From: Candidatus Poseidoniaceae archaeon
GTDB lineage: Archaea; Thermoplasmatota; Poseidoniia; Poseidoniales; Poseidoniaceae
DNA length: 64,000 nucleotides
Direction of reading: 5' to 3'
Assembly: GCA_949372655.1 (NCBI GenBank)
Contig: CASIAI010000008.1
Coordinates: 62,001-126,000, forward strand
In this document: in pieces, positions 1 to 64,000 of the stretch
Layout: each line of letters starts with the position of its first letter
Position numbering within the stretch: the stretch's first letter is position 1
Translations under genes and position numbers: made by a program
Notes under the pieces: model-generated
Database searches by the model: none
Told to the model about the DNA's origin: nothing
Seen by the model: the letters and a program-made list of their open reading frames with translations, nothing else

Positions 1-3000
1 TTTGGCCTGCTACATCCAGAAGTGGACTTGGTGATTCAAGAGGATCAGTAACTGCCTTGATGTTGTTACTCTCATCAGCTTCGACAATTTCGTTCATTGG
101 GTCAACTACAACGTAGACACCCTTACTTCCTGCTACAACTGGATACAATAGGTACAATTCAATCTCTTGAGCTTCTTCTGATGCATCAGGTGCTAGAAGT
201 GCTCCAACAACTTGACGCATTACTATACTATCTTCAGCACAGCCGTTTCGCCTAATTTCGTCGATTACCTCTTGCTCGTTGGCATCATTGTATTGACAAA
301 GAACGATTTCAATATCTGTTGCATGAGTATTTCCTATATTCTGTAGAATTATTCCAATTGGAATAGTTGAATCAATATCTCCGCTAAATGATGCAGGGTT
401 GATAATCTCCTTGATAACCAAATCCGGTGCCCTCAAGCGAAGTTGTAAGATTAATTCATTGCTATCAAGCATATCACCTTGCCATGAAGGAGAAGAGTCG
501 AAATCTCCACCTTCAGTCATATCTCCTGCCTTGGAAACAATCTTCAAACCAACATATCGAGTATCTAGTTTAGCATCGGTTGCAATCTTAACAACCGCTA
601 CCATCTCAAATGTTTGATATGGTGCCATCTTAGGCATCATGTATGTTCCATCTGGAGTAATTGCACAACTTTCTCCATCTTGTGCTTCCTCTAATGCTGT
701 TTGCCATGTAGCATATTCATCTGATGTTTTATCTGGCATTGCACCGACTTCTACACATGCTTCATCTGTAGTCAAATCATTACCGATTTTCTTAACGGTT
801 CTCCACTCAACACTCCATCCAGTAAGTTGCCCCATACCTGGAAGTGTTTCCCAAATACGGTCATTGCCTTGTAATGAGGATGTGTGATTATTCAAAGTAG
901 GCCAGTCTTCAACGTTACCGTTATTGGTGATATTCACGGTAAAACTGACTATCTTGCCAGGTGCTGAGGTTTTGATCGGATTATCGACTCTCGGGTCCAT
1001 TACTATTTCCATATCATAAAACTCATTAACGTAAACTAGCATTGTTTGAACATCTCTCAACTTTGTAGACCTTCCCTGAGAATCAGGATATGGTTCTTCA
1101 GAATAGGTTTGGAAAATTATCGTGTATAATCCTGCGCCGATGTCTGATTCAGGGACATTCATCAAAATATCGAATGTCTGAGATGTATCTCTTGATAATT
1201 CTTGTAAAGAGTCGCGTGGAATAATGATATCCCAATGTCCATTTCTAACTGGAACTCCTGAAGGGTCAATCACTGTGGCTAAGCGGTAGTCGTATCTATC
1301 TGGTCCGTTTCCATTATTGGTGACTGTTGTTGGAAGTGTTATCTTCTCACCAGGGAATACCGAGAATGCCGATACTGTACCACCATTAGCGCCGTCTACT
1401 GAAATAATTCTGTCCGTGGACAAATTAGTCTGAGATTCTAAACTAAATTCATGAATTACTGTAGTATCTAGTTTAATGAAATCTGAAATTTTCGGATATC
1501 CATCTAAGTAGGCCTTTAGAATAATTGTCGGTCCAAGTCCAGCCTTAGCGTTATCTGGAGCACATACTTCAACATAGACAGTATGCCTAACATAATCTTG
1601 ACCTGGAGGAATATTCCATGACCTCTCTTGGCCTAGGGGGTCATTAGTCCCTGGAGCGTCTCTGAAATCAACTGAGATATCCCAGTTATCTTGTCGCCAA
1701 GTATCCTCATCTACTTCAACAGGTCTCGATTCTGGAGCCCCTGGTAAAGTGAAAACTAAATCTCCTGAATCATAGTTCTTAGTTACTGGAACTTCATATT
1801 CATGGCATGAATCTTTAGAGTCTCCTGCTTTAACAAATGCCTCTTTATCTGTTGCCTCGAAGACAATGTTACCAGAAGATCTAATGGAAACATAAACTCC
1901 CAATTCTAGAATATCATAAGTTCCTTTATCTACAGACTTAATTGGCTCTCCTTCAGACCAACCTTTGAGGTAAATTACGAAAGCTCCTGGGTCTTCTGAT
2001 GTTGGAACCTTAACGGTCAAAATCTTGGTAGTTGAAGTCCCTGGGTCTAACTCAACACGCATTGGGAAAGTTACTTCCCAGCCAAATGGAAGAAGCCATT
2101 CTTGTTGGCCTTCCAAGGTATTTGGGTCCCAGAACAAGAAACTATCTTGGACGTTACCTGTATTTGTGATCGTTATAGAGAAGGTCGCTTGACCGCCTTG
2201 CTCGATATCTTGAACACTGTGTGAAGTATCCAAACTGATTCCGTGAACAACATCCATTAGAGTTATGGTAGTTAGGTCTGAACGTATTGCTGGGTCTTTG
2301 TAAGACTTAGCCGTCACCACTACTTGAGCCAACTCGTCTTCATTAGCTTGATAGATTGTAGGAGCCTTCACCCTGATGTAGAATCTAGTTGATTCGCCAC
2401 CTTCAAGGAAAATTGGCGTTGTTGGCAATACTTGTGTTTGGTTATCTGAAAAGAATAGGGTTGCTGTCCAATTTTGAGGCACTCCTGAAATATTTAGTCC
2501 ATAAGTGTCAGCAACGAGGTCCTTGTCGCCAGGTGTTGAATTGTTTAATGTCATGTTGAATACTGTTTGTTCACCAGGTTCAATTACATGGTAATATGTC
2601 TCGCCTATATCTAATTCTACATCGACTTGACCGGTTAGAACGTGAGAATAACAAATAGTATATCTTCCATTATTCTGTTCATCATTACACTTATTTTGAT
2701 CAGACCAGCCAATATGTGCACCACTGCCAAGGTCATTAGCAAAGGCTGGAGGCATTCCCAAGTCAGGTCTACTACCAGTATCTGTACCTAGTTTGTTACT
2801 TGACCAAGAGGTTACTGAAATAATCTCCCAAGGGTCTAATGCAAATTCACCAAGACCCGACAAATCTGTTTGATTCAAACGAGTATACTGGACTTCTTCT
2901 CCAGCACTTGTATTTCCTGAGTCAACCCAAGATATGTGTACATTGCTTTGCTTATCAGTCAAAATAGCAGGGAATATTGAGTGCCCTGAGTATGAAGAAG

Positions 3001-4978
3001 TTAAGCCAGAAAGGCCTTCTACGTTAGAAATGACAGTATCTTGGATGACCTTCATTTGTTGTGTTCCAAGACCATCTTCTGCGCCGTTAAAAGAACCTGC
3101 CTTAGCTAAGTTTAATTTGGTATAATATACTTCATAGTTTGTCGATTTTTCAAAGCCGTAGTCTCTACCATCCATCCAAGCAATGTGAGTATTTCCTGAG
3201 TTATCTACTGCAATTGCTGGGTGGAATGAATATGCATCATCGATGGTAACTCTAGTATCGTTTACAACTACTAAATGGCCTTCTGAACCCAGTCCTGTGT
3301 CCTCATAGTATGTACCGCCACTTATTGAGTGACCTGGAGAACCAGGAGTCCAAGTAGCGTCATTAGTCATCTTACCATAAGGATCTAAAACTGACATGTA
3401 TATTTCACGAGAATTATTTGTCGCGATGTAGACCATTGCTTCAACAAGTAAAGCCATGGCTCCTGCTCCGCCACTACCAGATGGGAATTCATATGCCTGC
3501 CCACCAGCACTTACAGTGCGCGCATTGGTAGCAGGGTCATTACCTGGACAATTTCTTGTCTGAGTAGATACTACACCATTAGGACACTTAACTAAATCTA
3601 AGAAGTGTGATTGAATGTTTCCTGCTCCACCATATCCTTGCCCGTAAAGACCGATTGGAATAACTCCGGCTCTAACACAGTTATCGTGTGCTTCATCAAG
3701 AGAACTAATATCATCTGCTTGCTGTGAAGGGTCTCCATCTTTTGGACCTTCATCAGATACTGGTAAAACTATCTTGGTAGAGTTAGGATTCCACTTGTGG
3801 TCGGCAGATGTTGCAGGGTTGCCTGGCACATTGCCGTTAACGTCTTTCCAAGATAAGCATGCCCAATTTGCCCCTGGACCCCAATCTTCTCCTGAATTTC
3901 CGGAGTAAGGATTACCATTGTAAATTGTATTTTGTAGTGAACGGATACCACCTGAACTATCTCCTTCATTTAGAGGAGTTGTTCTAGGGCCTGCATTCAT
4001 ATTGTATGCAGCACAATTACCGCTGCTTGCTGCTCCGGGTAGTCCAAAACCACCATCAAGACCGTAAATTGTTTCAAAAACAGTCATGTTAGCAACTTCC
4101 AGTAAAGGCTTGATTCCTTCGAATTGGCCCCCAGAAGCAAAGTTACCGCCATAAATAACAGTACAAATGTCTGCCCATTCTGTATACATTGAACCTGATG
4201 TGTCTACAACGAATACAAGTTCTACCTTACCTCCACGTGTATCATCCCATGCGATTTGAACTAGGTCATTTTGGTCGACTACAATGTCAGGATGGCCCTT
4301 GTGACCAATGATTGGTGTAAGAAGAGTGTCATCGAAAAGGACAATTGCATCTTGTGCAAGTAGATCTGGTTGTAGCATAGAGTAGTAAATCTGTGGTTGA
4401 TTGAAAAAGCGACCTAATTCATCAAATTCATCTTCCCAAGCAATATGAACATTACCTTGACTATCAACATCTATTGAAGGCCAATCTCTGTCTTGCGCCC
4501 TTTGTGATACCACTAAGTCATCTATTGAGGTTAGTGAACCATCATCGCTTGATTGCCCACTGAAAGGTTGAACCTTAAATGGTGAAATCGCAGTATACAT
4601 AATTTTGTGAGTTCCTGATTTATCAGTCCAAACGATATGCAGATTATCATTGTCGTCTATTGCCATATCAGGGTGCCAGATTTTGTGTATCCCTGCATTG
4701 GTGATTTGAGTTGCATCTATCAAAACTTCACCATCACTTGCAATCATTGAATAATACAAGTGAAGATTATTTCTAGCCCAGATTATATGTGCATTTCCTT
4801 CGCTATCCGCTACGATGGTTGCTTGGGTATCAGAAGCAGAGCCTCCATCAACAATTTGCTGTGGCTCGGTTATCACAACGGTATTTGCAGTAACGGGTGC
4901 TGAAGACATCACTAAAGCGGACATTGCTGAAATTAACATTATGGAAACTAGACTTATTGACTTGATTTTATTACTCAT
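1..4978 (-). CDS. Large secreted protein, N-terminal signal/TM, HIxWxD beta-propeller-like repeats, inserted von Willebrand factor A domain, then CARDB/Big-like repeats (3' truncated at window edge)
   Basis: Open minus-strand frame from ATG at 4976-4978 to the left edge, absent from the ORF track because no stop is in the window. Translates as MSNKIKSISLVSIMLISAMSALVMSS...; contains ELVFVVDTSGSMYTEWAD (vWA MIDAS DxSGS) and repeated (D)xxGNxHIxWxD motifs. Confidence 0.85.
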   Translation of the reverse strand, partial: MSNKIKSISLVSIMLISAMSALVMSSAPVTANTVVITEPQQIVDGGSASDTQATIVADSEGNAHIIWARNNLHLYYSMIASDGEVLIDATQITNAGIHKIWHPDMAIDDNDNLHIVWTDKSGTHKIMYTAISPFKVQPFSGQSSDDGSLTSIDDLVVSQRAQDRDWPSIDVDSQGNVHIAWEDEFDELGRFFNQPQIYYSMLQPDLLAQDAIVLFDDTLLTPIIGHKGHPDIVVDQNDLVQIAWDDTRGGKVELVFVVDTSGSMYTEWADICTVIYGGNFASGGQFEGIKPLLEVANMTVFETIYGLDGGFGLPGAASSGNCAAYNMNAGPRTTPLNEGDSSGGIRSLQNTIYNGNPYSGNSGEDWGPGANWACLSWKDVNGNVPGNPATSADHKWNPNSTKIVLPVSDEGPKDGDPSQQADDISSLDEAHDNCVRAGVIPIGLYGQGYGGAGNIQSHFLDLVKCPNGVVSTQTRNCPGNDPATNARTVSAGGQAYEFPSGSGGAGAMALLVEAMVYIATNNSREIYMSVLDPYGKMTNDATWTPGSPGHSISGGTYYEDTGLGSEGHLVVVNDTRVTIDDAYSFHPAIAVDNSGNTHIAWMDGRDYGFEKSTNYEVYYTKLNLAKAGSFNGAEDGLGTQQMKVIQDTVISNVEGLSGLTSSYSGHSIFPAILTDKQSNVHISWVDSGNTSAGEEVQYTRLNQTDLSGLGEFALDPWEIISVTSWSSNKLGTDTGSRPDLGMPPAFANDLGSGAHIGWSDQNKCNDEQNNGRYTICYSHVLTGQVDVELDIGETYYHVIEPGEQTVFNMTLNNSTPGDKDLVADTYGLNISGVPQNWTATLFFSDNQTQVLPTTPIFLEGGESTRFYIRVKAPTIYQANEDELAQVVVTAKSYKDPAIRSDLTTITLMDVVHGISLDTSHSVQDIEQGGQATFSITITNTGNVQDSFLFWDPNTLEGQQEWLLPFGWEVTFPMRVELDPGTSTTKILTVKVPTSEDPGAFVIYLKGWSEGEPIKSVDKGTYDILELGVYVSIRSSGNIVFEATDKEAFVKAGDSKDSCHEYEVPVTKNYDSGDLVFTLPGAPESRPVEVDEDTWRQDNWDISVDFRDAPGTNDPLGQERSWNIPPGQDYVRHTVYVEVCAPDNAKAGLGPTIILKAYLDGYPKISDFIKLDTTVIHEFSLESQTNLSTDRIISVDGANGGTVSAFSVFPGEKITLPTTVTNNGNGPDRYDYRLATVIDPSGVPVRNGHWDIIIPRDSLQELSRDTSQTFDILMNVPESDIGAGLYTIIFQTYSEEPYPDSQGRSTKLRDVQTMLVYVNEFYDMEIVMDPRVDNPIKTSAPGKIVSFTVNITNNGNVEDWPTLNNHTSSLQGNDRIWETLPGMGQLTGWSVEWRTVKKIGNDLTTDEACVEVGAMPDKTSDEYATWQTALEEAQDGESCAITPDGTYMMPKMAPYQTFEMVAVVKIATDAKLDTRYVGLKIVSKAGDMTEGGDFDSSPSWQGDMLDSNELILQLRLRAPDLVIKEIINPASFSGDIDSTIPIGIILQNIGNTHATDIEIVLCQYNDANEQEVIDEIRRNGCAEDSIVMRQVVGALLAPDASEEAQEIELYLLYPVVAGSKGVYVVVDPMNEIVEADESNNIKAVTDPLESPSPLLDVAGQ

Positions 4979-5077
4979 AAATAGACCTCTGGCAGATAGG
5001 ATAAAGAAAACCATTCTCTCTTAATACTTAACCGCGACTCTTTCGGGTCACAATTTAGTATACTTGAAAAATTAAAA

Positions 5078-5719
5078 TTAAGCCCATTCGGAAGGGTCAA
5101 AACTTGAGCCGAATGACATTTTTTCGTCAAACTCGATCTCTATCTGCTCACTCTCAATATCAATAGATTTTGAATTTTGACTTTCCATTGCTTCTTTCTT
5201 CTTGGCCCAATCATCGACAGGACCAGGCTTACCAACTCCTGGCCCATAAGAATATTTAATCTCATGAATGAGACCCAGTTTAGCCAGCCACAATCTTCGT
5301 AGACTATGCATCATCTCATTCTTAGTCAGGCCATCAAACCAAAGAGGTAGACTAACATTGAAGGCTTGTAATGGACCTGGCTTTTGATTTCCTTCATGCC
5401 CCATGTGAATCCCCCAATCTACTGAAGAACGGATAAGTTGTAATCGACCTTCATGTATCCATTCGGACCATCCATCCGAATCTTCTTTCATATGAGTTTT
5501 CATTTCTTTTTGTTGACCCATGTCCACTCTTGTCATACTTGAAATAGCGATTAAATCTCTATTTTTAGGAATTACAACTGCAAACATGTGTCCTTGTGGA
5601 CCTTGAGGGTATTTAATCAAAATATGCGCCACTGCCCTTGGGTCTTCCTGTTCCTTGACTATCAAACGTTCATTGCTAAGCCATTTGCGTACAGTGGCTG
5701 CTACATCAATTGGCGTCAC
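5078..5719 (-). CDS. Hypothetical protein (213 aa)
   Basis: Full-length ORF with coding-like composition; no confident family recognised. Confidence 0.75.
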   Translation of the reverse strand: MTPIDVAATVRKWLSNERLIVKEQEDPRAVAHILIKYPQGPQGHMFAVVIPKNRDLIAISSMTRVDMGQQKEMKTHMKEDSDGWSEWIHEGRLQLIRSSVDWGIHMGHEGNQKPGPLQAFNVSLPLWFDGLTKNEMMHSLRRLWLAKLGLIHEIKYSYGPGVGKPGPVDDWAKKKEAMESQNSKSIDIESEQIEIEFDEKMSFGSSFDPSEWA

Positions 5720-5764
5720 AATTAGTCCAAACCCTCATCCCGTTTGAAGCAAACCCATAAAACA

Positions 5765-7399
5765 CTAAATTTTAGGTATTTCATCATGTATGTTATTCAA
5801 CAGTGCTTTGAGATTTTGACGTGTGCTCTTTTTCATTCTCTGCCTGTGCATGAATTTTCGAATATATGTGTAATCATCCCAAGCCAAAGACCCTAGCCTA
5901 CCTGACAGCCAAAATATCGGCATTAAACATAACCAAGCTAGGCAGAACATAGCCCCATTGGCTAATCCGCCTTGGCCAAGTAAATCAGTCCAATTAGAAT
6001 TAAGTATTTCTGAAATCCTTGCTTCCTGTAATGCGGCAATGATAACTCCAATTATCGATGCGATTGGCCACACCAATAGCGAACCAAACATCGATGAAAG
6101 GAATTGATAAGATGTTCTTGCATCAACTCCCTCATCTGTTGAATCCCCTAATATTCGGCCAAGAATCACTTGTGGAGCCAAAGATAACAAGAATAGTGGG
6201 AGTGTTAGTAAAAAGACACAACTTCTAGCCAATGAAACCGGTAACTTGGCAAGGTTAGCGAACCTTAAATCAGTACCTTTAGAATTTAAGTCTCTTCCAT
6301 CCAAACCATTTTGCTCAAGTATTTGCGCCGCGCTGATAGCCGGTTTAATTACAGGGTGATCTATTTGTTTCGGCTTTGGCTCATCGTTTTTAATTACTCT
6401 ATCATTTGTCACTAACCTACTATGCATCTCTCTTGCTGCCAAAACTTCTTCTCGCCAAGTATCAGGTGGGGAATTATTTCTTCTCTGTTCGATATGGCCA
6501 AGTAGATGTAATGCTCTATATTCCTCCCACTCAGCGACATTAGGGGTTAATGGTTCCATTTCTAATCTCAATTTATCTCTAATTTTGAATACGATTTCCG
6601 CAGGAGGTTCCGACCAACTGCCATTTGATACTGCGTCTATCAAATCTTGAGGAATATCAGATTCAGTGATTTGAAGTGGAGCTCCATACTCAACCCAAAT
6701 ATCCGTCCTAAAATGCTCCCTGACTCTAAAGTGGAGCCCTATGGGTAAAAGCGCTGGTAATTTTTTATCCAAAGAACTCGCTAATGCACCTGCTGCTAGA
6801 ACTGTTCTGATAGGACCTGTTCTAAATCTCAGCATGTATGAATTATTATGACTAGTTCCTTCGGGAAATAAAACGCACCCAAAGCCATGCGCAATTCCTG
6901 ATGCGAGAGTTAGTAATGAGCGTCCATTCAAGAAATCGGCTTCCTCTTCTGAGCAGCCGCCGCGTAATAATTCCGCCTTACGAACTACTGGTTGTACCGC
7001 CATTTTTCTTGTCCACCAACCAAGCATTGGTCTAGTGACCAAGTCATGCCTAGCGCCTAATACGAAATACTTTGGATGTTTTAGAGTAATTTGTAAAGCA
7101 TCTAAGAGACCATTTGTATGCCATGCACAGCATAGTGTACCACGGTCTAGAGGTATATTGGATACACCTGTTGCTTCTTGTGTTCTAAATTGAACAGCGA
7201 CAGTTCTTCGACACAGCCAATAAAGTACCTTTGTCCAAAGATAAGAACCTGGAGTAGAGCCTGAGAATTTTGGCATAGGGGTATCTAATAACTCATCCAT
7301 TTTCATATTCTTAGCAGACTTAGAAAGATATGGTAGAGCATCTCCTCTATGATCAACTACTCCGTCATATAATTCATTTGGGTCGGGGTGATTCATCAT
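5765..7399 (-). CDS. Lysophospholipid acyltransferase (PlsC-like) with C-terminal membrane region
   Basis: CAWHTNGLLDAL and FPEGTSHNN resemble the acyltransferase HX4D/PEGT motifs; hydrophobic C-terminal segments. Confidence 0.75.
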   Translation of the reverse strand: MMNHPDPNELYDGVVDHRGDALPYLSKSAKNMKMDELLDTPMPKFSGSTPGSYLWTKVLYWLCRRTVAVQFRTQEATGVSNIPLDRGTLCCAWHTNGLLDALQITLKHPKYFVLGARHDLVTRPMLGWWTRKMAVQPVVRKAELLRGGCSEEEADFLNGRSLLTLASGIAHGFGCVLFPEGTSHNNSYMLRFRTGPIRTVLAAGALASSLDKKLPALLPIGLHFRVREHFRTDIWVEYGAPLQITESDIPQDLIDAVSNGSWSEPPAEIVFKIRDKLRLEMEPLTPNVAEWEEYRALHLLGHIEQRRNNSPPDTWREEVLAAREMHSRLVTNDRVIKNDEPKPKQIDHPVIKPAISAAQILEQNGLDGRDLNSKGTDLRFANLAKLPVSLARSCVFLLTLPLFLLSLAPQVILGRILGDSTDEGVDARTSYQFLSSMFGSLLVWPIASIIGVIIAALQEARISEILNSNWTDLLGQGGLANGAMFCLAWLCLMPIFWLSGRLGSLAWDDYTYIRKFMHRQRMKKSTRQNLKALLNNIHDEIPKI

Positions 7400-7869
7400 T
7401 ATGCCTCCAAAAGATGTGACGATAGTTCGCTAAGTGATTTGTGATTGGGCTCCCCGTTCATAGGCGCACCTAGCGGCCACATTGACATCAATGTGAGACC
7501 ACCATCCCCGTCTGTCCTTGGGATGACGTGGACGTGAACATGCGGAACTTCTTGCCCGGCTAATTTACCATCATGGATACAAATAGTAAAATCCTCGGTT
7601 TGGAAATGCTTGGAAAGTATTTCCTGTACTTTTTTCATTCCAATGAAAAGGTCAGCCGTCTCTTTATCATCTAACTCAAACAAATTTCTAACACCTCTCT
7701 TAGGAACAATTAGCGTATGTCCTTCTCTGCGTGGATAAATATCCAAAAAAGCAAACCAGTTTTCTCCCTCAGAGACCTTGTAACAAGGTAACTCTTGGTT
7801 GATTATACGCTCAAACAAAGTTTGGCTGCTCATATACGAGCCAAAGCAAGGGGGTTTTTGATATCTCAC
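7399..7869 (-). CDS. HIT family protein (histidine triad hydrolase)
   Basis: HVHVHVIPR histidine triad; FAFLDIYPRREGHTLIVPKR. Start may be internal at MSSQTLFERI. Confidence 0.93.
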   Translation of the reverse strand: MRYQKPPCFGSYMSSQTLFERIINQELPCYKVSEGENWFAFLDIYPRREGHTLIVPKRGVRNLFELDDKETADLFIGMKKVQEILSKHFQTEDFTICIHDGKLAGQEVPHVHVHVIPRTDGDGGLTLMSMWPLGAPMNGEPNHKSLSELSSHLLEA

Positions 7870-9488
7870 TGTGGAGTAAGTACCCAGTTGCCAGTCTCGC
7901 TCATTCTAAGGGCGAGAGTTCCAGCATTTCCTTCACGGTCAATCGTGATATGGTGTAATAAGTCTCCGTCTTTCTCAGGGAAGTCTGTTCTTTGATGCAA
8001 GCCTCTGCTTTCATTTCTAGCAAGGCTTGCTTGAATCGAGCAAGTCAAAAGACGAATTCCTGCTTGTGTTTGTAGCATTGAGAGCATATTAGTATTAGAG
8101 ATTAAAGATTTTTGATCTAGGTGAATAGATTCTGCCAGTATAGATAATTGCTCAAGAGTTTCAAGATATTGGCTATACTTAGAAGAATCATTATCTCCAT
8201 TTACAAAACTGAGAGCAACTTCTCTAAGCTTATCCGAAACGATACCGATTCTTACAACTGCGACATCTTCATCATTGTCAGAAAACATCAACTCATGATT
8301 GGAAACCGTCGTCTGTAAGGCTTCTTGGATTAGTTCTGTACCTGAAAATAACGCTTTACTCGACCATTCGCCTGCATGTTGGCCAGCCGAACTACCACCT
8401 ACCAGCGAATCTAGTAAACGATTCCCTTGCAATAATCCCGCTCCATGGAAACCTGAACAGGAAGCATCTCCAGCAGCATATAATCCAGTAAACCAGCGAG
8501 ACCAACTTCCAATTACAACTCGGCCAATTTCATCAACTGGTAAACCACCAAGAGTTGAATTGACTTGATTCTCCAAACCTATAGTCTGCTTAGAAAGGTC
8601 AATCCCGGTTCTTTGTTTGACATCTCTAAATACAGAATTCCACCAATTAGTTTGGTCACCCATTCCCCTTGCATCTAAGACAACCGTTTCTGAGTCCTTT
8701 GAAGGTTGACACAACTCCATTATTGAAGAGCCTTCGATTGGTGAGCCATCAATAAGATGAAGAGAAGCACCTGCATTTAGCATTCCTAGTGGAAGAATCA
8801 TATTGGTGCCCTTAACCGATAATGGAGTCTGAGAAATGAATTCCATCCCTCTAAGAGGAATTCCGCACTGAAGGCCAAGGTCCATTCCAAGCATCGATTT
8901 ACCCGTTGTAAAAATGTCTTCAAAGCCACCGTCTGCCAGAATTATTGACTTACATTGAATTGCAACAAAGTTACCATTAATCATATCAGCGGTAATCATT
9001 CCACATACTGAATTATTATTCTGTACAATCATAACTGGAACTTGGTCACTTCTTCTAACCACGCCATGTCTCATGCATTGCTCTTCCAATACTTGTTGTA
9101 TCTCTTGACCGATCCCATCTCCAGAACTTACAATCCTAGGTTTCGAATGTCCAATCCCCGTATGGGCGATAGGTAAACCCTTAGCATCTCTTTGGAAAAT
9201 AACTCCACGCCTCTCAAGCAAGTCCATTTCCCTTATGGATTGGGTAGTTCTAGACGATACTATGTCCTGGTCACAAAGATAATCTCCAGTCGTAATGGTG
9301 TCTTCTCTGTGGCCTTTGTTGTTCATCTCTTGAACAGATGATGATAATCCGTCTGCAGCAGTAATTCCACCATCGCCTAACGCAGTTGCTGAAAGCATCA
9401 ATGTCTGAGCCCCCTGCTTGGCTGCTGATGCTGCTGAACGCAATGCTGCGGGTCCGTCACCTATGACTAAAACATCCCATGCTTCCAT
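7866..9488 (-). CDS. FAD-dependent oxidoreductase, succinate dehydrogenase/fumarate reductase flavoprotein or L-aspartate oxidase-like
   Basis: N-terminal dinucleotide-binding motif VLVIGDGPAALRSAASAAKQG; GLYAAGDASCSGFHGAGLLQGNRLLDSLVGG near the C-terminal half. Confidence 0.85.
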   Translation of the reverse strand: MEAWDVLVIGDGPAALRSAASAAKQGAQTLMLSATALGDGGITAADGLSSSVQEMNNKGHREDTITTGDYLCDQDIVSSRTTQSIREMDLLERRGVIFQRDAKGLPIAHTGIGHSKPRIVSSGDGIGQEIQQVLEEQCMRHGVVRRSDQVPVMIVQNNNSVCGMITADMINGNFVAIQCKSIILADGGFEDIFTTGKSMLGMDLGLQCGIPLRGMEFISQTPLSVKGTNMILPLGMLNAGASLHLIDGSPIEGSSIMELCQPSKDSETVVLDARGMGDQTNWWNSVFRDVKQRTGIDLSKQTIGLENQVNSTLGGLPVDEIGRVVIGSWSRWFTGLYAAGDASCSGFHGAGLLQGNRLLDSLVGGSSAGQHAGEWSSKALFSGTELIQEALQTTVSNHELMFSDNDEDVAVVRIGIVSDKLREVALSFVNGDNDSSKYSQYLETLEQLSILAESIHLDQKSLISNTNMLSMLQTQAGIRLLTCSIQASLARNESRGLHQRTDFPEKDGDLLHHITIDREGNAGTLALRMSETGNWVLTPQ

Positions 9489-9568
9489 TACTTTTCACCC
9501 GTTAAAATGAGCCAAGCGCCGACCAGCCATAAGTAAAGCGCTTCTATATCATAATATATTTTGTTATT

Positions 9569-11113
9569 TTATCTAAAATCAACGCTGGGGATACCAAGTT
9601 CCCCAATCTTCCTAGCGACTTCTAAACGTTTGATTCTCTCCCTCGTGGTATCGGCCGAATTTCTTTCTACAAAAGTTGTTAAAACTTGAGATTCTAGAAT
9701 TATCCCCTCGTCATCCCTTAGTATTACTTGAATATTGGAATCGCCCCTAAAGCTACGATTCCATGCTACATTAATCCATAAAACTACACCTTTCTGAAGA
9801 TATCTTGGAATCCAATCAAGAGCATCTTCATCGGTTGCATTTGAAAGTTTTATTTCTTTGCGCGGCGGGGGACATGGTTTCAGTTCAAATCGATGGTCAC
9901 GAGATTCAGGCTCCCCATTTGGAACTAAGACTTCCACCTTTACATGCCGTGATTCAAATGTTTGATTATTTAGGGCAATAAAAAGATTGGTCGAGCCGTC
10001 TATACTTTTTTCATCGATAGAAACGTCCATTCTCCATTTAGACCTTATCAACTCTGGTCGCCCAGATAATAAATCATTTTGTAACCTGTCTAGGAGGTTG
10101 AAAGCGCTCGGTTGCCAAGCCTTAGCATGAGAGATGAGTCTTTGTAGTGTCCTCCAATTAAATCGATTTTCACCTTCGAGAAGAATATCCTTTATGGTAT
10201 CTTTTTTCATAAAAACCGAAAGTTCAACAGGGACTTTGTCTGCAGGCAATACCTCTTCATTATGTAAATAAAGTATGTATAATAACCGTTCTAGTGCTTG
10301 TCTTTTGTCATATCCTGGAATAAGAGATTTTTCGAATTTATTACGCCATTCCATCCATTCCAAATATAAGTCTGGGTCTAAGTGAGTCACCAATAAGTCT
10401 CCTAAAATACTACCAAGTTGTGTTGGGTGGTGGGTTGGGGCATGAAAAACTAAATTGGAAAATTTATCACCTAATTGGCGAACATAATCCAAAGTATGCT
10501 GAGCATGGAAAGTATACAAAAATCCTGAACTCATGGCTATGAGAAGTGCCAGATTCCATGCTACTGAACCTGGGGGCGGCGATAGTGAAAGTAACATTAA
10601 CCCTAATGCTAAGCCGATTAAAACCGTACTGATCATATTATTTCTCCTATGATCTTTAAGCCCATCCAAAATTCTATCCATTCCTGGTTGTACCCTTAGA
10701 GCATGTTTATTGCCGCTACTAAATCCTCCTTGTTCTCTCAAAGAGAGTCTTGCTTGCATGGCATGCCATGCTGATTCGCTGGCAATAATACTAGGTAGTG
10801 TCGCTAATAGAATTGGAACGGGGAGCAAAAAGATTAGATTAGATTTCTCAGAAATTTGTTGGGGAAATAACACGCCAAGCAAGGAAAAGAATGCTAAAAT
10901 AAGTCCTGCCGACGAACGCCAGAACAATAAAAAGCGATTCCTAGTTACATTGCCAGCAAGTTGTCGCCTGTATTCTAATTTCTCCCACTGAGCCCTAGTA
11001 TGCTCTAATGGGTCTTCATTTCTTTCGAAGCCATGCCCATAAGGATCTGGTAATTCCAGGCTACGGAAATCCTCGGAAGTTTTCCTTTTAGCCATCTTAC
11101 TCATTACCTCCAA
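9569..11113 (-). CDS. Hypothetical membrane protein
   Basis: Long ORF with multiple hydrophobic segments in the N-terminal half. Confidence 0.75.
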   Translation of the reverse strand: MEVMSKMAKRKTSEDFRSLELPDPYGHGFERNEDPLEHTRAQWEKLEYRRQLAGNVTRNRFLLFWRSSAGLILAFFSLLGVLFPQQISEKSNLIFLLPVPILLATLPSIIASESAWHAMQARLSLREQGGFSSGNKHALRVQPGMDRILDGLKDHRRNNMISTVLIGLALGLMLLSLSPPPGSVAWNLALLIAMSSGFLYTFHAQHTLDYVRQLGDKFSNLVFHAPTHHPTQLGSILGDLLVTHLDPDLYLEWMEWRNKFEKSLIPGYDKRQALERLLYILYLHNEEVLPADKVPVELSVFMKKDTIKDILLEGENRFNWRTLQRLISHAKAWQPSAFNLLDRLQNDLLSGRPELIRSKWRMDVSIDEKSIDGSTNLFIALNNQTFESRHVKVEVLVPNGEPESRDHRFELKPCPPPRKEIKLSNATDEDALDWIPRYLQKGVVLWINVAWNRSFRGDSNIQVILRDDEGIILESQVLTTFVERNSADTTRERIKRLEVARKIGELGIPSVDFR

Positions 11114-11163
11114 AAGGTCCTATGCTTTACTTCTTGCCTTGAAAAGTGAATCAAGTACGCAAA

Positions 11164-11237
11164 CGGGCGCGGCAGGATTTGAACCCGCGATCTTCGGCTT
11201 AGGAGGCCGACGCATTATCCAGCTATGCTACACGCCC
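11164..11237 (-). tRNA. tRNA-Arg (CCT)
   Basis: Cloverleaf on minus strand: acceptor GGGCGTG/CGCGCCC, anticodon loop CTCCTAA, T loop GGTTCAAATCC. Confidence 0.93.
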
Positions 11238-11274
11238 AAACAGTCCAGCGCACATTCAGCAATGAGCATTACGA

Positions 11275-12426
11275 TTACTGACTAGAAATTTCGGCAACGT
11301 TCATCATGAATTTTTCTAATTCAATTCTTGGTTGCGAGGTTTTCTGAATTGCAACTTCGCATTTAGCTAAAGAGATTATCAGTTTTGATAAATCATTGTC
11401 CATTAGGTGGAGTCTTCCTTCAGTCAATAGTTTGTGAAGATGTTTAACTACATCCTCGGCTTCCAGGCTTTGAGCATCCATAATTTGGTCTAAAACACCC
11501 ATGGCCCCTTTCAATACTCGTGTATTTTTATTACCGATTTTTTCCCATTTCCAATCATGTACGCGCCCACGCATCGCTTCTTCGAGCATAAGTTGAATTT
11601 CCCTGTGTGCTGAAGAAGCTATCACTTCCTGAAGGTTTTTCCGTGTTTGAAGCATATTTCTATGTGTTAAAACTTCGAGAAGGAAAATTGCTTTACGAAC
11701 ATTACCATCAGAGACGTGCGCAATATCCCCTAACACTCCTTTGGCTGGGGTCAGTTCTTCCTCTTTCGATATATTTTCTAAAATAACCTCTATGTCTTGC
11801 CTTTTAGCTTTCGGAATTCGGATATGCTGAGTTCTACTTCTGAGCGCTTCTATTAGCCGAGAGGGGGTTGTTGTTGTGAAAATAAAACGGGCACTATTGC
11901 TACTTTTCTCCATCATCCTTCGAAGATAAGATTGGCGTATATTACCCAAGGAATCTGCATCCTCGATAACTATGATTCTTGAAATCGGTATACTTTGTGA
12001 ATCTTTACTAGATTCAAAACCGGCAGGTGGGCCTTTGTCTCCTTTGATGTTCGTCAATGATGAGTCATAAGCATCTAAACTAGTTCTTCCTGCTAAAGTA
12101 TCGTTTGAATTGCTCCCTTCTGGTCGTAAAAAGGTTTCAAATTTAGCCATTGCACCACTAGTTCTTGCTAAGTCTTTAGCATTTAGAACATGAGTTGTGG
12201 ATTCATGGGCAGGGCCTAAGACTTGTCTTGCGATTAATCTCCAGATAGCAGTTTTGCCAGAACCCGAGGGGCCTGAAATCAATAGGTGTGGTGGATTTGA
12301 TTGTAATGAGGCTTTTTCAATTGTCTCAATAATCTTATCTGGAACAAGTAAATCTCGGAAAAGCAAAGGTGCTTTTGACTCTAACCAAGATGGCATGATA
12401 TCAGTCATAAGGCGGAGGTCTTTCAA
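11275..12426 (-). CDS. AAA+ ATPase, replication factor C small subunit-like clamp loader
   Basis: Walker A GPSGSGKTAIWR, Walker B-like IIVIEDAD, sensor FIFTTTTPSRLIEALRSRTQHIRI. Confidence 0.85.
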   Translation of the reverse strand: MKDLRLMTDIMPSWLESKAPLLFRDLLVPDKIIETIEKASLQSNPPHLLISGPSGSGKTAIWRLIARQVLGPAHESTTHVLNAKDLARTSGAMAKFETFLRPEGSNSNDTLAGRTSLDAYDSSLTNIKGDKGPPAGFESSKDSQSIPISRIIVIEDADSLGNIRQSYLRRMMEKSSNSARFIFTTTTPSRLIEALRSRTQHIRIPKAKRQDIEVILENISKEEELTPAKGVLGDIAHVSDGNVRKAIFLLEVLTHRNMLQTRKNLQEVIASSAHREIQLMLEEAMRGRVHDWKWEKIGNKNTRVLKGAMGVLDQIMDAQSLEAEDVVKHLHKLLTEGRLHLMDNDLSKLIISLAKCEVAIQKTSQPRIELEKFMMNVAEISSQ

Positions 12427-12444
12427 CTCTACGCGTAATTAATT

Positions 12445-12594
12445 TCACTCTGCGGGTAGACGCTTAGTGGTTTTTCTACGTAGCTTCATGAAAACACGTG
12501 ATCCGCAAGCCTTACAGCTTATTCCATTACGCTCTCGGTGGAATGATTCAATACTGCCACAAACTGCACACTTATAGTCAACTAACTCTACCAT
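12445..12594 (-). CDS. rpoP: DNA-directed RNA polymerase subunit P/Rpo12 (49 aa, below the ORF-track size limit)
   Basis: Manual translation MVELVDYKCAVCGSIESFHRERNGISCKACGSRVFMKLRRKTTKRLPAE; YKCxxCG...CKxCGSRVxxK zinc-ribbon pattern of archaeal Rpo12. Confidence 0.85.
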   Translation of the reverse strand: MVELVDYKCAVCGSIESFHRERNGISCKACGSRVFMKLRRKTTKRLPAE

Positions 12595-12663
12595 TCAGTC
12601 CAACTCCAGTCAACCCGACAAAGCACCCTTTCTTAACCTGTCCTACGCGTATTGTTACTTTAC

Positions 12664-13311
12664 TCAGTACAATCCACCGACTAAACCTGGCATTAATCGT
12701 ACCTTTTGAGCACCCTGTAAGTCTGTTTTAGCCAAGTCGTTAGTTGCAACCATTCTGTTGTCAACAAAAATCCAAGTTCCTTCGCAATTAGTTGCGCGTT
12801 GTATTAATTCGGGCTTTGTCATCACAACTTCCGAGTGACCGGTTTCGTCAGCAATTTCAACAATGAAACTTACTTCGTCATCTTGATTTCCACCGACTAA
12901 TCCGGGCATAGCCCTCAAACGGCTACTTTGTTCAATCTCCATGGACTTTAACTCGGATGCTGATACCATCCTGTCATCGACAAAAAGCCATGTCCCTCCA
13001 GAATTGGCTGTTTCCACTAACTCACCTTTAGACATTTCAACTATGGAGTGACCGGTTTTATCTGCGACTTCAACTGTGTAGAGTTCTTCTTCCTCTGAAC
13101 TGCCACCAATAATACCTGGCATTATTCTAATTTTAGAATCTAGGCTAATCTCCATCTCTTCTATTTCTTTGGATTCCACTAGCCTATTATCGACAAAAAC
13201 CCATGAGCCTTTCGACTCATTAGCCTTTTCAACTATTTCTGGTGCGGTCATTTCAACAACTGAGTGCCCAGTTGAATCTGCTATCTCTACAATGTACTTC
13301 TTATCTGACAT
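12664..13311 (-). CDS. Tandem triple ubiquitin-like beta-grasp candidate protein, each repeat ending in GG
   Basis: Three ~71-aa repeats: (Y/F)xVE(I/V)AD.TGHS.V.M....(L/I)v..A....g.W.FVD.R.V.........(K/R)(I/L/V)R.MPG(I/L)(I/V)GG. Confidence 0.85.
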   Translation of the reverse strand: MSDKKYIVEIADSTGHSVVEMTAPEIVEKANESKGSWVFVDNRLVESKEIEEMEISLDSKIRIMPGIIGGSSEEEELYTVEVADKTGHSIVEMSKGELVETANSGGTWLFVDDRMVSASELKSMEIEQSSRLRAMPGLVGGNQDDEVSFIVEIADETGHSEVVMTKPELIQRATNCEGTWIFVDNRMVATNDLAKTDLQGAQKVRLMPGLVGGLY

Positions 13312-13395
13312 GATACTTCCTCGGAAGTACAGAAACTCTAGTGTATATAATAAAACGCGAACATCTACTAAAAGCAGACTAAGAGATACTTTTGG

Positions 13396-13467
13396 CGCCC
13401 ACTCCGGGAATTGAACCCGGGTCGCAGGAATGACAATCCTGCATGATAACCTCTACACCAAGCGGGC
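13396..13467 (-). tRNA. tRNA-Asp (GTC)
   Basis: Acceptor GCCCGCT/AGTGGGC, anticodon loop TTGTCAT, T arm CCGGGTTCAATTCCCGG. Confidence 0.93.
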
Positions 13468-13535
13468 CTTAGCAAGGTCACCGGAGCGCAACGGCTATTT
13501 AAGCCGCTCTATGTGGCCTAACCGGAGAGTTACTC

Positions 13536-15137
13536 ATGGCTGGAAAAAAAACATCTGCTGAAAAAGCACGTGAAGATGCTGAAAATGAGAAAGTAGATAA
13601 TATGCTTGATGGGGCTTTTGGTACACTGAGTGGCCTTGAAACCAATAAACACGAAGAAAGTCTGCCTGAAGAAGTTCAAAACCTTGAAGAAGATATTTAT
13701 TCAAATGAAAAAGATAACGAGCAAAATCTAGAGCCTGAAATATCTGAAGAACAAGAAATCATTGAAATATCTGAAAAAGAAGACTATGATGATGAAGCTG
13801 GAAACACCTCTAATAATGAAGAAATCCCCCTCAATACAGATACTCTTGCGATAGAAGAAGAGGATAAAACGCCTCCTGCTTTACCCCCTAACAATCCTAT
13901 GGCAGAAGGCTCGCCAAGTGGTCCACCATCCAAAGGCCCACCAAGTGGCCCACCATCCAAGGGTCCACCAAGTGGCCCACCATCCAAGGGTCCACCAAGT
14001 GGCCCACCATCCAAGGGTCCACCAAGTGGCCCACCATCCAAAGGCCCACCAAGTGGCCCGCCTACCGACTTACCATCTGAAAATATACAAGATGAGGTCG
14101 TTGTTGAAACTGTTGAAGAAGCATCTACTGCAATGGAAGATACCTCTGTAGAAAATGATGTCAACATGGAACAAGAAGTTGCCGAAGAAGCCATAGAGGC
14201 TGAACCTGCCGAAGAAGTCGCTGAAGAAGCACCATCTACTGAAATGAAAGATGATGATTCTAATCTTGTACAGGATGTTGTTGAAGAAAACTTGGATATG
14301 CCAGACGTAATGTCCAATGAGGAGGATTCAATTGAAGAAACCGTTGATATAATCGAAGAACAGCACATGATTTCCGAACTAGAGCATTCCGAAGTTTCTA
14401 TTGAATTAGAAACTGAAGCTGAAATCGCAAGACTTTCGGCAGAGGTTGAAAGATTGAGAAAGTCTATGGCTGGAGCGGCTGAAGTAATAGAGGATCTAGA
14501 AAATCCTCCTATGCCTCCAACTGTCATGGATAACTTGGTGATTGGAGCGCATATTGTAGGAGACATGGCAAGGTTGGCGAGACAATTAGACCGTGAACAA
14601 CTGATACGCGCCTCTATGGGAACTATCGCCATGCTTCATCCAGACCAATTAGAAATTATTGTTTCTACAAAGCATATGGCTCTGCTTCCAAGAATGGATG
14701 AGCGCGATATATGTGCCGCAAAACTAGGAGTCAATCCCCCTCGTGGAGCGCCTGCAGATTGGCGAGTTCTTGAAGTCGTTTTAGCATCTGTTAGCTTGAT
14801 TACTGGAGGACCCGCCGCAGTAATACACTCTCATGGACCTTTTACAACCGCTGCAAGTTGTGAGAAGGACCTAGTTTTGGTTCAACCAATAGATGAAATT
14901 GGAAAGAAACATATTGGCAAGATCATAATTGTTGACCCTGATGACGATAACCCTGAAGAATTCCTTAGACAAGTTGCTGAAGCACTACAACAAGGTGGAA
15001 TGCGATGTGTAGTTATTCGAGGCAAAGGGGCTTATGCCGTAGGCGCTGATTTAGATCAAGCGTGGGCAAATGCTGCAATGCTCGAGCACAGTATGAAGAT
15101 AGTTCTACTTGCAAGACAAGCAAACTTGAAGGTGTGA
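13536..15137 (+). CDS. Acidic low-complexity N-terminus and PSGPPSKGP repeats fused to a class II aldolase/adducin-like domain
   Basis: Very acidic first ~300 aa; C-terminus LGVNPPRGAPADWRVLEVVLASVSLITGGPAAVIHSHGPFTTAAS...HIGKIIIVDPDDDNPEEFLRQVAEALQQGGMRCVVIRGKGAYAVGADLDQAWANAAMLEH resembles class II aldolases. Confidence 0.8.
   Translation: MAGKKTSAEKAREDAENEKVDNMLDGAFGTLSGLETNKHEESLPEEVQNLEEDIYSNEKDNEQNLEPEISEEQEIIEISEKEDYDDEAGNTSNNEEIPLNTDTLAIEEEDKTPPALPPNNPMAEGSPSGPPSKGPPSGPPSKGPPSGPPSKGPPSGPPSKGPPSGPPSKGPPSGPPTDLPSENIQDEVVVETVEEASTAMEDTSVENDVNMEQEVAEEAIEAEPAEEVAEEAPSTEMKDDDSNLVQDVVEENLDMPDVMSNEEDSIEETVDIIEEQHMISELEHSEVSIELETEAEIARLSAEVERLRKSMAGAAEVIEDLENPPMPPTVMDNLVIGAHIVGDMARLARQLDREQLIRASMGTIAMLHPDQLEIIVSTKHMALLPRMDERDICAAKLGVNPPRGAPADWRVLEVVLASVSLITGGPAAVIHSHGPFTTAASCEKDLVLVQPIDEIGKKHIGKIIIVDPDDDNPEEFLRQVAEALQQGGMRCVVIRGKGAYAVGADLDQAWANAAMLEHSMKIVLLARQANLKV
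13917..14063 (+). repeat. 27-bp in-frame tandem repeat encoding SGPPSKGPP (5 full units plus partial)
   Basis: Repeated agtggyccaccatccaarggyccacc visible by eye. Confidence 0.95.
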
Positions 15138-15177
15138 GTAAACATTCTTTGATAAGTAGAATAGTGAAATTCACGAT

Positions 15178-15996
15178 ATGGCGAATAAACCAAAACTTGC
15201 TGTTTCAGCATGTCTTCTTGGACAAAAAGTAAGACATAATGGTGATGATGCTGAATTTAAAATGCTCTCAAGAAAATGGAGTGAACACCTAGAATTAATT
15301 CCATTGTGCCCCGAAGTTGGCATTGGAATGGGTGTGCCAAGGCCGATTATAAGATTGGAAAGAAAAGATGGTAAAATAAAGTTAGTTAATCCTAAAAATG
15401 GTGAAGACTTTACTGATAGAATGCTAGAATTTTCTGAAGTTCAGTCTGACCTTTTGGCTTCCTCAGGTGTATGCGGTTTTGTTTTCAAGAAAGACTCTCC
15501 AAGTTGTGGTGTTGAAAGAGTGAAGGTATACAGAGAAGATAATTCACATGCGGCCAGAGACGGAAGAGGCATGTTTACTACCGTATTTACTACTCTAAAT
15601 CCTCATATTCCAGTAATCGAAGAAAGTCGTATGAGTGATTCAAAGCAAGCTGAGCACTTTCTAGCATGTGTTCACTTTTTCCATGAATGGTTAATAACAG
15701 GGAAAGGTGGATGGAATGCTAGAAAAATTATCCAATTCCATAATGATAATAAATTATTCCTGTTAAGTAGGGCGTCTGCTTCAAAAAGAATGCTTGAAAG
15801 ATTAATTTTCGATTTATTTGACAAAAAAGTAAATCCTGAGTTTATAGCTCTTGAATATATGACTGAAGCCCAAAAAGCGCTTAATACACTAACTAGTAAA
15901 GGTCGTATTACTCACGCAGTGGAAAGAACCGTTGGTCAGTTCTCAGAAAAGTTAACTAAAGATCAGACGAAGAAAATTATAGATTTGCACCTCTAG
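15178..15996 (+). CDS. DUF523/DUF1722 (YbgA-like) protein
   Basis: SACLLGQKVRHNGD, PLCPEVGIGMGVPRPIIRL, KKDSPSCGVERVKVY typical of DUF523; C-terminal DUF1722-like region. Confidence 0.88.
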   Translation: MANKPKLAVSACLLGQKVRHNGDDAEFKMLSRKWSEHLELIPLCPEVGIGMGVPRPIIRLERKDGKIKLVNPKNGEDFTDRMLEFSEVQSDLLASSGVCGFVFKKDSPSCGVERVKVYREDNSHAARDGRGMFTTVFTTLNPHIPVIEESRMSDSKQAEHFLACVHFFHEWLITGKGGWNARKIIQFHNDNKLFLLSRASASKRMLERLIFDLFDKKVNPEFIALEYMTEAQKALNTLTSKGRITHAVERTVGQFSEKLTKDQTKKIIDLHL

Positions 15997-16210
15997 TATT
16001 AATCAAGTACTACTTAGGTAGATTTGGCATGGAAACGAGATTATATTCCGCTTTACAAACTCCGTACCCTCGAAATGGTTCTTATGGCTAAAGTGTGATC
16101 GCCTCCCTAAATATGTCTCTGAAAGCCGATTGCCTCACTATGCCGTCAAAAGGCTGACAGGGAACCTCTTCAATACGAATATTCATCAAGGCTAGTCAAA
16201 ACGCCTGAGT

Positions 16211-16747
16211 ATGTATCCATACCTGAGAGTATTGCGAATGGCTATAATGCAAGCTTTTCGTAGAAAACAAGAAGTGGATTGGAGAGCTGAATTTCATACT
16301 TTTTATCGACCGATGATAGGAGACATAGATGTCTATCCAGAAGTCAATAATGGACGGCATTTTGTAATGTTTGATATTGCTCGATATAAACTTGCATTCA
16401 CTATCGGCTTGGTACGCTATACAAGAAGACATAAACTGGCATTTGTGGTCGGTGGGTCTACGATTCGTTACCGAAAGCGAGTTCGCCCTTTCCGAAAGAC
16501 GTTGATTCGAACTAAACTGGTTGGAATGGATGAAAAGTTCTTCTATTTCCAACATACTGTTGAACAGAACAAAGTGGTATGCTCCTCCGCCTTAGTACGT
16601 GCTGGTTTACGTAGTAAAAGTGGCACTGCTCTACCGACTAAAGTTATGACTGACCTTGGGTTTGATGCTCAGCCATTTATGGAAGAATGGGCTAAACAAT
16701 GGGCAGATTGGGACGATAAGCGACCATGGCCTGAAACTCTAGAGTAA
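16211..16747 (+). CDS. Acyl-CoA thioesterase-like (hotdog fold) protein
   Basis: DIDVYPEVNNGRHFVMFDIARYKLAFTIGLV...RYRKRVRPF resembles THEM6/4HBT-type thioesterases; start may be internal at MAIMQAF. Confidence 0.65.
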   Translation: MYPYLRVLRMAIMQAFRRKQEVDWRAEFHTFYRPMIGDIDVYPEVNNGRHFVMFDIARYKLAFTIGLVRYTRRHKLAFVVGGSTIRYRKRVRPFRKTLIRTKLVGMDEKFFYFQHTVEQNKVVCSSALVRAGLRSKSGTALPTKVMTDLGFDAQPFMEEWAKQWADWDDKRPWPETLE

Positions 16748-16780
16748 GACTGTCGTGAAATATTAACATTTAAATCACCT

Positions 16781-17262
16781 TCACTCCTGAATAAGAATTA
16801 CTTTTTTACTATTAGATGACCCAATACTAATAGGTACGATGGAAGCAATTCCGAAGCAAGAGCCTATGGCAATCATGAATATACCGCCACAAGCAGACCC
16901 TGCCCCATAATCTCCCTCTGTTGAACAGCCTCTATCTTCATACCAATTATCAATCCATAATGACTCTTACATGTTGTTGAGGTATTATCGTAATCATCAG
17001 AGGTATTGCTAATGGAAAGAATTCCAAAAAGTATTATCAAAGCGGAGCCAAAGAATAAGCATATACCTAATTTCAAAGGTAAATTAGAGTTACTTTTAGG
17101 TATTAAGTCATCAGTAATCAAATCATTAAATGATTTATATTTAGGTTCATATTCCAATTCAAATTCAAATTCTTCATCACAATATGGACATTCGAATAAA
17201 CCAAAACTTCCGTCTTCCAATTCCACATCCTGAACACAATGAGGGCATTGGACTACGGGCAT
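16781..17262 (-). pseudogene. Zinc-ribbon membrane protein, apparently frameshifted (annotated ORF 16873-17262 plus continuation in another frame to 16781)
   Basis: N-term MPVVQCPHCVQDVELEDGSFGLFECPYCDEEFEFE plus TM. After ~16965 another minus frame reads ESLWIDNWYEDRGCSTEGDYGAGSACGGIFMIAIGSCFGIASIVPISIGSSNSKKVILIQE*, a credible TM tail. Confidence 0.6.
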
Positions 17263-17507
17263 AAATGAGTTATGTATGTCGATGACATAAAGATTAGGCC
17301 ATTTTAGATCTATGATTGGCTAAATGTTTTTTTTGCCCCCGTTGGTGACTTCTACAATGAATAAGCGCTTTTTCTATTTCTCTAATATTGAAAACCCGAC
17401 CATTTCATGAAATATTACCTTGACTCGACAAGGGGGGTTTTCAGTCCCCCATTACACTACTCACTTTCTATGTAAGAGCGTGATAAATAAATTTGATAAT
17501 TACCCAA

Positions 17508-17888
17508 TTATTCAATATAAACTTGTACTTTATCACTTAAAACACGGGTTTGATAGGTTTTGAGGTCTTTTTGCTTAGAAAGTTTACCCACTACTTTACC
17601 AAATGGGGGGAACAATGGGAAAGGAGCCCATTCGACTAAACTTCCATCATCAATTTGGTGTGTAGTCTGGTGAAGAGGGCATCTAATACAGCCATCTTTG
17701 ACTTTACCGCCTATAGCAAGAGGCCAACGCATGTGTCTACATAGTGCCTCGGTAGCAAAATAATCTCCTTCCATATTGATTAGTAAAACCAATTTTTTAC
17801 CAAATCTAATCATCTTCTTTTTACCCGGCTTTAATTTACTTACTTTCAAAGCATCATGCCAATTTTCTTCATTCTCAGTTTCGGACAT
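17508..17888 (-). CDS. Rieske [2Fe-2S] domain protein
   Basis: ALCRHMRWPLAIGGKVKDGCIRCPLHQTTH: CxH...CxxH motif. Confidence 0.9.
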   Translation of the reverse strand: MSETENEENWHDALKVSKLKPGKKKMIRFGKKLVLLINMEGDYFATEALCRHMRWPLAIGGKVKDGCIRCPLHQTTHQIDDGSLVEWAPFPLFPPFGKVVGKLSKQKDLKTYQTRVLSDKVQVYIE

Positions 17889-18606
17889 TTTTCATACCTC
17901 CATCAAGATGTATTATTTGACCTGTTAGATTATCAGGGGCTGTGGACAATAACCAGTACATGGTTTCTGCAATCTCTTCCGGTTGATTAATCCTCTTCAT
18001 AGGAATCATAGAAACTGCTGACTCGAGCATAGCTTCTGATCGAGTAATCGGTTCTGATAGTTTAGTATCGGTAAGCCCAGGTGCAACTGCATTGACTCGA
18101 ATATTTCTTTTGGCATAAGTTGCTGCTGCTGAGCGTACCATAGATTCAATTCCACCCTTTGCTGCTGCAATTGCTTCATGATTAACAAGTCCTAGGCTGG
18201 CAGCGACGCTTGAAGTAAAAACTACTCTTCCGCCTCCTGACTTCAATAATGCTTTACATGTCATGGATAATGCCATGAAGGCACTCACCAAATTAGTTTG
18301 AATCACCTCTTCAAATGCCTCGACTTTGACTGCATGGGGGGGCCTGATTAGTATCGAGCCAACAAGATGGGCCATTCCTGATATCTTCCCATCTCCTTGT
18401 TCAGCCGCTACTTCTATTGCTTTAGCTAAATCAGTGGGAGATAATGCATCGCCGTTGACAACTGCTACTCTACTAGAGATTCCTTCATTCAATGACTCTG
18501 GATTTCTAACAAGCATCGTGACTTTGAATTGATTTTCAATTAGTTTTTCTGCTAAAACTTGAGCGATGTCACTACCGCCACCAATAATCAAGATTGACTC
18601 TGCCAT
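17875..18606 (-). CDS. SDR family oxidoreductase
   Basis: GGGSDIAQVLAEKL, RVVFTSSVAA, IRVNAVAPGLTDT. Start set at MAESILIIGGG. Confidence 0.9.
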   Translation of the reverse strand: MAESILIIGGGSDIAQVLAEKLIENQFKVTMLVRNPESLNEGISSRVAVVNGDALSPTDLAKAIEVAAEQGDGKISGMAHLVGSILIRPPHAVKVEAFEEVIQTNLVSAFMALSMTCKALLKSGGGRVVFTSSVAASLGLVNHEAIAAAKGGIESMVRSAAATYAKRNIRVNAVAPGLTDTKLSEPITRSEAMLESAVSMIPMKRINQPEEIAETMYWLLSTAPDNLTGQIIHLDGGMKNVRN

Positions 18607-18644
18607 GATTATAATAATCACGAATGAGTTTTATATTGATGTTT

Positions 18645-19265
18645 TTAATTATCTCTGTTTTTTCTACAAATTTCGACAAAGTTTTCAAACATTTCCTTAC
18701 CAAATTCAGAATCGTTGACTTCGGGGTGGAACTGTAATCCAAAGCGGTCACCTTCCTCGTTTTCCATCCCTTGCACTTGACAAGAGGGGCTACTGGCGGT
18801 AATGAAGAATCCTTTCGGTACCACGTGTACTTCATCATTATGCGATTCCCAAACCGTTTGAGTTTGTTCTGTTCCTGCGAAAACTTGGCCTCCACCATTC
18901 TGCAATTCTATTTGCATTGCGCCAAACTCTGGAATTGGAGATTCTCTCGCATCTCCGCCGTAATGCCTAGCCATGAATTGGTGTCCAGCACATATACCCA
19001 AAATCGGTATTTCTAATTCCAGATAGGCTGCACAATTTCCTAGTTCACCCGTGAGTCCGACTCTTGCAGCTCCACCAGAAAGAATGATTCCATCTAATTC
19101 CCGTAATTCGCTAACTTGGGTTGTGTTTTCTATGATTTGTGTGTCGACTTTGAGATAACGCAGCATTCTCCATTCCCTGTGTGTCCATTGCCCACCATTG
19201 TCAACTACATCAATTACCAATGGTTTATCAGACAATCTCTCACCCCAATTATTCTGTTTTAGCAT
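18645..19265 (-). CDS. guaAA: GMP synthase glutamine amidotransferase subunit (GuaA subunit A)
   Basis: VIDVVDNGGQWTHREWRMLRYL, PILGICAGHQFMARHYGG, FGLQFHPEVNDSEFG: class I GATase Cys/His/Glu. Confidence 0.9.
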   Translation of the reverse strand: MLKQNNWGERLSDKPLVIDVVDNGGQWTHREWRMLRYLKVDTQIIENTTQVSELRELDGIILSGGAARVGLTGELGNCAAYLELEIPILGICAGHQFMARHYGGDARESPIPEFGAMQIELQNGGGQVFAGTEQTQTVWESHNDEVHVVPKGFFITASSPSCQVQGMENEEGDRFGLQFHPEVNDSEFGKEMFENFVEICRKNRDN

Positions 19266-19638
19266 TTAATCTAGCAAATCTAAAAGACTTAATACACAAA
19301 AATGTGTATACTGAACCAGTTAATAGCAACATTAGCATTGAGCCTGAAGCATAAGTAATTCCATCAGACATTACCATGAAGAATCTTGTACCACCTATTG
19401 CACAAAGTAAACCAAAGGTTACAGCAATATGCATCCATAATTTACGCTTTTCAGGAATTTTTTGTGCCATTAATCCTGAAATCAATATTGGAACACCTAG
19501 TAATGAAGGGAAATAAGAGGTTACTGAATTAGATTCTGAGACTAATGACACCACTATACCCCAGGCTATCAAAAAGGAACCAAATCCAATGGTTATTCTC
19601 GGCATTGACTGACCGGCTACAGAAAACTCTTCGCTCAT
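19249..19638 (-). CDS. Small membrane protein, hypothetical
   Basis: 129-aa ORF with about four hydrophobic segments, overlapping the downstream gene. Confidence 0.65.
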   Translation of the reverse strand: MSEEFSVAGQSMPRITIGFGSFLIAWGIVVSLVSESNSVTSYFPSLLGVPILISGLMAQKIPEKRKLWMHIAVTFGLLCAIGGTRFFMVMSDGITYASGSMLMLLLTGSVYTFLCIKSFRFARLNAKTE

Positions 19639-19726
19639 GTTGGTTGCTTTGGTTGGCCCTCTAAAGTTTCTTTGAAAGAGTTGGAGGGAATGAGTCTTTT
19701 ATTGAATATGGAGCATACGGCATATC

Positions 19727-21091
19727 ATGGCCGATGGTTATCATGGTGAAATTCCCGCTGGCTGGCCCGGTTCAATGTGGTTAGAAGGTAAAACAATTAT
19801 TCACATGCCAAAAGGGCAAGAGAGGCCTTCACACATGCCAAGAGGACCCGCTAAAAATACAGGTTCAGGGTTCCTTAATCCTGCAATGGCTCCAGCGAGA
19901 ACTAGATCAGTGATGTTACTGGCGGATGTTCTTGAAAATGAATGGCTTATCAAAGAAGGAAAGTCCATTCGTGTATTTGATGCATTATGTTCTACTGGTG
20001 TTAGAATTCGAAGGTGGAGAAATGAGGTCCCTGGAGAACTACAAAATAGATTAAGAATTACTGCTAATGACATTGATGATTTCGCATTGAAATGGGCTAA
20101 GGTTTCACATTATGATCACCCTCCATCTGTAATAATTGAGCATTCGGTAGAGTCTGACAGATATGGGAAAACTCCTGATGGCGTTTTTGAAAATGGAATT
20201 TTATTCCAGCAATTAGATGCTCGTGTCGCTTTATCTGATGCTTCTTATCAGTGGATAGATATCGACCCCTTTGGCTCACCTGTCTCGTTTTTAGATTCTG
20301 CAATTCAAAGTCTAGCAAGAACCGGAGTGCTAGAAGTGACAGCAACAGACACTGCTGCTTTAACTGGCTCTTCGCTAAGTTCGCAAAAAAGAAGATATGG
20401 TTCAAAGGGAATTGTTGACCTTTATGCTCATGATGATGCTGTTAGAACTCTTTTGAGTCTTATCGCAACAACTGCTGCACGCCATGATAAATCTATGAGC
20501 CCAATCTTAGCACTATTTGATGGACATCATGTTAGAGTAAGCGTGATACTCACAACTAGTAAGGAAAAAGCAAGTGATATGCATTCTAATATTGGGTGGA
20601 GAGTAAGGTCAGATGATATTCCATATCGATTCAAAAAACACCCTGATGAAAAGGAATTAGAACGTTCTAGCGGACCTATGTGGATCGGCCCATTATGGAA
20701 TCATGAGATAACTCAGAGAATGACTGAAGAAAGAGCGATTGAACTTTGTCAGCCTTCAAAGGAAGACCTAGAAAAGGCAAAATCTGCAGGATTAGACTGG
20801 GATGATGCAGATTTAGAATACGCTACTAGAGAATTACGTAGAAGCGTCAGACATATTTCAAAAGCGGCAGATTTGATGAGTCGTGAACATCTATTGTTGA
20901 ATCTAGACTATTTGCCTAAGTGGTCCGGTACATCAGGCGCTCCAAAGATGGATATATTGATAGAGAGTTTGATTGAAAAAGGCTACTGCGCTGCCAGAGC
21001 CCCCGACTTAGAGCCTGTTTTTGTTACTGATGCTAGTTTCGAAGAAGTAATCAAAACGGTTCAAGAGTTGAGTCTGAACTCATCCAAATGA
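19727..21091 (+). CDS. trm1: tRNA (guanine(26)-N2)-dimethyltransferase
   Basis: NPAMAPARTRSVML, WIDIDPFGSPVSFLDSA, LEVTATDTAALTGS. Confidence 0.95.
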   Translation: MADGYHGEIPAGWPGSMWLEGKTIIHMPKGQERPSHMPRGPAKNTGSGFLNPAMAPARTRSVMLLADVLENEWLIKEGKSIRVFDALCSTGVRIRRWRNEVPGELQNRLRITANDIDDFALKWAKVSHYDHPPSVIIEHSVESDRYGKTPDGVFENGILFQQLDARVALSDASYQWIDIDPFGSPVSFLDSAIQSLARTGVLEVTATDTAALTGSSLSSQKRRYGSKGIVDLYAHDDAVRTLLSLIATTAARHDKSMSPILALFDGHHVRVSVILTTSKEKASDMHSNIGWRVRSDDIPYRFKKHPDEKELERSSGPMWIGPLWNHEITQRMTEERAIELCQPSKEDLEKAKSAGLDWDDADLEYATRELRRSVRHISKAADLMSREHLLLNLDYLPKWSGTSGAPKMDILIESLIEKGYCAARAPDLEPVFVTDASFEEVIKTVQELSLNSSK

Positions 21092-21838
21092 CGGGTCAGT
21101 AAATGAGTCATCATCGTTTTCAGGGCCAGGAAGCATTGTAGTTGATTTCTCAAAAACTTCTTTGACACTATTTTCTATCTCTCTAGCATTTTCCAATAAT
21201 TCTGTCAGTGGGATTTCTATTCCAGTTAACTCCGAAACTGCCTCAATCGCCAATGCTGCAGCTCTAGCATCTGGATAAATAGGACTTGCTTCTGCTAAAA
21301 GAGCAGTTACATCTATCCCTAATCTATCTCCTTCACCAAGTAAAAATCCAGTGATTCCGGCGACAATACCCTGTTGTATTGGGGCGATACCTGCTTGCTT
21401 AAGCCTCTGCCTTGCTAAAGAAGAGGACCCAACTCCGTATAACTCTCCATGAGTTAATTCCTTATCGGGGGAAACAATCCCATCAATTATTACTAAATTA
21501 TCAAAACCGCCTTTAGTAAACCATTCAAGAACGGTTGAGGCGAACATTATGTCTTGCTTGTTTTTGAAACGAATCTCAGAGGTAAAAACTCCTATTTTTT
21601 CGCCTTGATAAACTCTTACCGGATGTTTTGGTACTTGGTCGTGAATAAGAGCGACTGCGGGGAACTCTGAATTAAGGACGGTACCAAGTTGTTGGAGTTT
21701 CAAAGACTTAATTATGTGTGATGCTGCAATTACGCCTACCATTCCTGCAGTAGTGAATCCTGCTATTGCGACGCCTCCAGTCCTAGGATCTGCGCCTTCA
21801 TGGAGAACCAATGCATATCCTCTAAACTCGTGTTCCAT
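21080..21838 (-). CDS. PAC2 family (proteasome assembly chaperone-like) protein
   Basis: GFTTAGMVGVIAASHIIKSLKLQQLGTV...; GIAPIQQGIVAGITGFLL; YPDARAAALAIEAVSELTG. Confidence 0.88.
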   Translation of the reverse strand: MEHEFRGYALVLHEGADPRTGGVAIAGFTTAGMVGVIAASHIIKSLKLQQLGTVLNSEFPAVALIHDQVPKHPVRVYQGEKIGVFTSEIRFKNKQDIMFASTVLEWFTKGGFDNLVIIDGIVSPDKELTHGELYGVGSSSLARQRLKQAGIAPIQQGIVAGITGFLLGEGDRLGIDVTALLAEASPIYPDARAAALAIEAVSELTGIEIPLTELLENAREIENSVKEVFEKSTTMLPGPENDDDSFTDPSFG

Positions 21839-21927
21839 TAACTCCCCTCAACCCTGCGTGATGAACGACAAACAAAAGACCTACTATTTGTCAAAACCTT
21901 TTCTCGGCGAATTGTAAACTATTATCT

Positions 21928-22464
21928 ATGCCGGATATTTGGATTAGTATGAGGGCTGATATGAGTAACACAACGAAAGTTTCCATTCATGTAGGAGATT
22001 TTGACTTCGATGCCGAAGGTGGACAGTTAGAAGTTGATGAAAGGCTTGCTCAATTCAAGCAAGAAGGCCTCTGGGATGCGATGTTAGAGCGCGTACAAGA
22101 AACGATAGAATTTACCAAAGAGTCTACTCCCGTTAATACAACGAATGGTAAACAACCAGAAAGAGGCGTTAATTTCCGATTATTACTTGAGAATTATGCA
22201 CTTGATGGAAAGCCAGAACAAGTTCTTGGGGCATTACATTTTCTAAGAGAGATCGAAAAGCTTGAGGATTGCCCCCCCCGAGTAATAAATTCATTATTTG
22301 AAGATGCAAAAATTGAGCCACCTGGTAATCTTTCACTCTACATCAATCGACTTAAAGAACGAAATTTTCTCACTATACCAAGTAAGCATGGAGATAAGAA
22401 TCGCTATGCTGCGTTAACTGAAGAAGGCCTTAAGCACTTAGAAGAGAAATCTGAGCGAATGTGA
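21928..22464 (+). CDS. Hypothetical protein with possible C-terminal winged-helix region
   Basis: ORF; LSLYINRLKERNFLTIPSKHGDKNRYAALTEEGLKHLE resembles a wHTH wing. Confidence 0.7.
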   Translation: MPDIWISMRADMSNTTKVSIHVGDFDFDAEGGQLEVDERLAQFKQEGLWDAMLERVQETIEFTKESTPVNTTNGKQPERGVNFRLLLENYALDGKPEQVLGALHFLREIEKLEDCPPRVINSLFEDAKIEPPGNLSLYINRLKERNFLTIPSKHGDKNRYAALTEEGLKHLEEKSERM

Positions 22465-22474
22465 GGTTATTGAA

Positions 22475-22918
22475 ATGGTTATGTCGGGGAGCGGGGATGA
22501 CCCTCGAGATGGTGTAGGAAAAGACAGTCAAATAATCGATTGGTCTTTCCAAAATAGAACTGAGTCATTACTTCGTAAAGGAAGACACTCTGGTTCTAAT
22601 TTTAGAAGAGCGGTCTTAGATGGTTCAGATCTAACCGAAGGAGATTTTTCAAATTGCGATTTCAGGAAGGCTTCAATGGTTGGCGTTGATTTGATGAAAT
22701 CTGCTTTTGATAATGCGGATTTTAGAGGTGCTGACATGAAAAAAGCAAGATTAAATTTATCAAACTTCAATAATTGTCAATTCAAAGGCGCCGACCTCAG
22801 AGGGATTAGAGGAAAGTATGCAATTTGGCAGGGCAGTGATTGGTGGAACGCAATAATTGACGAAGACCTAGAGAAAACTCTAGCTAAAAAATGGCCTAGG
22901 CCTAAAAACGAAGAATAA
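22475..22918 (+). CDS. Pentapeptide repeat protein
   Basis: A(D/N)Lxx-type repeats: FRRAVLDGSDLTEGDFSNCDFRKASMVGVDLMKSAFDNADFRGADMKKARLNLSNFNNCQFKGADLRG. Confidence 0.9.
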   Translation: MVMSGSGDDPRDGVGKDSQIIDWSFQNRTESLLRKGRHSGSNFRRAVLDGSDLTEGDFSNCDFRKASMVGVDLMKSAFDNADFRGADMKKARLNLSNFNNCQFKGADLRGIRGKYAIWQGSDWWNAIIDEDLEKTLAKKWPRPKNEE

Positions 22919-22921
22919 TAC

Positions 22922-23569
22922 TTATTCAGATTCTAAATTTTGATTTCCGGATAACTTTACTTTATTAGTACTATCAAGAGCCATTCTAGCGCGAGCGTTT
23001 AGGAGTGGCAATGAAGTCAGTGCTCCACAAACAACCATGCAAATACCGCAAAGGTAAGTGAGAATTCTATAGGTTAGAAGTAGGGGTCCTGAAAGGTATA
23101 GTTCAGCAGAATCATTGATTAAAACACTACCTAGCACCCCTGTTACCAAACCAATTATCGCACCTTCTAGTCCGAGGAGTGCTCCCTTCTTGTTTAGTCT
23201 AAACAGAAATGGTGAACCAACTACGATCAATGCTCCAGAAATAGCAAGGCCTGCTGCTCGAATCAAGTATCCTTGCCTAGCAGAATCATGGAACTTTTGA
23301 TAATCTTCAGTTGAAATTTCAGTATCTATATCGCTATTTGGAGTTTCTAGAACAATGTCTATCTCGCCTTGGGTGAGGTCTTCTTTTTGACTCAATTGAA
23401 AATCACCATAAGCAAGTACTAGAAGTAGTAATCCACCTAATAACATTAACACAGCAACTGTTTTTGGACCCTTTGTATCTGGCTTTATTGAAAAGTTAAT
23501 ATCTTCTTGCAAGGGAACTGAATCTTCTTTATCCATGCGTATAGAAAAATCAAATTGCTTTTCACTCAC
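22922..23569 (-). CDS. Membrane protein, hypothetical
   Basis: ORF with several hydrophobic segments. Confidence 0.7.
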   Translation of the reverse strand: MSEKQFDFSIRMDKEDSVPLQEDINFSIKPDTKGPKTVAVLMLLGGLLLLVLAYGDFQLSQKEDLTQGEIDIVLETPNSDIDTEISTEDYQKFHDSARQGYLIRAAGLAISGALIVVGSPFLFRLNKKGALLGLEGAIIGLVTGVLGSVLINDSAELYLSGPLLLTYRILTYLCGICMVVCGALTSLPLLNARARMALDSTNKVKLSGNQNLESE

Positions 23570-23575
23570 AAAAAA

Positions 23576-23992
23576 TCACTCCTTCGAAATATGTTTCTCT
23601 AAACCTTCAGTCAACCACTCTGGTATTGTAATAGATTCCATAGAATCCATATTCATACAGACTGTTACTTGGGAAGAAGACCATAATAATTCGTCATTCT
23701 GATTATGGAAGCGATAAGCCCAGGTACAAGACTTGGTACCAATTCGTTCAATCCAAATCGTAGCATGAACAATATCTCCATACTTTAGAGGTGAGATGAA
23801 ATCTGTCTCAATGTGAACTACTGGAAAGCCAATTCGCCTATTATTGATCATTTCAGGATAGGAAATACTACACATTTCCTCCCAACATTCCTCGAAAAAA
23901 CGATGTGCTAAATCATAAATACGCGGGAAGTAAGCAATATTTGCACTATCCAGCATGGGGTAATCTACGCGACGTTGGAGATTTACCGCCAT
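23576..23992 (-). CDS. 4-hydroxybenzoyl-CoA thioesterase-like (YbgC/hotdog) protein
   Basis: RRVDYPMLDSANIAYFPRIYDLAHRFFEE...FPVVHIETDFISPLKYGDIVHATIWIERIGTKSCTWAYRF. Confidence 0.85.
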   Translation of the reverse strand: MAVNLQRRVDYPMLDSANIAYFPRIYDLAHRFFEECWEEMCSISYPEMINNRRIGFPVVHIETDFISPLKYGDIVHATIWIERIGTKSCTWAYRFHNQNDELLWSSSQVTVCMNMDSMESITIPEWLTEGLEKHISKE

Positions 23993-24088
23993 GTATGTGC
24001 TAATTCACAGGTATCAATGAAACCTTGCATTTGAATATATTTCGAAACCCATCGCGCTTATATCCGGAGCATAAGTGGAGTGCTTTAA

Positions 24089-24162
24089 GGCCCCATAGTG
24101 TAGCTTGGATATCACCCTGGTTTGCGGAACCAGTAACCCGTGTTCGAATCGCGGCGGGGCCG
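24089..24162 (+). tRNA. tRNA-Arg (GCG)
   Basis: Cloverleaf: acceptor GGCCCCA/CGGGGCC, anticodon stem-loop CTGGT-TTGCGGA-ACCAG, T arm CCGTGTTCGAATCGCGG; genomic CCA follows at 24163-24165. Confidence 0.9.
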
Positions 24163-24172
24163 CCACTACTGT

Positions 24173-25051
24173 TCACCAATGTTCATACTCTAGTTTAGCA
24201 CACATTTGTTTCAGTTCTTCATCATCAATGCTAGCAGTTTGGCTTAATATTGGCATAATTAGCTTACACAAACCAAAAGATGTAGTCCAGTCCATAGAAT
24301 CTGGCATCGTATTTGCAGGACTTCTAGAAATCCTATTCATCAATATAAAAATCTCATCTGCGTCTTCTAAAACAGATGCTGTATCGCTAGTTAATAGACG
24401 CCAAATCCTCTGTCTTGGTTTCTTATATTCTAAACTGAAACCAATCGACAATGGATTGCCAAAACCAAGCCTCCACTTAAATCCATGAGAACCTCTAAAT
24501 GATACTGTCATCGAATCTAGATTATAGTTCGCTTTGAATCTAAATCTAAAGTAATCTTTCATCTTATTCCCTATTGGACTATGCGGACTAGGCCCGTACA
24601 ATTCTACCAAAGCAGTTCTAAGAGTATCTCCATTATCATTATCAAAGAAGTTCTCATCATTTAATAATCCAAAAATCATGGCTGCTATACTGTCTGCAAA
24701 GGGAACGTTCACATTAGAAATGCTTTGAATGCAAGCATTAGTAAATTTATTTCTATCTAATTTGCCTTTAGCATGTACCAAAATAGTATCAAAACCCATT
24801 CCGTATACTATAGGATTACTCAGTCTTTTCATCAATGTATCAATATTGATACGATAAGTTGCCAATTGACCAACTACAACGATAAATCCCTCATCGAGCA
24901 TTATTCTATTTGGTTCAGAATTCATTATCTCTGTTAGAAATTCAAAAGCTCGGGTGTGGGATGCGGTTATGGAAGAAAACTCCCGCATCAGGTTACTCTT
25001 CATTTGATTCTGAACGCCTTTTGAAAGTGGCATCGACACTTCAGTTTCCAT
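24173..25051 (-). CDS. Hypothetical protein (292 aa)
   Basis: Full-length ORF, coding-like; no family recognised. Confidence 0.7.
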   Translation of the reverse strand: METEVSMPLSKGVQNQMKSNLMREFSSITASHTRAFEFLTEIMNSEPNRIMLDEGFIVVVGQLATYRINIDTLMKRLSNPIVYGMGFDTILVHAKGKLDRNKFTNACIQSISNVNVPFADSIAAMIFGLLNDENFFDNDNGDTLRTALVELYGPSPHSPIGNKMKDYFRFRFKANYNLDSMTVSFRGSHGFKWRLGFGNPLSIGFSLEYKKPRQRIWRLLTSDTASVLEDADEIFILMNRISRSPANTMPDSMDWTTSFGLCKLIMPILSQTASIDDEELKQMCAKLEYEHW

Positions 25052-25082
25052 ACTTGATATGGAATTCGAGAGTATTTAGTAT

Positions 25083-25775
25083 TCAAATTTTCCAAATTCG
25101 ACATTCCCACCCATTCTCATCGGCTAGGTTCTTCATCTTTTTATCAGGGTTTATCGCTATCGGATTTCCAGTTTTTCGCATAAACCAGGTATCAGCCATG
25201 GTATTTCCATACCCATAACATAAAGATAAATCATGCCCGTTTTCTTTTGCATCTTTTTGCACGACAGGAACTTTCCCTTTTCTCCTTGGAACGCTCCAAC
25301 CTTTTTCAGAACCCGATAGTATCCCTTTCCTTATTTTGGGTCCACAACCATAGATAGTATCGACTTCCAATTTGGCACCCATTGCTTCAGCCATTGGTGC
25401 GATTGTCGCAGTCACTAAGACTACTCTATGGCCTTGACCTTTATGCCATGATATACAATCCAATGCTTCTTGGGGAACCTTTTGGATTAAGTTTTGTGAA
25501 GCGATCTGTTCTGAATATCTCTCTAAAACTTCCCACGATGCTAAGCAAAAATGGCCTCTATTTCTTGCAGCATCATACACGGAGCGTCCACGTAGTAAGT
25601 TGCCCATGAATCCCATAGTCCACATTGTGGCACCTAGAGGAATCCTCCAAGGTCTTCTAAAAGCCAACTGACCGGTTAGTGTCTTCTCACTCGAAGCATC
25701 CAATAATGTTCCATCAAGATCAAAATAGGCGGCTATTTCACCTGTCATCGAGATGGCTAATTGGCGATAATACAT
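25083..25775 (-). CDS. HAD-IB family hydrolase (phosphoserine phosphatase-like)
   Basis: AAYFDLDGTLLDASSEKTL; VVLVTATIAPMAEAMGAKLEVD; YGYGNTMADTWFMRKTGNPIAINPDKKM. Confidence 0.9.
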   Translation of the reverse strand: MYYRQLAISMTGEIAAYFDLDGTLLDASSEKTLTGQLAFRRPWRIPLGATMWTMGFMGNLLRGRSVYDAARNRGHFCLASWEVLERYSEQIASQNLIQKVPQEALDCISWHKGQGHRVVLVTATIAPMAEAMGAKLEVDTIYGCGPKIRKGILSGSEKGWSVPRRKGKVPVVQKDAKENGHDLSLCYGYGNTMADTWFMRKTGNPIAINPDKKMKNLADENGWECRIWKI

Positions 25776-25800
25776 GAGTGAAACCCTTAAAATAAAGTTT

Positions 25801-26091
25801 TCAATGTGTTTTCTTAGGTTTTAGGGCATTACCAATTTCGCCGTACACCCTTCTCCCAGCCTTATGATCTTGCCACCATGTAAGGGTTTTAGATAAATTT
25901 CTCGAGATAAAAAATCCTATTTTCCTTGGGGTTAGTCCATGATTCCTCATGTACTTATCATGAGATAGATTTGCAACTATCGACTGGGCAGAACAACCCG
26001 GATTAGCACCTACAAATTTTTCCACTTCTATTTTCAATCTTTCAAATCTTGCTCGTTTCTGCGAGCCTTTGCCCAATCTCCTAGGAACCAT
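25801..26091 (-). CDS. Small basic hypothetical protein
   Basis: 96-aa ORF, basic. Confidence 0.6.
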   Translation of the reverse strand: MVPRRLGKGSQKRARFERLKIEVEKFVGANPGCSAQSIVANLSHDKYMRNHGLTPRKIGFFISRNLSKTLTWWQDHKAGRRVYGEIGNALKPKKTH

Positions 26092-26162
26092 AATTAGAAA
26101 TCATCGTTAACCCATATCAAAGAAATGGTGGCAACCCCGAGGGAATAATTGCTAGAAGGAAA

Positions 26163-26534
26163 TTAATCAAAACGAACTGACTGTGTAGTCTTCCAATTAG
26201 CAGTTGCTAACTTCTTAGCTTTACCATCTGCAATAATTGGATGTATTTTCTTCAATCTACCGTGCATACCGTGGACTTGAAATTTAACTCTTAATTCTGC
26301 AGCCCTATCTCTTTGGATAGTTTCCATTTGTTCATCATCAAGTTCAATACTTGCCATCTCTGAACCATTATTTAAATCTGAAATGATGAATTTTTGACCA
26401 CTTACTGAAAGGCTCGGCCTAAACTCCCAATCATCAGGATGGTTCATCCAGACTGAAATATCAAATGAGACTGTACCTCTGATATTGACTCTACTAATTT
26501 CAACAGTGTCGACCATGGCTCTCATACCTCCCAA
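26163..26534 (-). CDS. Hypothetical protein (123 aa)
   Basis: ORF in same strand run; coding-like composition. Confidence 0.6.
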   Translation of the reverse strand: MGGMRAMVDTVEISRVNIRGTVSFDISVWMNHPDDWEFRPSLSVSGQKFIISDLNNGSEMASIELDDEQMETIQRDRAAELRVKFQVHGMHGRLKKIHPIIADGKAKKLATANWKTTQSVRFD

Positions 26535-26570
26535 ATAGTCCGGCTAAATTACTTCTTGCATTAGTGCTAA

Positions 26571-27749
26571 TCATCCAAAGGTTATCTCGGTCAACACTGG
26601 ACTCATGACAATCACTATCACTTCTAAGTCCCAATTATTTCCTGGGTCTGGGTCAGGCAGAACTTCGACTACAGAATCGGGGTCTGCTTGCTGTGCAAAA
26701 ACAGTCCATGTCCAGACTCCTTGTGCAGTTCTTGAGCCGGCTTGACCGATTAATAAATTCATCAAGTCTTCTTCGGAATCAGCGGTATAAATACCGTCTT
26801 CGCCAGTTGGATTTATTGAATCACGTTCCATTGTGGCTTTAGCGGTTTCATTGGCAGTAATATTTCCACCTTCAGTTTGTACTGTTTTCTCATACTTGTC
26901 ATTCTCGATAAGTAATGTTAGTGTGAAGTTATCTTGTGGACCTAGTTCTTGTTCTAGTTGTAAGATTGCAGAATATTCCATTATTCGACCATTATCGCCT
27001 GGAGAAATACTATCTTCCCACTGACTACCTTGTTCGAGATAATCATCCCAAGTGAAAGTTAGTTCTTCAGTAATCCACTTGACTTCGAAACTTCTCGTTA
27101 TGATTTCAATGGTAAAGGATTCTGTGACGCTTGCATCGGCACCATCTGAGATAACTAAACTACCCATTACCTTTCCAGAAACATTGGTAGGGAGTAATAC
27201 TGTAGGAGTAGTTGCGTCAATATCGTTTCTTTGGTCTCCATCGGAATCAGAATCTGTAGTCCAATCCAAATCCCAAGAAAAAGTGAGGTCTTTGCCTTCA
27301 GGGTCAAAACTACCTGAAGCATCCAAGAATGCAGAGTCTCCCGATTTTACTTGATCAGGGATTGTTAAATTAAGTACAGGGGCTCCATTCACAACAATCG
27401 TTGATGAGATTTCATCTTCTCCCCCTTGACTGTTAATTACGGTCAATGTGACTGTATAAACTCCGAATTTATCATATGTATGGGAAGTGAATCCTACAAC
27501 TGTTTCTGCCTTTAGGCCGTTACCAAAGTCCCATTCAAAGCCCGTAACTACTCCTTCTACCGCTTCAGAATCTCTAGCATCAAATGTTACTGTCTCTCCT
27601 TCTTGGATTGAAAGTGGGTATGCTTGCAACGATGCACGCGGGTCTACTGTAGAGTCCATTCCTATGCACCCAGAAACAAAAACTGACAAAACTATCAACA
27701 TTGAAAGTGAGAAAGATTTAGCCTTAGCAGCAACTCGCATCTTCCTCAT
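26571..27749 (-). CDS. Lipoprotein-like secreted protein with PKD domains
   Basis: Signal with lipobox-like LSVFVSGCIG; EGETVTFDARDSEAVEGVVTGFEWDFGNG...SHTYDKFGVYTVTLTV PKD pattern. Confidence 0.88.
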   Translation of the reverse strand: MRKMRVAAKAKSFSLSMLIVLSVFVSGCIGMDSTVDPRASLQAYPLSIQEGETVTFDARDSEAVEGVVTGFEWDFGNGLKAETVVGFTSHTYDKFGVYTVTLTVINSQGGEDEISSTIVVNGAPVLNLTIPDQVKSGDSAFLDASGSFDPEGKDLTFSWDLDWTTDSDSDGDQRNDIDATTPTVLLPTNVSGKVMGSLVISDGADASVTESFTIEIITRSFEVKWITEELTFTWDDYLEQGSQWEDSISPGDNGRIMEYSAILQLEQELGPQDNFTLTLLIENDKYEKTVQTEGGNITANETAKATMERDSINPTGEDGIYTADSEEDLMNLLIGQAGSRTAQGVWTWTVFAQQADPDSVVEVLPDPDPGNNWDLEVIVIVMSPVLTEITFG

Positions 27750-27815
27750 AAACTATAACGAATACTTCACACTTGTAATAGTATGTATATTTGGAGTGAA
27801 AAATGTTTCATTATT

Positions 27816-28202
27816 TTAGGACTTTCTTTCACCCGGATCAAAAGATACTTCTCTGGGAATATCGCCGATTATTTCTGCCCCCTCAAGATATTCATCTAAA
27901 TTTTCATAGGAATCATGAACAACGACATTCTTATCCGAGTTATCTTCTAAATCCGTGCTTTCAAATTCCTCAAAACCAACATCCCCTGCATCATATTCAG
28001 AAACTATTACTCGTTCATCTGATTCGGCCTCTTCAGGATCTTCGAGTAGTAGTGTATCCATGGCCTCGGTAGATAATTTCTCGCTGTTACCATGATATTT
28101 AGACGCGTATTCTTGTTGATTGGTATCTTGTTCTTCATCTTCACTTTCAACAGCAGTTGAGTTATTTGTAAATAAATTCTTGAGCCGGTTGAACAGTCCC
28201 AT
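27816..28202 (-). CDS. Acidic hypothetical protein (128 aa)
   Basis: ORF; acidic, probably disordered. Confidence 0.6.
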   Translation of the reverse strand: MGLFNRLKNLFTNNSTAVESEDEEQDTNQQEYASKYHGNSEKLSTEAMDTLLLEDPEEAESDERVIVSEYDAGDVGFEEFESTDLEDNSDKNVVVHDSYENLDEYLEGAEIIGDIPREVSFDPGERKS

Positions 28203-28266
28203 GAATTAACCTATGAGAAATTTTGATTTCAATATTGGTATACTCTAGAATAGAGATGTTCAAGGA

Positions 28267-29103
28267 GTGGGAACTTTTGCTCGATATATGGCTCAGAACT
28301 TTCTTGACGGAGAACGTGTCTTGGCCTTAGATTTAGAGACAACTGGGATTTCTACAAGTAATGACAGAATTGTTCAAATCGCTTTGATTGGCTCATCTGT
28401 TGATGGGGTTGAAATCTCATATGAGAATCTAGTTAACCCGCGACGTTCAATACCGATTCAGGCTAGTAATGTTCATGGCATTTATGATGGCGATGTTAGA
28501 GGATTGGGTGACTTTTCTACCTTTGCTGATGAGATATTTACCCAAATTGAGGGAGCAGTTATTATCGGACATAATGTAAGGCAATTTGATTTGCCACTAC
28601 TGAATAATGAATTTAGACGATTAGGTAAATTGCCCCCTACCCCAAAAGTGGTTTTAGATACTTTAGAAGTTGTTCGTAGAGTAAAGTTGCCTAGGCCTCA
28701 TAACTTAGGTGCTCTGTGTAAAAAGCATGGTATTTCTCTAGAAAATGCACACACTGCGGCTGCTGATGCAGCAGCTTCATTGCTATTATTTTGGAGACTT
28801 TCGGTAGACCATTCCCCTTACTTTAGAAAGTCATTAGAAGAGTTGGAAAGATGGCTAGTCCACGGTGATTCAAGAAAGGATGAGTCTAACCTTGGTAGGG
28901 GCCTTGAAGACTTGGACATGTTAGATTCTTTAGGTAAGATAAGAATAGATGATGGTCATTATGTTCTTGCCTTTGGAAGGCATAAAGGTCGGCATATTTC
29001 TGAAATTCAAAATTTAGACCCTAAATATATCTCTTGGCTTCTATCCCCTAAAGGAATTGAAGATGAAGATGCCCGTGAGGCGATTAGAGATTCTCTTAAT
29101 TGA
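28267..29103 (+). CDS. DnaQ-like DEDDh 3'-5' exonuclease
   Basis: ALDLETTGISTSNDRIVQIALIG (ExoI), VIIGHNVRQFDLPLLNNEFRRLG (ExoII), HTAAADAAASLLLFWRL (ExoIII). Possible GTG start. Confidence 0.88.
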   Translation: MGTFARYMAQNFLDGERVLALDLETTGISTSNDRIVQIALIGSSVDGVEISYENLVNPRRSIPIQASNVHGIYDGDVRGLGDFSTFADEIFTQIEGAVIIGHNVRQFDLPLLNNEFRRLGKLPPTPKVVLDTLEVVRRVKLPRPHNLGALCKKHGISLENAHTAAADAAASLLLFWRLSVDHSPYFRKSLEELERWLVHGDSRKDESNLGRGLEDLDMLDSLGKIRIDDGHYVLAFGRHKGRHISEIQNLDPKYISWLLSPKGIEDEDAREAIRDSLN

Positions 29104-30285
29104 TCAATTATCACGATGATATTCTACTCCGTCCGGTATCGGATTCCAAGGTAAAACATCACACCAATGCCCAATACGCCATGTGCTTTGGGCAGTCATT
29201 ATAGAACCCAAAAATAGTGGGCCTTGATGTTGTGTATCTAGTACTTCTTGTAGAGCATCTTTTCCACGCCCATCGAATTTTGCAGATTTCTTAATACCTG
29301 TAGGTATCGCCCTACCTCCATCATCAAATGGCTCACATAATTCAATAACAGCAGAGCCGCTATTCGGTTCAAATTCATGTAATAATACTACGGCATCAGA
29401 AAAGTCATCTTTGTGCAAAGTGCCATTCTCATGTCTCCAATTCCACCAATGTGAGCACCAAGCCTTCCAATCGCAAAATCCACCGCAAGAATCAGGACCT
29501 GGGGTTGGAGCCATTGGAATTGGAGTGGGTTGTGTTTCTTGCCATGCTGCATATGCTTGTTCTAACACATTATCTCCAATTGCGGCCCATTTGGAGGAGT
29601 TTTGAGTATACCATCCTTCGGTACGAACCGGAGGTGCATTGGAATTATTGTCGAGTATTATATCCCTATACAACCTCAACTGACGATTAACTTCAGTCTT
29701 TAACTGCTTATCTGGAGTTCTACCTGTTTTCAAATCTGCTACAAGCCAGCCAATCATCTCTCCACTTTCGTTTACATCTGCTAACAACAGGTCAAGACGT
29801 CCCATTAAACGACCATCTTTAGTTTTCAATTCGCCTTCGACCGCAATCGCATGCTTCTGTATTTTACGCCATAGTGCGCCTGTAACTCTCTTGTGCTCAA
29901 GTCCTTGAATTCCTATATGGTCAAGTAACATAATTACTCCTCCACGTTGTTGTTTTATTGCTTCTTTCCACTTCTCTTCTTTCCACTTAGGGCGCCTTGG
30001 AGTTTTCATAAAAACTTCTTTCTCTTCTTCCCATCGTAATTTTAGAACTCGTTCGGATTCTTGTGGAAGCCAATCATCTTGTTGATTACCTATTTTTGAG
30101 TAATCATTCAACAATAAGTCTTCGATGGATGCGTGAACTGCAGTACCTAATGAGGCAGCCATTCCAGCCTTTCTAGGAAGTCTTTGTCGGCTCAACCAGT
30201 ACATTCGTGGGCAGGTCTCATAGCGATTCCAAGCAGAAGGCGAAAGCATGTGCTCTCTAGAAACGGGGGCTTTCTCTTCGGCCAT
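29104..30285 (-). CDS. PD-(D/E)XK (RecB/Cas4-like) nuclease family protein
   Basis: LSPSAWNRYETCPRMYWLSRQRLPRKAG; GRLDLLLADVNESGEMIGWLVADLKTGRTPDKQLKTEVNRQLRLYRDI; Cys-containing CGGFCDWKAWCSHWW. Confidence 0.85.
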   Translation of the reverse strand: MAEEKAPVSREHMLSPSAWNRYETCPRMYWLSRQRLPRKAGMAASLGTAVHASIEDLLLNDYSKIGNQQDDWLPQESERVLKLRWEEEKEVFMKTPRRPKWKEEKWKEAIKQQRGGVIMLLDHIGIQGLEHKRVTGALWRKIQKHAIAVEGELKTKDGRLMGRLDLLLADVNESGEMIGWLVADLKTGRTPDKQLKTEVNRQLRLYRDIILDNNSNAPPVRTEGWYTQNSSKWAAIGDNVLEQAYAAWQETQPTPIPMAPTPGPDSCGGFCDWKAWCSHWWNWRHENGTLHKDDFSDAVVLLHEFEPNSGSAVIELCEPFDDGGRAIPTGIKKSAKFDGRGKDALQEVLDTQHQGPLFLGSIMTAQSTWRIGHWCDVLPWNPIPDGVEYHRDN

Positions 30286-30373
30286 GATGTATCGTTTTGT
30301 TTAACCATCATCAAACCACCGCTATGAGCAAAATGACGAAAGTGTTGATACACGATGAGAAAGTAGAGGATTC

Positions 30374-31177
30374 ATGCAAGGTCCTAGTGTTCGAATTAAC
30401 GCCGAAGTTTCAACAGATAATGCTCTTGTTGTTACTTGCTTCCCAAGCGTAGGAATGGTTTCTAGCGTAGTTGCCCATTTCTTAATTGAACATCTCCAAC
30501 TAGAATTCATTGGAGGGGTTGTTGACCCAAGACTACCTGCTCTTACCTTGGTCCAAGAAGGTGTACCTTTGCCTCCAATTAGAGCCTATGCAGGTAAACC
30601 TCAATGTACTATTGACGGTTGTGACCAAGTCATACTTTTGATGAGTGAATTAGTCGTACCCGAAGCGCTTGCACATGATATTGTATGGGCAATGTTTGAA
30701 TGGTCTAAAGAGCAAAAAATTGTAGCTGGCGTAGTAATTGATGCATTTGCTAAAAGTGGCATGAAGGCAAACCTGAACGGTGCTGAACCTGTTGTTGAAT
30801 ACGAGGATACTGAAGGAATTGATATTGTTGGAATTGGTGCAAATGATAAGAGTCGTAAAATGCTTGAAGACATGAATATTCCACTACTTCAACAAGGAGT
30901 AATCAAAGGAATAAATGCCTCTATACTTGGAGAAGCAAGGAGACGAGGTCTTGATCTAATGTCGATTATGGTTGAAGCTGACCCAAGGTTCCCAGATGCT
31001 AGAGCCGCTGCAACATTGATTGAGAACTTGAATAACCTCTTACCTTCAATAGATTTACCTCATGAACCACTGATTCAAGAAGCTGAATTCCTGGAAGCAC
31101 AACTGCAATCCATGATGGAAGGAGCACAAATAGACTCCTCAGAAAGTGGAACCGCCAATTCAATGCTATACGGTTGA
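30374..31177 (+). CDS. PAC2 family protein (second copy)
   Basis: CFPSVGMVSSVVAHFLIEHLQLEFIGGVVDPRLPAL; NIPLLQQGVIKGINASILGEARRRG; FPDARAAATLIENLNNLL. Confidence 0.9.
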   Translation: MQGPSVRINAEVSTDNALVVTCFPSVGMVSSVVAHFLIEHLQLEFIGGVVDPRLPALTLVQEGVPLPPIRAYAGKPQCTIDGCDQVILLMSELVVPEALAHDIVWAMFEWSKEQKIVAGVVIDAFAKSGMKANLNGAEPVVEYEDTEGIDIVGIGANDKSRKMLEDMNIPLLQQGVIKGINASILGEARRRGLDLMSIMVEADPRFPDARAAATLIENLNNLLPSIDLPHEPLIQEAEFLEAQLQSMMEGAQIDSSESGTANSMLYG

Positions 31178-31738
31178 TTTTCCTAGGATCTTCCAAAGGG
31201 CCGCTATAGTAGAGGCTAGACCTGAAATCAATAGTATTGCACTAATTGCAACTGGCATGAGAATGACCATCTCATACGGCAGACTAAATATGTCCAATAA
31301 TGATTCTCCTCTTGCAAAGGAGCCACCCGCTGATGCGGTTAGAAGCATAAACCCACTAGCGGACATACCTGTAAAGGTTTGAATTAACATCGATTTTCGT
31401 TCTACTAGTATACTACTTCCTAGTTTCCATCTAGAGATTAAGGCTGCTATTGCTAACCCAAGTCCGGTCATAGATAGAAACATCTTATTGACAAGAATTG
31501 GGGTAGAAAAGCCCGAGCCAGGAGAAGCCGAAATTCCACTAAAAATAGCGAATGGTGTTGCAATTATTCCAAACAAAAGAGCAAAGTGAGCCACATTATC
31601 AGTAATATTACTCAGGTCTTTACTTTTTATAAATTCATATCTACAAAGTGCGTGTAATAAAAAGCATAAACCAGACATAGCAAATGAGCCAACTACTAGT
31701 TCAGTACTAATTACATGGAAGGTTGAAGAAGAAATCAT
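31166..31738 (-). CDS. Polytopic membrane protein with conserved-looking His residues (possible DUF2231-like)
   Basis: Several TM segments; FHVISTELVVGSF...LHALCRYEF...DNVAHFALLFG. Confidence 0.65.
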   Translation of the reverse strand: MISSSTFHVISTELVVGSFAMSGLCFLLHALCRYEFIKSKDLSNITDNVAHFALLFGIIATPFAIFSGISASPGSGFSTPILVNKMFLSMTGLGLAIAALISRWKLGSSILVERKSMLIQTFTGMSASGFMLLTASAGGSFARGESLLDIFSLPYEMVILMPVAISAILLISGLASTIAALWKILGKSTV

Positions 31739-32817
31739 TGCGCCCCCTCCTCTAATTCCTGTAAGTATTCATGCCCATACCATTGCCATTGCTCCATATT
31801 CCAACCGGGAGGTAACTCACCGTTTGGTAAAGGAGGGACGGTTTCTGAGAGTTGATTTTGTAATACTTGTTCAGTTTGTTCCCACTGCTTCTCCAAATGC
31901 CCACCATTGGAAAACTTTATCTGAATAGATAAGACCAATCCTAAAACAAAAATGAATAGCGCAAATGATTGAATATAGACTGCTGATTGGTCAACTTCAA
32001 ACGGAGGCTCTTGAGCTACTAGTGTAAACCAGGGTGTCGTTTGGGAAGGGCCTTCTCCTTCCAGAATTGCCCTCCACTGTATGGCTGATGGTTGATTTGA
32101 TGCTGGTGCAGTAAATTCCCAGACTCCATCACTTGAAGAGTTGGCAATAATTGTATTTATCGAACTTCCTTCGACTTTCCATTCTACCTTCACACTAGAT
32201 ACATCTTCAGTCTCTATGCTAACTGTAGTTGCCTCACCCAAAGGCCTAGTAGTTTGAGGTGTGAAATCTGAAGAAAGTCTAGCCAAGTTTTCTGGAATTG
32301 GTAATACTTCAATCTCCAAACCTTGGCTTATTGCAAAGTAGGGAATATCATCTCCGCCATGATGGATGGAAATGTAAAATGTAGTGGCAGTCAACGATGT
32401 TGGCTTAATGGTCCATGAGGTAGAAAAGTTATCTTGTCCAGCCAATAATTTACCCTCGACGTAATTATTGGTACCGCCATTTGAGTCGGATAAAATATCC
32501 CATTGAGCGTCCGCAGGTGTATCGCTATGGCCTGTTGTATCGGTAAGCAAGAAAATACCCAAATCTCCTGAATAAGATAATTGAGATCCTGAAATCACTG
32601 TTGAGATGGCAATCGGTTGATCAAGATATGGGGTGCCTTCGACTTGGACTAAAATCGTTGCAGAAGATGTTTGATTCAAAGATGAATCTCCATGGCATGC
32701 ACCTCCACACTGCATGTCAAATACGCCATCGCCGACACCTCCTGGATTAGCTTGAGTAAAACTGCTTAATGATAATAAAATAGTAATAACAAACAGTATT
32801 CTTATTTGTCGAAGCAT
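31735..32817 (-). CDS. Secreted/anchored protein with N-terminal CxxxCH motif and C-terminal TM
   Basis: Signal peptide; GGVGDGVFDMQCGGACHGDSS; FIFVLGLVLSIQIKF TM; Trp-rich cytoplasmic tail. Confidence 0.75.
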   Translation of the reverse strand: MLRQIRILFVITILLSLSSFTQANPGGVGDGVFDMQCGGACHGDSSLNQTSSATILVQVEGTPYLDQPIAISTVISGSQLSYSGDLGIFLLTDTTGHSDTPADAQWDILSDSNGGTNNYVEGKLLAGQDNFSTSWTIKPTSLTATTFYISIHHGGDDIPYFAISQGLEIEVLPIPENLARLSSDFTPQTTRPLGEATTVSIETEDVSSVKVEWKVEGSSINTIIANSSSDGVWEFTAPASNQPSAIQWRAILEGEGPSQTTPWFTLVAQEPPFEVDQSAVYIQSFALFIFVLGLVLSIQIKFSNGGHLEKQWEQTEQVLQNQLSETVPPLPNGELPPGWNMEQWQWYGHEYLQELEEGAQ

Positions 32818-35346
32818 TCAATCCCTCCTATCAATGAAAATAAGACTCAATGAACCAATACTCAAAGTGATGAATAGTAGACCTGTGATTAGTCCTCCGG
32901 TTGTTGAAACACTACTTTCAGCAGGCTCTATGGTTTCGACCATGAATCCTTCGATAGAACTAGAACCTGAATGAAGACCTTGGCCATCGATAATTGGCCG
33001 AATTGTATAATCAGTAGGACCTGAAATAAGAGGCATATCTACAAATTCTAATTCACTAATTACTGAAATAGAATCGCCGTTTCTAAAGACTTCAAATGTC
33101 GCATCTGGACCATCCCAAGCCCAAGTGAGTTTGACATTTTCTTGAATTGATTTTGCATCTAGAGATGTAACCTTAGGGCCAGCCTCTGTCTGCAAATTAA
33201 TCGAAGTGAATCCATTGCTATCTAGTTCGTCATAAACAGTTAGAGTTACTGTTACCATTCCATTTGGTATGAAAGTATACTCTTTACCCGAACCTGTGCC
33301 TGAATTACCGCTTGTGTCGCTCCACTGCCAAGAATAGGTTGTGATTCTTCCATCTAAATCGGTTGAATTTTGAGCGGTGACTTTGATCTCTTCACCATCC
33401 CATAATCTATTGCTTTCGATATCAATTTGAGCAGCTGGGGCTAGATTTTCAATAGTGATCTGTGAAGATGCCATACTACCATTTGACTCGCCATCGTTAG
33501 GAATTACATCAACTGACCAAACCTGCCCTGGCCCAAGTAATTGAGCAGGAACACTAGATTGCCCATCTAAAGAACCTTCTTTGAAACCATTCCTATACCA
33601 TGTTATCTCATTGGATACCAGGTCGCCGTCTATGTCATCATTTGTAATAGATAATACAAGGTCTTCAAGTGAAGTATGAGATAACTCCGCTATCGCATTT
33701 GGAATTGTATTTATGATTTCAACAGATGTAGATAATTCATTCTCGCTTAAGTCTTGACCGTCATTGGCATTAACAAATACTGTCCAGTTATCCCCTTTTG
33801 AGGTTAAGGAAGAAGGCAATGTAATCTGATTTTCAATTGGTGTAAATTCTTGGCCATTCTTATACCATCTTGTTTCTGGCGAGGCTGGTGCGTCTCCATC
33901 TAAATCGCTCATTGAGAGACTCAATGTTATATTTTGAGAGGTTTGTGCTTGACTAAAATCCAAACTTATAGAATCTAATTCTGGTGCTGAATTAAGAATG
34001 GTTACCGATGAACTAATCTCCCAATCTGACCATTCAGTACCATCGTTAATACGAACATGCACCTCCCATTGTTCAGACTTACTGGTTTGCTCTGAAGATA
34101 ACGTAGTTGTTGTGATACTAGGCATCAAGACTCCATCTCTGTACCATTGAATTTCTGTATCAACAATTGGGTCTCCATCATTATCGGTTGAAATAAAGTC
34201 AAAATATAGGGAATCTGAAGTATATGCCTCATAGGGTTGGAGAACAAGTGCCATGATTGTCGGCTTGTTATTTACTGGCTGGCTAGAACCAATGGTTACT
34301 GTTTGTGATGTTTTCCATACACTAGTATCTTCTCCATCTGAAACTCTATATTCAACATACCACTCATCGCCATCTCTTGTAGCCAAAGAAGTAACTGTGG
34401 ACTGGTCGTTCAATTCGCTGACAAGTGCCCCATCTAAGTACCATCGTATCTCTGTAGTCAAAACATCTTGGTCATCATCACTCGAACTAATAGTGATTGA
34501 CAAATCATCATTTGAAGAAGGTTGTGATGGAGAAATTGCTGGAGTCGAAACTGTAGGTGGCGTATTTTGAATTGTCACTGTGTTGCTTGTAATTGTTTGA
34601 CCACTATCCTGTCCATCTGAAGGAGTTACTTCAGCATACCATTGTTCATTCTTGGCGGTTAAACTAGAGGATACAACCTTACCTGGTATCGTTCCTTGAG
34701 GTTGTGCGATAGAGTCTTTGTACCATGTAATTACAGTACCTGATTCTGGATTTCCATCTGGGTCTGAATAACTGTATGAAAGTGTTAGACTATCTGCAGT
34801 CTTGGCATCGGTTGGAGTTAACATTGCATTACTGGCAGATGGCGGTTGGTTTGTTGGGGCATTCTCTGGCACTTGAATGGTCAGTGTGCCCCAGCGGTCT
34901 CCTGAATCAGCGCCATTACCATTTGATGTAAGGGCTGCTAATTGGAAATTTGCGGCTCCCGAGCCTGAACTAGGAGCGGTCCAATCAAAGCCCCATGACC
35001 TTGAACTAGAACCTGTAATAGAATGGGTTGCACTATCACCATTAGCACTAATACCAACTGCGAATCCGAAATAACTGAATGTCCCTTTATCGACATCCAT
35101 ACTAAAACCGCCACCTGAGCCTGAAACACCTCCGCTGACCGAGACTGTCAGCTGGTAAGTTTGACCCGCAGTATACTGGGAAGGAAGACCTGAAACTGAA
35201 GGGGTTGCCAGATTTGCCCCTGGTTGAGAATGACATCCACATCCCGTGCCGGAGTTCAGTTTACCATTCTCCTTACCTTCCGTTATGGGCGCTACAGCAA
35301 GTAACAAAAGAATACAAACCACAAAAGTAGTTTTAGAGTAGTTCAT
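32818..35346 (-). CDS. Large secreted protein: CxCH-containing N-terminal domain (choice-of-anchor V/Reeler-like), repeated Ig-like domains, PKD-like domain, C-terminal TM
   Basis: NSGTGCGCHSQPGANLATPSVSGLPSQYTAGQTYQLTVSV...SWGFDWTAP; repeated (D/S)DxDGDxxxxxxxWYxDG...; TM GLLFITLSIGSLSLIFI. Confidence 0.8.
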   Translation of the reverse strand: MNYSKTTFVVCILLLLAVAPITEGKENGKLNSGTGCGCHSQPGANLATPSVSGLPSQYTAGQTYQLTVSVSGGVSGSGGGFSMDVDKGTFSYFGFAVGISANGDSATHSITGSSSRSWGFDWTAPSSGSGAANFQLAALTSNGNGADSGDRWGTLTIQVPENAPTNQPPSASNAMLTPTDAKTADSLTLSYSYSDPDGNPESGTVITWYKDSIAQPQGTIPGKVVSSSLTAKNEQWYAEVTPSDGQDSGQTITSNTVTIQNTPPTVSTPAISPSQPSSNDDLSITISSSDDDQDVLTTEIRWYLDGALVSELNDQSTVTSLATRDGDEWYVEYRVSDGEDTSVWKTSQTVTIGSSQPVNNKPTIMALVLQPYEAYTSDSLYFDFISTDNDGDPIVDTEIQWYRDGVLMPSITTTTLSSEQTSKSEQWEVHVRINDGTEWSDWEISSSVTILNSAPELDSISLDFSQAQTSQNITLSLSMSDLDGDAPASPETRWYKNGQEFTPIENQITLPSSLTSKGDNWTVFVNANDGQDLSENELSTSVEIINTIPNAIAELSHTSLEDLVLSITNDDIDGDLVSNEITWYRNGFKEGSLDGQSSVPAQLLGPGQVWSVDVIPNDGESNGSMASSQITIENLAPAAQIDIESNRLWDGEEIKVTAQNSTDLDGRITTYSWQWSDTSGNSGTGSGKEYTFIPNGMVTVTLTVYDELDSNGFTSINLQTEAGPKVTSLDAKSIQENVKLTWAWDGPDATFEVFRNGDSISVISELEFVDMPLISGPTDYTIRPIIDGQGLHSGSSSIEGFMVETIEPAESSVSTTGGLITGLLFITLSIGSLSLIFIDRRD

Positions 35347-35420
35347 GTTCGTGGTATTACGATTTAGTATTGAAGTTTAACCCTAGAATGATTCAATAAA
35401 TAGGTGTTTGAAATTATTTA

Positions 35421-37547
35421 TTAATAATCCGAAAGGCTGCTTTGAGCATTAGTTTTTTGAGTACTCTCTACATCGGTAGTAGGTTTTGATTTCCCACTGA
35501 AAATTTCCAAAAGTTCTTTTTCACTCCAAATTTTGATTCCTAAATCTTGAGCCTTAGTAAGTTTAGACCCGGCATTTTCTCCTGCAATCAGTACATCAAG
35601 GTTTGAAGACACACTACCAACAACTTTTCCTCCAGCATTCTTTACCATTAATTGAATCTCTTTTCTAGGATTACTCAGAGTTCCAGTAATACAGAAAGTC
35701 ATTCCATTCAAGGATCCATCGGAAATAGAAACTGGCTCATCGGTTAACTCAAGATAATTAGACAGGTCAAACAATAGTTCTTTTCGATTTAATAAACCGT
35801 CTCTAACTTGAATTGCTACTTTTGAACCTATACCATCATTTTGACACATCAACCTTAGGGCTGCGTTAAGCGAGTATGGCTTATCTTTAGAGTCGTTAAG
35901 TGGTCCAAAATTATCATCTCCCAGTTGGGCATTAGCATCATTAGCCCACTTCATTAAACCATCAAAACTCTTGGTTTGTTGAGCAACCAATGATGCAAGT
36001 TCTGGGCCGATACCTGGTAACCCTAAGGCATGAAGAAAACGACTAGTGTTCATCTTCTTTGTTCGACCAATCTCTCCAAGGACATTATTAGCAGACTTTT
36101 CAGCCATACGTTCTAAAGATAATAATTGACTCTTTTCTAATCTGTATAAATCTGCAATATTGGAAATTAGGTCAAACTCTAATAATTGTTCAACAAGTTT
36201 CTCCCCTATTCCGTCCATTTCCAAAGTTCTACACCAGTAAATAATCGACCTACTTGTCCTAGAGTCGCACATTAAATCTAAGCATTTCAAGAATGCCCCC
36301 TCTTCTACTAAAATTGCATCACATGCAGGACAATTAGTTGGTATCTTTATTGATTCTACAATAGGGAGTTTACCAATAAATGGTGTACCATCGGCATGAA
36401 ATCTGTTTTCTATGTCTGTATCTAAAGCAGCCCCTAAACTAGATTCTATCTTTGGAATTACATCTCCACGACGAACAATTAGCACCTTATCACCTATCTT
36501 TACACCCAGCCTTTCAACCTCTCCTGGATTGTGCAAGGTGGTATTTTCTACAGTTACACCTCCCACGCTTTGGGGCGCTATACGGGCGACTGGAGTGACA
36601 TTACCAGTTCTACCTGTTTGCCAATCAACATGGAGTAATACCGATGTGGCTTCTTCGGGGGGAAATTTCCAAGCTAAAGCCCAGCGCGGGTGATGAGCGG
36701 TCATTCCAAGATTTTGACGCTGTTGTAAATCGTCTAATTTAAACACAATTCCATCGATCTCAAATTGGTATTCTGGCCTTTTAGATGCCCATTCTTTAGT
36801 ATGCTCAATCATTTCTTTTTGAGGCATATTTGATTCGAAAACAGTCCATGGCGCTGGCTCTATACCTGCTTCTTGTAACCAGTGTAGCAACTCACTATCA
36901 TATTGTGCCTCTGGGGCCTCTGATGGAAATTTAACATCATAAGCGCAGAATACTAAATCTGAAGCTTCGGCTTTACCATCCCCGTGCTTTTGACGAAGTG
37001 CGCCAGAACAAAGGTTACGAGGGTTAGGAGATACATCACGGTACTTCTCTTCAAACGTTGCCAAAGGCATAACTACTTCGCCTCGCACATGTATCGTATA
37101 TGGATGGTTCAAACGCATCGGAATATTTGCTATACGAATGGCATTAAGGGTGACATCCTCTCCTTTTTCACCACTACCCCTAGTTGCTGCCCTGTGAAGA
37201 TTACCAGATATATATTCAAGAGATAAGGCAGAACCATCTAATTTTGGTTGAGCCAAGTATTGAGTTCCTCCCGATGTAGACTGAGTCACAAAATGAATAA
37301 TATCTTCGTCCTTTGTACCTTTGTCCAAAGAGCGCATAGGGAACATATGCTCTACTTTCTTAGTACCGGGTAAGGGCTCTGGACCAACTTCATGCAGAAC
37401 CATATTATCTGGATCTAAAGATTTTAATTCATCCCATAATAAGTCAAACTCAGCATCTGAAATTTCCGGAGCGGCGTGATTATAGTATAATTCTCGATGA
37501 TAATTTACCGCATCGGCCAGATGCTGTATTCGCGCTTCTCCGGCCAT
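35421..37547 (-). CDS. ligA: NAD-dependent DNA ligase LigA
   Basis: Adenylation motif AQPKLDGSALSLEY, HPRWALAWKFPPEE, zinc-finger Cys cluster CPACD...CLDLMCDSR, HhH region, C-terminal BRCT (GMTFCITGTLSNPRKEIQLMVKNAGGKVVGSVSSNLDVLIAGENAGSKLTKAQDLGI). Confidence 0.95.
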   Translation of the reverse strand: MAGEARIQHLADAVNYHRELYYNHAAPEISDAEFDLLWDELKSLDPDNMVLHEVGPEPLPGTKKVEHMFPMRSLDKGTKDEDIIHFVTQSTSGGTQYLAQPKLDGSALSLEYISGNLHRAATRGSGEKGEDVTLNAIRIANIPMRLNHPYTIHVRGEVVMPLATFEEKYRDVSPNPRNLCSGALRQKHGDGKAEASDLVFCAYDVKFPSEAPEAQYDSELLHWLQEAGIEPAPWTVFESNMPQKEMIEHTKEWASKRPEYQFEIDGIVFKLDDLQQRQNLGMTAHHPRWALAWKFPPEEATSVLLHVDWQTGRTGNVTPVARIAPQSVGGVTVENTTLHNPGEVERLGVKIGDKVLIVRRGDVIPKIESSLGAALDTDIENRFHADGTPFIGKLPIVESIKIPTNCPACDAILVEEGAFLKCLDLMCDSRTSRSIIYWCRTLEMDGIGEKLVEQLLEFDLISNIADLYRLEKSQLLSLERMAEKSANNVLGEIGRTKKMNTSRFLHALGLPGIGPELASLVAQQTKSFDGLMKWANDANAQLGDDNFGPLNDSKDKPYSLNAALRLMCQNDGIGSKVAIQVRDGLLNRKELLFDLSNYLELTDEPVSISDGSLNGMTFCITGTLSNPRKEIQLMVKNAGGKVVGSVSSNLDVLIAGENAGSKLTKAQDLGIKIWSEKELLEIFSGKSKPTTDVESTQKTNAQSSLSDY

Positions 37548-37578
37548 GATTATCCACCGAGGCTAGAGGCTATGAACA

Positions 37579-38028
37579 TCACGAAAATTCCAAACCTAAT
37601 AACTCGAAATCTGCTAATGGGCAACGAGTCATAATAGCGCTGGTAAGTATTCTAATATGGATCTCAGCAACTACATGAACTGTAGCTTGGAACATATGTC
37701 CAGCATGTACATTATTGTCATCATCTGACCAGCAACAGTGAATATGAGTGAATGCTTTACCTTCTTGGGTTCGTGCAATATTTCCTGAAAGACTGACTAG
37801 TTCCGATGGTGAGTCTAATGGTCTGCGTTGATAGACTCCTTGCTCATTCATGTATCCATATAAGTTATCTCTAGTTCTTCCAATACCACTGGTTATTGCT
37901 GCAGCATTAAATCCGACTTGGTCTGCAAGACTCTGTAAAGATGCATGTATTTCTTCATCTGGGTCTATTCTAACGAATAGGTCTTCGCCACTTCTCGTCC
38001 ATTCCATGGTTAGGCGAATTGAAGGCAA
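37579..38028 (-). CDS. PPC/DUF296 domain (PCC-like DNA-binding) protein
   Basis: FVRIDPDEEIHASLQSLADQVGFNAAAITSGIGRTRDNLYGY...HIHCCWSDDDNNVHAGHMFQATVHVVAEIHI. Confidence 0.88.
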   Translation of the reverse strand: MPSIRLTMEWTRSGEDLFVRIDPDEEIHASLQSLADQVGFNAAAITSGIGRTRDNLYGYMNEQGVYQRRPLDSPSELVSLSGNIARTQEGKAFTHIHCCWSDDDNNVHAGHMFQATVHVVAEIHIRILTSAIMTRCPLADFELLGLEFS

Positions 38029-38047
38029 CTATTGAAAATAACGATTG

Positions 38048-38632
38048 TTATTCTTCTTCTAACTCAGGTTGTAATATCTGTTTTATTCGATTCTTCGCCT
38101 CGACTAAATCATGATAATTACCTCCTAAGGGCAATGGAGCAAAGATGCCCCATCCTTTCCTCAACAAAATAATTCGTCTTTGTGTCTTACTCTTAGAGAG
38201 TTTGAGGCGTTTCCATTCATATCTTTGCCCATCTGCAAAAAGATGTGTTTTAGTAACTGCATATCGTTTAGGAATCAATAGAGAAATCAGATGAAAAGAT
38301 AGGAGTACATCCCACAAAATAGGATAGAAAATAGGAGTATCGGATAGTTCAACTAAACCCCATGGGAGAGCCATCATTGCAGCCATAGAAGCAAGGTTAC
38401 CCCATTGTCGAACAACTTCATTTGGGCCTTCACTAGACCATGCAAATACATCATTGTGTAATTTACCCAGTTCGGGGATATCTATTTTCTGCCTAGTTAG
38501 CCAAAAGGCGTCCCATAATACAATCACTGCTAATGTAGAAATGGCCACTAGGGCGACTACTCCTGGATTAGGAATCGTAATTATATCCATATTATCACTC
38601 GAAGTACTGTTTATCTTCGCCATCTTGGCCAT
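38048..38632 (-). CDS. Membrane protein, hypothetical
   Basis: ORF with hydrophobic segments, overlapping the preceding CDS. Confidence 0.65.
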   Translation of the reverse strand: MAKMAKINSTSSDNMDIITIPNPGVVALVAISTLAVIVLWDAFWLTRQKIDIPELGKLHNDVFAWSSEGPNEVVRQWGNLASMAAMMALPWGLVELSDTPIFYPILWDVLLSFHLISLLIPKRYAVTKTHLFADGQRYEWKRLKLSKSKTQRRIILLRKGWGIFAPLPLGGNYHDLVEAKNRIKQILQPELEEE

Positions 38633-41600
38633 CGCCTTTCCTCATTCGCATAATAAATAGTACGAAAACTATGGCTAAAACCACTAAAATCAACATTGTC
38701 AAAGTATCAAAGTCACCGGAATTATCGTTAGATTCTCCTTCTAATACATCGGGAGTACCGTCTCCATCATCATCTTGGTCTTCTATCAAAGTAGTTGTTA
38801 GACCTGAAGGGCAATTGAGCTCATCTGGTTGTTTATCATCATCTGTATCCTGCCAAGCACAAGCATCTAATGGCCAAGCGTCTCTTTGATCATCAAATCC
38901 ATCGTTATCATCATCTGAATCATAGATATCTGGGCCACATGACCGCCCTATTTTCAAATCAAACCAAGTGTCTTGGTCACAATCAACTGTATTATCTCCA
39001 TCCGAATCAAGGGGTATAGATTCGAAAGACATCGTGACAACTGTTGAGGCCCCTAGTAAATCAGATACCTCTAATTCTAATACATAGATGCCCGGACTAG
39101 GTACTGTGAAATTATAAGTTGGAGAGTCTGTTTTTACTTGGAATATTTGATTATTTTGAGCATTGAATATAGTCCACTCATATATTAATTCAGAAACTAG
39201 GTCTAAGTCATCGGAAACAGTCGCATTAGATTGGAAAATTTGCTGCTGCATTACCTTCTGTCCAAATGATGGCTCGGTAATAACAACCGAAGGAGGTTGA
39301 TTGGATTGGAGCGGGATATTGATAAAAGTGTTAATTGTCCATTGATTTGGGTTGTCAAAGGATACCGATTTACTCGGTAAACCTGCTGCCTTCGCTATGA
39401 TTTGTAAATTAGTCAATTCAATCATATCGCTCTGATCTGGTTGTTGCTTTACTAGTAACTGATACAAGATAGCAGTTCCTGAAACCGTCTTTGTTGAGGT
39501 TGTTCCATCCGAATTGGTTGTTATAATATCAAAATTAGCCATTTGTGGGGTGCCCGACAATTGTGCGTCGAGAATAATCGTATGGTATTGATAGGCTTGA
39601 GCCCCATTCCATAATGAGATTGATGGTTGGGTTTGGAAAATTGAATCTATGAAATTGATTGTCGTCTGGTCACTCAGTTCGCTTTGTCCTGAGAGTGTCG
39701 TACTTTCAATAACCGCTGAATAATTCTCTGCAGAAATTGAAGTGGCTGCTGTTATTGTAGAGTCTCGAACAATAAATGGGGCTGAAAAGTCTCCATTATC
39801 TGAATGTAAGTCTAATCCAACGGAATAATCATTCAAATTTAGGTTCTCTACTATCATTGAACTGGAAGAACGTCCATGGTGATTAATCAGACCATTTCCG
39901 GAACCTGGACCGAATAATTCTATATTTGACAAAAGTCCTGCTGAGTTATCAAAATCTATTGCTGGCGCACCAGTAATTTCCAATGAATCTATGGCTAAGT
40001 TACGATTATTCCTACCAGCTATAGCTGCAGAGCCGCCTGTAGTTGCTATAACAGAATTGAGTATGAACTGTTCATCCATTGAATCTAACCAAAAGACGTT
40101 GCCTGAGCCAGTAAATTGAGTTGCATCAACAAAGGATATCGACCCTGATACTTCAGTAAGGTAAAAACCAGTCTCTATCCCTTCTCCAATGGTAATGTTT
40201 GAGGCTTGAATCTCAGTCTGTCTAGCCCAGATTGCAGGACCATTACAATTCGAGAATTCTAAGTTAGATAGAAGTATTTGTGCTTGTGACTGATATAATT
40301 CTATACAAGCACTACCACCATCACTTAAGATTGAATTCTTGATTTCGATTATCGCATTACTACCCGATTCGACATAGAGTAAGGGTTCTGACGCTGTGGA
40401 GCGCATCAATGAAACACCATCTGCGTAAATTGTTCCTGTCTGAGATACATGTATCGGGGTAGAGGCTTCAATTACATCAGTATTGGATAATTCTATTCGT
40501 GAACTCAATTGATCTCCTAATACTAATCCAGCCCATCTTGCACCTAGGCCGGTTGAGGCGATTGTAGAATCACCTGCATCTAAAGTGCCATCAACTGTTA
40601 TTGAAACACCATCTGATATTCTAAATGAAACGCCATCATCGATTTTCAATGATTTTAATTGAGGAATTAGCAGGTTATTCTGTAAATAATAAGGACTCCA
40701 TTTGGCTTCAAGAATTATAGATTCAGGAAGAATACCTGAATCTACTGTTGAAGCCATAAAAGTATGAATAAATGATTTCGAGGAATCCCAAGAAATAAAG
40801 TCGGTGAAGGAATCTATTTGAAGTGTAATGTTTTGTAGTCCACCTAAATTATCTGTAGTTTGGTCTATGTAGCGTGCTGTAGCATTGGTCAAAACTTGGC
40901 CATATTGATCTGTCAATACATTGGTTCCGTTAATAGAAATCAATGCATTCTCAACGGGACTACCTTTGTCGATAACTGAAAGTTCTAATGATGCCAGTTG
41001 AGTAAATGATGCTTGATTCGAAACTATAACTGATGAACTAACATCTCCACCAAGCATCTCGATGTTGCAGTTAGGATGTATTTGCAAGGTCTGATTAAAA
41101 ATAACTGAAACTATCGATTTGGTAGTAGTACAAGACCAATTAACCATTCCTTCGACCATAAGTTGGCTGTTTAAGATAGAAGTTACTAAGCCAGAAGATT
41201 GAATATTGATTTTACTTGTAGTTATTTTAGCATCTACTCCAACTATCTGAGAAGAAGAGAGCAAGGATACTTCAAAATTAGGGTCTACTATGAGTTCTGA
41301 TGAAGCCAATTTCAACGAACTATCTCCTTGCATTACTAAATGACCGGAAATAAAGTGTGGTTGGCCATCTGGACGTGGACCGAGTATTACCGACTGACCC
41401 GAAGTTATTGTCCAATCACCTTGAGGAATCAATGGGATTTGAACTACTTGACTTGGTTGACCACCATTCAAAGTTTGAGTTACCCCGGTTCCAGAAAATA
41501 TAGCCTCTACGGTTGAGCCTTGACTAAATAGCGGGAGAGTTGCCAAGCCATTTACATCACAACTTATCTCAAAGCCATTTACTTTAATTGTCGCCTGAAT

Positions 41601-43295
41601 AGGATTACTTGAGATGTCAGTGAATTGGACATTTGTTTCTTCGAAATATCCTGAATTAGTAGTTGAAAGCGTCACGCTGGTACTGCCACCATAGAAGATA
41701 GTCCCCTCTCCAGAGGCATCATAGGAATTCGAATTCGTGTTTAGTGGCTCGAAAACCCTGATGTTGGCTTGTGAATTGTCAAAGAATTCGATCGGTGAAT
41801 TATGTAGTTCAGCCACCCAATTACTGGTTTGTAAGTATGACTGCTGACGTAATTGCGCCCCAAAGGCTTGGTATTTTGTAGAAATTGAATTGGTTACTAA
41901 ATGGCTATCGAGCATCTCAATTGCAGTATCTGTGCCCCCATGTACTTCGAGAAGAACTCCTGAAAAGTGGCTATCTTGTAGATAAACTCCAGTAGAAAAG
42001 TTGTTGATGATAAGATGATTGAATTCGAGTTCTGCATACCAAGAATTGAATGCTGTCGAATGGGTATCTTGCTGGTTAAATGGTTTATCAATCACTACAT
42101 TCGACCATATATGAGTAGAGTCTAGTATATCGATAGCTAAAGATTGAGATTGTGTAACTACTATCGAGTTATCTCCTGTCAGTAGAGAGGAGGGGCCTCT
42201 AAATATTAATCCAGCATTGTCTGTCTGTATTGACAAATTATGGGCTAAGATATGCCCACTGCCAGATGCTTCTATCGCAATGTCAGTTGATGATACTGTC
42301 TGTTGGTTAATCATATGAGTTCCTGGCCCTGAAAGCGAGATACCTGAATTAACATTCGATATGGTGATATTATCCAAAATACAAACTCCGATGCATTGTT
42401 GGTCGATTGAAGGGGCGTTTATAGCAAGATTACCAGTAAAGGAAACATTGGAAATTCTAAATGAAGAGGCGGAGTTGGAAACTAAAATTCTATCTCCTGA
42501 AATATCTACATTATCGATATGTAAATCATCACTATTGGCTGCATCTATGAGTAAGGCAATATCTTGCCCTAAGACATTAGAGATTCGTACCTTTGCAGAA
42601 GTTTGACTCGCTATACCTACTGTTACCATCTCCAAGTCTAGGTCTTGTGCAATTGTTTCACCGGCTAAGTTTTTCAATGCAACCCCTACATTAGAAAAGT
42701 TAGAATCTGAAATTGAAGATATTCCTGATGTTTGGATACCGGTCGCTGAATGTTCTATAATAGAATTAGAGAGGACTAAGTCACCATCATTTTGTATTGA
42801 TTGGTAATCTATTTGAAAAGAATAATATCCATTGATGTTAGAATTAGCAGCGTTATTGACTCCTATGTAAGAGTGAGTTATCTGTAGGTTATTGGCATTT
42901 AGTTCACCGTTTACCAATATACCTGTCTTTGCATTTTCTATTAACGTATTATTGAAAAAACCTATTCCACTACTCTCAATAACCAGACCTTTCCATAAGC
43001 CTGCTCCATGTGAACCTTGGGTGACGGGTGGCGTTGAAGAAAAGAAATGGGCGTTTTCTGAGATAATTGTCCCTTCGATTTGAATCCAAAAGTCATCACC
43101 ACAATCTATACTAGACCCAGGTTCAATTGTCAAGGTGGCTCCTTGAGAAACTGTAACATTTCCTGATAAAATATGCTGGCCACTCCATGTTATATCAGAC
43201 GAAATTGTGCTATCTGAAGCACTAACTAAGAAAGGACTTGATAAGGAAAACAAAAGCAAAGTTATGATTACTGTCGCTGTAGTGGTCTTTCGCAT
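38595..43295 (-). CDS. Giant secreted right-handed beta-helix-like protein with PKD-like region, Ca-binding DxDxD tail and C-terminal TM
   Basis: Signal peptide TTATVIITLLLFSLSSPFLVSA; degenerate beta-helix repeats; DSDDDNDGFDDQRDAWPLD; TM TLTMLILVVLAIVFVLFIM followed by basic stop-transfer. Confidence 0.85.
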   Translation of the reverse strand: MRKTTTATVIITLLLFSLSSPFLVSASDSTISSDITWSGQHILSGNVTVSQGATLTIEPGSSIDCGDDFWIQIEGTIISENAHFFSSTPPVTQGSHGAGLWKGLVIESSGIGFFNNTLIENAKTGILVNGELNANNLQITHSYIGVNNAANSNINGYYSFQIDYQSIQNDGDLVLSNSIIEHSATGIQTSGISSISDSNFSNVGVALKNLAGETIAQDLDLEMVTVGIASQTSAKVRISNVLGQDIALLIDAANSDDLHIDNVDISGDRILVSNSASSFRISNVSFTGNLAINAPSIDQQCIGVCILDNITISNVNSGISLSGPGTHMINQQTVSSTDIAIEASGSGHILAHNLSIQTDNAGLIFRGPSSLLTGDNSIVVTQSQSLAIDILDSTHIWSNVVIDKPFNQQDTHSTAFNSWYAELEFNHLIINNFSTGVYLQDSHFSGVLLEVHGGTDTAIEMLDSHLVTNSISTKYQAFGAQLRQQSYLQTSNWVAELHNSPIEFFDNSQANIRVFEPLNTNSNSYDASGEGTIFYGGSTSVTLSTTNSGYFEETNVQFTDISSNPIQATIKVNGFEISCDVNGLATLPLFSQGSTVEAIFSGTGVTQTLNGGQPSQVVQIPLIPQGDWTITSGQSVILGPRPDGQPHFISGHLVMQGDSSLKLASSELIVDPNFEVSLLSSSQIVGVDAKITTSKINIQSSGLVTSILNSQLMVEGMVNWSCTTTKSIVSVIFNQTLQIHPNCNIEMLGGDVSSSVIVSNQASFTQLASLELSVIDKGSPVENALISINGTNVLTDQYGQVLTNATARYIDQTTDNLGGLQNITLQIDSFTDFISWDSSKSFIHTFMASTVDSGILPESIILEAKWSPYYLQNNLLIPQLKSLKIDDGVSFRISDGVSITVDGTLDAGDSTIASTGLGARWAGLVLGDQLSSRIELSNTDVIEASTPIHVSQTGTIYADGVSLMRSTASEPLLYVESGSNAIIEIKNSILSDGGSACIELYQSQAQILLSNLEFSNCNGPAIWARQTEIQASNITIGEGIETGFYLTEVSGSISFVDATQFTGSGNVFWLDSMDEQFILNSVIATTGGSAAIAGRNNRNLAIDSLEITGAPAIDFDNSAGLLSNIELFGPGSGNGLINHHGRSSSSMIVENLNLNDYSVGLDLHSDNGDFSAPFIVRDSTITAATSISAENYSAVIESTTLSGQSELSDQTTINFIDSIFQTQPSISLWNGAQAYQYHTIILDAQLSGTPQMANFDIITTNSDGTTSTKTVSGTAILYQLLVKQQPDQSDMIELTNLQIIAKAAGLPSKSVSFDNPNQWTINTFINIPLQSNQPPSVVITEPSFGQKVMQQQIFQSNATVSDDLDLVSELIYEWTIFNAQNNQIFQVKTDSPTYNFTVPSPGIYVLELEVSDLLGASTVVTMSFESIPLDSDGDNTVDCDQDTWFDLKIGRSCGPDIYDSDDDNDGFDDQRDAWPLDACAWQDTDDDKQPDELNCPSGLTTTLIEDQDDDGDGTPDVLEGESNDNSGDFDTLTMLILVVLAIVFVLFIMRMRKGDGQDGEDKQYFE

Positions 43296-43406
43296 AGAAT
43301 CACCTTTACATGCCTAGCATATCAAACCAAAGGCTCCGAGTTTCGATTAGAATCAGTTGACTCTATCTTACCGGTATATGTTACTCTAATCAATATCAAA
43401 CTTAGG

Positions 43407-43481
43407 TGGGCCCGCCCGGATTTGAACCGGGGTCTGACGACCCCCAGCCGCCAAGTATTGGCCAAGCTAACCCACGGGCCC
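43407..43481 (-). tRNA. tRNA-Pro (GGG)
   Basis: Acceptor GGGCCCG/CGGGCCC, anticodon loop CTGGGGG, T arm CCCGGTTCAAATCCGGG. Confidence 0.9.
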
Positions 43482-43492
43482 TTCTATGAAAG

Positions 43493-43696
43493 TTATTGGC
43501 GTGAAGCACTGAATGGCGCAACTTCATATATCAAGTCTAAATGACCTACATACATTCTTCTGCAACAATAGCGGTCTAATCCTATTTGATCAAGTGCATC
43601 AGAAATCTCGACTCCTGATGTAACTTTCTCATTGAATTCTTCCCACTTATGAGCCACAACAGCTCCACAACTAAAACATCTAATTGGAATAATCAT
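43493..43696 (-). CDS. rpoN: DNA-directed RNA polymerase subunit N/Rpo10
   Basis: MIIPIRCFSCGAVVAHKWEEF...LDQIGLDRYCCRRMYVGHLDLI. Confidence 0.96.
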   Translation of the reverse strand: MIIPIRCFSCGAVVAHKWEEFNEKVTSGVEISDALDQIGLDRYCCRRMYVGHLDLIYEVAPFSASRQ

Positions 43697-43705
43697 TTTA
43701 TCGCC

Positions 43706-44140
43706 TCATCGGTAAGATTTTTGTTTCTTTCTACGAGCACCACGGCCAAGTTGATGTTTGGCCTCCTTACGACGTGGGTCGTTAACTAGAAGACTTCTAT
43801 CAAATCTTAGATATTCGTCTCTCAACTCTTCATCTTGGCCTTTTGCTCCACCGTTATAGTGGACAAGACCACGAGCAATTGCTGTACGGATAGCATCTGT
43901 CTGACCCATAATACCGCCACCTGTTGTAGTGATATTAATGTCGACTTTAGCCAATCTCTTCATTGCATCTGCAATAATCAGTGGCTCCATTGCTTTTCTG
44001 CGAGCCAGAGATGGCTGCAAAATTTCAATTGGTTCACTGTTAACTCTTACTCTGCCTCGGCCAGCTTTAACGCTAGCTCTAGCAACTGCAGTCTTTCTTT
44101 TACCAGATGTCTCGACGGATTTCTTTTGTTTACGTGCCAT
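43706..44140 (-). CDS. rps9: 30S ribosomal protein S9
   Basis: SGKRKTAVARASVKAGRGRVRVN...TTGGGIMGQTDAIRTAIARGLV...DPRRKEAKHQLGRGARRKKQKSYR. Confidence 0.97.
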   Translation of the reverse strand: MARKQKKSVETSGKRKTAVARASVKAGRGRVRVNSEPIEILQPSLARRKAMEPLIIADAMKRLAKVDINITTTGGGIMGQTDAIRTAIARGLVHYNGGAKGQDEELRDEYLRFDRSLLVNDPRRKEAKHQLGRGARRKKQKSYR

Positions 44141-44625
44141 TACTGTTCACCTCCGGTCCAACGATGACTTGGCGCTCCTAGATTGGCGCTTATATCTCCC
44201 AAAGAAACGAATCTCTCTGGCATGGATTTTCTAATTTTTGAATCGTCACCCTGTTGATGTCCATCGGGCAGATCACCAGATAGATGGCTAGGGCAGCCAA
44301 TCTCGACACGCAGATTACGAAGTGCTCTGCGGCCAGTACTCTTCCTTTGGTATGGAAGCATACCACGTACGGCACGCTTCAAAATCATATCAGGCATACG
44401 AGGGAAAAATGGTCCCTTTCTTGCGTGATTCAATTCATACTTGGCTTGATACGTATTAAAAACCGAAGTTGTACTACCAGAAACGATAGCTTTCTCAGCA
44501 TTGATGATGATTACTTTATCATCTCGATCATCTTTAGCTGACTTCAAAAGAATATTGGCAGTTGCTGATGCTAAACGCCCTAATATAAGGCCTTCAGCGT
44601 CAAAAACAAAGGTAGTTTCATCCAA
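44140..44625 (-). CDS. rpl13: 50S ribosomal protein L13
   Basis: FVFDAEGLILGRLASATANILLKS...; RMPDMILKRAVRGMLPYQRKSTGRRALRNLRVEIG; adjacent to S9. Confidence 0.96.
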   Translation of the reverse strand: MDETTFVFDAEGLILGRLASATANILLKSAKDDRDDKVIIINAEKAIVSGSTTSVFNTYQAKYELNHARKGPFFPRMPDMILKRAVRGMLPYQRKSTGRRALRNLRVEIGCPSHLSGDLPDGHQQGDDSKIRKSMPERFVSLGDISANLGAPSHRWTGGEQ

Positions 44626-44983
44626 GGATAACTACCCCCTTTCCTGATGGGTTTTCGTTCATCAGCTCGCTATAGGTCATTACACGACCTCCAGCGGCTT
44701 CTATCTTCTCGCGTGCACCGGTGCTCACACTGTAGGCGGCGATGGTATGGTTACTGGTTAACTCACCACTACCGAGAAGCTTGCCAGGCACGAGGATTGT
44801 TGCACCCTCTGGGGCGTGACGGCTAACTCGGCTGAGGTTGGGGTTGGTCCAGTTCTTGCGACTTCTAGATAGACGCATGGCCACATCTCGCCAAACAGCG
44901 GAACCGGTTTCACGAGACTGGGCTTTCAGTTGATTGATTACACCAACCAATTGTGCGTTTGTCTTATTATTTGGGTTACTCAT
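44618..44983 (-). CDS. rpl18e: 50S ribosomal protein L18e
   Basis: SAVWRDVAMRLSRSRKNWTNPNLSRVSRHAPEGATILVPGKLLGSGEL; likely start MSNPNNKT internal to the ORF-track call. Confidence 0.94.
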   Translation of the reverse strand: MSNPNNKTNAQLVGVINQLKAQSRETGSAVWRDVAMRLSRSRKNWTNPNLSRVSRHAPEGATILVPGKLLGSGELTSNHTIAAYSVSTGAREKIEAAGGRVMTYSELMNENPSGKGVVILG

Positions 44984-45091
44984 TTGACTCCCTCGATGCT
45001 TTGAAGCAAGTTGCCGAATCGCCAACCCATTATCAATGCACCGACGCGAACTGATTCTCCAATCGCGCTATATTAGTCTTGAAAAGTGCTA

Positions 45092-45535
45092 TTATTCGTA
45101 GAGAATATCGCCTTTAGCGTCCAATAATTCAACAGTTAATCCTGCTGCTCTTCCCTGGATTATTATCTCGTCGTGAAGAGTATCGGAGAAATCATCTAGA
45201 GCTCCCAAGGCAGTAATGCCTGCAACATCAGTTAACTGATCGATTAAGTGATTCAAAACACAACTTACTCCATATGCTTGCCCAGCCCTAAAGGCATGGT
45301 CTACGCCACCAATCTCGGGCTCTTCAGCCTTCATTCTCAGCATTACTTGCTGTGAGTAGGCTACTAAAGCGCCATAAATAGATTCGATTATCTTTGCTGC
45401 TTCAAGATCTCCAAGGAGCATTTGCGCCTCACTTAAGGCGACTCTAACTGCTTGACCATAGGTTCCATGGGCCCCTATTACGTCTGATGTTTCCTTCTGC
45501 ATTGCTTGGTCGATGAGAGTTTTCCAGTCTTCCAT
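45092..45535 (-). CDS. Conserved-looking hypothetical protein (147 aa)
   Basis: ORF upstream of the ribosomal block; coding-like helical protein. Confidence 0.7.
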   Translation of the reverse strand: MEDWKTLIDQAMQKETSDVIGAHGTYGQAVRVALSEAQMLLGDLEAAKIIESIYGALVAYSQQVMLRMKAEEPEIGGVDHAFRAGQAYGVSCVLNHLIDQLTDVAGITALGALDDFSDTLHDEIIIQGRAAGLTVELLDAKGDILYE

Positions 45536-45596
45536 GAAACACCCACGCCCGACATGCTCCTTGAAGGTTCGGAAGGTTTTACTAACTAATTAGTAA

Positions 45597-48500
45597 TCAA
45601 ATCTTGAAATCTGTACCTTCGCCTTCAACGATACCTGCTTGACGTACTGAACCGTCAGCAGCAACGAATTCTCCAGCCTTGACTTGGTTGTCATATAGGT
45701 TGACGTCTTCGAATCTCTTAACCAAGACACCTTCTCCAAGAGCCATAGTCAACGTTCTAACAATCGTATCTAGAGTTTGCAAAGCACGGTCTCTGTGGCT
45801 TGCATCTATGGTGTGGTCAGAATATCTTGCTTCTTCGAAAATTGTCAAAAAGCCGTCTAATTGCTCACTTGGAACCATGTTGAATGCTGTTCTAACCGCT
45901 GCTTCGAATTCACGAGTCGTTTCGTAAACCTTCTTCATAAAGCCATACTTACGGAAGTGTCTAACCAAATTCTTGTAACAATCAAAAATGGCTGCAATGA
46001 ACTCATTGCTTGCTTCTAATTGTAACATTGTGTCGGTCAAAATACCCTTAAGAGCTTGTACTTGTCTTCTAGCTTGAGCCCTTTGATAGTATAATGCTCC
46101 ACCAATAACCAATGCCATGAGTAAGATTACTAATGCCATGGTATTTCCAGGTGTAAAGAAACCGGTATTGGATGAAACTGAAATTGGCTCACTCCACTGA
46201 ATTTCGTGAGTGATATTATCATCGGAAGGAGCAAAGAAAGTAGATCCAGGATAATAAGCGATGATACGCCATCTTCCATCACAATCTTTTCCTCCACAGC
46301 TTCTTCCATCAAATGGCCATTCAAAGCGGGCAACACCTTGTTCATTGGTCTTAGACTTATTTTCTCCGTCAGTAACCCAACTTCCATTGTTGAAGTATTG
46401 GCGTAAGAAAATAACTTCCTCATTTTCAACAGCAAGATCTAATCTATCTCTTAGTAATGCAACTTCTCCAACTACGTTGTCTCCTTCATACAATCCATTG
46501 TCTCCAATATAACTCCATGTTTGCTTGACTTGAAGGTCGACTCTAGACCTAACAAGGATATTTACATCTGTGAACGAACCATTCAGGGCACTTGAAGCGT
46601 CTTTGTCACAGCCACCAGGTACGTTTGCATCCGGTTCGAATGCCACACGAAGTGTTCTGTAACCTTCTGTCTTCCCACCTGTGGTTTCAACACCTTTCAG
46701 TGTTGGATTTTGTAATGGGTCTCCACTGAACCACTCGATTGTACCGTCAATATTACTGGTTCTAATCGTTGCAATAGGCCTGATATTAGACTCTGGGTCT
46801 AGATAGATGTTTAGGCACTTTCCGCCAACCCATTGACCGTTAGTCTGAGTTAGACGTGCATCAATATGGAAGGATTCCTTCAAGAATAAGCGGTAATATT
46901 CCGTTCCATTAGGAGCGATATATTTGTCCTCTGTTGACTTGAATGGTCCTACTTCGCTAATATCAATTGTTGAATTCGAAAATACTTCAAACTCTGTCTG
47001 TAATGTTTTGTTAGAGTATCTGTATCTGTCGTTGTTTTCAGTATCCCATGCTGAGTAAGTTACTGTAACTCTCGCTTTACCTGCAATAACTCCTGATAGT
47101 TCACAATCAATCGAGAAATAACCATTGATGTCAGTATAACCTTCTTCACATCCCTGTACTCCTGAATCACCATTAACCATTTCATATTGAACTCTTACCT
47201 TTCTGTTGGTTAGGTTAGTTCCGAGTTCATCTTGTAACTGTCCAGTAACCATCATGTCCTTTTCTTCAACTTGACCTGTTGCTGGGTTGACTTCACTTGT
47301 GTATACTATCTGGTCTTCGACCATCAAAGTAGTTCTTCCAATTAGAGAAAATCCATTCGCGTTATTAGTCATCAAAACACGATATTGCTCACTGTTAGGT
47401 ATCGAAGAACAAGGGTCCCATGATCCACCTAGTGTACGGATGTTGATGTTAGGGTCAAGAAGAGCACAGCCTTCATTCGGCAAATTTTCTTCAAACCTTA
47501 GAATGACATTTACCGGCCCGAAACCATCAGGTAAGAAACCTGCAGGGTCACTTCTAAGTAAACTTGGGTTTAATGGGCTGATATTAGCCTTTAGGCATCC
47601 AATACTTTCTTCTCGACTCAAACCGTTCTTGTCAGTATCTCTATCTGCAAAGCCATCATCATTACCATCATAGAAGCACAGATGAGAATTATCTGGTTGC
47701 TGGGATGGTAGTGTCAAGAACCCTGCTGAAGGTGCTACTGTAGCTACAACTTGACGATATGCGACTCCATTGAAATCTGTCCCTTCGAATATTATATCGA
47801 CCAGTCCCCCGCTAGGGCTGTTTGCACCATTCAGGTTTGTCGGAGTTGTTCCACTCGCGGCGTCATCTGTAATTAGCGCCGTAAAGTCCCAATTATCTCC
47901 TGACTGCCGTAAATTATCACTAGTTGTAGACACTGTAATATTGGTTCTTGAAATTACCCAAATCGATTGGCTAATCGAAGAACCTTTGAGGTTTGAAGAG
48001 CCTGGGAATTCAAACTGAAGAGTAAAGTTACCAAGTGAATCAGTACCATTAATCTCGAATGGGATTTCAAAGAACCCTCTATCATCGGTGTAATTGATTC
48101 CGGTTCTACCATCAAAAGACCAAGTATAGTTAACTGGTGCATTGGGAACTGCTTGATTAGCATTATCCAGTAATTTCGCTTGAACAAGATTTGTCGTATT
48201 TCGGTATAATCTTGGAATTGAAGTCATTTCGAATTTCGTTGTTCCAATAACTGAAACGTTGATATATGCTCCAGTTGGCGATAAAGTACTGGTGTTTCCA
48301 GTGAAATAGTAAGATGAACTTGTGAAGTCGACTCTCATTCCATATGTCTTAGCAGGGTATTCGGTTGGTTGCCATGTGAAGTTGTAATCATAAAGTGCAT
48401 CACAAGTTGAACATGCCTTCTTTGGAGGGGCTGTAAATTGTGTCTCGCCCGAACCAATGAATTGCTTATTACCATCAACATCTACTTGCAGAGCGATAGG

Positions 48501-51500
48501 GTCTGCATCCCAAGGTTCATTCGTTCTATTGGTTACTGAACCAGTCATTCGTAATGTTTCTCCAGTATTCATTTCAGGAACTATCTCACATCTTGTCTCA
48601 CTTTCTAAATCGAAAGGATCGACCTTGCCACAAGGTGGTAGGTTTGTTTCCCCACCATTGACAATCGCGATCAGCCATGCATCGCCATTTGTCGAGATAA
48701 ACGGCCTTAGTTTGGCCGCTTCACCTGAAAGACTCGCTAGGTTTCCATCCCAATTTGTTGGATATGGTTTTGAAGCAGAAACTGTATTGAAATCTAAGCC
48801 GGCATTAGTCAATGCTTGAGAATGGAATAGTGTCGCCCAATTTCCAAAGAATCCATTATTGTTGTTTATTGTTGAGTCCCAGTAGTAAACAGGATTAGTT
48901 CCAGGAACTAACATGGAACCATAGATATTCATCCTATGCATCACTCTAACACCTTCAGGTTCTGTATCGTCTCCATGCATGTAGGGGAACGGCCATTCTG
49001 ATGCTATTTCTGGCCTTACACTACCAATAACTTGGTAATCACCCGCTGGTAGTGTGGTATTGGAATACAGGCTTGTGAAATTACCTGTTATTGGTTGTCC
49101 CGTATTAGCGTCAGTAACAATTACGTGTTTCTTATTCAGGTCGTCCCAGATAATCTCTTCATAACCACCTGGCAACTGACCTACGCCATTGTCTAGGCTC
49201 GCATTTCTGCGTATCTGCTTCCAAGTTCCGTTAATCCCTATATCTTGTACAAAGGTTACCGAGGCAAATCCTCTATTATCTGTTCTGTAACCATTTCCAT
49301 CTAATCCACTAAAGTTAGTCGGGGTAGAAAGATTACCAAATGGGCCACCTCTTACAGTGAATGTTATTGGAATATTGTTGATTAGTTTAGTGTAATCTCC
49401 TCTTTGGGTATCTGCGGTGTAGTGCGCCCAAAAGTCAATCTTGAATGGTTGTTCACTGCTCTTGAAAGCACCCATAGGGGCTATGTTAGCAGTCAAGTTT
49501 GCTTCAGCACCGACCAGATATTCTTGAGACCTGTTTCCATTGAAAGCAAATAATTCAGTAACTTCAGCATATACCTTGTAAGTTGAACTATCTCCAACTG
49601 TTAACATTTCAGGGTAGATATACTGGTTATAGCTGAAATTTCCGAAGTTGTTAGTAGGTACATAAATCGATTCAATAGCTGTTGTTCCATTGTTTGCCCA
49701 TTCGATGTTTATCTGAATAGGTACGTTTGGCGCAGGCTCATAAACCAATGTAACTGGATTTACCCAGTCTACGTGCCCAGTGAATCTTTGTGGTGTTTGG
49801 GCATCAATCCAAAGCGTGCTTGGAGCATCAAGAGTTATGAAAGTTGGAGATTTATCATCCTCATCCAAGATACAATCATTATTTGAGTCCCAGTCACTAG
49901 AGGGGCCGCCATTATAACAAGGAGAAGATAGTTGATTCTCTTCCAAATGGTCAAAGTCGACATCCTCCAATGTATCATTATCGTCATCAGTATCAATAGC
50001 ATCAGGACCAACCGAACTATCAGATGGATTAGCTAATGCTTCACCATCACCGAAGTCATCATGGTCCCAAGGATTGGTTGAATTACGGTTAAATCGGATA
50101 GGCCAAACTAGGATTTCATCTATATCTTCCATCCCATCTTGATCGTCATCAATATCAATATCGTCTCTGAGACCGTCATTATCATGGTCAAACGCAGCAT
50201 TCAGTCCGTTTGTATTAATTTCAACAGTGTTATTTATGCCATCAGCATCCCAATCATCGTCGTTCCAGTCAGTAATGTTATCATTATCATGGTCCCATGT
50301 TGAGCCTTCTTCTCCGATAAAGCAACCTGGTAGTAATTCTTGAGTCCAATCGTCTATACCGTTATTATCGTCGTCATAGTCTTCGCCGTCTGGCACGCCA
50401 TCATTATCATTATCAACATCGTAAAATTTAGGGTTTTGATATCCTTGAGTCATTTCTCCTCTGTCCCAGACTGCTTGGAAGAAACCATCGTCATCAGCAT
50501 CCGCATCATTACCATCGTCATCATTATCGACACAGTTTGTTCCTGTGAAGAAGGAGGCACCTTGTGGTAGATTGATTGAAGCGTCATCATCTAAGTCATC
50601 GTTGGAATCTATTTCGAAATAATCCCAAATTCCATCATTATCATCATCGACATCATACCAATCATAAACGCCATCAGCATCATCATCAATATCGAGTGTA
50701 TTGTTAAATCCGTCTCCATCAATGTCAGGGTCAACGTCATTTTGGTCAATATCTGCCCCTAATTCGTCTGGGAAATCTTGTTGCGGTCCGTTATCGGAAT
50801 TCCAATTCCAACCTTGGACTCCTAACTCGAGACCTAGCCATACATTGAATGCATCTCTATTATTCTGCATTTGGGTATATGAGATACCTGCATCAACCAC
50901 ATCATCGTTACCATAGTCATAATGCCAACATCCACCTTGCGCACCTGGAGTACAACTCCAGTTATTGGAAAGCCCACCGCTAGTAGCGCCTTGGTCTAAG
51001 CCAGCATCGGGACGAGTGGAAAACGGAAGCCCCAGTTGAGCATTTACTCCATTTAGAGGCATCTGATATGCAAAGGCATACAGATATCCACACGAGTATC
51101 CTGAATTGAAGTTACCAGCAGTCCATCCACAAGTGGAAAGATTGAATGTTCCTCCAAGTTTAGGGTCATCAATATCTAATATTCCATCATTACCTTCGTC
51201 TTGGTCCCACCAATCGGGCAGTCCATCGCCGTCTTGGTCTACATCTAATCCATTGATTAAAGAATCTCCATCTGTATCGATATCCCATTCATTACCACCA
51301 TTTCTTGAAGACCACCTAGATAGTAAGAACCAGTAGAATTCAGGGACTACTCCGGGGGTTACTGGTTGTGTACTTCCATCATATCCGTTGTAATTCAAAA
51401 CCATATTTTCGAAAGGGTTGTGTTGGAAAACCATGTTCCAATAGTCGGAAAAGTTGTCTGAGTAACCTTGTCCATCGTCTGAACCATCTAGATTACCGCC

Positions 51501-53525
51501 ATCAGTTACTGGATAATAAGGAGTATAAAAACCATCATTTTGGTCGAAATCTACTACTCCACAGTTACCATCATCAGGATCATACAAGTCCGAAAGACCA
51601 TCGTTATCGTCATCCCAGTCTATACTGTTTTCAAGACCATCACCGTCTATGTCGGAGTCCAAGTTATTGGGGCCATCGTCACGATATAGTGCACCATTAA
51701 TAGCATGCAAATCTGCATCGTTATCGAAATCACAGTCCCAATCGATATCCAATATATCGATTATACCGTCATTATCATCATCTATGTCGTCCCAATTTAG
51801 GACTCCATCTCCATCCCAATCGTTAAATTGTGAAAATGAGGCCCTTCTTGTTATACATCTTGGATCTGGATTTGTTGGAATTGGATTAGCTTGAGTTGGA
51901 CAGTTCCAAGAGGCTACATCAGTGGTTGTATCTAAGGGGAAAGAGTCGTTTTCATTTTGGATTTGGTCATTGTCCAAATCATACTCGAAATTAGATTGGT
52001 CGCCGCTAACCGCGATATCTCCTAAGTTATCGGGGGACGGTGTTCCTCCCATGTCAGGGTCTAACCAATCATATATTGCGTTATAATTCAAGTCAAAAGG
52101 CCTTAGTCTATCGTCGTCTAAGTCAGAATCATAATCAATCTCACAGTCTAAGCCAGCAATGCCATCACTATCTCCACCTGGGGTTTGATATGAGCCTGAA
52201 TCATTGGCCCTTGTATAGTCATTTAGTCCATCGGAGTTGAAGTCAACAACAACGCATACATCAGGAATACCATCGTTATCATCGTCTGGATCTGACATAT
52301 CTAGAATTGTATCATTGTCATCATCGGTATCCGAACTGTCCGGTATTCCATCGTTATCGTTATCCGGGTCTAAGAAATTTGGAATACCGTCGCCATCTAA
52401 ATCACCATCAATGATTTGAGTGAATGAGGGTGTCCCTTGAGAAGTAATAGTTGCTTCCTCTTCTAAGGCAGAGAAATAGCCAGAGCTTGTTGCTGTTGCT
52501 GCATTAACTCTGTTTGCCTCCCATATTACGTAGTCTACGCCACCAGAGTAAGTAAGATACTCATTTGGTTGCCATACTCGAGAAGCATTGTAGAACTCTG
52601 CATTTGCTGCCATGCTACCAGTAAGCGTTGAGTCGTATGGGTGTTCGTCCTCGACGTCCAAAACGCCGTCACCGTCATCATCATCATCAAAGTAGTCTCG
52701 GACTCCATCGCCATCTAAATCGCATGGCCATGTGAATTGGTCTATACGGCCATCATTATCATCATCTTCATCGTATCTGTCTGCGCCAGAGCCGTCTCCA
52801 TCTTCATCGGTAACACCATCGTTATCGTGGTCCATTGGGTTTTGATCAGCAAGATATCCTGCTCCAACCGGGGTGTTAGTCCATGGATGAACTATAGAAG
52901 GATCAAGATATCTATCCGTGCTTACATTGAGCGGGTCAAGGCCGGATGCTTCAAGAGCTGCTATATCCAAAGGTCCTTCTAAAATTCCATCATTGTCATC
53001 GTCCCAGTCATCTACATCCAAACTTCCATCATTATCGTGATCTAGAGGGTCAGTGCCATAGCACCCGTCGAACCTTTCCAGTAAATCATAAATTCCATCA
53101 TTATCATCATCTAAATCATTCAGGTCATTGATTCCATCATTATCGTGGTCTTCTTTGTTGGACTCCTCAAGGAAAATAGAGTATGTGTCTGAAAGTGCTG
53201 CGAGAGCTGCGAGGTCATATATTACTCCTGAAGAAACTCCAGCATCAGTCCACATAATATCATGAATGGCTGGATGTGGTTGAGGCGGTAAGTGTTGGTT
53301 TATGTTGACTAGAGTCCCTTGACCAGAAGGTTGTTGTCCAAGTTCAACACCTTCCTTGTCCAACAAGTCTCCATCAGTAAAAGTGAATCTAGGAGATTCT
53401 TCTTCACTACTGAAGTCTTGAACTAGAGATAATGTCGTACTTGACATCATTAAGAATACTAATATTAAAGATAAGGTTAGTTTTTGGCGACTTCGTATTT
53501 TTTCTTCGTTAGTAATTGAAAGCAT
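45597..53525 (-). CDS. Giant (2642 aa) surface protein: TSP3-like Ca-binding DxDxDG repeats, Ig-like/Big repeats, single TM and cytoplasmic C-terminal domain (DUF4129-like)
   Basis: Signal-like N-term; dozens of D-D/N-DG-I-D/P repeats; TM MALVILLMALVIGGALYY; ~150-aa tail with RHFRKYGFMKKVYETTREFEAAVRTAFN. Confidence 0.88.
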   Translation of the reverse strand: MLSITNEEKIRSRQKLTLSLILVFLMMSSTTLSLVQDFSSEEESPRFTFTDGDLLDKEGVELGQQPSGQGTLVNINQHLPPQPHPAIHDIMWTDAGVSSGVIYDLAALAALSDTYSIFLEESNKEDHDNDGINDLNDLDDDNDGIYDLLERFDGCYGTDPLDHDNDGSLDVDDWDDDNDGILEGPLDIAALEASGLDPLNVSTDRYLDPSIVHPWTNTPVGAGYLADQNPMDHDNDGVTDEDGDGSGADRYDEDDDNDGRIDQFTWPCDLDGDGVRDYFDDDDDGDGVLDVEDEHPYDSTLTGSMAANAEFYNASRVWQPNEYLTYSGGVDYVIWEANRVNAATATSSGYFSALEEEATITSQGTPSFTQIIDGDLDGDGIPNFLDPDNDNDGIPDSSDTDDDNDTILDMSDPDDDNDGIPDVCVVVDFNSDGLNDYTRANDSGSYQTPGGDSDGIAGLDCEIDYDSDLDDDRLRPFDLNYNAIYDWLDPDMGGTPSPDNLGDIAVSGDQSNFEYDLDNDQIQNENDSFPLDTTTDVASWNCPTQANPIPTNPDPRCITRRASFSQFNDWDGDGVLNWDDIDDDNDGIIDILDIDWDCDFDNDADLHAINGALYRDDGPNNLDSDIDGDGLENSIDWDDDNDGLSDLYDPDDGNCGVVDFDQNDGFYTPYYPVTDGGNLDGSDDGQGYSDNFSDYWNMVFQHNPFENMVLNYNGYDGSTQPVTPGVVPEFYWFLLSRWSSRNGGNEWDIDTDGDSLINGLDVDQDGDGLPDWWDQDEGNDGILDIDDPKLGGTFNLSTCGWTAGNFNSGYSCGYLYAFAYQMPLNGVNAQLGLPFSTRPDAGLDQGATSGGLSNNWSCTPGAQGGCWHYDYGNDDVVDAGISYTQMQNNRDAFNVWLGLELGVQGWNWNSDNGPQQDFPDELGADIDQNDVDPDIDGDGFNNTLDIDDDADGVYDWYDVDDDNDGIWDYFEIDSNDDLDDDASINLPQGASFFTGTNCVDNDDDGNDADADDDGFFQAVWDRGEMTQGYQNPKFYDVDNDNDGVPDGEDYDDDNNGIDDWTQELLPGCFIGEEGSTWDHDNDNITDWNDDDWDADGINNTVEINTNGLNAAFDHDNDGLRDDIDIDDDQDGMEDIDEILVWPIRFNRNSTNPWDHDDFGDGEALANPSDSSVGPDAIDTDDDNDTLEDVDFDHLEENQLSSPCYNGGPSSDWDSNNDCILDEDDKSPTFITLDAPSTLWIDAQTPQRFTGHVDWVNPVTLVYEPAPNVPIQINIEWANNGTTAIESIYVPTNNFGNFSYNQYIYPEMLTVGDSSTYKVYAEVTELFAFNGNRSQEYLVGAEANLTANIAPMGAFKSSEQPFKIDFWAHYTADTQRGDYTKLINNIPITFTVRGGPFGNLSTPTNFSGLDGNGYRTDNRGFASVTFVQDIGINGTWKQIRRNASLDNGVGQLPGGYEEIIWDDLNKKHVIVTDANTGQPITGNFTSLYSNTTLPAGDYQVIGSVRPEIASEWPFPYMHGDDTEPEGVRVMHRMNIYGSMLVPGTNPVYYWDSTINNNNGFFGNWATLFHSQALTNAGLDFNTVSASKPYPTNWDGNLASLSGEAAKLRPFISTNGDAWLIAIVNGGETNLPPCGKVDPFDLESETRCEIVPEMNTGETLRMTGSVTNRTNEPWDADPIALQVDVDGNKQFIGSGETQFTAPPKKACSTCDALYDYNFTWQPTEYPAKTYGMRVDFTSSSYYFTGNTSTLSPTGAYINVSVIGTTKFEMTSIPRLYRNTTNLVQAKLLDNANQAVPNAPVNYTWSFDGRTGINYTDDRGFFEIPFEINGTDSLGNFTLQFEFPGSSNLKGSSISQSIWVISRTNITVSTTSDNLRQSGDNWDFTALITDDAASGTTPTNLNGANSPSGGLVDIIFEGTDFNGVAYRQVVATVAPSAGFLTLPSQQPDNSHLCFYDGNDDGFADRDTDKNGLSREESIGCLKANISPLNPSLLRSDPAGFLPDGFGPVNVILRFEENLPNEGCALLDPNINIRTLGGSWDPCSSIPNSEQYRVLMTNNANGFSLIGRTTLMVEDQIVYTSEVNPATGQVEEKDMMVTGQLQDELGTNLTNRKVRVQYEMVNGDSGVQGCEEGYTDINGYFSIDCELSGVIAGKARVTVTYSAWDTENNDRYRYSNKTLQTEFEVFSNSTIDISEVGPFKSTEDKYIAPNGTEYYRLFLKESFHIDARLTQTNGQWVGGKCLNIYLDPESNIRPIATIRTSNIDGTIEWFSGDPLQNPTLKGVETTGGKTEGYRTLRVAFEPDANVPGGCDKDASSALNGSFTDVNILVRSRVDLQVKQTWSYIGDNGLYEGDNVVGEVALLRDRLDLAVENEEVIFLRQYFNNGSWVTDGENKSKTNEQGVARFEWPFDGRSCGGKDCDGRWRIIAYYPGSTFFAPSDDNITHEIQWSEPISVSSNTGFFTPGNTMALVILLMALVIGGALYYQRAQARRQVQALKGILTDTMLQLEASNEFIAAIFDCYKNLVRHFRKYGFMKKVYETTREFEAAVRTAFNMVPSEQLDGFLTIFEEARYSDHTIDASHRDRALQTLDTIVRTLTMALGEGVLVKRFEDVNLYDNQVKAGEFVAADGSVRQAGIVEGEGTDFKI

Positions 53526-53656
53526 TTCAGCACCTGTCCGTCAACCAGCGAATGAAGTACACTATATCAACGCGAAGGGTATAATCGATACTTGCGTATC
53601 AACATAGAGAATAAGTATCAATCCCGATTAGTGATTGAAATTAAAAGAAATAAAGG

Positions 53657-53688
53657 GGTTCCCTGGAGGGCTAACCCTCCAGAGAACC
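53657..53688. terminator. Strong inverted repeat / probable transcription terminator or processing hairpin
   Basis: ggttccctggaggg-ctaa-ccctccagagaacc; one internal mismatch; lies between two minus-strand genes. Confidence 0.6.
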
Positions 53689-53732
53689 ATTAACCAATAC
53701 CTCGGCATTGGTGAAACGTGGTTATATCTTTT

Positions 53733-55526
53733 TCACAGTTCCAAAGTATCGATGATTCCGTCATTATCGTCATCATCGTCTTCGTTGTCGTCCAAAGCAT
53801 CATTATCGTGGTCAAATTGACCAGTTAAATCGTTACCGTCGTTGTTTTCGAACCAGTCTGAAAGACCGTCGTTATCATCGTCAGTATCTGCCATGTCAGT
53901 ATATCCATCGTTATCGTGGTCATAGCGATAGCTAGTAGATGTTGCACCGCCGATCTCCTCGGTATCGAGGATATCGTCGTTATCGTCATCTACGTCAACG
54001 CCATCGTCCAATCCGTCATTGTCGTGGTCACGTCTGCGGTCTTCACCAGCATCCATTACACCGTTTCCATTCGAATCTTCCCAATCATTACGGTTGTCAA
54101 TTCCATCATTATCAATGTCCAAATCGACTACGTCGGAAATTCCGTCGTTGTCTTGATCGTAGATGTCAGTGTTTGGATTTCCGTCAGTAACTTCTTGTTG
54201 GTCATCTATTCCATCACCATCATCGTCGTTATCTTCGTTATCATCAATTCCATCATTATCATGGTCCATTGGGTTTTGATCTACATCGTTAGGGATTCCG
54301 TCATTATCGTTGTCGTTATCGACATCGTCAGGAATTCCATCACCGTCATTATCGTTTTCACCGTTTAGATCTTGGTTATCAAGCTGTTGACCTTGTTGCT
54401 GGTCTGATTGTTGGCCTTGTTGGCCTTGTTGTCCATTTTGGGTTTGACCTTGTTGTTGCTCGTTTTGACCGTTTTGGTTTTCACCATTCTGATCTTGCTC
54501 GCCTTGTTGTTCTTGTTGACCGCCTTGTTCGCCGCCTTGTTGTTGTTGACCTTGTCCATTGTCTTGTTGTTCACCTTGTTCGCCTTGACCTTGTTCGCCT
54601 TGACCTTGCTGACCTTGTTGACCTTGTTGTCCCTCTTGTCCGGATTGACCTTGTTGACCTTGCTCGCCTTGACCTTGCTCGCCTTGACCTTGTTCTCCTT
54701 GGCCACCTTGCTCGCCTTGTCCTTGCTCACCTTGGCCTTGTCCTTGGCCTTGTTGTTGGCCTTGTCCTTGGCCTTCGCCTTGTCCTTCGCCTTGTCCTTG
54801 GCCTTCGCCTTGTCCTTGGCCTTGTCCTTGGCCTTGTCCTTGTCCTTGTCCTTGTCCTTGTCCTTGTCCTTGGCCTTGTCCTTGTCCTTGTCCTTGTCCT
54901 TGTCCTTGTCCTTGGCCTTGTCCTTGGCCTTGTCCTTGTCCTTGTCCTTGTCCTTGTCCTTGTCCTTGTCCTTGGCCTTGTCCTTGTCCTTGGCCTTCAC
55001 CTTGTGGGTTTTCAGTCTCTCCTCCAGCATCGGATTCTCCGCCACCATTGGTTCCACCATTCCCGGAGCCTTGGCCTGATTCGCTAAAATCAGGGTCATA
55101 AGCATCAGGAATACCGTCACCGTCGGAGTCAGAGTATTCGCCATCGTTTGGATCTGTTGGGTAAGAGTCGGTATTATCCGGCTTACCGTCACCATCGGTG
55201 TCAGAGTTGTTCGGATTAGTTCCAGCTGCATACTCTTGGGAGTTGGATAATCCATCTCCATCAGGGTCTGCGTTGCCATCTCCGCCATTTGTTGGGTTCA
55301 GTCCATTCGAGACTTCCCAGCCATCTGGGAGTCCGTCGCCATCGCTATCAGCATTGTTTATGTTAGTACCTTGGTTTTGTTCTTCAGCATTTGTCAAACC
55401 GTCTCCGTCAAAATCGGCACCGCCATCTGACGGGTCATTCGGGTCGGATCCAGTTCCACTAACTGCAGTAAATGCAGATATACTGAGGAATAAAGCCATT
55501 AGCACGCTTATCATTTTCGTTTTCAT
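53733..55526 (-). CDS. Secreted Gln-Gly-rich repeat protein flanked by TSP3-like Ca-binding repeats (597 aa)
   Basis: Signal KMISVLMALFLSISAFTAVSG; DGDGLPDGWEVSNGLNP TSP3 repeats; long (QG)n/(GEQGQ)n tract; second TSP3 block; no C-terminal TM. Confidence 0.88.
   Translation of the reverse strand: MKTKMISVLMALFLSISAFTAVSGTGSDPNDPSDGGADFDGDGLTNAEEQNQGTNINNADSDGDGLPDGWEVSNGLNPTNGGDGNADPDGDGLSNSQEYAAGTNPNNSDTDGDGKPDNTDSYPTDPNDGEYSDSDGDGIPDAYDPDFSESGQGSGNGGTNGGGESDAGGETENPQGEGQGQGQGQGQGQGQGQGQGQGQGQGQGQGQGQGQGQGQGQGQGQGQGQGQGQGQGQGQGQGQGEGQGQGEGQGEGQGQGQQQGQGQGQGEQGQGEQGGQGEQGQGEQGQGEQGQQGQSGQEGQQGQQGQQGQGEQGQGEQGEQQDNGQGQQQQGGEQGGQQEQQGEQDQNGENQNGQNEQQQGQTQNGQQGQQGQQSDQQQGQQLDNQDLNGENDNDGDGIPDDVDNDNDNDGIPNDVDQNPMDHDNDGIDDNEDNDDDGDGIDDQQEVTDGNPNTDIYDQDNDGISDVVDLDIDNDGIDNRNDWEDSNGNGVMDAGEDRRRDHDNDGLDDGVDVDDDNDDILDTEEIGGATSTSYRYDHDNDGYTDMADTDDDNDGLSDWFENNDGNDLTGQFDHDNDALDDNEDDDDDNDGIIDTLEL
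54378..55005. repeat. Low-complexity hexanucleotide tandem array (ccttgt/ccttgg/ccttcg variants) encoding Gln-Gly
   Basis: Tandem ccttgtccttgtccttgg... visible over several hundred bp, purest at ~54740-55005. Confidence 0.95.
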
Positions 55527-55555
55527 GTTTTTTCACTTTCCTATTTTGGTTTGTT

Positions 55556-55768
55556 TTACATAGAGAACCCGCTGTTCTCTCTTTCCAAATCTAATGCACC
55601 ACTGGTGTGCATTAAAAATTGGGAAAAATACGATGCTACGCACTGATTTACATCATTAAAATTATCTGTAAAATAGTTTAATTTAGGCATTTCTATAGCA
55701 CCTAATTGGGCTTCACTGCCCTTTCTAACTATTTTACTAAGATTATTTTTCAAGTCCTCCAAAATCAT
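55556..55768 (-). CDS. Possible small protein (70 aa)
   Basis: ORF in intergenic space, plausible composition, flanked by hairpins; weak support. Confidence 0.35.
   Translation of the reverse strand: MILEDLKNNLSKIVRKGSEAQLGAIEMPKLNYFTDNFNDVNQCVASYFSQFLMHTSGALDLERENSGFSM
55562..55580. repeat. Perfect inverted repeat agagaac-ccgct-gttctct
   Basis: 7-bp perfect arms with 5-nt loop read directly. Confidence 0.7.
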
Positions 55769-55789
55769 CGTATTTCACGGGTTGTTCTT

Positions 55790-55808
55790 AGGGAACCCAG
55801 CGTTCCCT
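55790..55808. repeat. Perfect inverted repeat agggaac-ccagc-gttccct
   Basis: 7-bp perfect arms with 5-nt loop, closely related to the 55562 hairpin. Confidence 0.7.
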
Positions 55809-55856
55809 CTAATAAGTCGAACAAACCCACACTATATGAAAGACGCGACAAATTGA

Positions 55857-56594
55857 TTATTCGCTAAAGGCAATCGCTGGTAATAGAATAGAAGCTTCAT
55901 GGGAAAGAACAAATCTTGCAATATAATCTGCTAAATTAGAGTCTGCAAATGCATGTAATCGTTCAGAACCATTTCCCTTTGCATCATCAAAAAGTTTCAA
56001 TGTCAGCCCTTTTTCTTGGCGAGATAATGCTATTTTCGCAGCCCTAATCGCATTTGACCCCTCGATACCGTCATGCCCAATAGCATTCATTCCAAGATAA
56101 TGGACTAGTTTACCCTGTCTTACGCCCTTTTTACCTTCTAATGCGAGCATTCCTAGGATAATGAATTGATCTCTTTTTGCTGCATTCCACCGATGGTAAT
56201 CGCCAGAAAACTTTTCCTCGAACCTATCGATAAGTTCGCTATATTGCTCGGGAAGGGAGGTTTTATCGATCGGCTTGACTTTTTGTTTTGTGTTGACTCG
56301 TACATTTTTCGGCATAATATCTGAAAATGGCGTCCAAAGACATTCTTTATCCAGCCAAGTATTCAGTTTATCGTAGAATACGGGGTCTGTTTTTCGCCAA
56401 TCCCATACACTGCGTTTCAGTAGTTCTGGGGCTAACGAGGCAAAGCCGTCAGGATCTTGGACTGCAAGTTCTTTGAATGCTGCTAGGTAACGTTCAACCC
56501 TTTTGTCCGTCTCAGCTTGCTCCGCCATGCTATTGTTCTCTTTAGAACTTGTATAATATGTTTTTTTCTTGTTGGCATTTATCTGTTGCATCAT
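55857..56594 (-). CDS. Hypothetical protein (start probably internal at MAEQAETDKRV, ~56528)
   Basis: Full ORF; helical, soluble; no family recognised. Confidence 0.75.
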   Translation of the reverse strand: MMQQINANKKKTYYTSSKENNSMAEQAETDKRVERYLAAFKELAVQDPDGFASLAPELLKRSVWDWRKTDPVFYDKLNTWLDKECLWTPFSDIMPKNVRVNTKQKVKPIDKTSLPEQYSELIDRFEEKFSGDYHRWNAAKRDQFIILGMLALEGKKGVRQGKLVHYLGMNAIGHDGIEGSNAIRAAKIALSRQEKGLTLKLFDDAKGNGSERLHAFADSNLADYIARFVLSHEASILLPAIAFSE

Positions 56595-56679
56595 TGCACA
56601 TCCTTTTTACCCGAAATAATCACTGAGAGTTGATTTTCCACTATCATACAAATTATTCAGGGTTTATGAACAATTCATA

Positions 56680-57201
56680 TCATAGTTGCTTCATCATAGA
56701 CCTATGCAGACCAATACCTTCTATGGAATAAGGTTCATCAATAATTTCCCAACCTTGTGATTGGTAGAAAGATATAGCATGCTCTCTAGCCTGTAAGAAA
56801 CCAAATTTAGCATTGAAATGCTCTTTCGAGGCCTCTTCCAGATTTGATAATACTTGTGCTGCTAAGCCTTTCCGCCTATCTTCAGATAGAGTACCCATCT
56901 GTCTTATCTGGATCGCTGGCCTAAAGTTAGATATTGAAGAAAGTGGACTAAAACCTGGGCATTTGGTAGCATCTGGACCTGCATGGTCGGCGGCAGAACC
57001 ATCACTATCAAACGGTATAATATGGGCGCGCCCTACGGCTCGAACTTTATGTTCCTTCACAAAATAGGAATGAATGGCTTGATTATCATCTATGAGAATT
57101 TCCGCCCCTCTTGGGAATCCAAGAGGCTCTCTAAGGACAAAATATCTACAATCATAGTATGCTGATGGAATGGTTTGCTGTGGAAGGATTGTCTTCAACA
57201 T
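56680..57201 (-). CDS. GNAT family N-acetyltransferase
   Basis: IRQMGTLSEDRRKGLAAQVLSNLEEASKEHF...LQAREHAISFYQSQGWEIIDEPY. Confidence 0.85.
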   Translation of the reverse strand: MLKTILPQQTIPSAYYDCRYFVLREPLGFPRGAEILIDDNQAIHSYFVKEHKVRAVGRAHIIPFDSDGSAADHAGPDATKCPGFSPLSSISNFRPAIQIRQMGTLSEDRRKGLAAQVLSNLEEASKEHFNAKFGFLQAREHAISFYQSQGWEIIDEPYSIEGIGLHRSMMKQL

Positions 57202-57344
57202 AAGTTCACCCGTATAGCCTCGCAGTCAGAAGTACTGCTTATTTGCCTGCTGCTAAACTACCAATGACTTAAACAAAACCTATGTTTCTAAATTTCTCAT
57301 TTAAGGTCGCGTTGAAATAGAACTTGTTAATCCGACAACCTACT

Positions 57345-57415
57345 GCACGGATGTCAGAGCGGCTATGAGCGGGATTGCAAATCCTGAGACCTGAGTTCAA
57401 ATCTCAGTCCGTGCT
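57345..57415 (+). tRNA. tRNA-Cys (GCA)
   Basis: Acceptor GCACGGA/TCCGTGC, anticodon loop TTGCAAA, T arm CTGAGTTCAAATCTCAG; CCA encoded at 57416-57418. Confidence 0.92.
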
Positions 57416-57468
57416 CCATTAAATTAGTAATATTATAGATAATTCTCACAAAGAATTGAAATGCGGAA

Positions 57469-58644
57469 TTGCTTTCGACAAATTATTCCACTAAGGGGCG
57501 AGCGGTTATGCCAGACATTAACAAGAATATCAAAAATGTTGGTACTGGCTTTGCATCCTTCCTTTCACCTCCCGGGCCAGAGGTTATACGATTTACTGTC
57601 GGTCAACCCGATTTTGATACCCCTCTGCCTGTTGTTCAATCCGCAAAAGATTCCCTAGATAGAGGTGAGACTACTTACACAAGGACCCAAGGTAGTGAAG
57701 AATTATGTTCGGCTGTATCTAGCCACCTAAGAAGATATGATATCTCAATTCCACCTGAAGATATCGTGGCATCTCCCGGATGTAAGCAAGCCATTCTTTA
57801 TGCGATGATGGCTACATTAGACGCTGGAGATGAGGTTTTGTTACTTGCCCCTGCATGGCCTTCATATGATGGGATGTTGAAGTTGCTTGGGGCCATTCCG
57901 ATACATGTGCCTGTAAATAGAGATAATTATCATCCAGACTTTGATGCATTGGAAAAAGCCATCACTAGTAAGACAAAAGCGATTTTGATAAACTCTCCAA
58001 ATAACCCTACGGGAGCTGTTTACAAACCATGGGAAGTTGAAAGACTAGCCAAATTAGCGAAAGATAACGATCTATGGATTATTGATGATATGATTTATGC
58101 AACATTAGTCTGGGAAGATTATGGCTATACTTCACCCAGTATATTTGAGGACGGAAAAGATAGGACAATTACTGTTGGCGGCTTATCTAAAGGCTGGGCT
58201 ATGACAGGTTGGAGGCTCGGCTGGATTGGTGGACCTAGTATCGTAATTGATGCTGTGAAAAAAATTAATGCAAGTTCAGCAACCCATGTTGCTTCTTTCC
58301 TTATGCCTGCTGCTGTTACAGCTCTTTCCCTAGAAAAAGAAATAAAAGTTATGGCCAACTCATTTAGAGAACGTCGGGATATTATTCATAAATTACTTGA
58401 CGAACTCCCCGGCATATCGGTACCTAAGTCAGAAGGTGCATTCTATGCCTTGTGCGATATTACTGGCACAGGTATGGATGATGTGGAGTTCGCTACAAGA
58501 GCACTTCAAGAAGCACAAGTACAACTTATACCAGGTTCACTAATGCAAGGTGGAGAAGGTTTGGTAAGAATCTCATATGCAACTTCAATGGATAATATTG
58601 AGGAAGGCGTTAAACGCCTCGATGCTTGGTTATCAAATTTGTAA
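57469..58644 (+). CDS. Pyridoxal phosphate-dependent class I/II aminotransferase (aspartate aminotransferase-like)
   Basis: NSPNNPTGAVYKPWEVERLAKLA, DDMIYATLVWEDYGYTSPS, TVGGLSKGWAMTGWRLGWIGG. Start may be internal at MPDINKN. Confidence 0.93.
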   Translation: MLSTNYSTKGRAVMPDINKNIKNVGTGFASFLSPPGPEVIRFTVGQPDFDTPLPVVQSAKDSLDRGETTYTRTQGSEELCSAVSSHLRRYDISIPPEDIVASPGCKQAILYAMMATLDAGDEVLLLAPAWPSYDGMLKLLGAIPIHVPVNRDNYHPDFDALEKAITSKTKAILINSPNNPTGAVYKPWEVERLAKLAKDNDLWIIDDMIYATLVWEDYGYTSPSIFEDGKDRTITVGGLSKGWAMTGWRLGWIGGPSIVIDAVKKINASSATHVASFLMPAAVTALSLEKEIKVMANSFRERRDIIHKLLDELPGISVPKSEGAFYALCDITGTGMDDVEFATRALQEAQVQLIPGSLMQGGEGLVRISYATSMDNIEEGVKRLDAWLSNL

Positions 58645-58680
58645 ACACTATTTGATAAATCACCATGGAAGTGGATTTTT

Positions 58681-59340
58681 ATGCCTGAAGAAGATGCTAT
58701 CTCAGAATTAATACTTTCAGCGGACACCATACATATTTTTGGAAGTGGCCTGAATACTGAAAGGCCGGCTCATAGAGCAATACATGATTTACAGGATGAT
58801 GGATGGAGGCTGGTTCCTATCCATGTAAAAGATGCAGGTGCAACTATTTCCAATATTCCGATTCGGAAAGAAATTGATGAAGGAATTATCCCCGAAGTCG
58901 TAGTATTATTTCTTGCCCCTGAAAGAGCCTTAAGTGTGGTAAAGCAATTTTTATTTAGATTTCAAAGACCTGATTTCCCCTTGGTATGGTTCCAGAGAGG
59001 AGCCAAAAACGATGATGCTGTATCGATGTTAGAGGATTTAGGCGTGGATTTTGTAGTCGAAGATTGTATTGTAGAACATATCAAACGTAACTCACTAAGT
59101 AAGAACCCCAAAATACCGGTGTTACCGTGGTTTAGGCAAACTAAAGATCTATCGCTTGATGGTTGTTCTGTTTGGTCTGCATTCAATGGCCAAGAAACCG
59201 ACATCCTATTTGAAACAGAATTCGAATGGGTGGGAGACCTGTGGGACTTAGAAGCATCACAACATATTATTCCTCGTTACATACGTTCTATGAAGAAAGA
59301 GAATGAATCCCTCGAGCAATTAGCATTACGATTAAGTTGA
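58681..59340 (+). CDS. CoA-binding domain protein
   Basis: TIHIFGSGLNTERPAHRAIHDLQDDGWRLVPIHVK...; PEVVVLFLAPERALSVVKQ; Rossmann pattern of CoA_binding_2. Confidence 0.75.
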   Translation: MPEEDAISELILSADTIHIFGSGLNTERPAHRAIHDLQDDGWRLVPIHVKDAGATISNIPIRKEIDEGIIPEVVVLFLAPERALSVVKQFLFRFQRPDFPLVWFQRGAKNDDAVSMLEDLGVDFVVEDCIVEHIKRNSLSKNPKIPVLPWFRQTKDLSLDGCSVWSAFNGQETDILFETEFEWVGDLWDLEASQHIIPRYIRSMKKENESLEQLALRLS

Positions 59341-60477
59341 GGATACCTTGTATAGTGTACCACCGTTTCCAAATATAGCATAGTATAGTTCACCAGAAGG
59401 ACTGAACCTCATTGGAAGGGGGGTTCCTAAATTCTTAGCAAATACTGATGTTTCACTATCCCATCCTGAAAAATTACCTTCAGCATCAAAAGAAGGAGTA
59501 AAATCTACTCTAATCAACTGATGACCTTGTGGTAGAATTGTATTCCATGACCCATAAACAGTGGCGTAAACCGTGTGTCCGCTTCCTTCTGAAAGACCCG
59601 GCAAATTCGAATTTTGTGGCCGAACGTCAATACCATTTACCGATGTATGTGGGGTCCATGTTGCGATTGGGCCTTGAGTGCCTTCTGGGATGGGAGTCTC
59701 TGGCTCATCATCTGGCCACCCATATGACTCTCCAGCAATAAGGAGATTGATCTCTTCAGGTGGATGGTCTCCATCCCAATCTCTACCATTATCTGTAAAA
59801 ACATAGCCCATTGATTCTATCCACACACCGTCAAAAGAATTACGTACACCTGAGGCAATTACTCCATGGTCACCACTGATTGGGTCAACCCAAAGAAGAG
59901 CTGCATTACGTGGATCTTCTTCTTGACAGACATTGCATGTTGAACCTACATGCCAAATTAAAGTTCCATTTGGCATTGAATTAATAGCATTGGTTTGATG
60001 GTTACCAGTTGGTACGTCTTCAACCAAATTTGTACGATTGGTTAGTTCCCAATCAATACCTCTGTCATATCTAGACAGAGAACCAGATTCAGAAACAAAG
60101 AGGTGATCTTGAGAAATATGGATCCCATGAGGATAATTTAAATCTTCTAAGATGGTAGTTTGGGAAAAGTCTTGTGATGTATTGAATAAAATTATTCTAT
60201 GACCGTCTCTATCGCACATCAATAAATTCTCAAATTCATCCCATTCCATACATGTCGGTCCACCAATGCCGCCAACAACTTTCTCGATTTCATACCCATC
60301 GATCAAAACATCATTTGATGGCGTAGCATAGGGATAAATTTCCCTTGCCAATAATAAAAAAGCAAGTGTCAATGCCACAGGCGCCGCATGTAGAGCAATA
60401 TGACGGCGAAGACCCATGCCCTTGTGACAAGGGCCTTCGCTATCAAATTTCGCAATATATTGACCTATTATATTCAC
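59332..60477 (-). CDS. Glucose/sorbosone dehydrogenase-like beta-propeller protein, N-terminally anchored
   Basis: N-term TM; GIGGPTCMEWDEFENLLMCDRDGHRI, LNYPHGIHISQDHLFVSES, GVRNSFDGVWIESMGYVFTDNGRDWDGDHPPEEINLL, SYGWPDDEPETPIPEGTQGP. Confidence 0.82.
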   Translation of the reverse strand: MNIIGQYIAKFDSEGPCHKGMGLRRHIALHAAPVALTLAFLLLAREIYPYATPSNDVLIDGYEIEKVVGGIGGPTCMEWDEFENLLMCDRDGHRIILFNTSQDFSQTTILEDLNYPHGIHISQDHLFVSESGSLSRYDRGIDWELTNRTNLVEDVPTGNHQTNAINSMPNGTLIWHVGSTCNVCQEEDPRNAALLWVDPISGDHGVIASGVRNSFDGVWIESMGYVFTDNGRDWDGDHPPEEINLLIAGESYGWPDDEPETPIPEGTQGPIATWTPHTSVNGIDVRPQNSNLPGLSEGSGHTVYATVYGSWNTILPQGHQLIRVDFTPSFDAEGNFSGWDSETSVFAKNLGTPLPMRFSPSGELYYAIFGNGGTLYKVSST

Positions 60478-62588
60478 TCATTCTTATTTCGAGCAAATAG
60501 TAGTGCGCCCATCAATGCTATTACTGCAGTTACTGAGACGAAACCAGGTGTATTACTGTCAGACTTATCGTCATCAGTTTTGACATCACCATTGTCAACA
60601 ACAACTACTCCACCGTCACCTACAACGACTTTCCCATACATTTCTGCTAGGATGTGAGGTTCACAAACATAGTAGAATGTTGAACTATCTTCGGTAAATG
60701 TGTATCTAAAGTCAACAGTGGTTTGGGAGGTTCCAGAGGTGATTCCTCCATCAACAAATACCTTTGACTTTTCTCCATCGACTTCCTTTACATTGTGAGC
60801 CATAGTTGCATCTGTCCATTGCCAGCATACAGTTTGACCTACATTGATTTCCAATACTGATGGGTTAAAGGCCATTCCTGACAGCCCAATTCCTACTGTG
60901 TAATCACAAGTCGCTAGTTCTTCTACTACTGGGTCTGCAGGTGGCATCAGAACTTTATCGATTATGTGAACTACTCCGTTTAGAGCAAGAACATCTGCAG
61001 TCACCACATTGGCATCATTGACCATAACTCCTGCAGTGTTAACTGTGAAGGTTAAGCTGTCTGTATTTACTGCAGCTGCGGTCATACCATCGGTGAGATC
61101 GGTGGACAGTACTGTTCCAGAAACGACGTGATATGTCAGAATATCAACCAGTGTTGCATTTTCTTCAACGGTATCGAATGTTGATAAATCAATTCCTGCT
61201 GCAGTAAATGCCTCATCTGTCGGTGCAAATACTGTGAAAGGACCTGTGCCTTGTAGTGTTGCGACCAAATCAGCCTGTGCTAATGCTGCAACTAATGCAG
61301 TGTGATATCCTGTTCCAGTAGCAATTGTTGGGATATCGACTAGGTCTGCAGGTGGCATCAGAACTTTATCGATTATGTGAACTACTCCGTTTAGAGCAAG
61401 AACATCTGCAGTCACCACATTGGCATCATTGACCATAACTCCTGCAGTGTTAACTGTGAAGGTTAAGCTGTCTGTATTTACTGCAGCTGCGGTCATACCA
61501 TCGGTGAGATCGGTGGACAGTACTGTTCCAGAAACGACGTGATATGTCAGAATATCAACCAGTGTTGCATTTTCTTCAACGGTATCGAATGTTGATAAAT
61601 CAATTCCTGCTGCAGTAAATGCCTCATCTGTCGGTGCAAATACTGTGAAAGGACCTGTGCCTTGTAGTGTTGCGACCAAATCAGCCTGTGCTAATGCTGC
61701 AACTAATGCAGTGTGATATCCTGTTCCAGTAGCAATTGTTGGGATATCCTCAAGGGTAACTGGAGTGATTAGTGAAAAGTCGGCAACCATCGAAGAGTGA
61801 ACCGTACAATAGTAACTCAGCGTATCATCATCACTAAATCCATCCTTGAAGAAGAGTGTGAAAGATTCACCGTCTGAAATTCCGGTAGTACTGGAACCGT
61901 CTCCAACAATCATGATGTCGGTGGTTGAGGCAGCCTCATAGCCGCTATCGCTGATATAGAATGGGTGAGTAGAGGGATTATTGAGTCGCTGGAATTTATA
62001 ATTCTTTGATGTATCAATATCGACGATTTCGTTAGTACCGGCTGCATCAGAATAAAACTGGTAATATGGAGAAGTCATTGAACCATCACTGACAAAAACG
62101 TCAACTGGGGGCATCAATACTTTGTCGATAATGTGTATGACACCATTTGATGATTCAACATCTGCGGTAACAACTTTTGCATCGTTAACCATAACTCCTG
62201 CAGTATTGACTGTGAAGGTTAGGCTGTCTGTATTTAATGCCGCTGCGTCCATACCATCTGTTAGGTCGGTTGAAAGCACTGTACCGGAAACAACGTGATA
62301 TGTTAGAATATCAGCTAATGTCGCATTTTCTTCGTCGGTATCAAATGTCGACAAGTCAATTCCTGCTGCGGTAAATGCCTCATCTGTCGGGGCAAATACT
62401 GTGAAGGGCCCTGTGCCTTGTAAGGTAGTCACTAGGTCTGCTTGAGTAAGCGCGGCGACCAAGGAATTGTGATAGCCAGTTCCTGCGGCATTGGCAGGGA
62501 TATCGTCGTTCTCATCGGCGGATACGCTCAATGGAACGGTTGATATCATGAAGCAGGCTACAATTAAACAGATCAATTTCTTTCTCAT
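60474..62588 (-). CDS. Secreted/anchored protein with three fasciclin (FAS1) domains and two cupredoxin-like domains, C-terminal TM
   Basis: Three copies of GTGPFTVFAPTDEAFTAAGID...LTYHVVSGTVLSTDL...NGV(V/I)HIIDKVLMPP; type 1 Cu-like motifs THPFYI...YYCTVHSSM and MAHNV...YYVCEPHILAEM. Confidence 0.92.
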   Translation of the reverse strand: MRKKLICLIVACFMISTVPLSVSADENDDIPANAAGTGYHNSLVAALTQADLVTTLQGTGPFTVFAPTDEAFTAAGIDLSTFDTDEENATLADILTYHVVSGTVLSTDLTDGMDAAALNTDSLTFTVNTAGVMVNDAKVVTADVESSNGVIHIIDKVLMPPVDVFVSDGSMTSPYYQFYSDAAGTNEIVDIDTSKNYKFQRLNNPSTHPFYISDSGYEAASTTDIMIVGDGSSTTGISDGESFTLFFKDGFSDDDTLSYYCTVHSSMVADFSLITPVTLEDIPTIATGTGYHTALVAALAQADLVATLQGTGPFTVFAPTDEAFTAAGIDLSTFDTVEENATLVDILTYHVVSGTVLSTDLTDGMTAAAVNTDSLTFTVNTAGVMVNDANVVTADVLALNGVVHIIDKVLMPPADLVDIPTIATGTGYHTALVAALAQADLVATLQGTGPFTVFAPTDEAFTAAGIDLSTFDTVEENATLVDILTYHVVSGTVLSTDLTDGMTAAAVNTDSLTFTVNTAGVMVNDANVVTADVLALNGVVHIIDKVLMPPADPVVEELATCDYTVGIGLSGMAFNPSVLEINVGQTVCWQWTDATMAHNVKEVDGEKSKVFVDGGITSGTSQTTVDFRYTFTEDSSTFYYVCEPHILAEMYGKVVVGDGGVVVVDNGDVKTDDDKSDSNTPGFVSVTAVIALMGALLFARNKNE
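60932..61337. repeat. Direct repeat copy A (406 bp, one FAS1 module)
   Basis: Appears identical by eye to 61343-61748; period 411 bp = 137 codons. Confidence 0.93.
61343..61748. repeat. Direct repeat copy B (406 bp, one FAS1 module)
   Basis: Appears identical by eye to 60932-61337. Confidence 0.93.
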
Positions 62589-62638
62589 ATCACTAACGGA
62601 TTAAATACCCATTATAAAGTCCTGTAAATTTCCTTGGG

Positions 62639-63943
62639 CTAAAATGGAGAACGATACTCTTTGACATCCTCAGCTATTCGGAGTAATTGGTTGTATTTTG
62701 CTACTCTGTCAGAACGAGCCGGTGCTCCGGTTTTGATTTGGCCAGCCCTAGTTCCAACAGCTAAATCTGCTATCGTAACATCTTCGGTTTCCCCGCTTCT
62801 ATGAGAAATAACGTTATTGAAACCATTTGATGAGGCAAGGTCCATTGCTTCAAGGGTCTCTGTGACCGTGCCAACTTGGTTTACTTTGACTAACATTGCA
62901 TTTGCCGCGCCGATCTCTATTCCTTGGGCTAGACGCTCCGATTGAGTTACGAATAAATCATCACCTACGGTTTGTACTCTATGGCCATCTCTCTTGGTAA
63001 AGTTAGACCACCCGCGCCAGTCATCTTCTCCAAACCCATCTTCGATAGAAAGTATTGGATAATCGTCAAGCCAACCTGAATATACGTCGGATAATTCATC
63101 ACTTGAGAGGACTTTACCGTCCATATGATAGCCATCGTCATGGTGGAATTCTGTCGCTGCAACATCTAATGCAATACCCATTTGTTCTGTTGAATATCCT
63201 GCACCTTCAATCGCTCTAACCATGTATTTCAGGCCTTCTTCATTTGCAGGTAAATTCGGTGCAAAACCTCCTTCATCACCAACTCCGCCCAGTAGACCAT
63301 CTGCTTTCAGTTCTCTTTTCAAAGAATGATAGGTTTCCACTCCTGCGCGAAGGCCTTCTTGAAAGGTATCAAAACCATGTGGCATGACCATAAATTCTTG
63401 AACGTCAACATTACTTGCCGCATGTGCGCCACCATTTAGAATATTCAGCATAGGGACTGGCATTAAACCTCCAGCCACTCCTCCAATATACTTCCAAAGA
63501 GGTAATTCGTGAACCGCTGCACCTGAATGCAAGCAGGCCAATGATACTCCGAGCATTGCATTCGCCCCTAATGATGATTTGTTTTGGGTCCCATCAAGTT
63601 CTATCATGACTTCATCGATTACTTTCTGCTCGTCAACAGGTAAGCCGACTAGAGCCTCTTCAATTCTCTGAGAAACGTTGTCTACTGCTTGGTCTACTCC
63701 CTTGCCTAGATATCTTGTTTTGTCGCCATCGCGCATTTCTATCGCTTCATAGGCTCCAGTTGAGGCACCGGAAGGGACGGCTGCTCTACCCATTAGAATA
63801 CCATCGACATAACAATCAACTTCTACTGTTGGATTACCCCGGCTGTCAAGAATCATTCTTGCGTTTAACCCTGAAATATGACCGGTCATGTGTTTCCCTG
63901 CTACAAGCCAATGTATGTCGCCCTTTGAACAAAACGGCGGCAA
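62639..63943 (-). CDS. eno: Enolase (start probably internal at MTGHISGLNAR, ~63889)
   Basis: ARMILDSRGNPTVEVD, VPSGASTGAYEAIEMRDGD, GGVGDEGGFAPNL, LSIEDGFGEDDW, SHRSGETEDVTIADLAVG. Confidence 0.97.
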   Translation of the reverse strand: MPPFCSKGDIHWLVAGKHMTGHISGLNARMILDSRGNPTVEVDCYVDGILMGRAAVPSGASTGAYEAIEMRDGDKTRYLGKGVDQAVDNVSQRIEEALVGLPVDEQKVIDEVMIELDGTQNKSSLGANAMLGVSLACLHSGAAVHELPLWKYIGGVAGGLMPVPMLNILNGGAHAASNVDVQEFMVMPHGFDTFQEGLRAGVETYHSLKRELKADGLLGGVGDEGGFAPNLPANEEGLKYMVRAIEGAGYSTEQMGIALDVAATEFHHDDGYHMDGKVLSSDELSDVYSGWLDDYPILSIEDGFGEDDWRGWSNFTKRDGHRVQTVGDDLFVTQSERLAQGIEIGAANAMLVKVNQVGTVTETLEAMDLASSNGFNNVISHRSGETEDVTIADLAVGTRAGQIKTGAPARSDRVAKYNQLLRIAEDVKEYRSPF

Positions 63944-64000
63944 AAATACAAATTAAGGGGTTTTAATCAAGATGTATTTCCCTGTTTTCGGTCATTTTTA

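What the first reader, a model, noticed from the sequence alone, without database searches (positions are those of the whole stretch)
12664..13311. Poly-ubiquitin-like protein: three tandem beta-grasp-like repeats, each ending in Gly-Gly
Seen directly: GG pairs at residues 69-70, 140-141 and 212-213 (spacing 71 and 72). Each is preceded by the same module: YIVEIADSTGHSVVEMTAPEIVEKANESKGSWVFVDNRLVESKEIEEMEISLDSKIRIMPGIIGG / YTVEVADKTGHSIVEMSKGELVETANSGGTWLFVDDRMVSASELKSMEIEQSSRLRAMPGLVGG / FIVEIADETGHSEVVMTKPELIQRATNCEGTWIFVDNRMVATNDLAKTDLQGAQKVRLMPGLVGG-LY. The order strand-turn-strand-helix-strand(+'xFVDxR.V')-'L/I.R.MPG(L/I)(V/I)GG' parallels ubiquitin (beta1-beta2-alpha-'RLIFAGKQL'-'STLHLVLRLRGG') in length and layout. 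Acidic linkers SSEEE and NQDDE follow the first two GGs. Two residues (LY) follow the last GG, as in ubiquitin-fold precursors needing proteolytic maturation. Known archaeal modifiers (SAMP/Urm1/MoaD/ThiS) are single domains; tandem ones are eukaryotic polyubiquitin and bacterial multiubiquitin-type proteins. A modifier role is inference.
Basis: partly seen in the sequence, partly recalled or inferred. Interest (0 to 1): 0.85.

Follow-up and report, generated by a model that had tools for sequence, protein, structure and literature searches.

The report
Archaeal tandem ubiquitin-like protein precursor
An abundant group of ocean archaea carries an unannotated ubiquitin-like system in which two to four small ubiquitin-like modules are strung together in one protein, much like eukaryotic polyubiquitin, and the same genomes encode a matching activating enzyme and a matching cutting enzyme.

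Summary
Window 12664-13311 (minus strand) encodes 215 aa: three 65-66 residue repeats (48-55% identical), each ending MPG(I/L)(I/V)GG, with acidic linkers and a two-residue cap (LY). The repeat model has the ubiquitin topology (mean pLDDT 85), its best structural matches are ubiquitin-fold proteins, and a profile of the repeats retrieves ubiquitin from the PDB sequences. The family occurs in 151 of 347 genomes of the class of Cand. Poseidoniales (Marine Group II), as 1, 2, 3 or 4 repeats. Elsewhere in the window's genome sits a two-gene operon: a ThiF/E1-like enzyme, then a JAMM-type protease. In other Poseidoniales the same three partners are adjacent (Ubl-E1-JAMM), with E1 fused to JAMM, or with two Ubl repeats fused to E1. 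Ubl and E1 co-occur (p=5e-9 in another family). One clade has AG instead of GG; the last Gly is kept in all 145 repeats examined. No canonical E2 was found. Best reading: a polyubiquitin-like precursor cut after Gly-Gly by the JAMM enzyme, activated by the E1 and attached to proteins. Cutting and attachment are inferred. It is a new archaeal variant of prokaryotic Ubl/E1/JAMM systems (nearest: bacterial polyUbl operons).

The parts
12664..13311 (-). CDS, 215 aa, three tandem ubiquitin-like modules
   Evidence: purifying selection
13102..13299 (-). ubiquitin-like repeat 1 (residues 5-70), ends MPGIIGG
   Evidence: profile match E=1.5e-32
13102..13107 (-). Gly-Gly of repeat 1 (residues 69-70)
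   Evidence: translation
13084..13101 (-). acidic linker 1, SSEEEE (residues 71-76)
   Evidence: translation
12889..13083 (-). ubiquitin-like repeat 2 (residues 77-141), ends MPGLVGG
   Evidence: profile match E=6.3e-29
12889..12894 (-). Gly-Gly of repeat 2 (residues 140-141)
   Evidence: translation
12871..12888 (-). acidic linker 2, NQDDEV (residues 142-147)
   Evidence: translation
12673..12870 (-). ubiquitin-like repeat 3 (residues 148-213), ends MPGLVGG
   Evidence: profile match E=6.3e-33; AlphaFold2 model pLDDT 85
12673..12678 (-). Gly-Gly of repeat 3 (residues 212-213)
   Evidence: translation
12667..12672 (-). C-terminal cap Leu-Tyr after the last Gly-Gly, to be removed for maturation (inferred)

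Best explanation
The gene encodes a polyubiquitin-like precursor of a Marine Group II archaeal Ubl system. Shown by sequence and modelling: three ubiquitin-fold modules, each with a C-terminal Gly-Gly tail, plus a ThiF/E1-like enzyme and a JAMM metalloprotease encoded together elsewhere in the same genome (G000:C1:473538-474191 and 474191-474748), whose relatives are linked or fused to this Ubl family. Inferred: the JAMM enzyme cuts after each Gly-Gly, removing the Leu-Tyr cap and the acidic linkers to release single modules with a free glycine. The E1-like enzyme then adenylates the glycine and passes the module, via its conserved cysteine or directly, to target proteins. The JAMM enzyme can also remove it again. 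No canonical E2 is present, so transfer is probably E2-independent, as thought for SAMPs, or uses an unrecognised transferase.
For: Fold: topology E3-10 E13-20 H21-30 E34-38 E41-43 H45-48 E59-63, tail disordered; top PDB matches are mostly UBLs, ISG15, SUMO, NEDD8, MoaD, ThiS and a bacterial Ubl-DUB complex. Sequence profile to PDB retrieves ubiquitin aligned through its GG. E1: ThiF 52.6 bits over cut-off, best PDB matches MccB, Uba4, UBA5, E1; GxGGxG, Asp, Lys kept and an invariant Cys aligned with the SCAEGG Cys of the genome's UbaA-like enzyme. JAMM: E...HxHP(5-6)SxxD kept in all 60 members; profile to PDB gives AMSH-LP, STAMBP, Sst2, Rpn11 and BilC as 22 of 23 hits, best E=0.001; 14 of 22 members weakly hit Prok-JAB. 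Linkage: operons Ubl-E1-JAMM (L034, L035, L047, L051), Ubl then E1-JAMM fusion (L036, L037, L045, L110, L111, L114-L116), two Ubl repeats fused to E1 followed by JAMM (L117, L118, L159). Co-occurrence Ubl-E1 46/4/8/42, p=2e-15; in another family 11/1/0/28, p=5e-9. Internal repeats all keep GG or AG, 61 of 61. Nearly all terminal repeats carry a cap needing removal.
Against: No conjugate or cleavage has been observed. No canonical E2, and the E2-like candidate X is absent from this genome. In this protein the repeats have diverged (48-55%) and keep positional identity across species, so they could be a fixed trimer rather than a precursor of equal units. One clade has AG, not GG. The JAMM model was poor, so that fold rests on sequence motifs. 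In this genome the Ubl gene is not next to the E1-JAMM operon.
Confidence: 0.68

Rival explanations
1. A sulfur carrier: the E1 activates the C-terminal glycine to a thiocarboxylate that donates sulfur in biosynthesis, with JAMM as a maturase, as in the QbsE/QbsD or CysO/Mec pathways (known from the literature, not tested here).
For: JAMM maturation of a capped Gly-Gly tail is known there; Ubl, E1 and JAMM are the same three parts; many single-repeat members end GG plus 1-2 residues. The E1 conserved Cys aligns with the UbaA Cys used in sulfur relay families.
Against: Tandem arrays of 2-4 modules; no rhodanese domain on this E1; the genome has a separate ThiS/MoaD-like protein and a separate UbaA-like E1 with rhodanese. 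No sulfur-transfer gene was recognised beside the E1-JAMM pair in the window's genome.
Confidence: 0.17
2. A fixed multi-domain Ubl, like ISG15 or BilA: the modules are never separated; only the last C-terminus is uncapped and conjugated as a whole, or the array is a scaffold.
For: Repeats in the window protein have diverged and keep positional orthology across species. BilA is a tandem Ubl uncapped by its JAMM protease (PMC11354881).
Against: Every internal repeat examined keeps GG or AG (61 of 61), with synonymous-only change at the tail codons; a fixed multimer would not need internal tails. Linkers follow each internal GG. Repeat number varies 1-4.
Confidence: 0.12
3. Chance or unrelated small domain: the tail resemblance to ubiquitin is convergent and the link to E1/JAMM coincidental.
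For: No Pfam or NCBIfam family passes its cut-off.
Against: Fold model, E1 fusions, operons and co-occurrence.
Confidence: 0.03

Closest known systems
Bacterial polyUbl operons (type 6e of Iyer et al. 2006, PMC1779556)
   Same: One to three tandem Ubl domains of 70-75 aa linked to an E1-like enzyme and a JAB/JAMM domain, often fused to each other.
   Different: Described there only in bacteria (proteobacteria, cyanobacteria, actinobacteria). There JAB is N-terminal of E1 and an inactive E2/RWD domain and a metal-binding protein accompany it. Here JAMM is separate or C-terminal of E1, no RWD partner was recognised, repeats reach four, and the Ubl itself can be fused N-terminal to E1.
BilABCD (bacterial ISG15-like system)
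   Same: Tandem Ubl whose C-terminal cap is removed by a JAMM protease before E1 activation (PMC11354881). BilC appears among the JAMM profile hits.
   Different: Bil has a dedicated E2 and a large E1 with two adenylation domains and a Cys domain. Here the E1 is a minimal ThiF of about 217 aa and no E2 was found. PADLOC BilA does not match.
Archaeal SAMP / UbaA / HvJAMM1
   Same: Archaeal Ubl, ThiF-type E1, JAMM protease, no canonical E2 (PMC4443979).
   Different: SAMPs are single ThiS/MoaD-type domains. The window's genome has its own separate ThiS/MoaD-like protein and UbaA-like enzyme with rhodanese, so this is an additional system.
Caldiarchaeum ubiquitin operon with CsRpn11 (PMC6043591)
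   Same: Archaeal ubiquitin precursor processed by a JAMM enzyme (abstract). A proteasome N11-like protein (6fjv series) is a hit of the JAMM profile.
   Different: There a eukaryote-like Ub, E1, E2 and RING (PMC5654768); here no canonical E2 and a ThiF-type E1.
PRTRC system (ThiF family protein TIGR03736)
   Same: PRTRC_ThiF is the best NCBIfam match of most of the E1s scanned here (42-69 bits).
   Different: Well below the family cut-off of 144.75 bits; other PRTRC components were not recognised.
Eukaryotic polyubiquitin
   Same: Head-to-tail Ubl repeats with GG at each joint and a short terminal cap; repeat profile aligns to ubiquitin through its GG.
   Different: Repeats here are diverged, joined by short linkers, and not Pfam ubiquitin family members.

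Membership tests
Ubiquitin-fold (beta-grasp) superfamily | beta-beta-alpha-beta-beta-(short helix)-beta topology | tested here: met
   AlphaFold2; Foldseek (top hits mostly UBL domains, prob up to 0.98, but TM only 0.4-0.54 and E 0.02-0.2)
Ubiquitin / polyubiquitin (PF00240) | passes the Pfam ubiquitin model | tested here: not met
   no ubiquitin match, although profile search of PDB sequences finds ubiquitin
Ubiquitin / polyubiquitin (PF00240) | tandem modules with Gly-Gly at every joint | tested here: met
   AG in one clade
ThiS/MoaD/SAMP (PF02597) | passes the ThiS model | tested here: not met
   one member of 35 at E=0.12 only; the genome's real ThiS-family protein is elsewhere
Bacterial polyUbl operon (type 6e) | tandem Ubl repeats plus E1 and JAMM in one neighbourhood | tested here: met
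   tandem Ubl with E1 and JAMM together in L117, L118, L159; in the window's genome Ubl and E1-JAMM lie on different contigs
Bacterial polyUbl operon (type 6e) | JAB N-terminal to E1 and an inactive E2/RWD domain | tested here: not met
   JAMM is separate or C-terminal; gene X in some loci has an invariant Cys and no confirmed E2 or RWD match
BilABCD | dedicated E2 (BilB) and BilA match | tested here: not met
   PADLOC BilA no match; PF00179 absent from 99 of 100 relatives, the exception on a contig that looks foreign
E1/ThiF family (partner gene) | ThiF domain over Pfam cut-off, GxGGxG, catalytic Asp | tested here: met
   52.6 bits v 28.1 cut-off; alignment
JAMM/MPN+ metalloprotease (partner gene) | E ... 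HxHPx(n)SxxD metal site | tested here: met
   all 60 members; PDB profile hits AMSH, Rpn11, BilC
JAMM/MPN+ metalloprotease (partner gene) | JAMM fold | tested here: inconclusive
   model pLDDT 56, fold search meaningless
Protein modifier | covalent attachment to target proteins | not testable with these tools
   needs biochemistry or proteomics

The most novel reading that the evidence does not exclude
Marine Group II archaea independently evolved polyubiquitin-type genes: arrays of 1 to 4 Ubl modules cut into single modifiers by a dedicated JAMM protease and conjugated by a minimal E1 without a canonical E2, giving an archaeal modification system outside the SAMP/Urm1 and Asgard/Caldiarchaeum ubiquitin lineages.
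Probability: 0.42. Interest if true: 0.88.

Novelty: new variant of a known kind. Interest (0 to 1): 0.77.

Why it matters
Marine Group II is among the most abundant archaea of the surface ocean, and no paper found in the searched library describes this system in it. The system shows the three core parts of ubiquitin signalling (modifier, activator, remover) in a minimal form with many natural architectures (separate genes, E1-JAMM fusion, Ubl-E1 fusion, 1 to 4 repeats). That makes the origin of polyubiquitin precursors and of E2-independent conjugation directly testable with small purified proteins.

Tried and rejected
Single-protein searches gave nothing usable: Pfam, NCBIfam, PADLOC and single-sequence PDB search of the window protein only returned sub-threshold noise; homology appeared only with family profiles. 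A broad alignment (A1) was too diverse for the DNA-pattern scan; a narrower one (A2) worked. Viral contig scans failed twice because the machine gave no answer, so viral copies are untested. The AlphaFold2 model of the JAMM protein was poor (pLDDT 56) and its fold search is disregarded. Gene X as an E2: an invariant Cys in a W..[IV]C context with a downstream WPGD motif in most members resembles E2 active sites, but PDB profile search found no E2 and hhalign to one E2 was not significant; left as a lead. The one canonical E2 hit (G031) lies on a contig whose genes look eukaryotic or viral, so it was discounted. An operon link with the RFC-like gene downstream was considered; synteny is conserved in 54 loci but the gap is mostly 220-280 bases, so a functional link is not claimed. 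My first ungapped repeat identities (about 0.30 for repeats 1 and 2) were too low because of a one-residue gap; the BLAST values (48-55%) replace them.

Full report
Observation. The minus-strand ORF 12664-13311 encodes exactly the protein quoted. Its three repeats are 48-55% identical (repeat 1 against 2 and 3) with E about 1e-27, each ends MPG(I/L)(I/V)GG, and Leu-Tyr follows the last Gly-Gly. Full-length three-repeat orthologs in four other species have dN/dS of 0.045-0.08. All three tail Gly-Gly pairs are kept although their codons have changed synonymously, while the non-tail GG inside repeat 2 is GA in one species.

Organism and distribution. The window lies in contig C8 of a 1.58 Mb, 75% complete genome. 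Relatives found in public genomes are Candidatus Poseidoniales / Marine Group II. A repeat profile finds the family in 151 of 347 genomes of the class, in 19 of 25 genera. Proteins carry one repeat, two, three or four (L078, 284 aa). In a 395-genome sample of the phylum, the partner E1 at E<=1e-20 was found only in genomes of this order. The one record labelled Gammaproteobacteria (L119) was not resolved.

Fold. AlphaFold2 of repeat 3 with 35 homologous repeats gives pLDDT 85, pTM 0.70 and the order strand-strand-helix-strand-strand-short helix-strand with a disordered C-terminal tail. This is the ubiquitin topology. The top Foldseek matches in the PDB are mostly ubiquitin-like: MIDN and PLIC UBLs, ISG15, Get5, SUMO, NEDD8, MoaD, ThiS and a bacterial Ubl-deubiquitinase complex. 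Scores are modest (E 0.02-0.2, TM 0.4-0.54), as expected for 70 residues. A sequence profile of the repeats against PDB sequences retrieves mainly ubiquitin. Full-sequence E-values of 1e-10 to 1e-4 for poly-ubiquitin sum over repeats; single ubiquitins score E 0.3-1.7, with the aligned region running through to the Gly-Gly. No Pfam, NCBIfam or PADLOC family passes its threshold or gives a sensible match.

Partners. The genome has two ThiF-type proteins, one ThiS-family protein and a weak Prok-JAB hit. One ThiF protein is a UbaA-like enzyme with a rhodanese domain; with the ThiS-family protein it makes up the ordinary archaeal set. The other ThiF protein, 217 aa at G000:C1:473538-474191, overlaps by one base a 185-aa protein at 474191-474748. 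That second protein keeps a JAMM signature: the Glu and HTHPGFMAYWSSTD. The signature is kept in all 60 relatives seen. A family profile retrieves JAMM deubiquitinases from the PDB as 22 of 23 hits: AMSH-LP E=0.001, STAMBP, Sst2, an N11-like protein, BilC and Rpn11. The weak Prok-JAB hit is a second JAMM-like gene at C1:443575-444327, not next to an E1 or Ubl gene. The E1 is over the Pfam ThiF cut-off. NCBIfam places the E1s nearest PRTRC_ThiF or ThiF, well below cut-off. Its invariant Cys155 aligns with the conserved SCAEGG Cys of the UbaA-like enzyme.

Linkage. In other Poseidoniales the three are neighbours: Ubl-E1-JAMM as separate genes (L034, L035, L047, L051), Ubl followed by an E1-JAMM fusion (L036, L037, L045, L110, L111, L114-L116), and two Ubl repeats fused to E1 followed by JAMM (L117, L118, L159). 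In 100 relatives Ubl and E1 co-occur 46/4/8/42 (p=2e-15). In the 40 genomes of the other family it is 11/1/0/28 (p=5e-9), with presence and absence alternating within several genera. Relatedness makes the p-values optimistic, but the fusions are independent evidence.

Tails and repeats. Of 145 repeats 102 end GG, 42 AG and 1 YG; the final Gly is kept in all. Some come from closely related genomes. All 61 internal repeats examined keep GG or AG. Nearly all terminal repeats are followed by 1-12 residues, so an uncapping protease is needed for a free glycine; one single-repeat protein (L042:271-507) ends exactly at GG. AG-clade genomes such as G030, G037 and G059 retain E1 and JAMM. The repeat tree shows positional orthology within the window's clade, and separate duplications in the fused lineage (L117/L118), the AG clade and Poseidonia. 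The window protein is therefore not undergoing homogenisation like eukaryotic polyubiquitin.

E2. PF00179 is absent from 99 of 100 relatives; the exception sits on a contig that looks foreign. Some systems contain a third gene X between Ubl and E1, or fused to Ubl (L162), with an invariant Cys in a W..[IV]C context. It was found in 11 of 340 class genomes at E<=1e-4, one of them weakly, and not in this genome. X could be an E2-like transferase, but this is unproven. The window's genome is only 75% complete, so absence there rests on its relatives as well.

Reading. Shown: a conserved tandem ubiquitin-fold protein with glycine tails, and evolutionary and physical linkage of its family to a specific E1-like enzyme and a JAMM protease. 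Inferred: cleavage after each Gly-Gly, adenylation, and attachment to proteins without a canonical E2. The main rival is a sulfur-carrier role; tandem arrays, absence of rhodanese and the presence of a separate ThiS/UbaA set argue against it. Another rival is a fixed multi-Ubl; conservation of every internal tail argues against it.

Known systems. The nearest are bacterial polyUbl operons (PMC1779556), BilABCD (PMC11354881), SAMP/UbaA/HvJAMM1 (PMC4443979) and the Caldiarchaeum ubiquitin operon with CsRpn11 (PMC6043591, PMC5654768). [quoted passage not shown] Papers on Poseidoniales or Marine Group II with ubiquitin in the library do not, by title and abstract, describe this system; one mentions RING and UCH genes in a single Marine Group II environmental genome (PMC4327156). 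Most subscription papers could not be searched.

Noticed in passing
L158:737-1498, L119:6489-7220, L039:1629-2324 (-), L042:6711-7556, L162:2135-3232 (-): Gene X (about 230-280 aa) lies between Ubl and E1, or between JAMM and E1 (L158), or is fused to the Ubl C-terminus (L162). Invariant Cys in W..[IV]C, followed by WPGD in most; possible E2-like transferase, no library match.
   Followed up: partly
L014, L017-L025, L060, L064, L066-L087 (most): One clade of two-repeat proteins ends its modules in QAG or LAG instead of GG while its genomes keep E1 and JAMM.
   Followed up: partly
L120, L050, L049: A more distant single-repeat relative ends VAG, with E1 and JAMM in the same locus in L120; that E1 carries a C-terminal Myb-like DNA-binding domain.
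   Followed up: no
window 11275-12426 (-): An RFC small-subunit-like clamp loader gene follows the Ubl gene in 54 related loci, with a gap of mostly 220-280 bases; conserved synteny of unknown meaning.
   Followed up: partly
window 13393-13467 (-) and 11163-11238 (-): tRNA-Asp just upstream of the Ubl gene and tRNA-Arg downstream of the RFC-like gene, same strand.
   Followed up: no
window 13536-15137 (+): Long acidic, GPPSKGPPS-repeat region fused to a class II aldolase domain; neighbour of the Ubl gene in many related loci.
   Followed up: no
window 15178-15996 (+): TudS-like 2-thiouracil desulfurase family protein with a DUF1722 tail, near the Ubl gene and conserved in many related loci; a possible sulfur link not pursued.
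   Followed up: no
L122:9575-10327 (G000:C1:443575-444327): A second JAMM-like protein (HTHPNAPAIPSEAD) in the same genome, not linked to E1 or Ubl.
   Followed up: no
G024 (L035) and G034 (L034): Genomes of the same genus carry two systems: the three-repeat Ubl and a separate single-Ubl-E1-JAMM operon with a longer tail after GG.
   Followed up: partly
L119 (PAEL01000101.1): Ubl, X and E1 in a record labelled Gammaproteobacteria; may be a misassigned contig or a mobile element.
   Followed up: no
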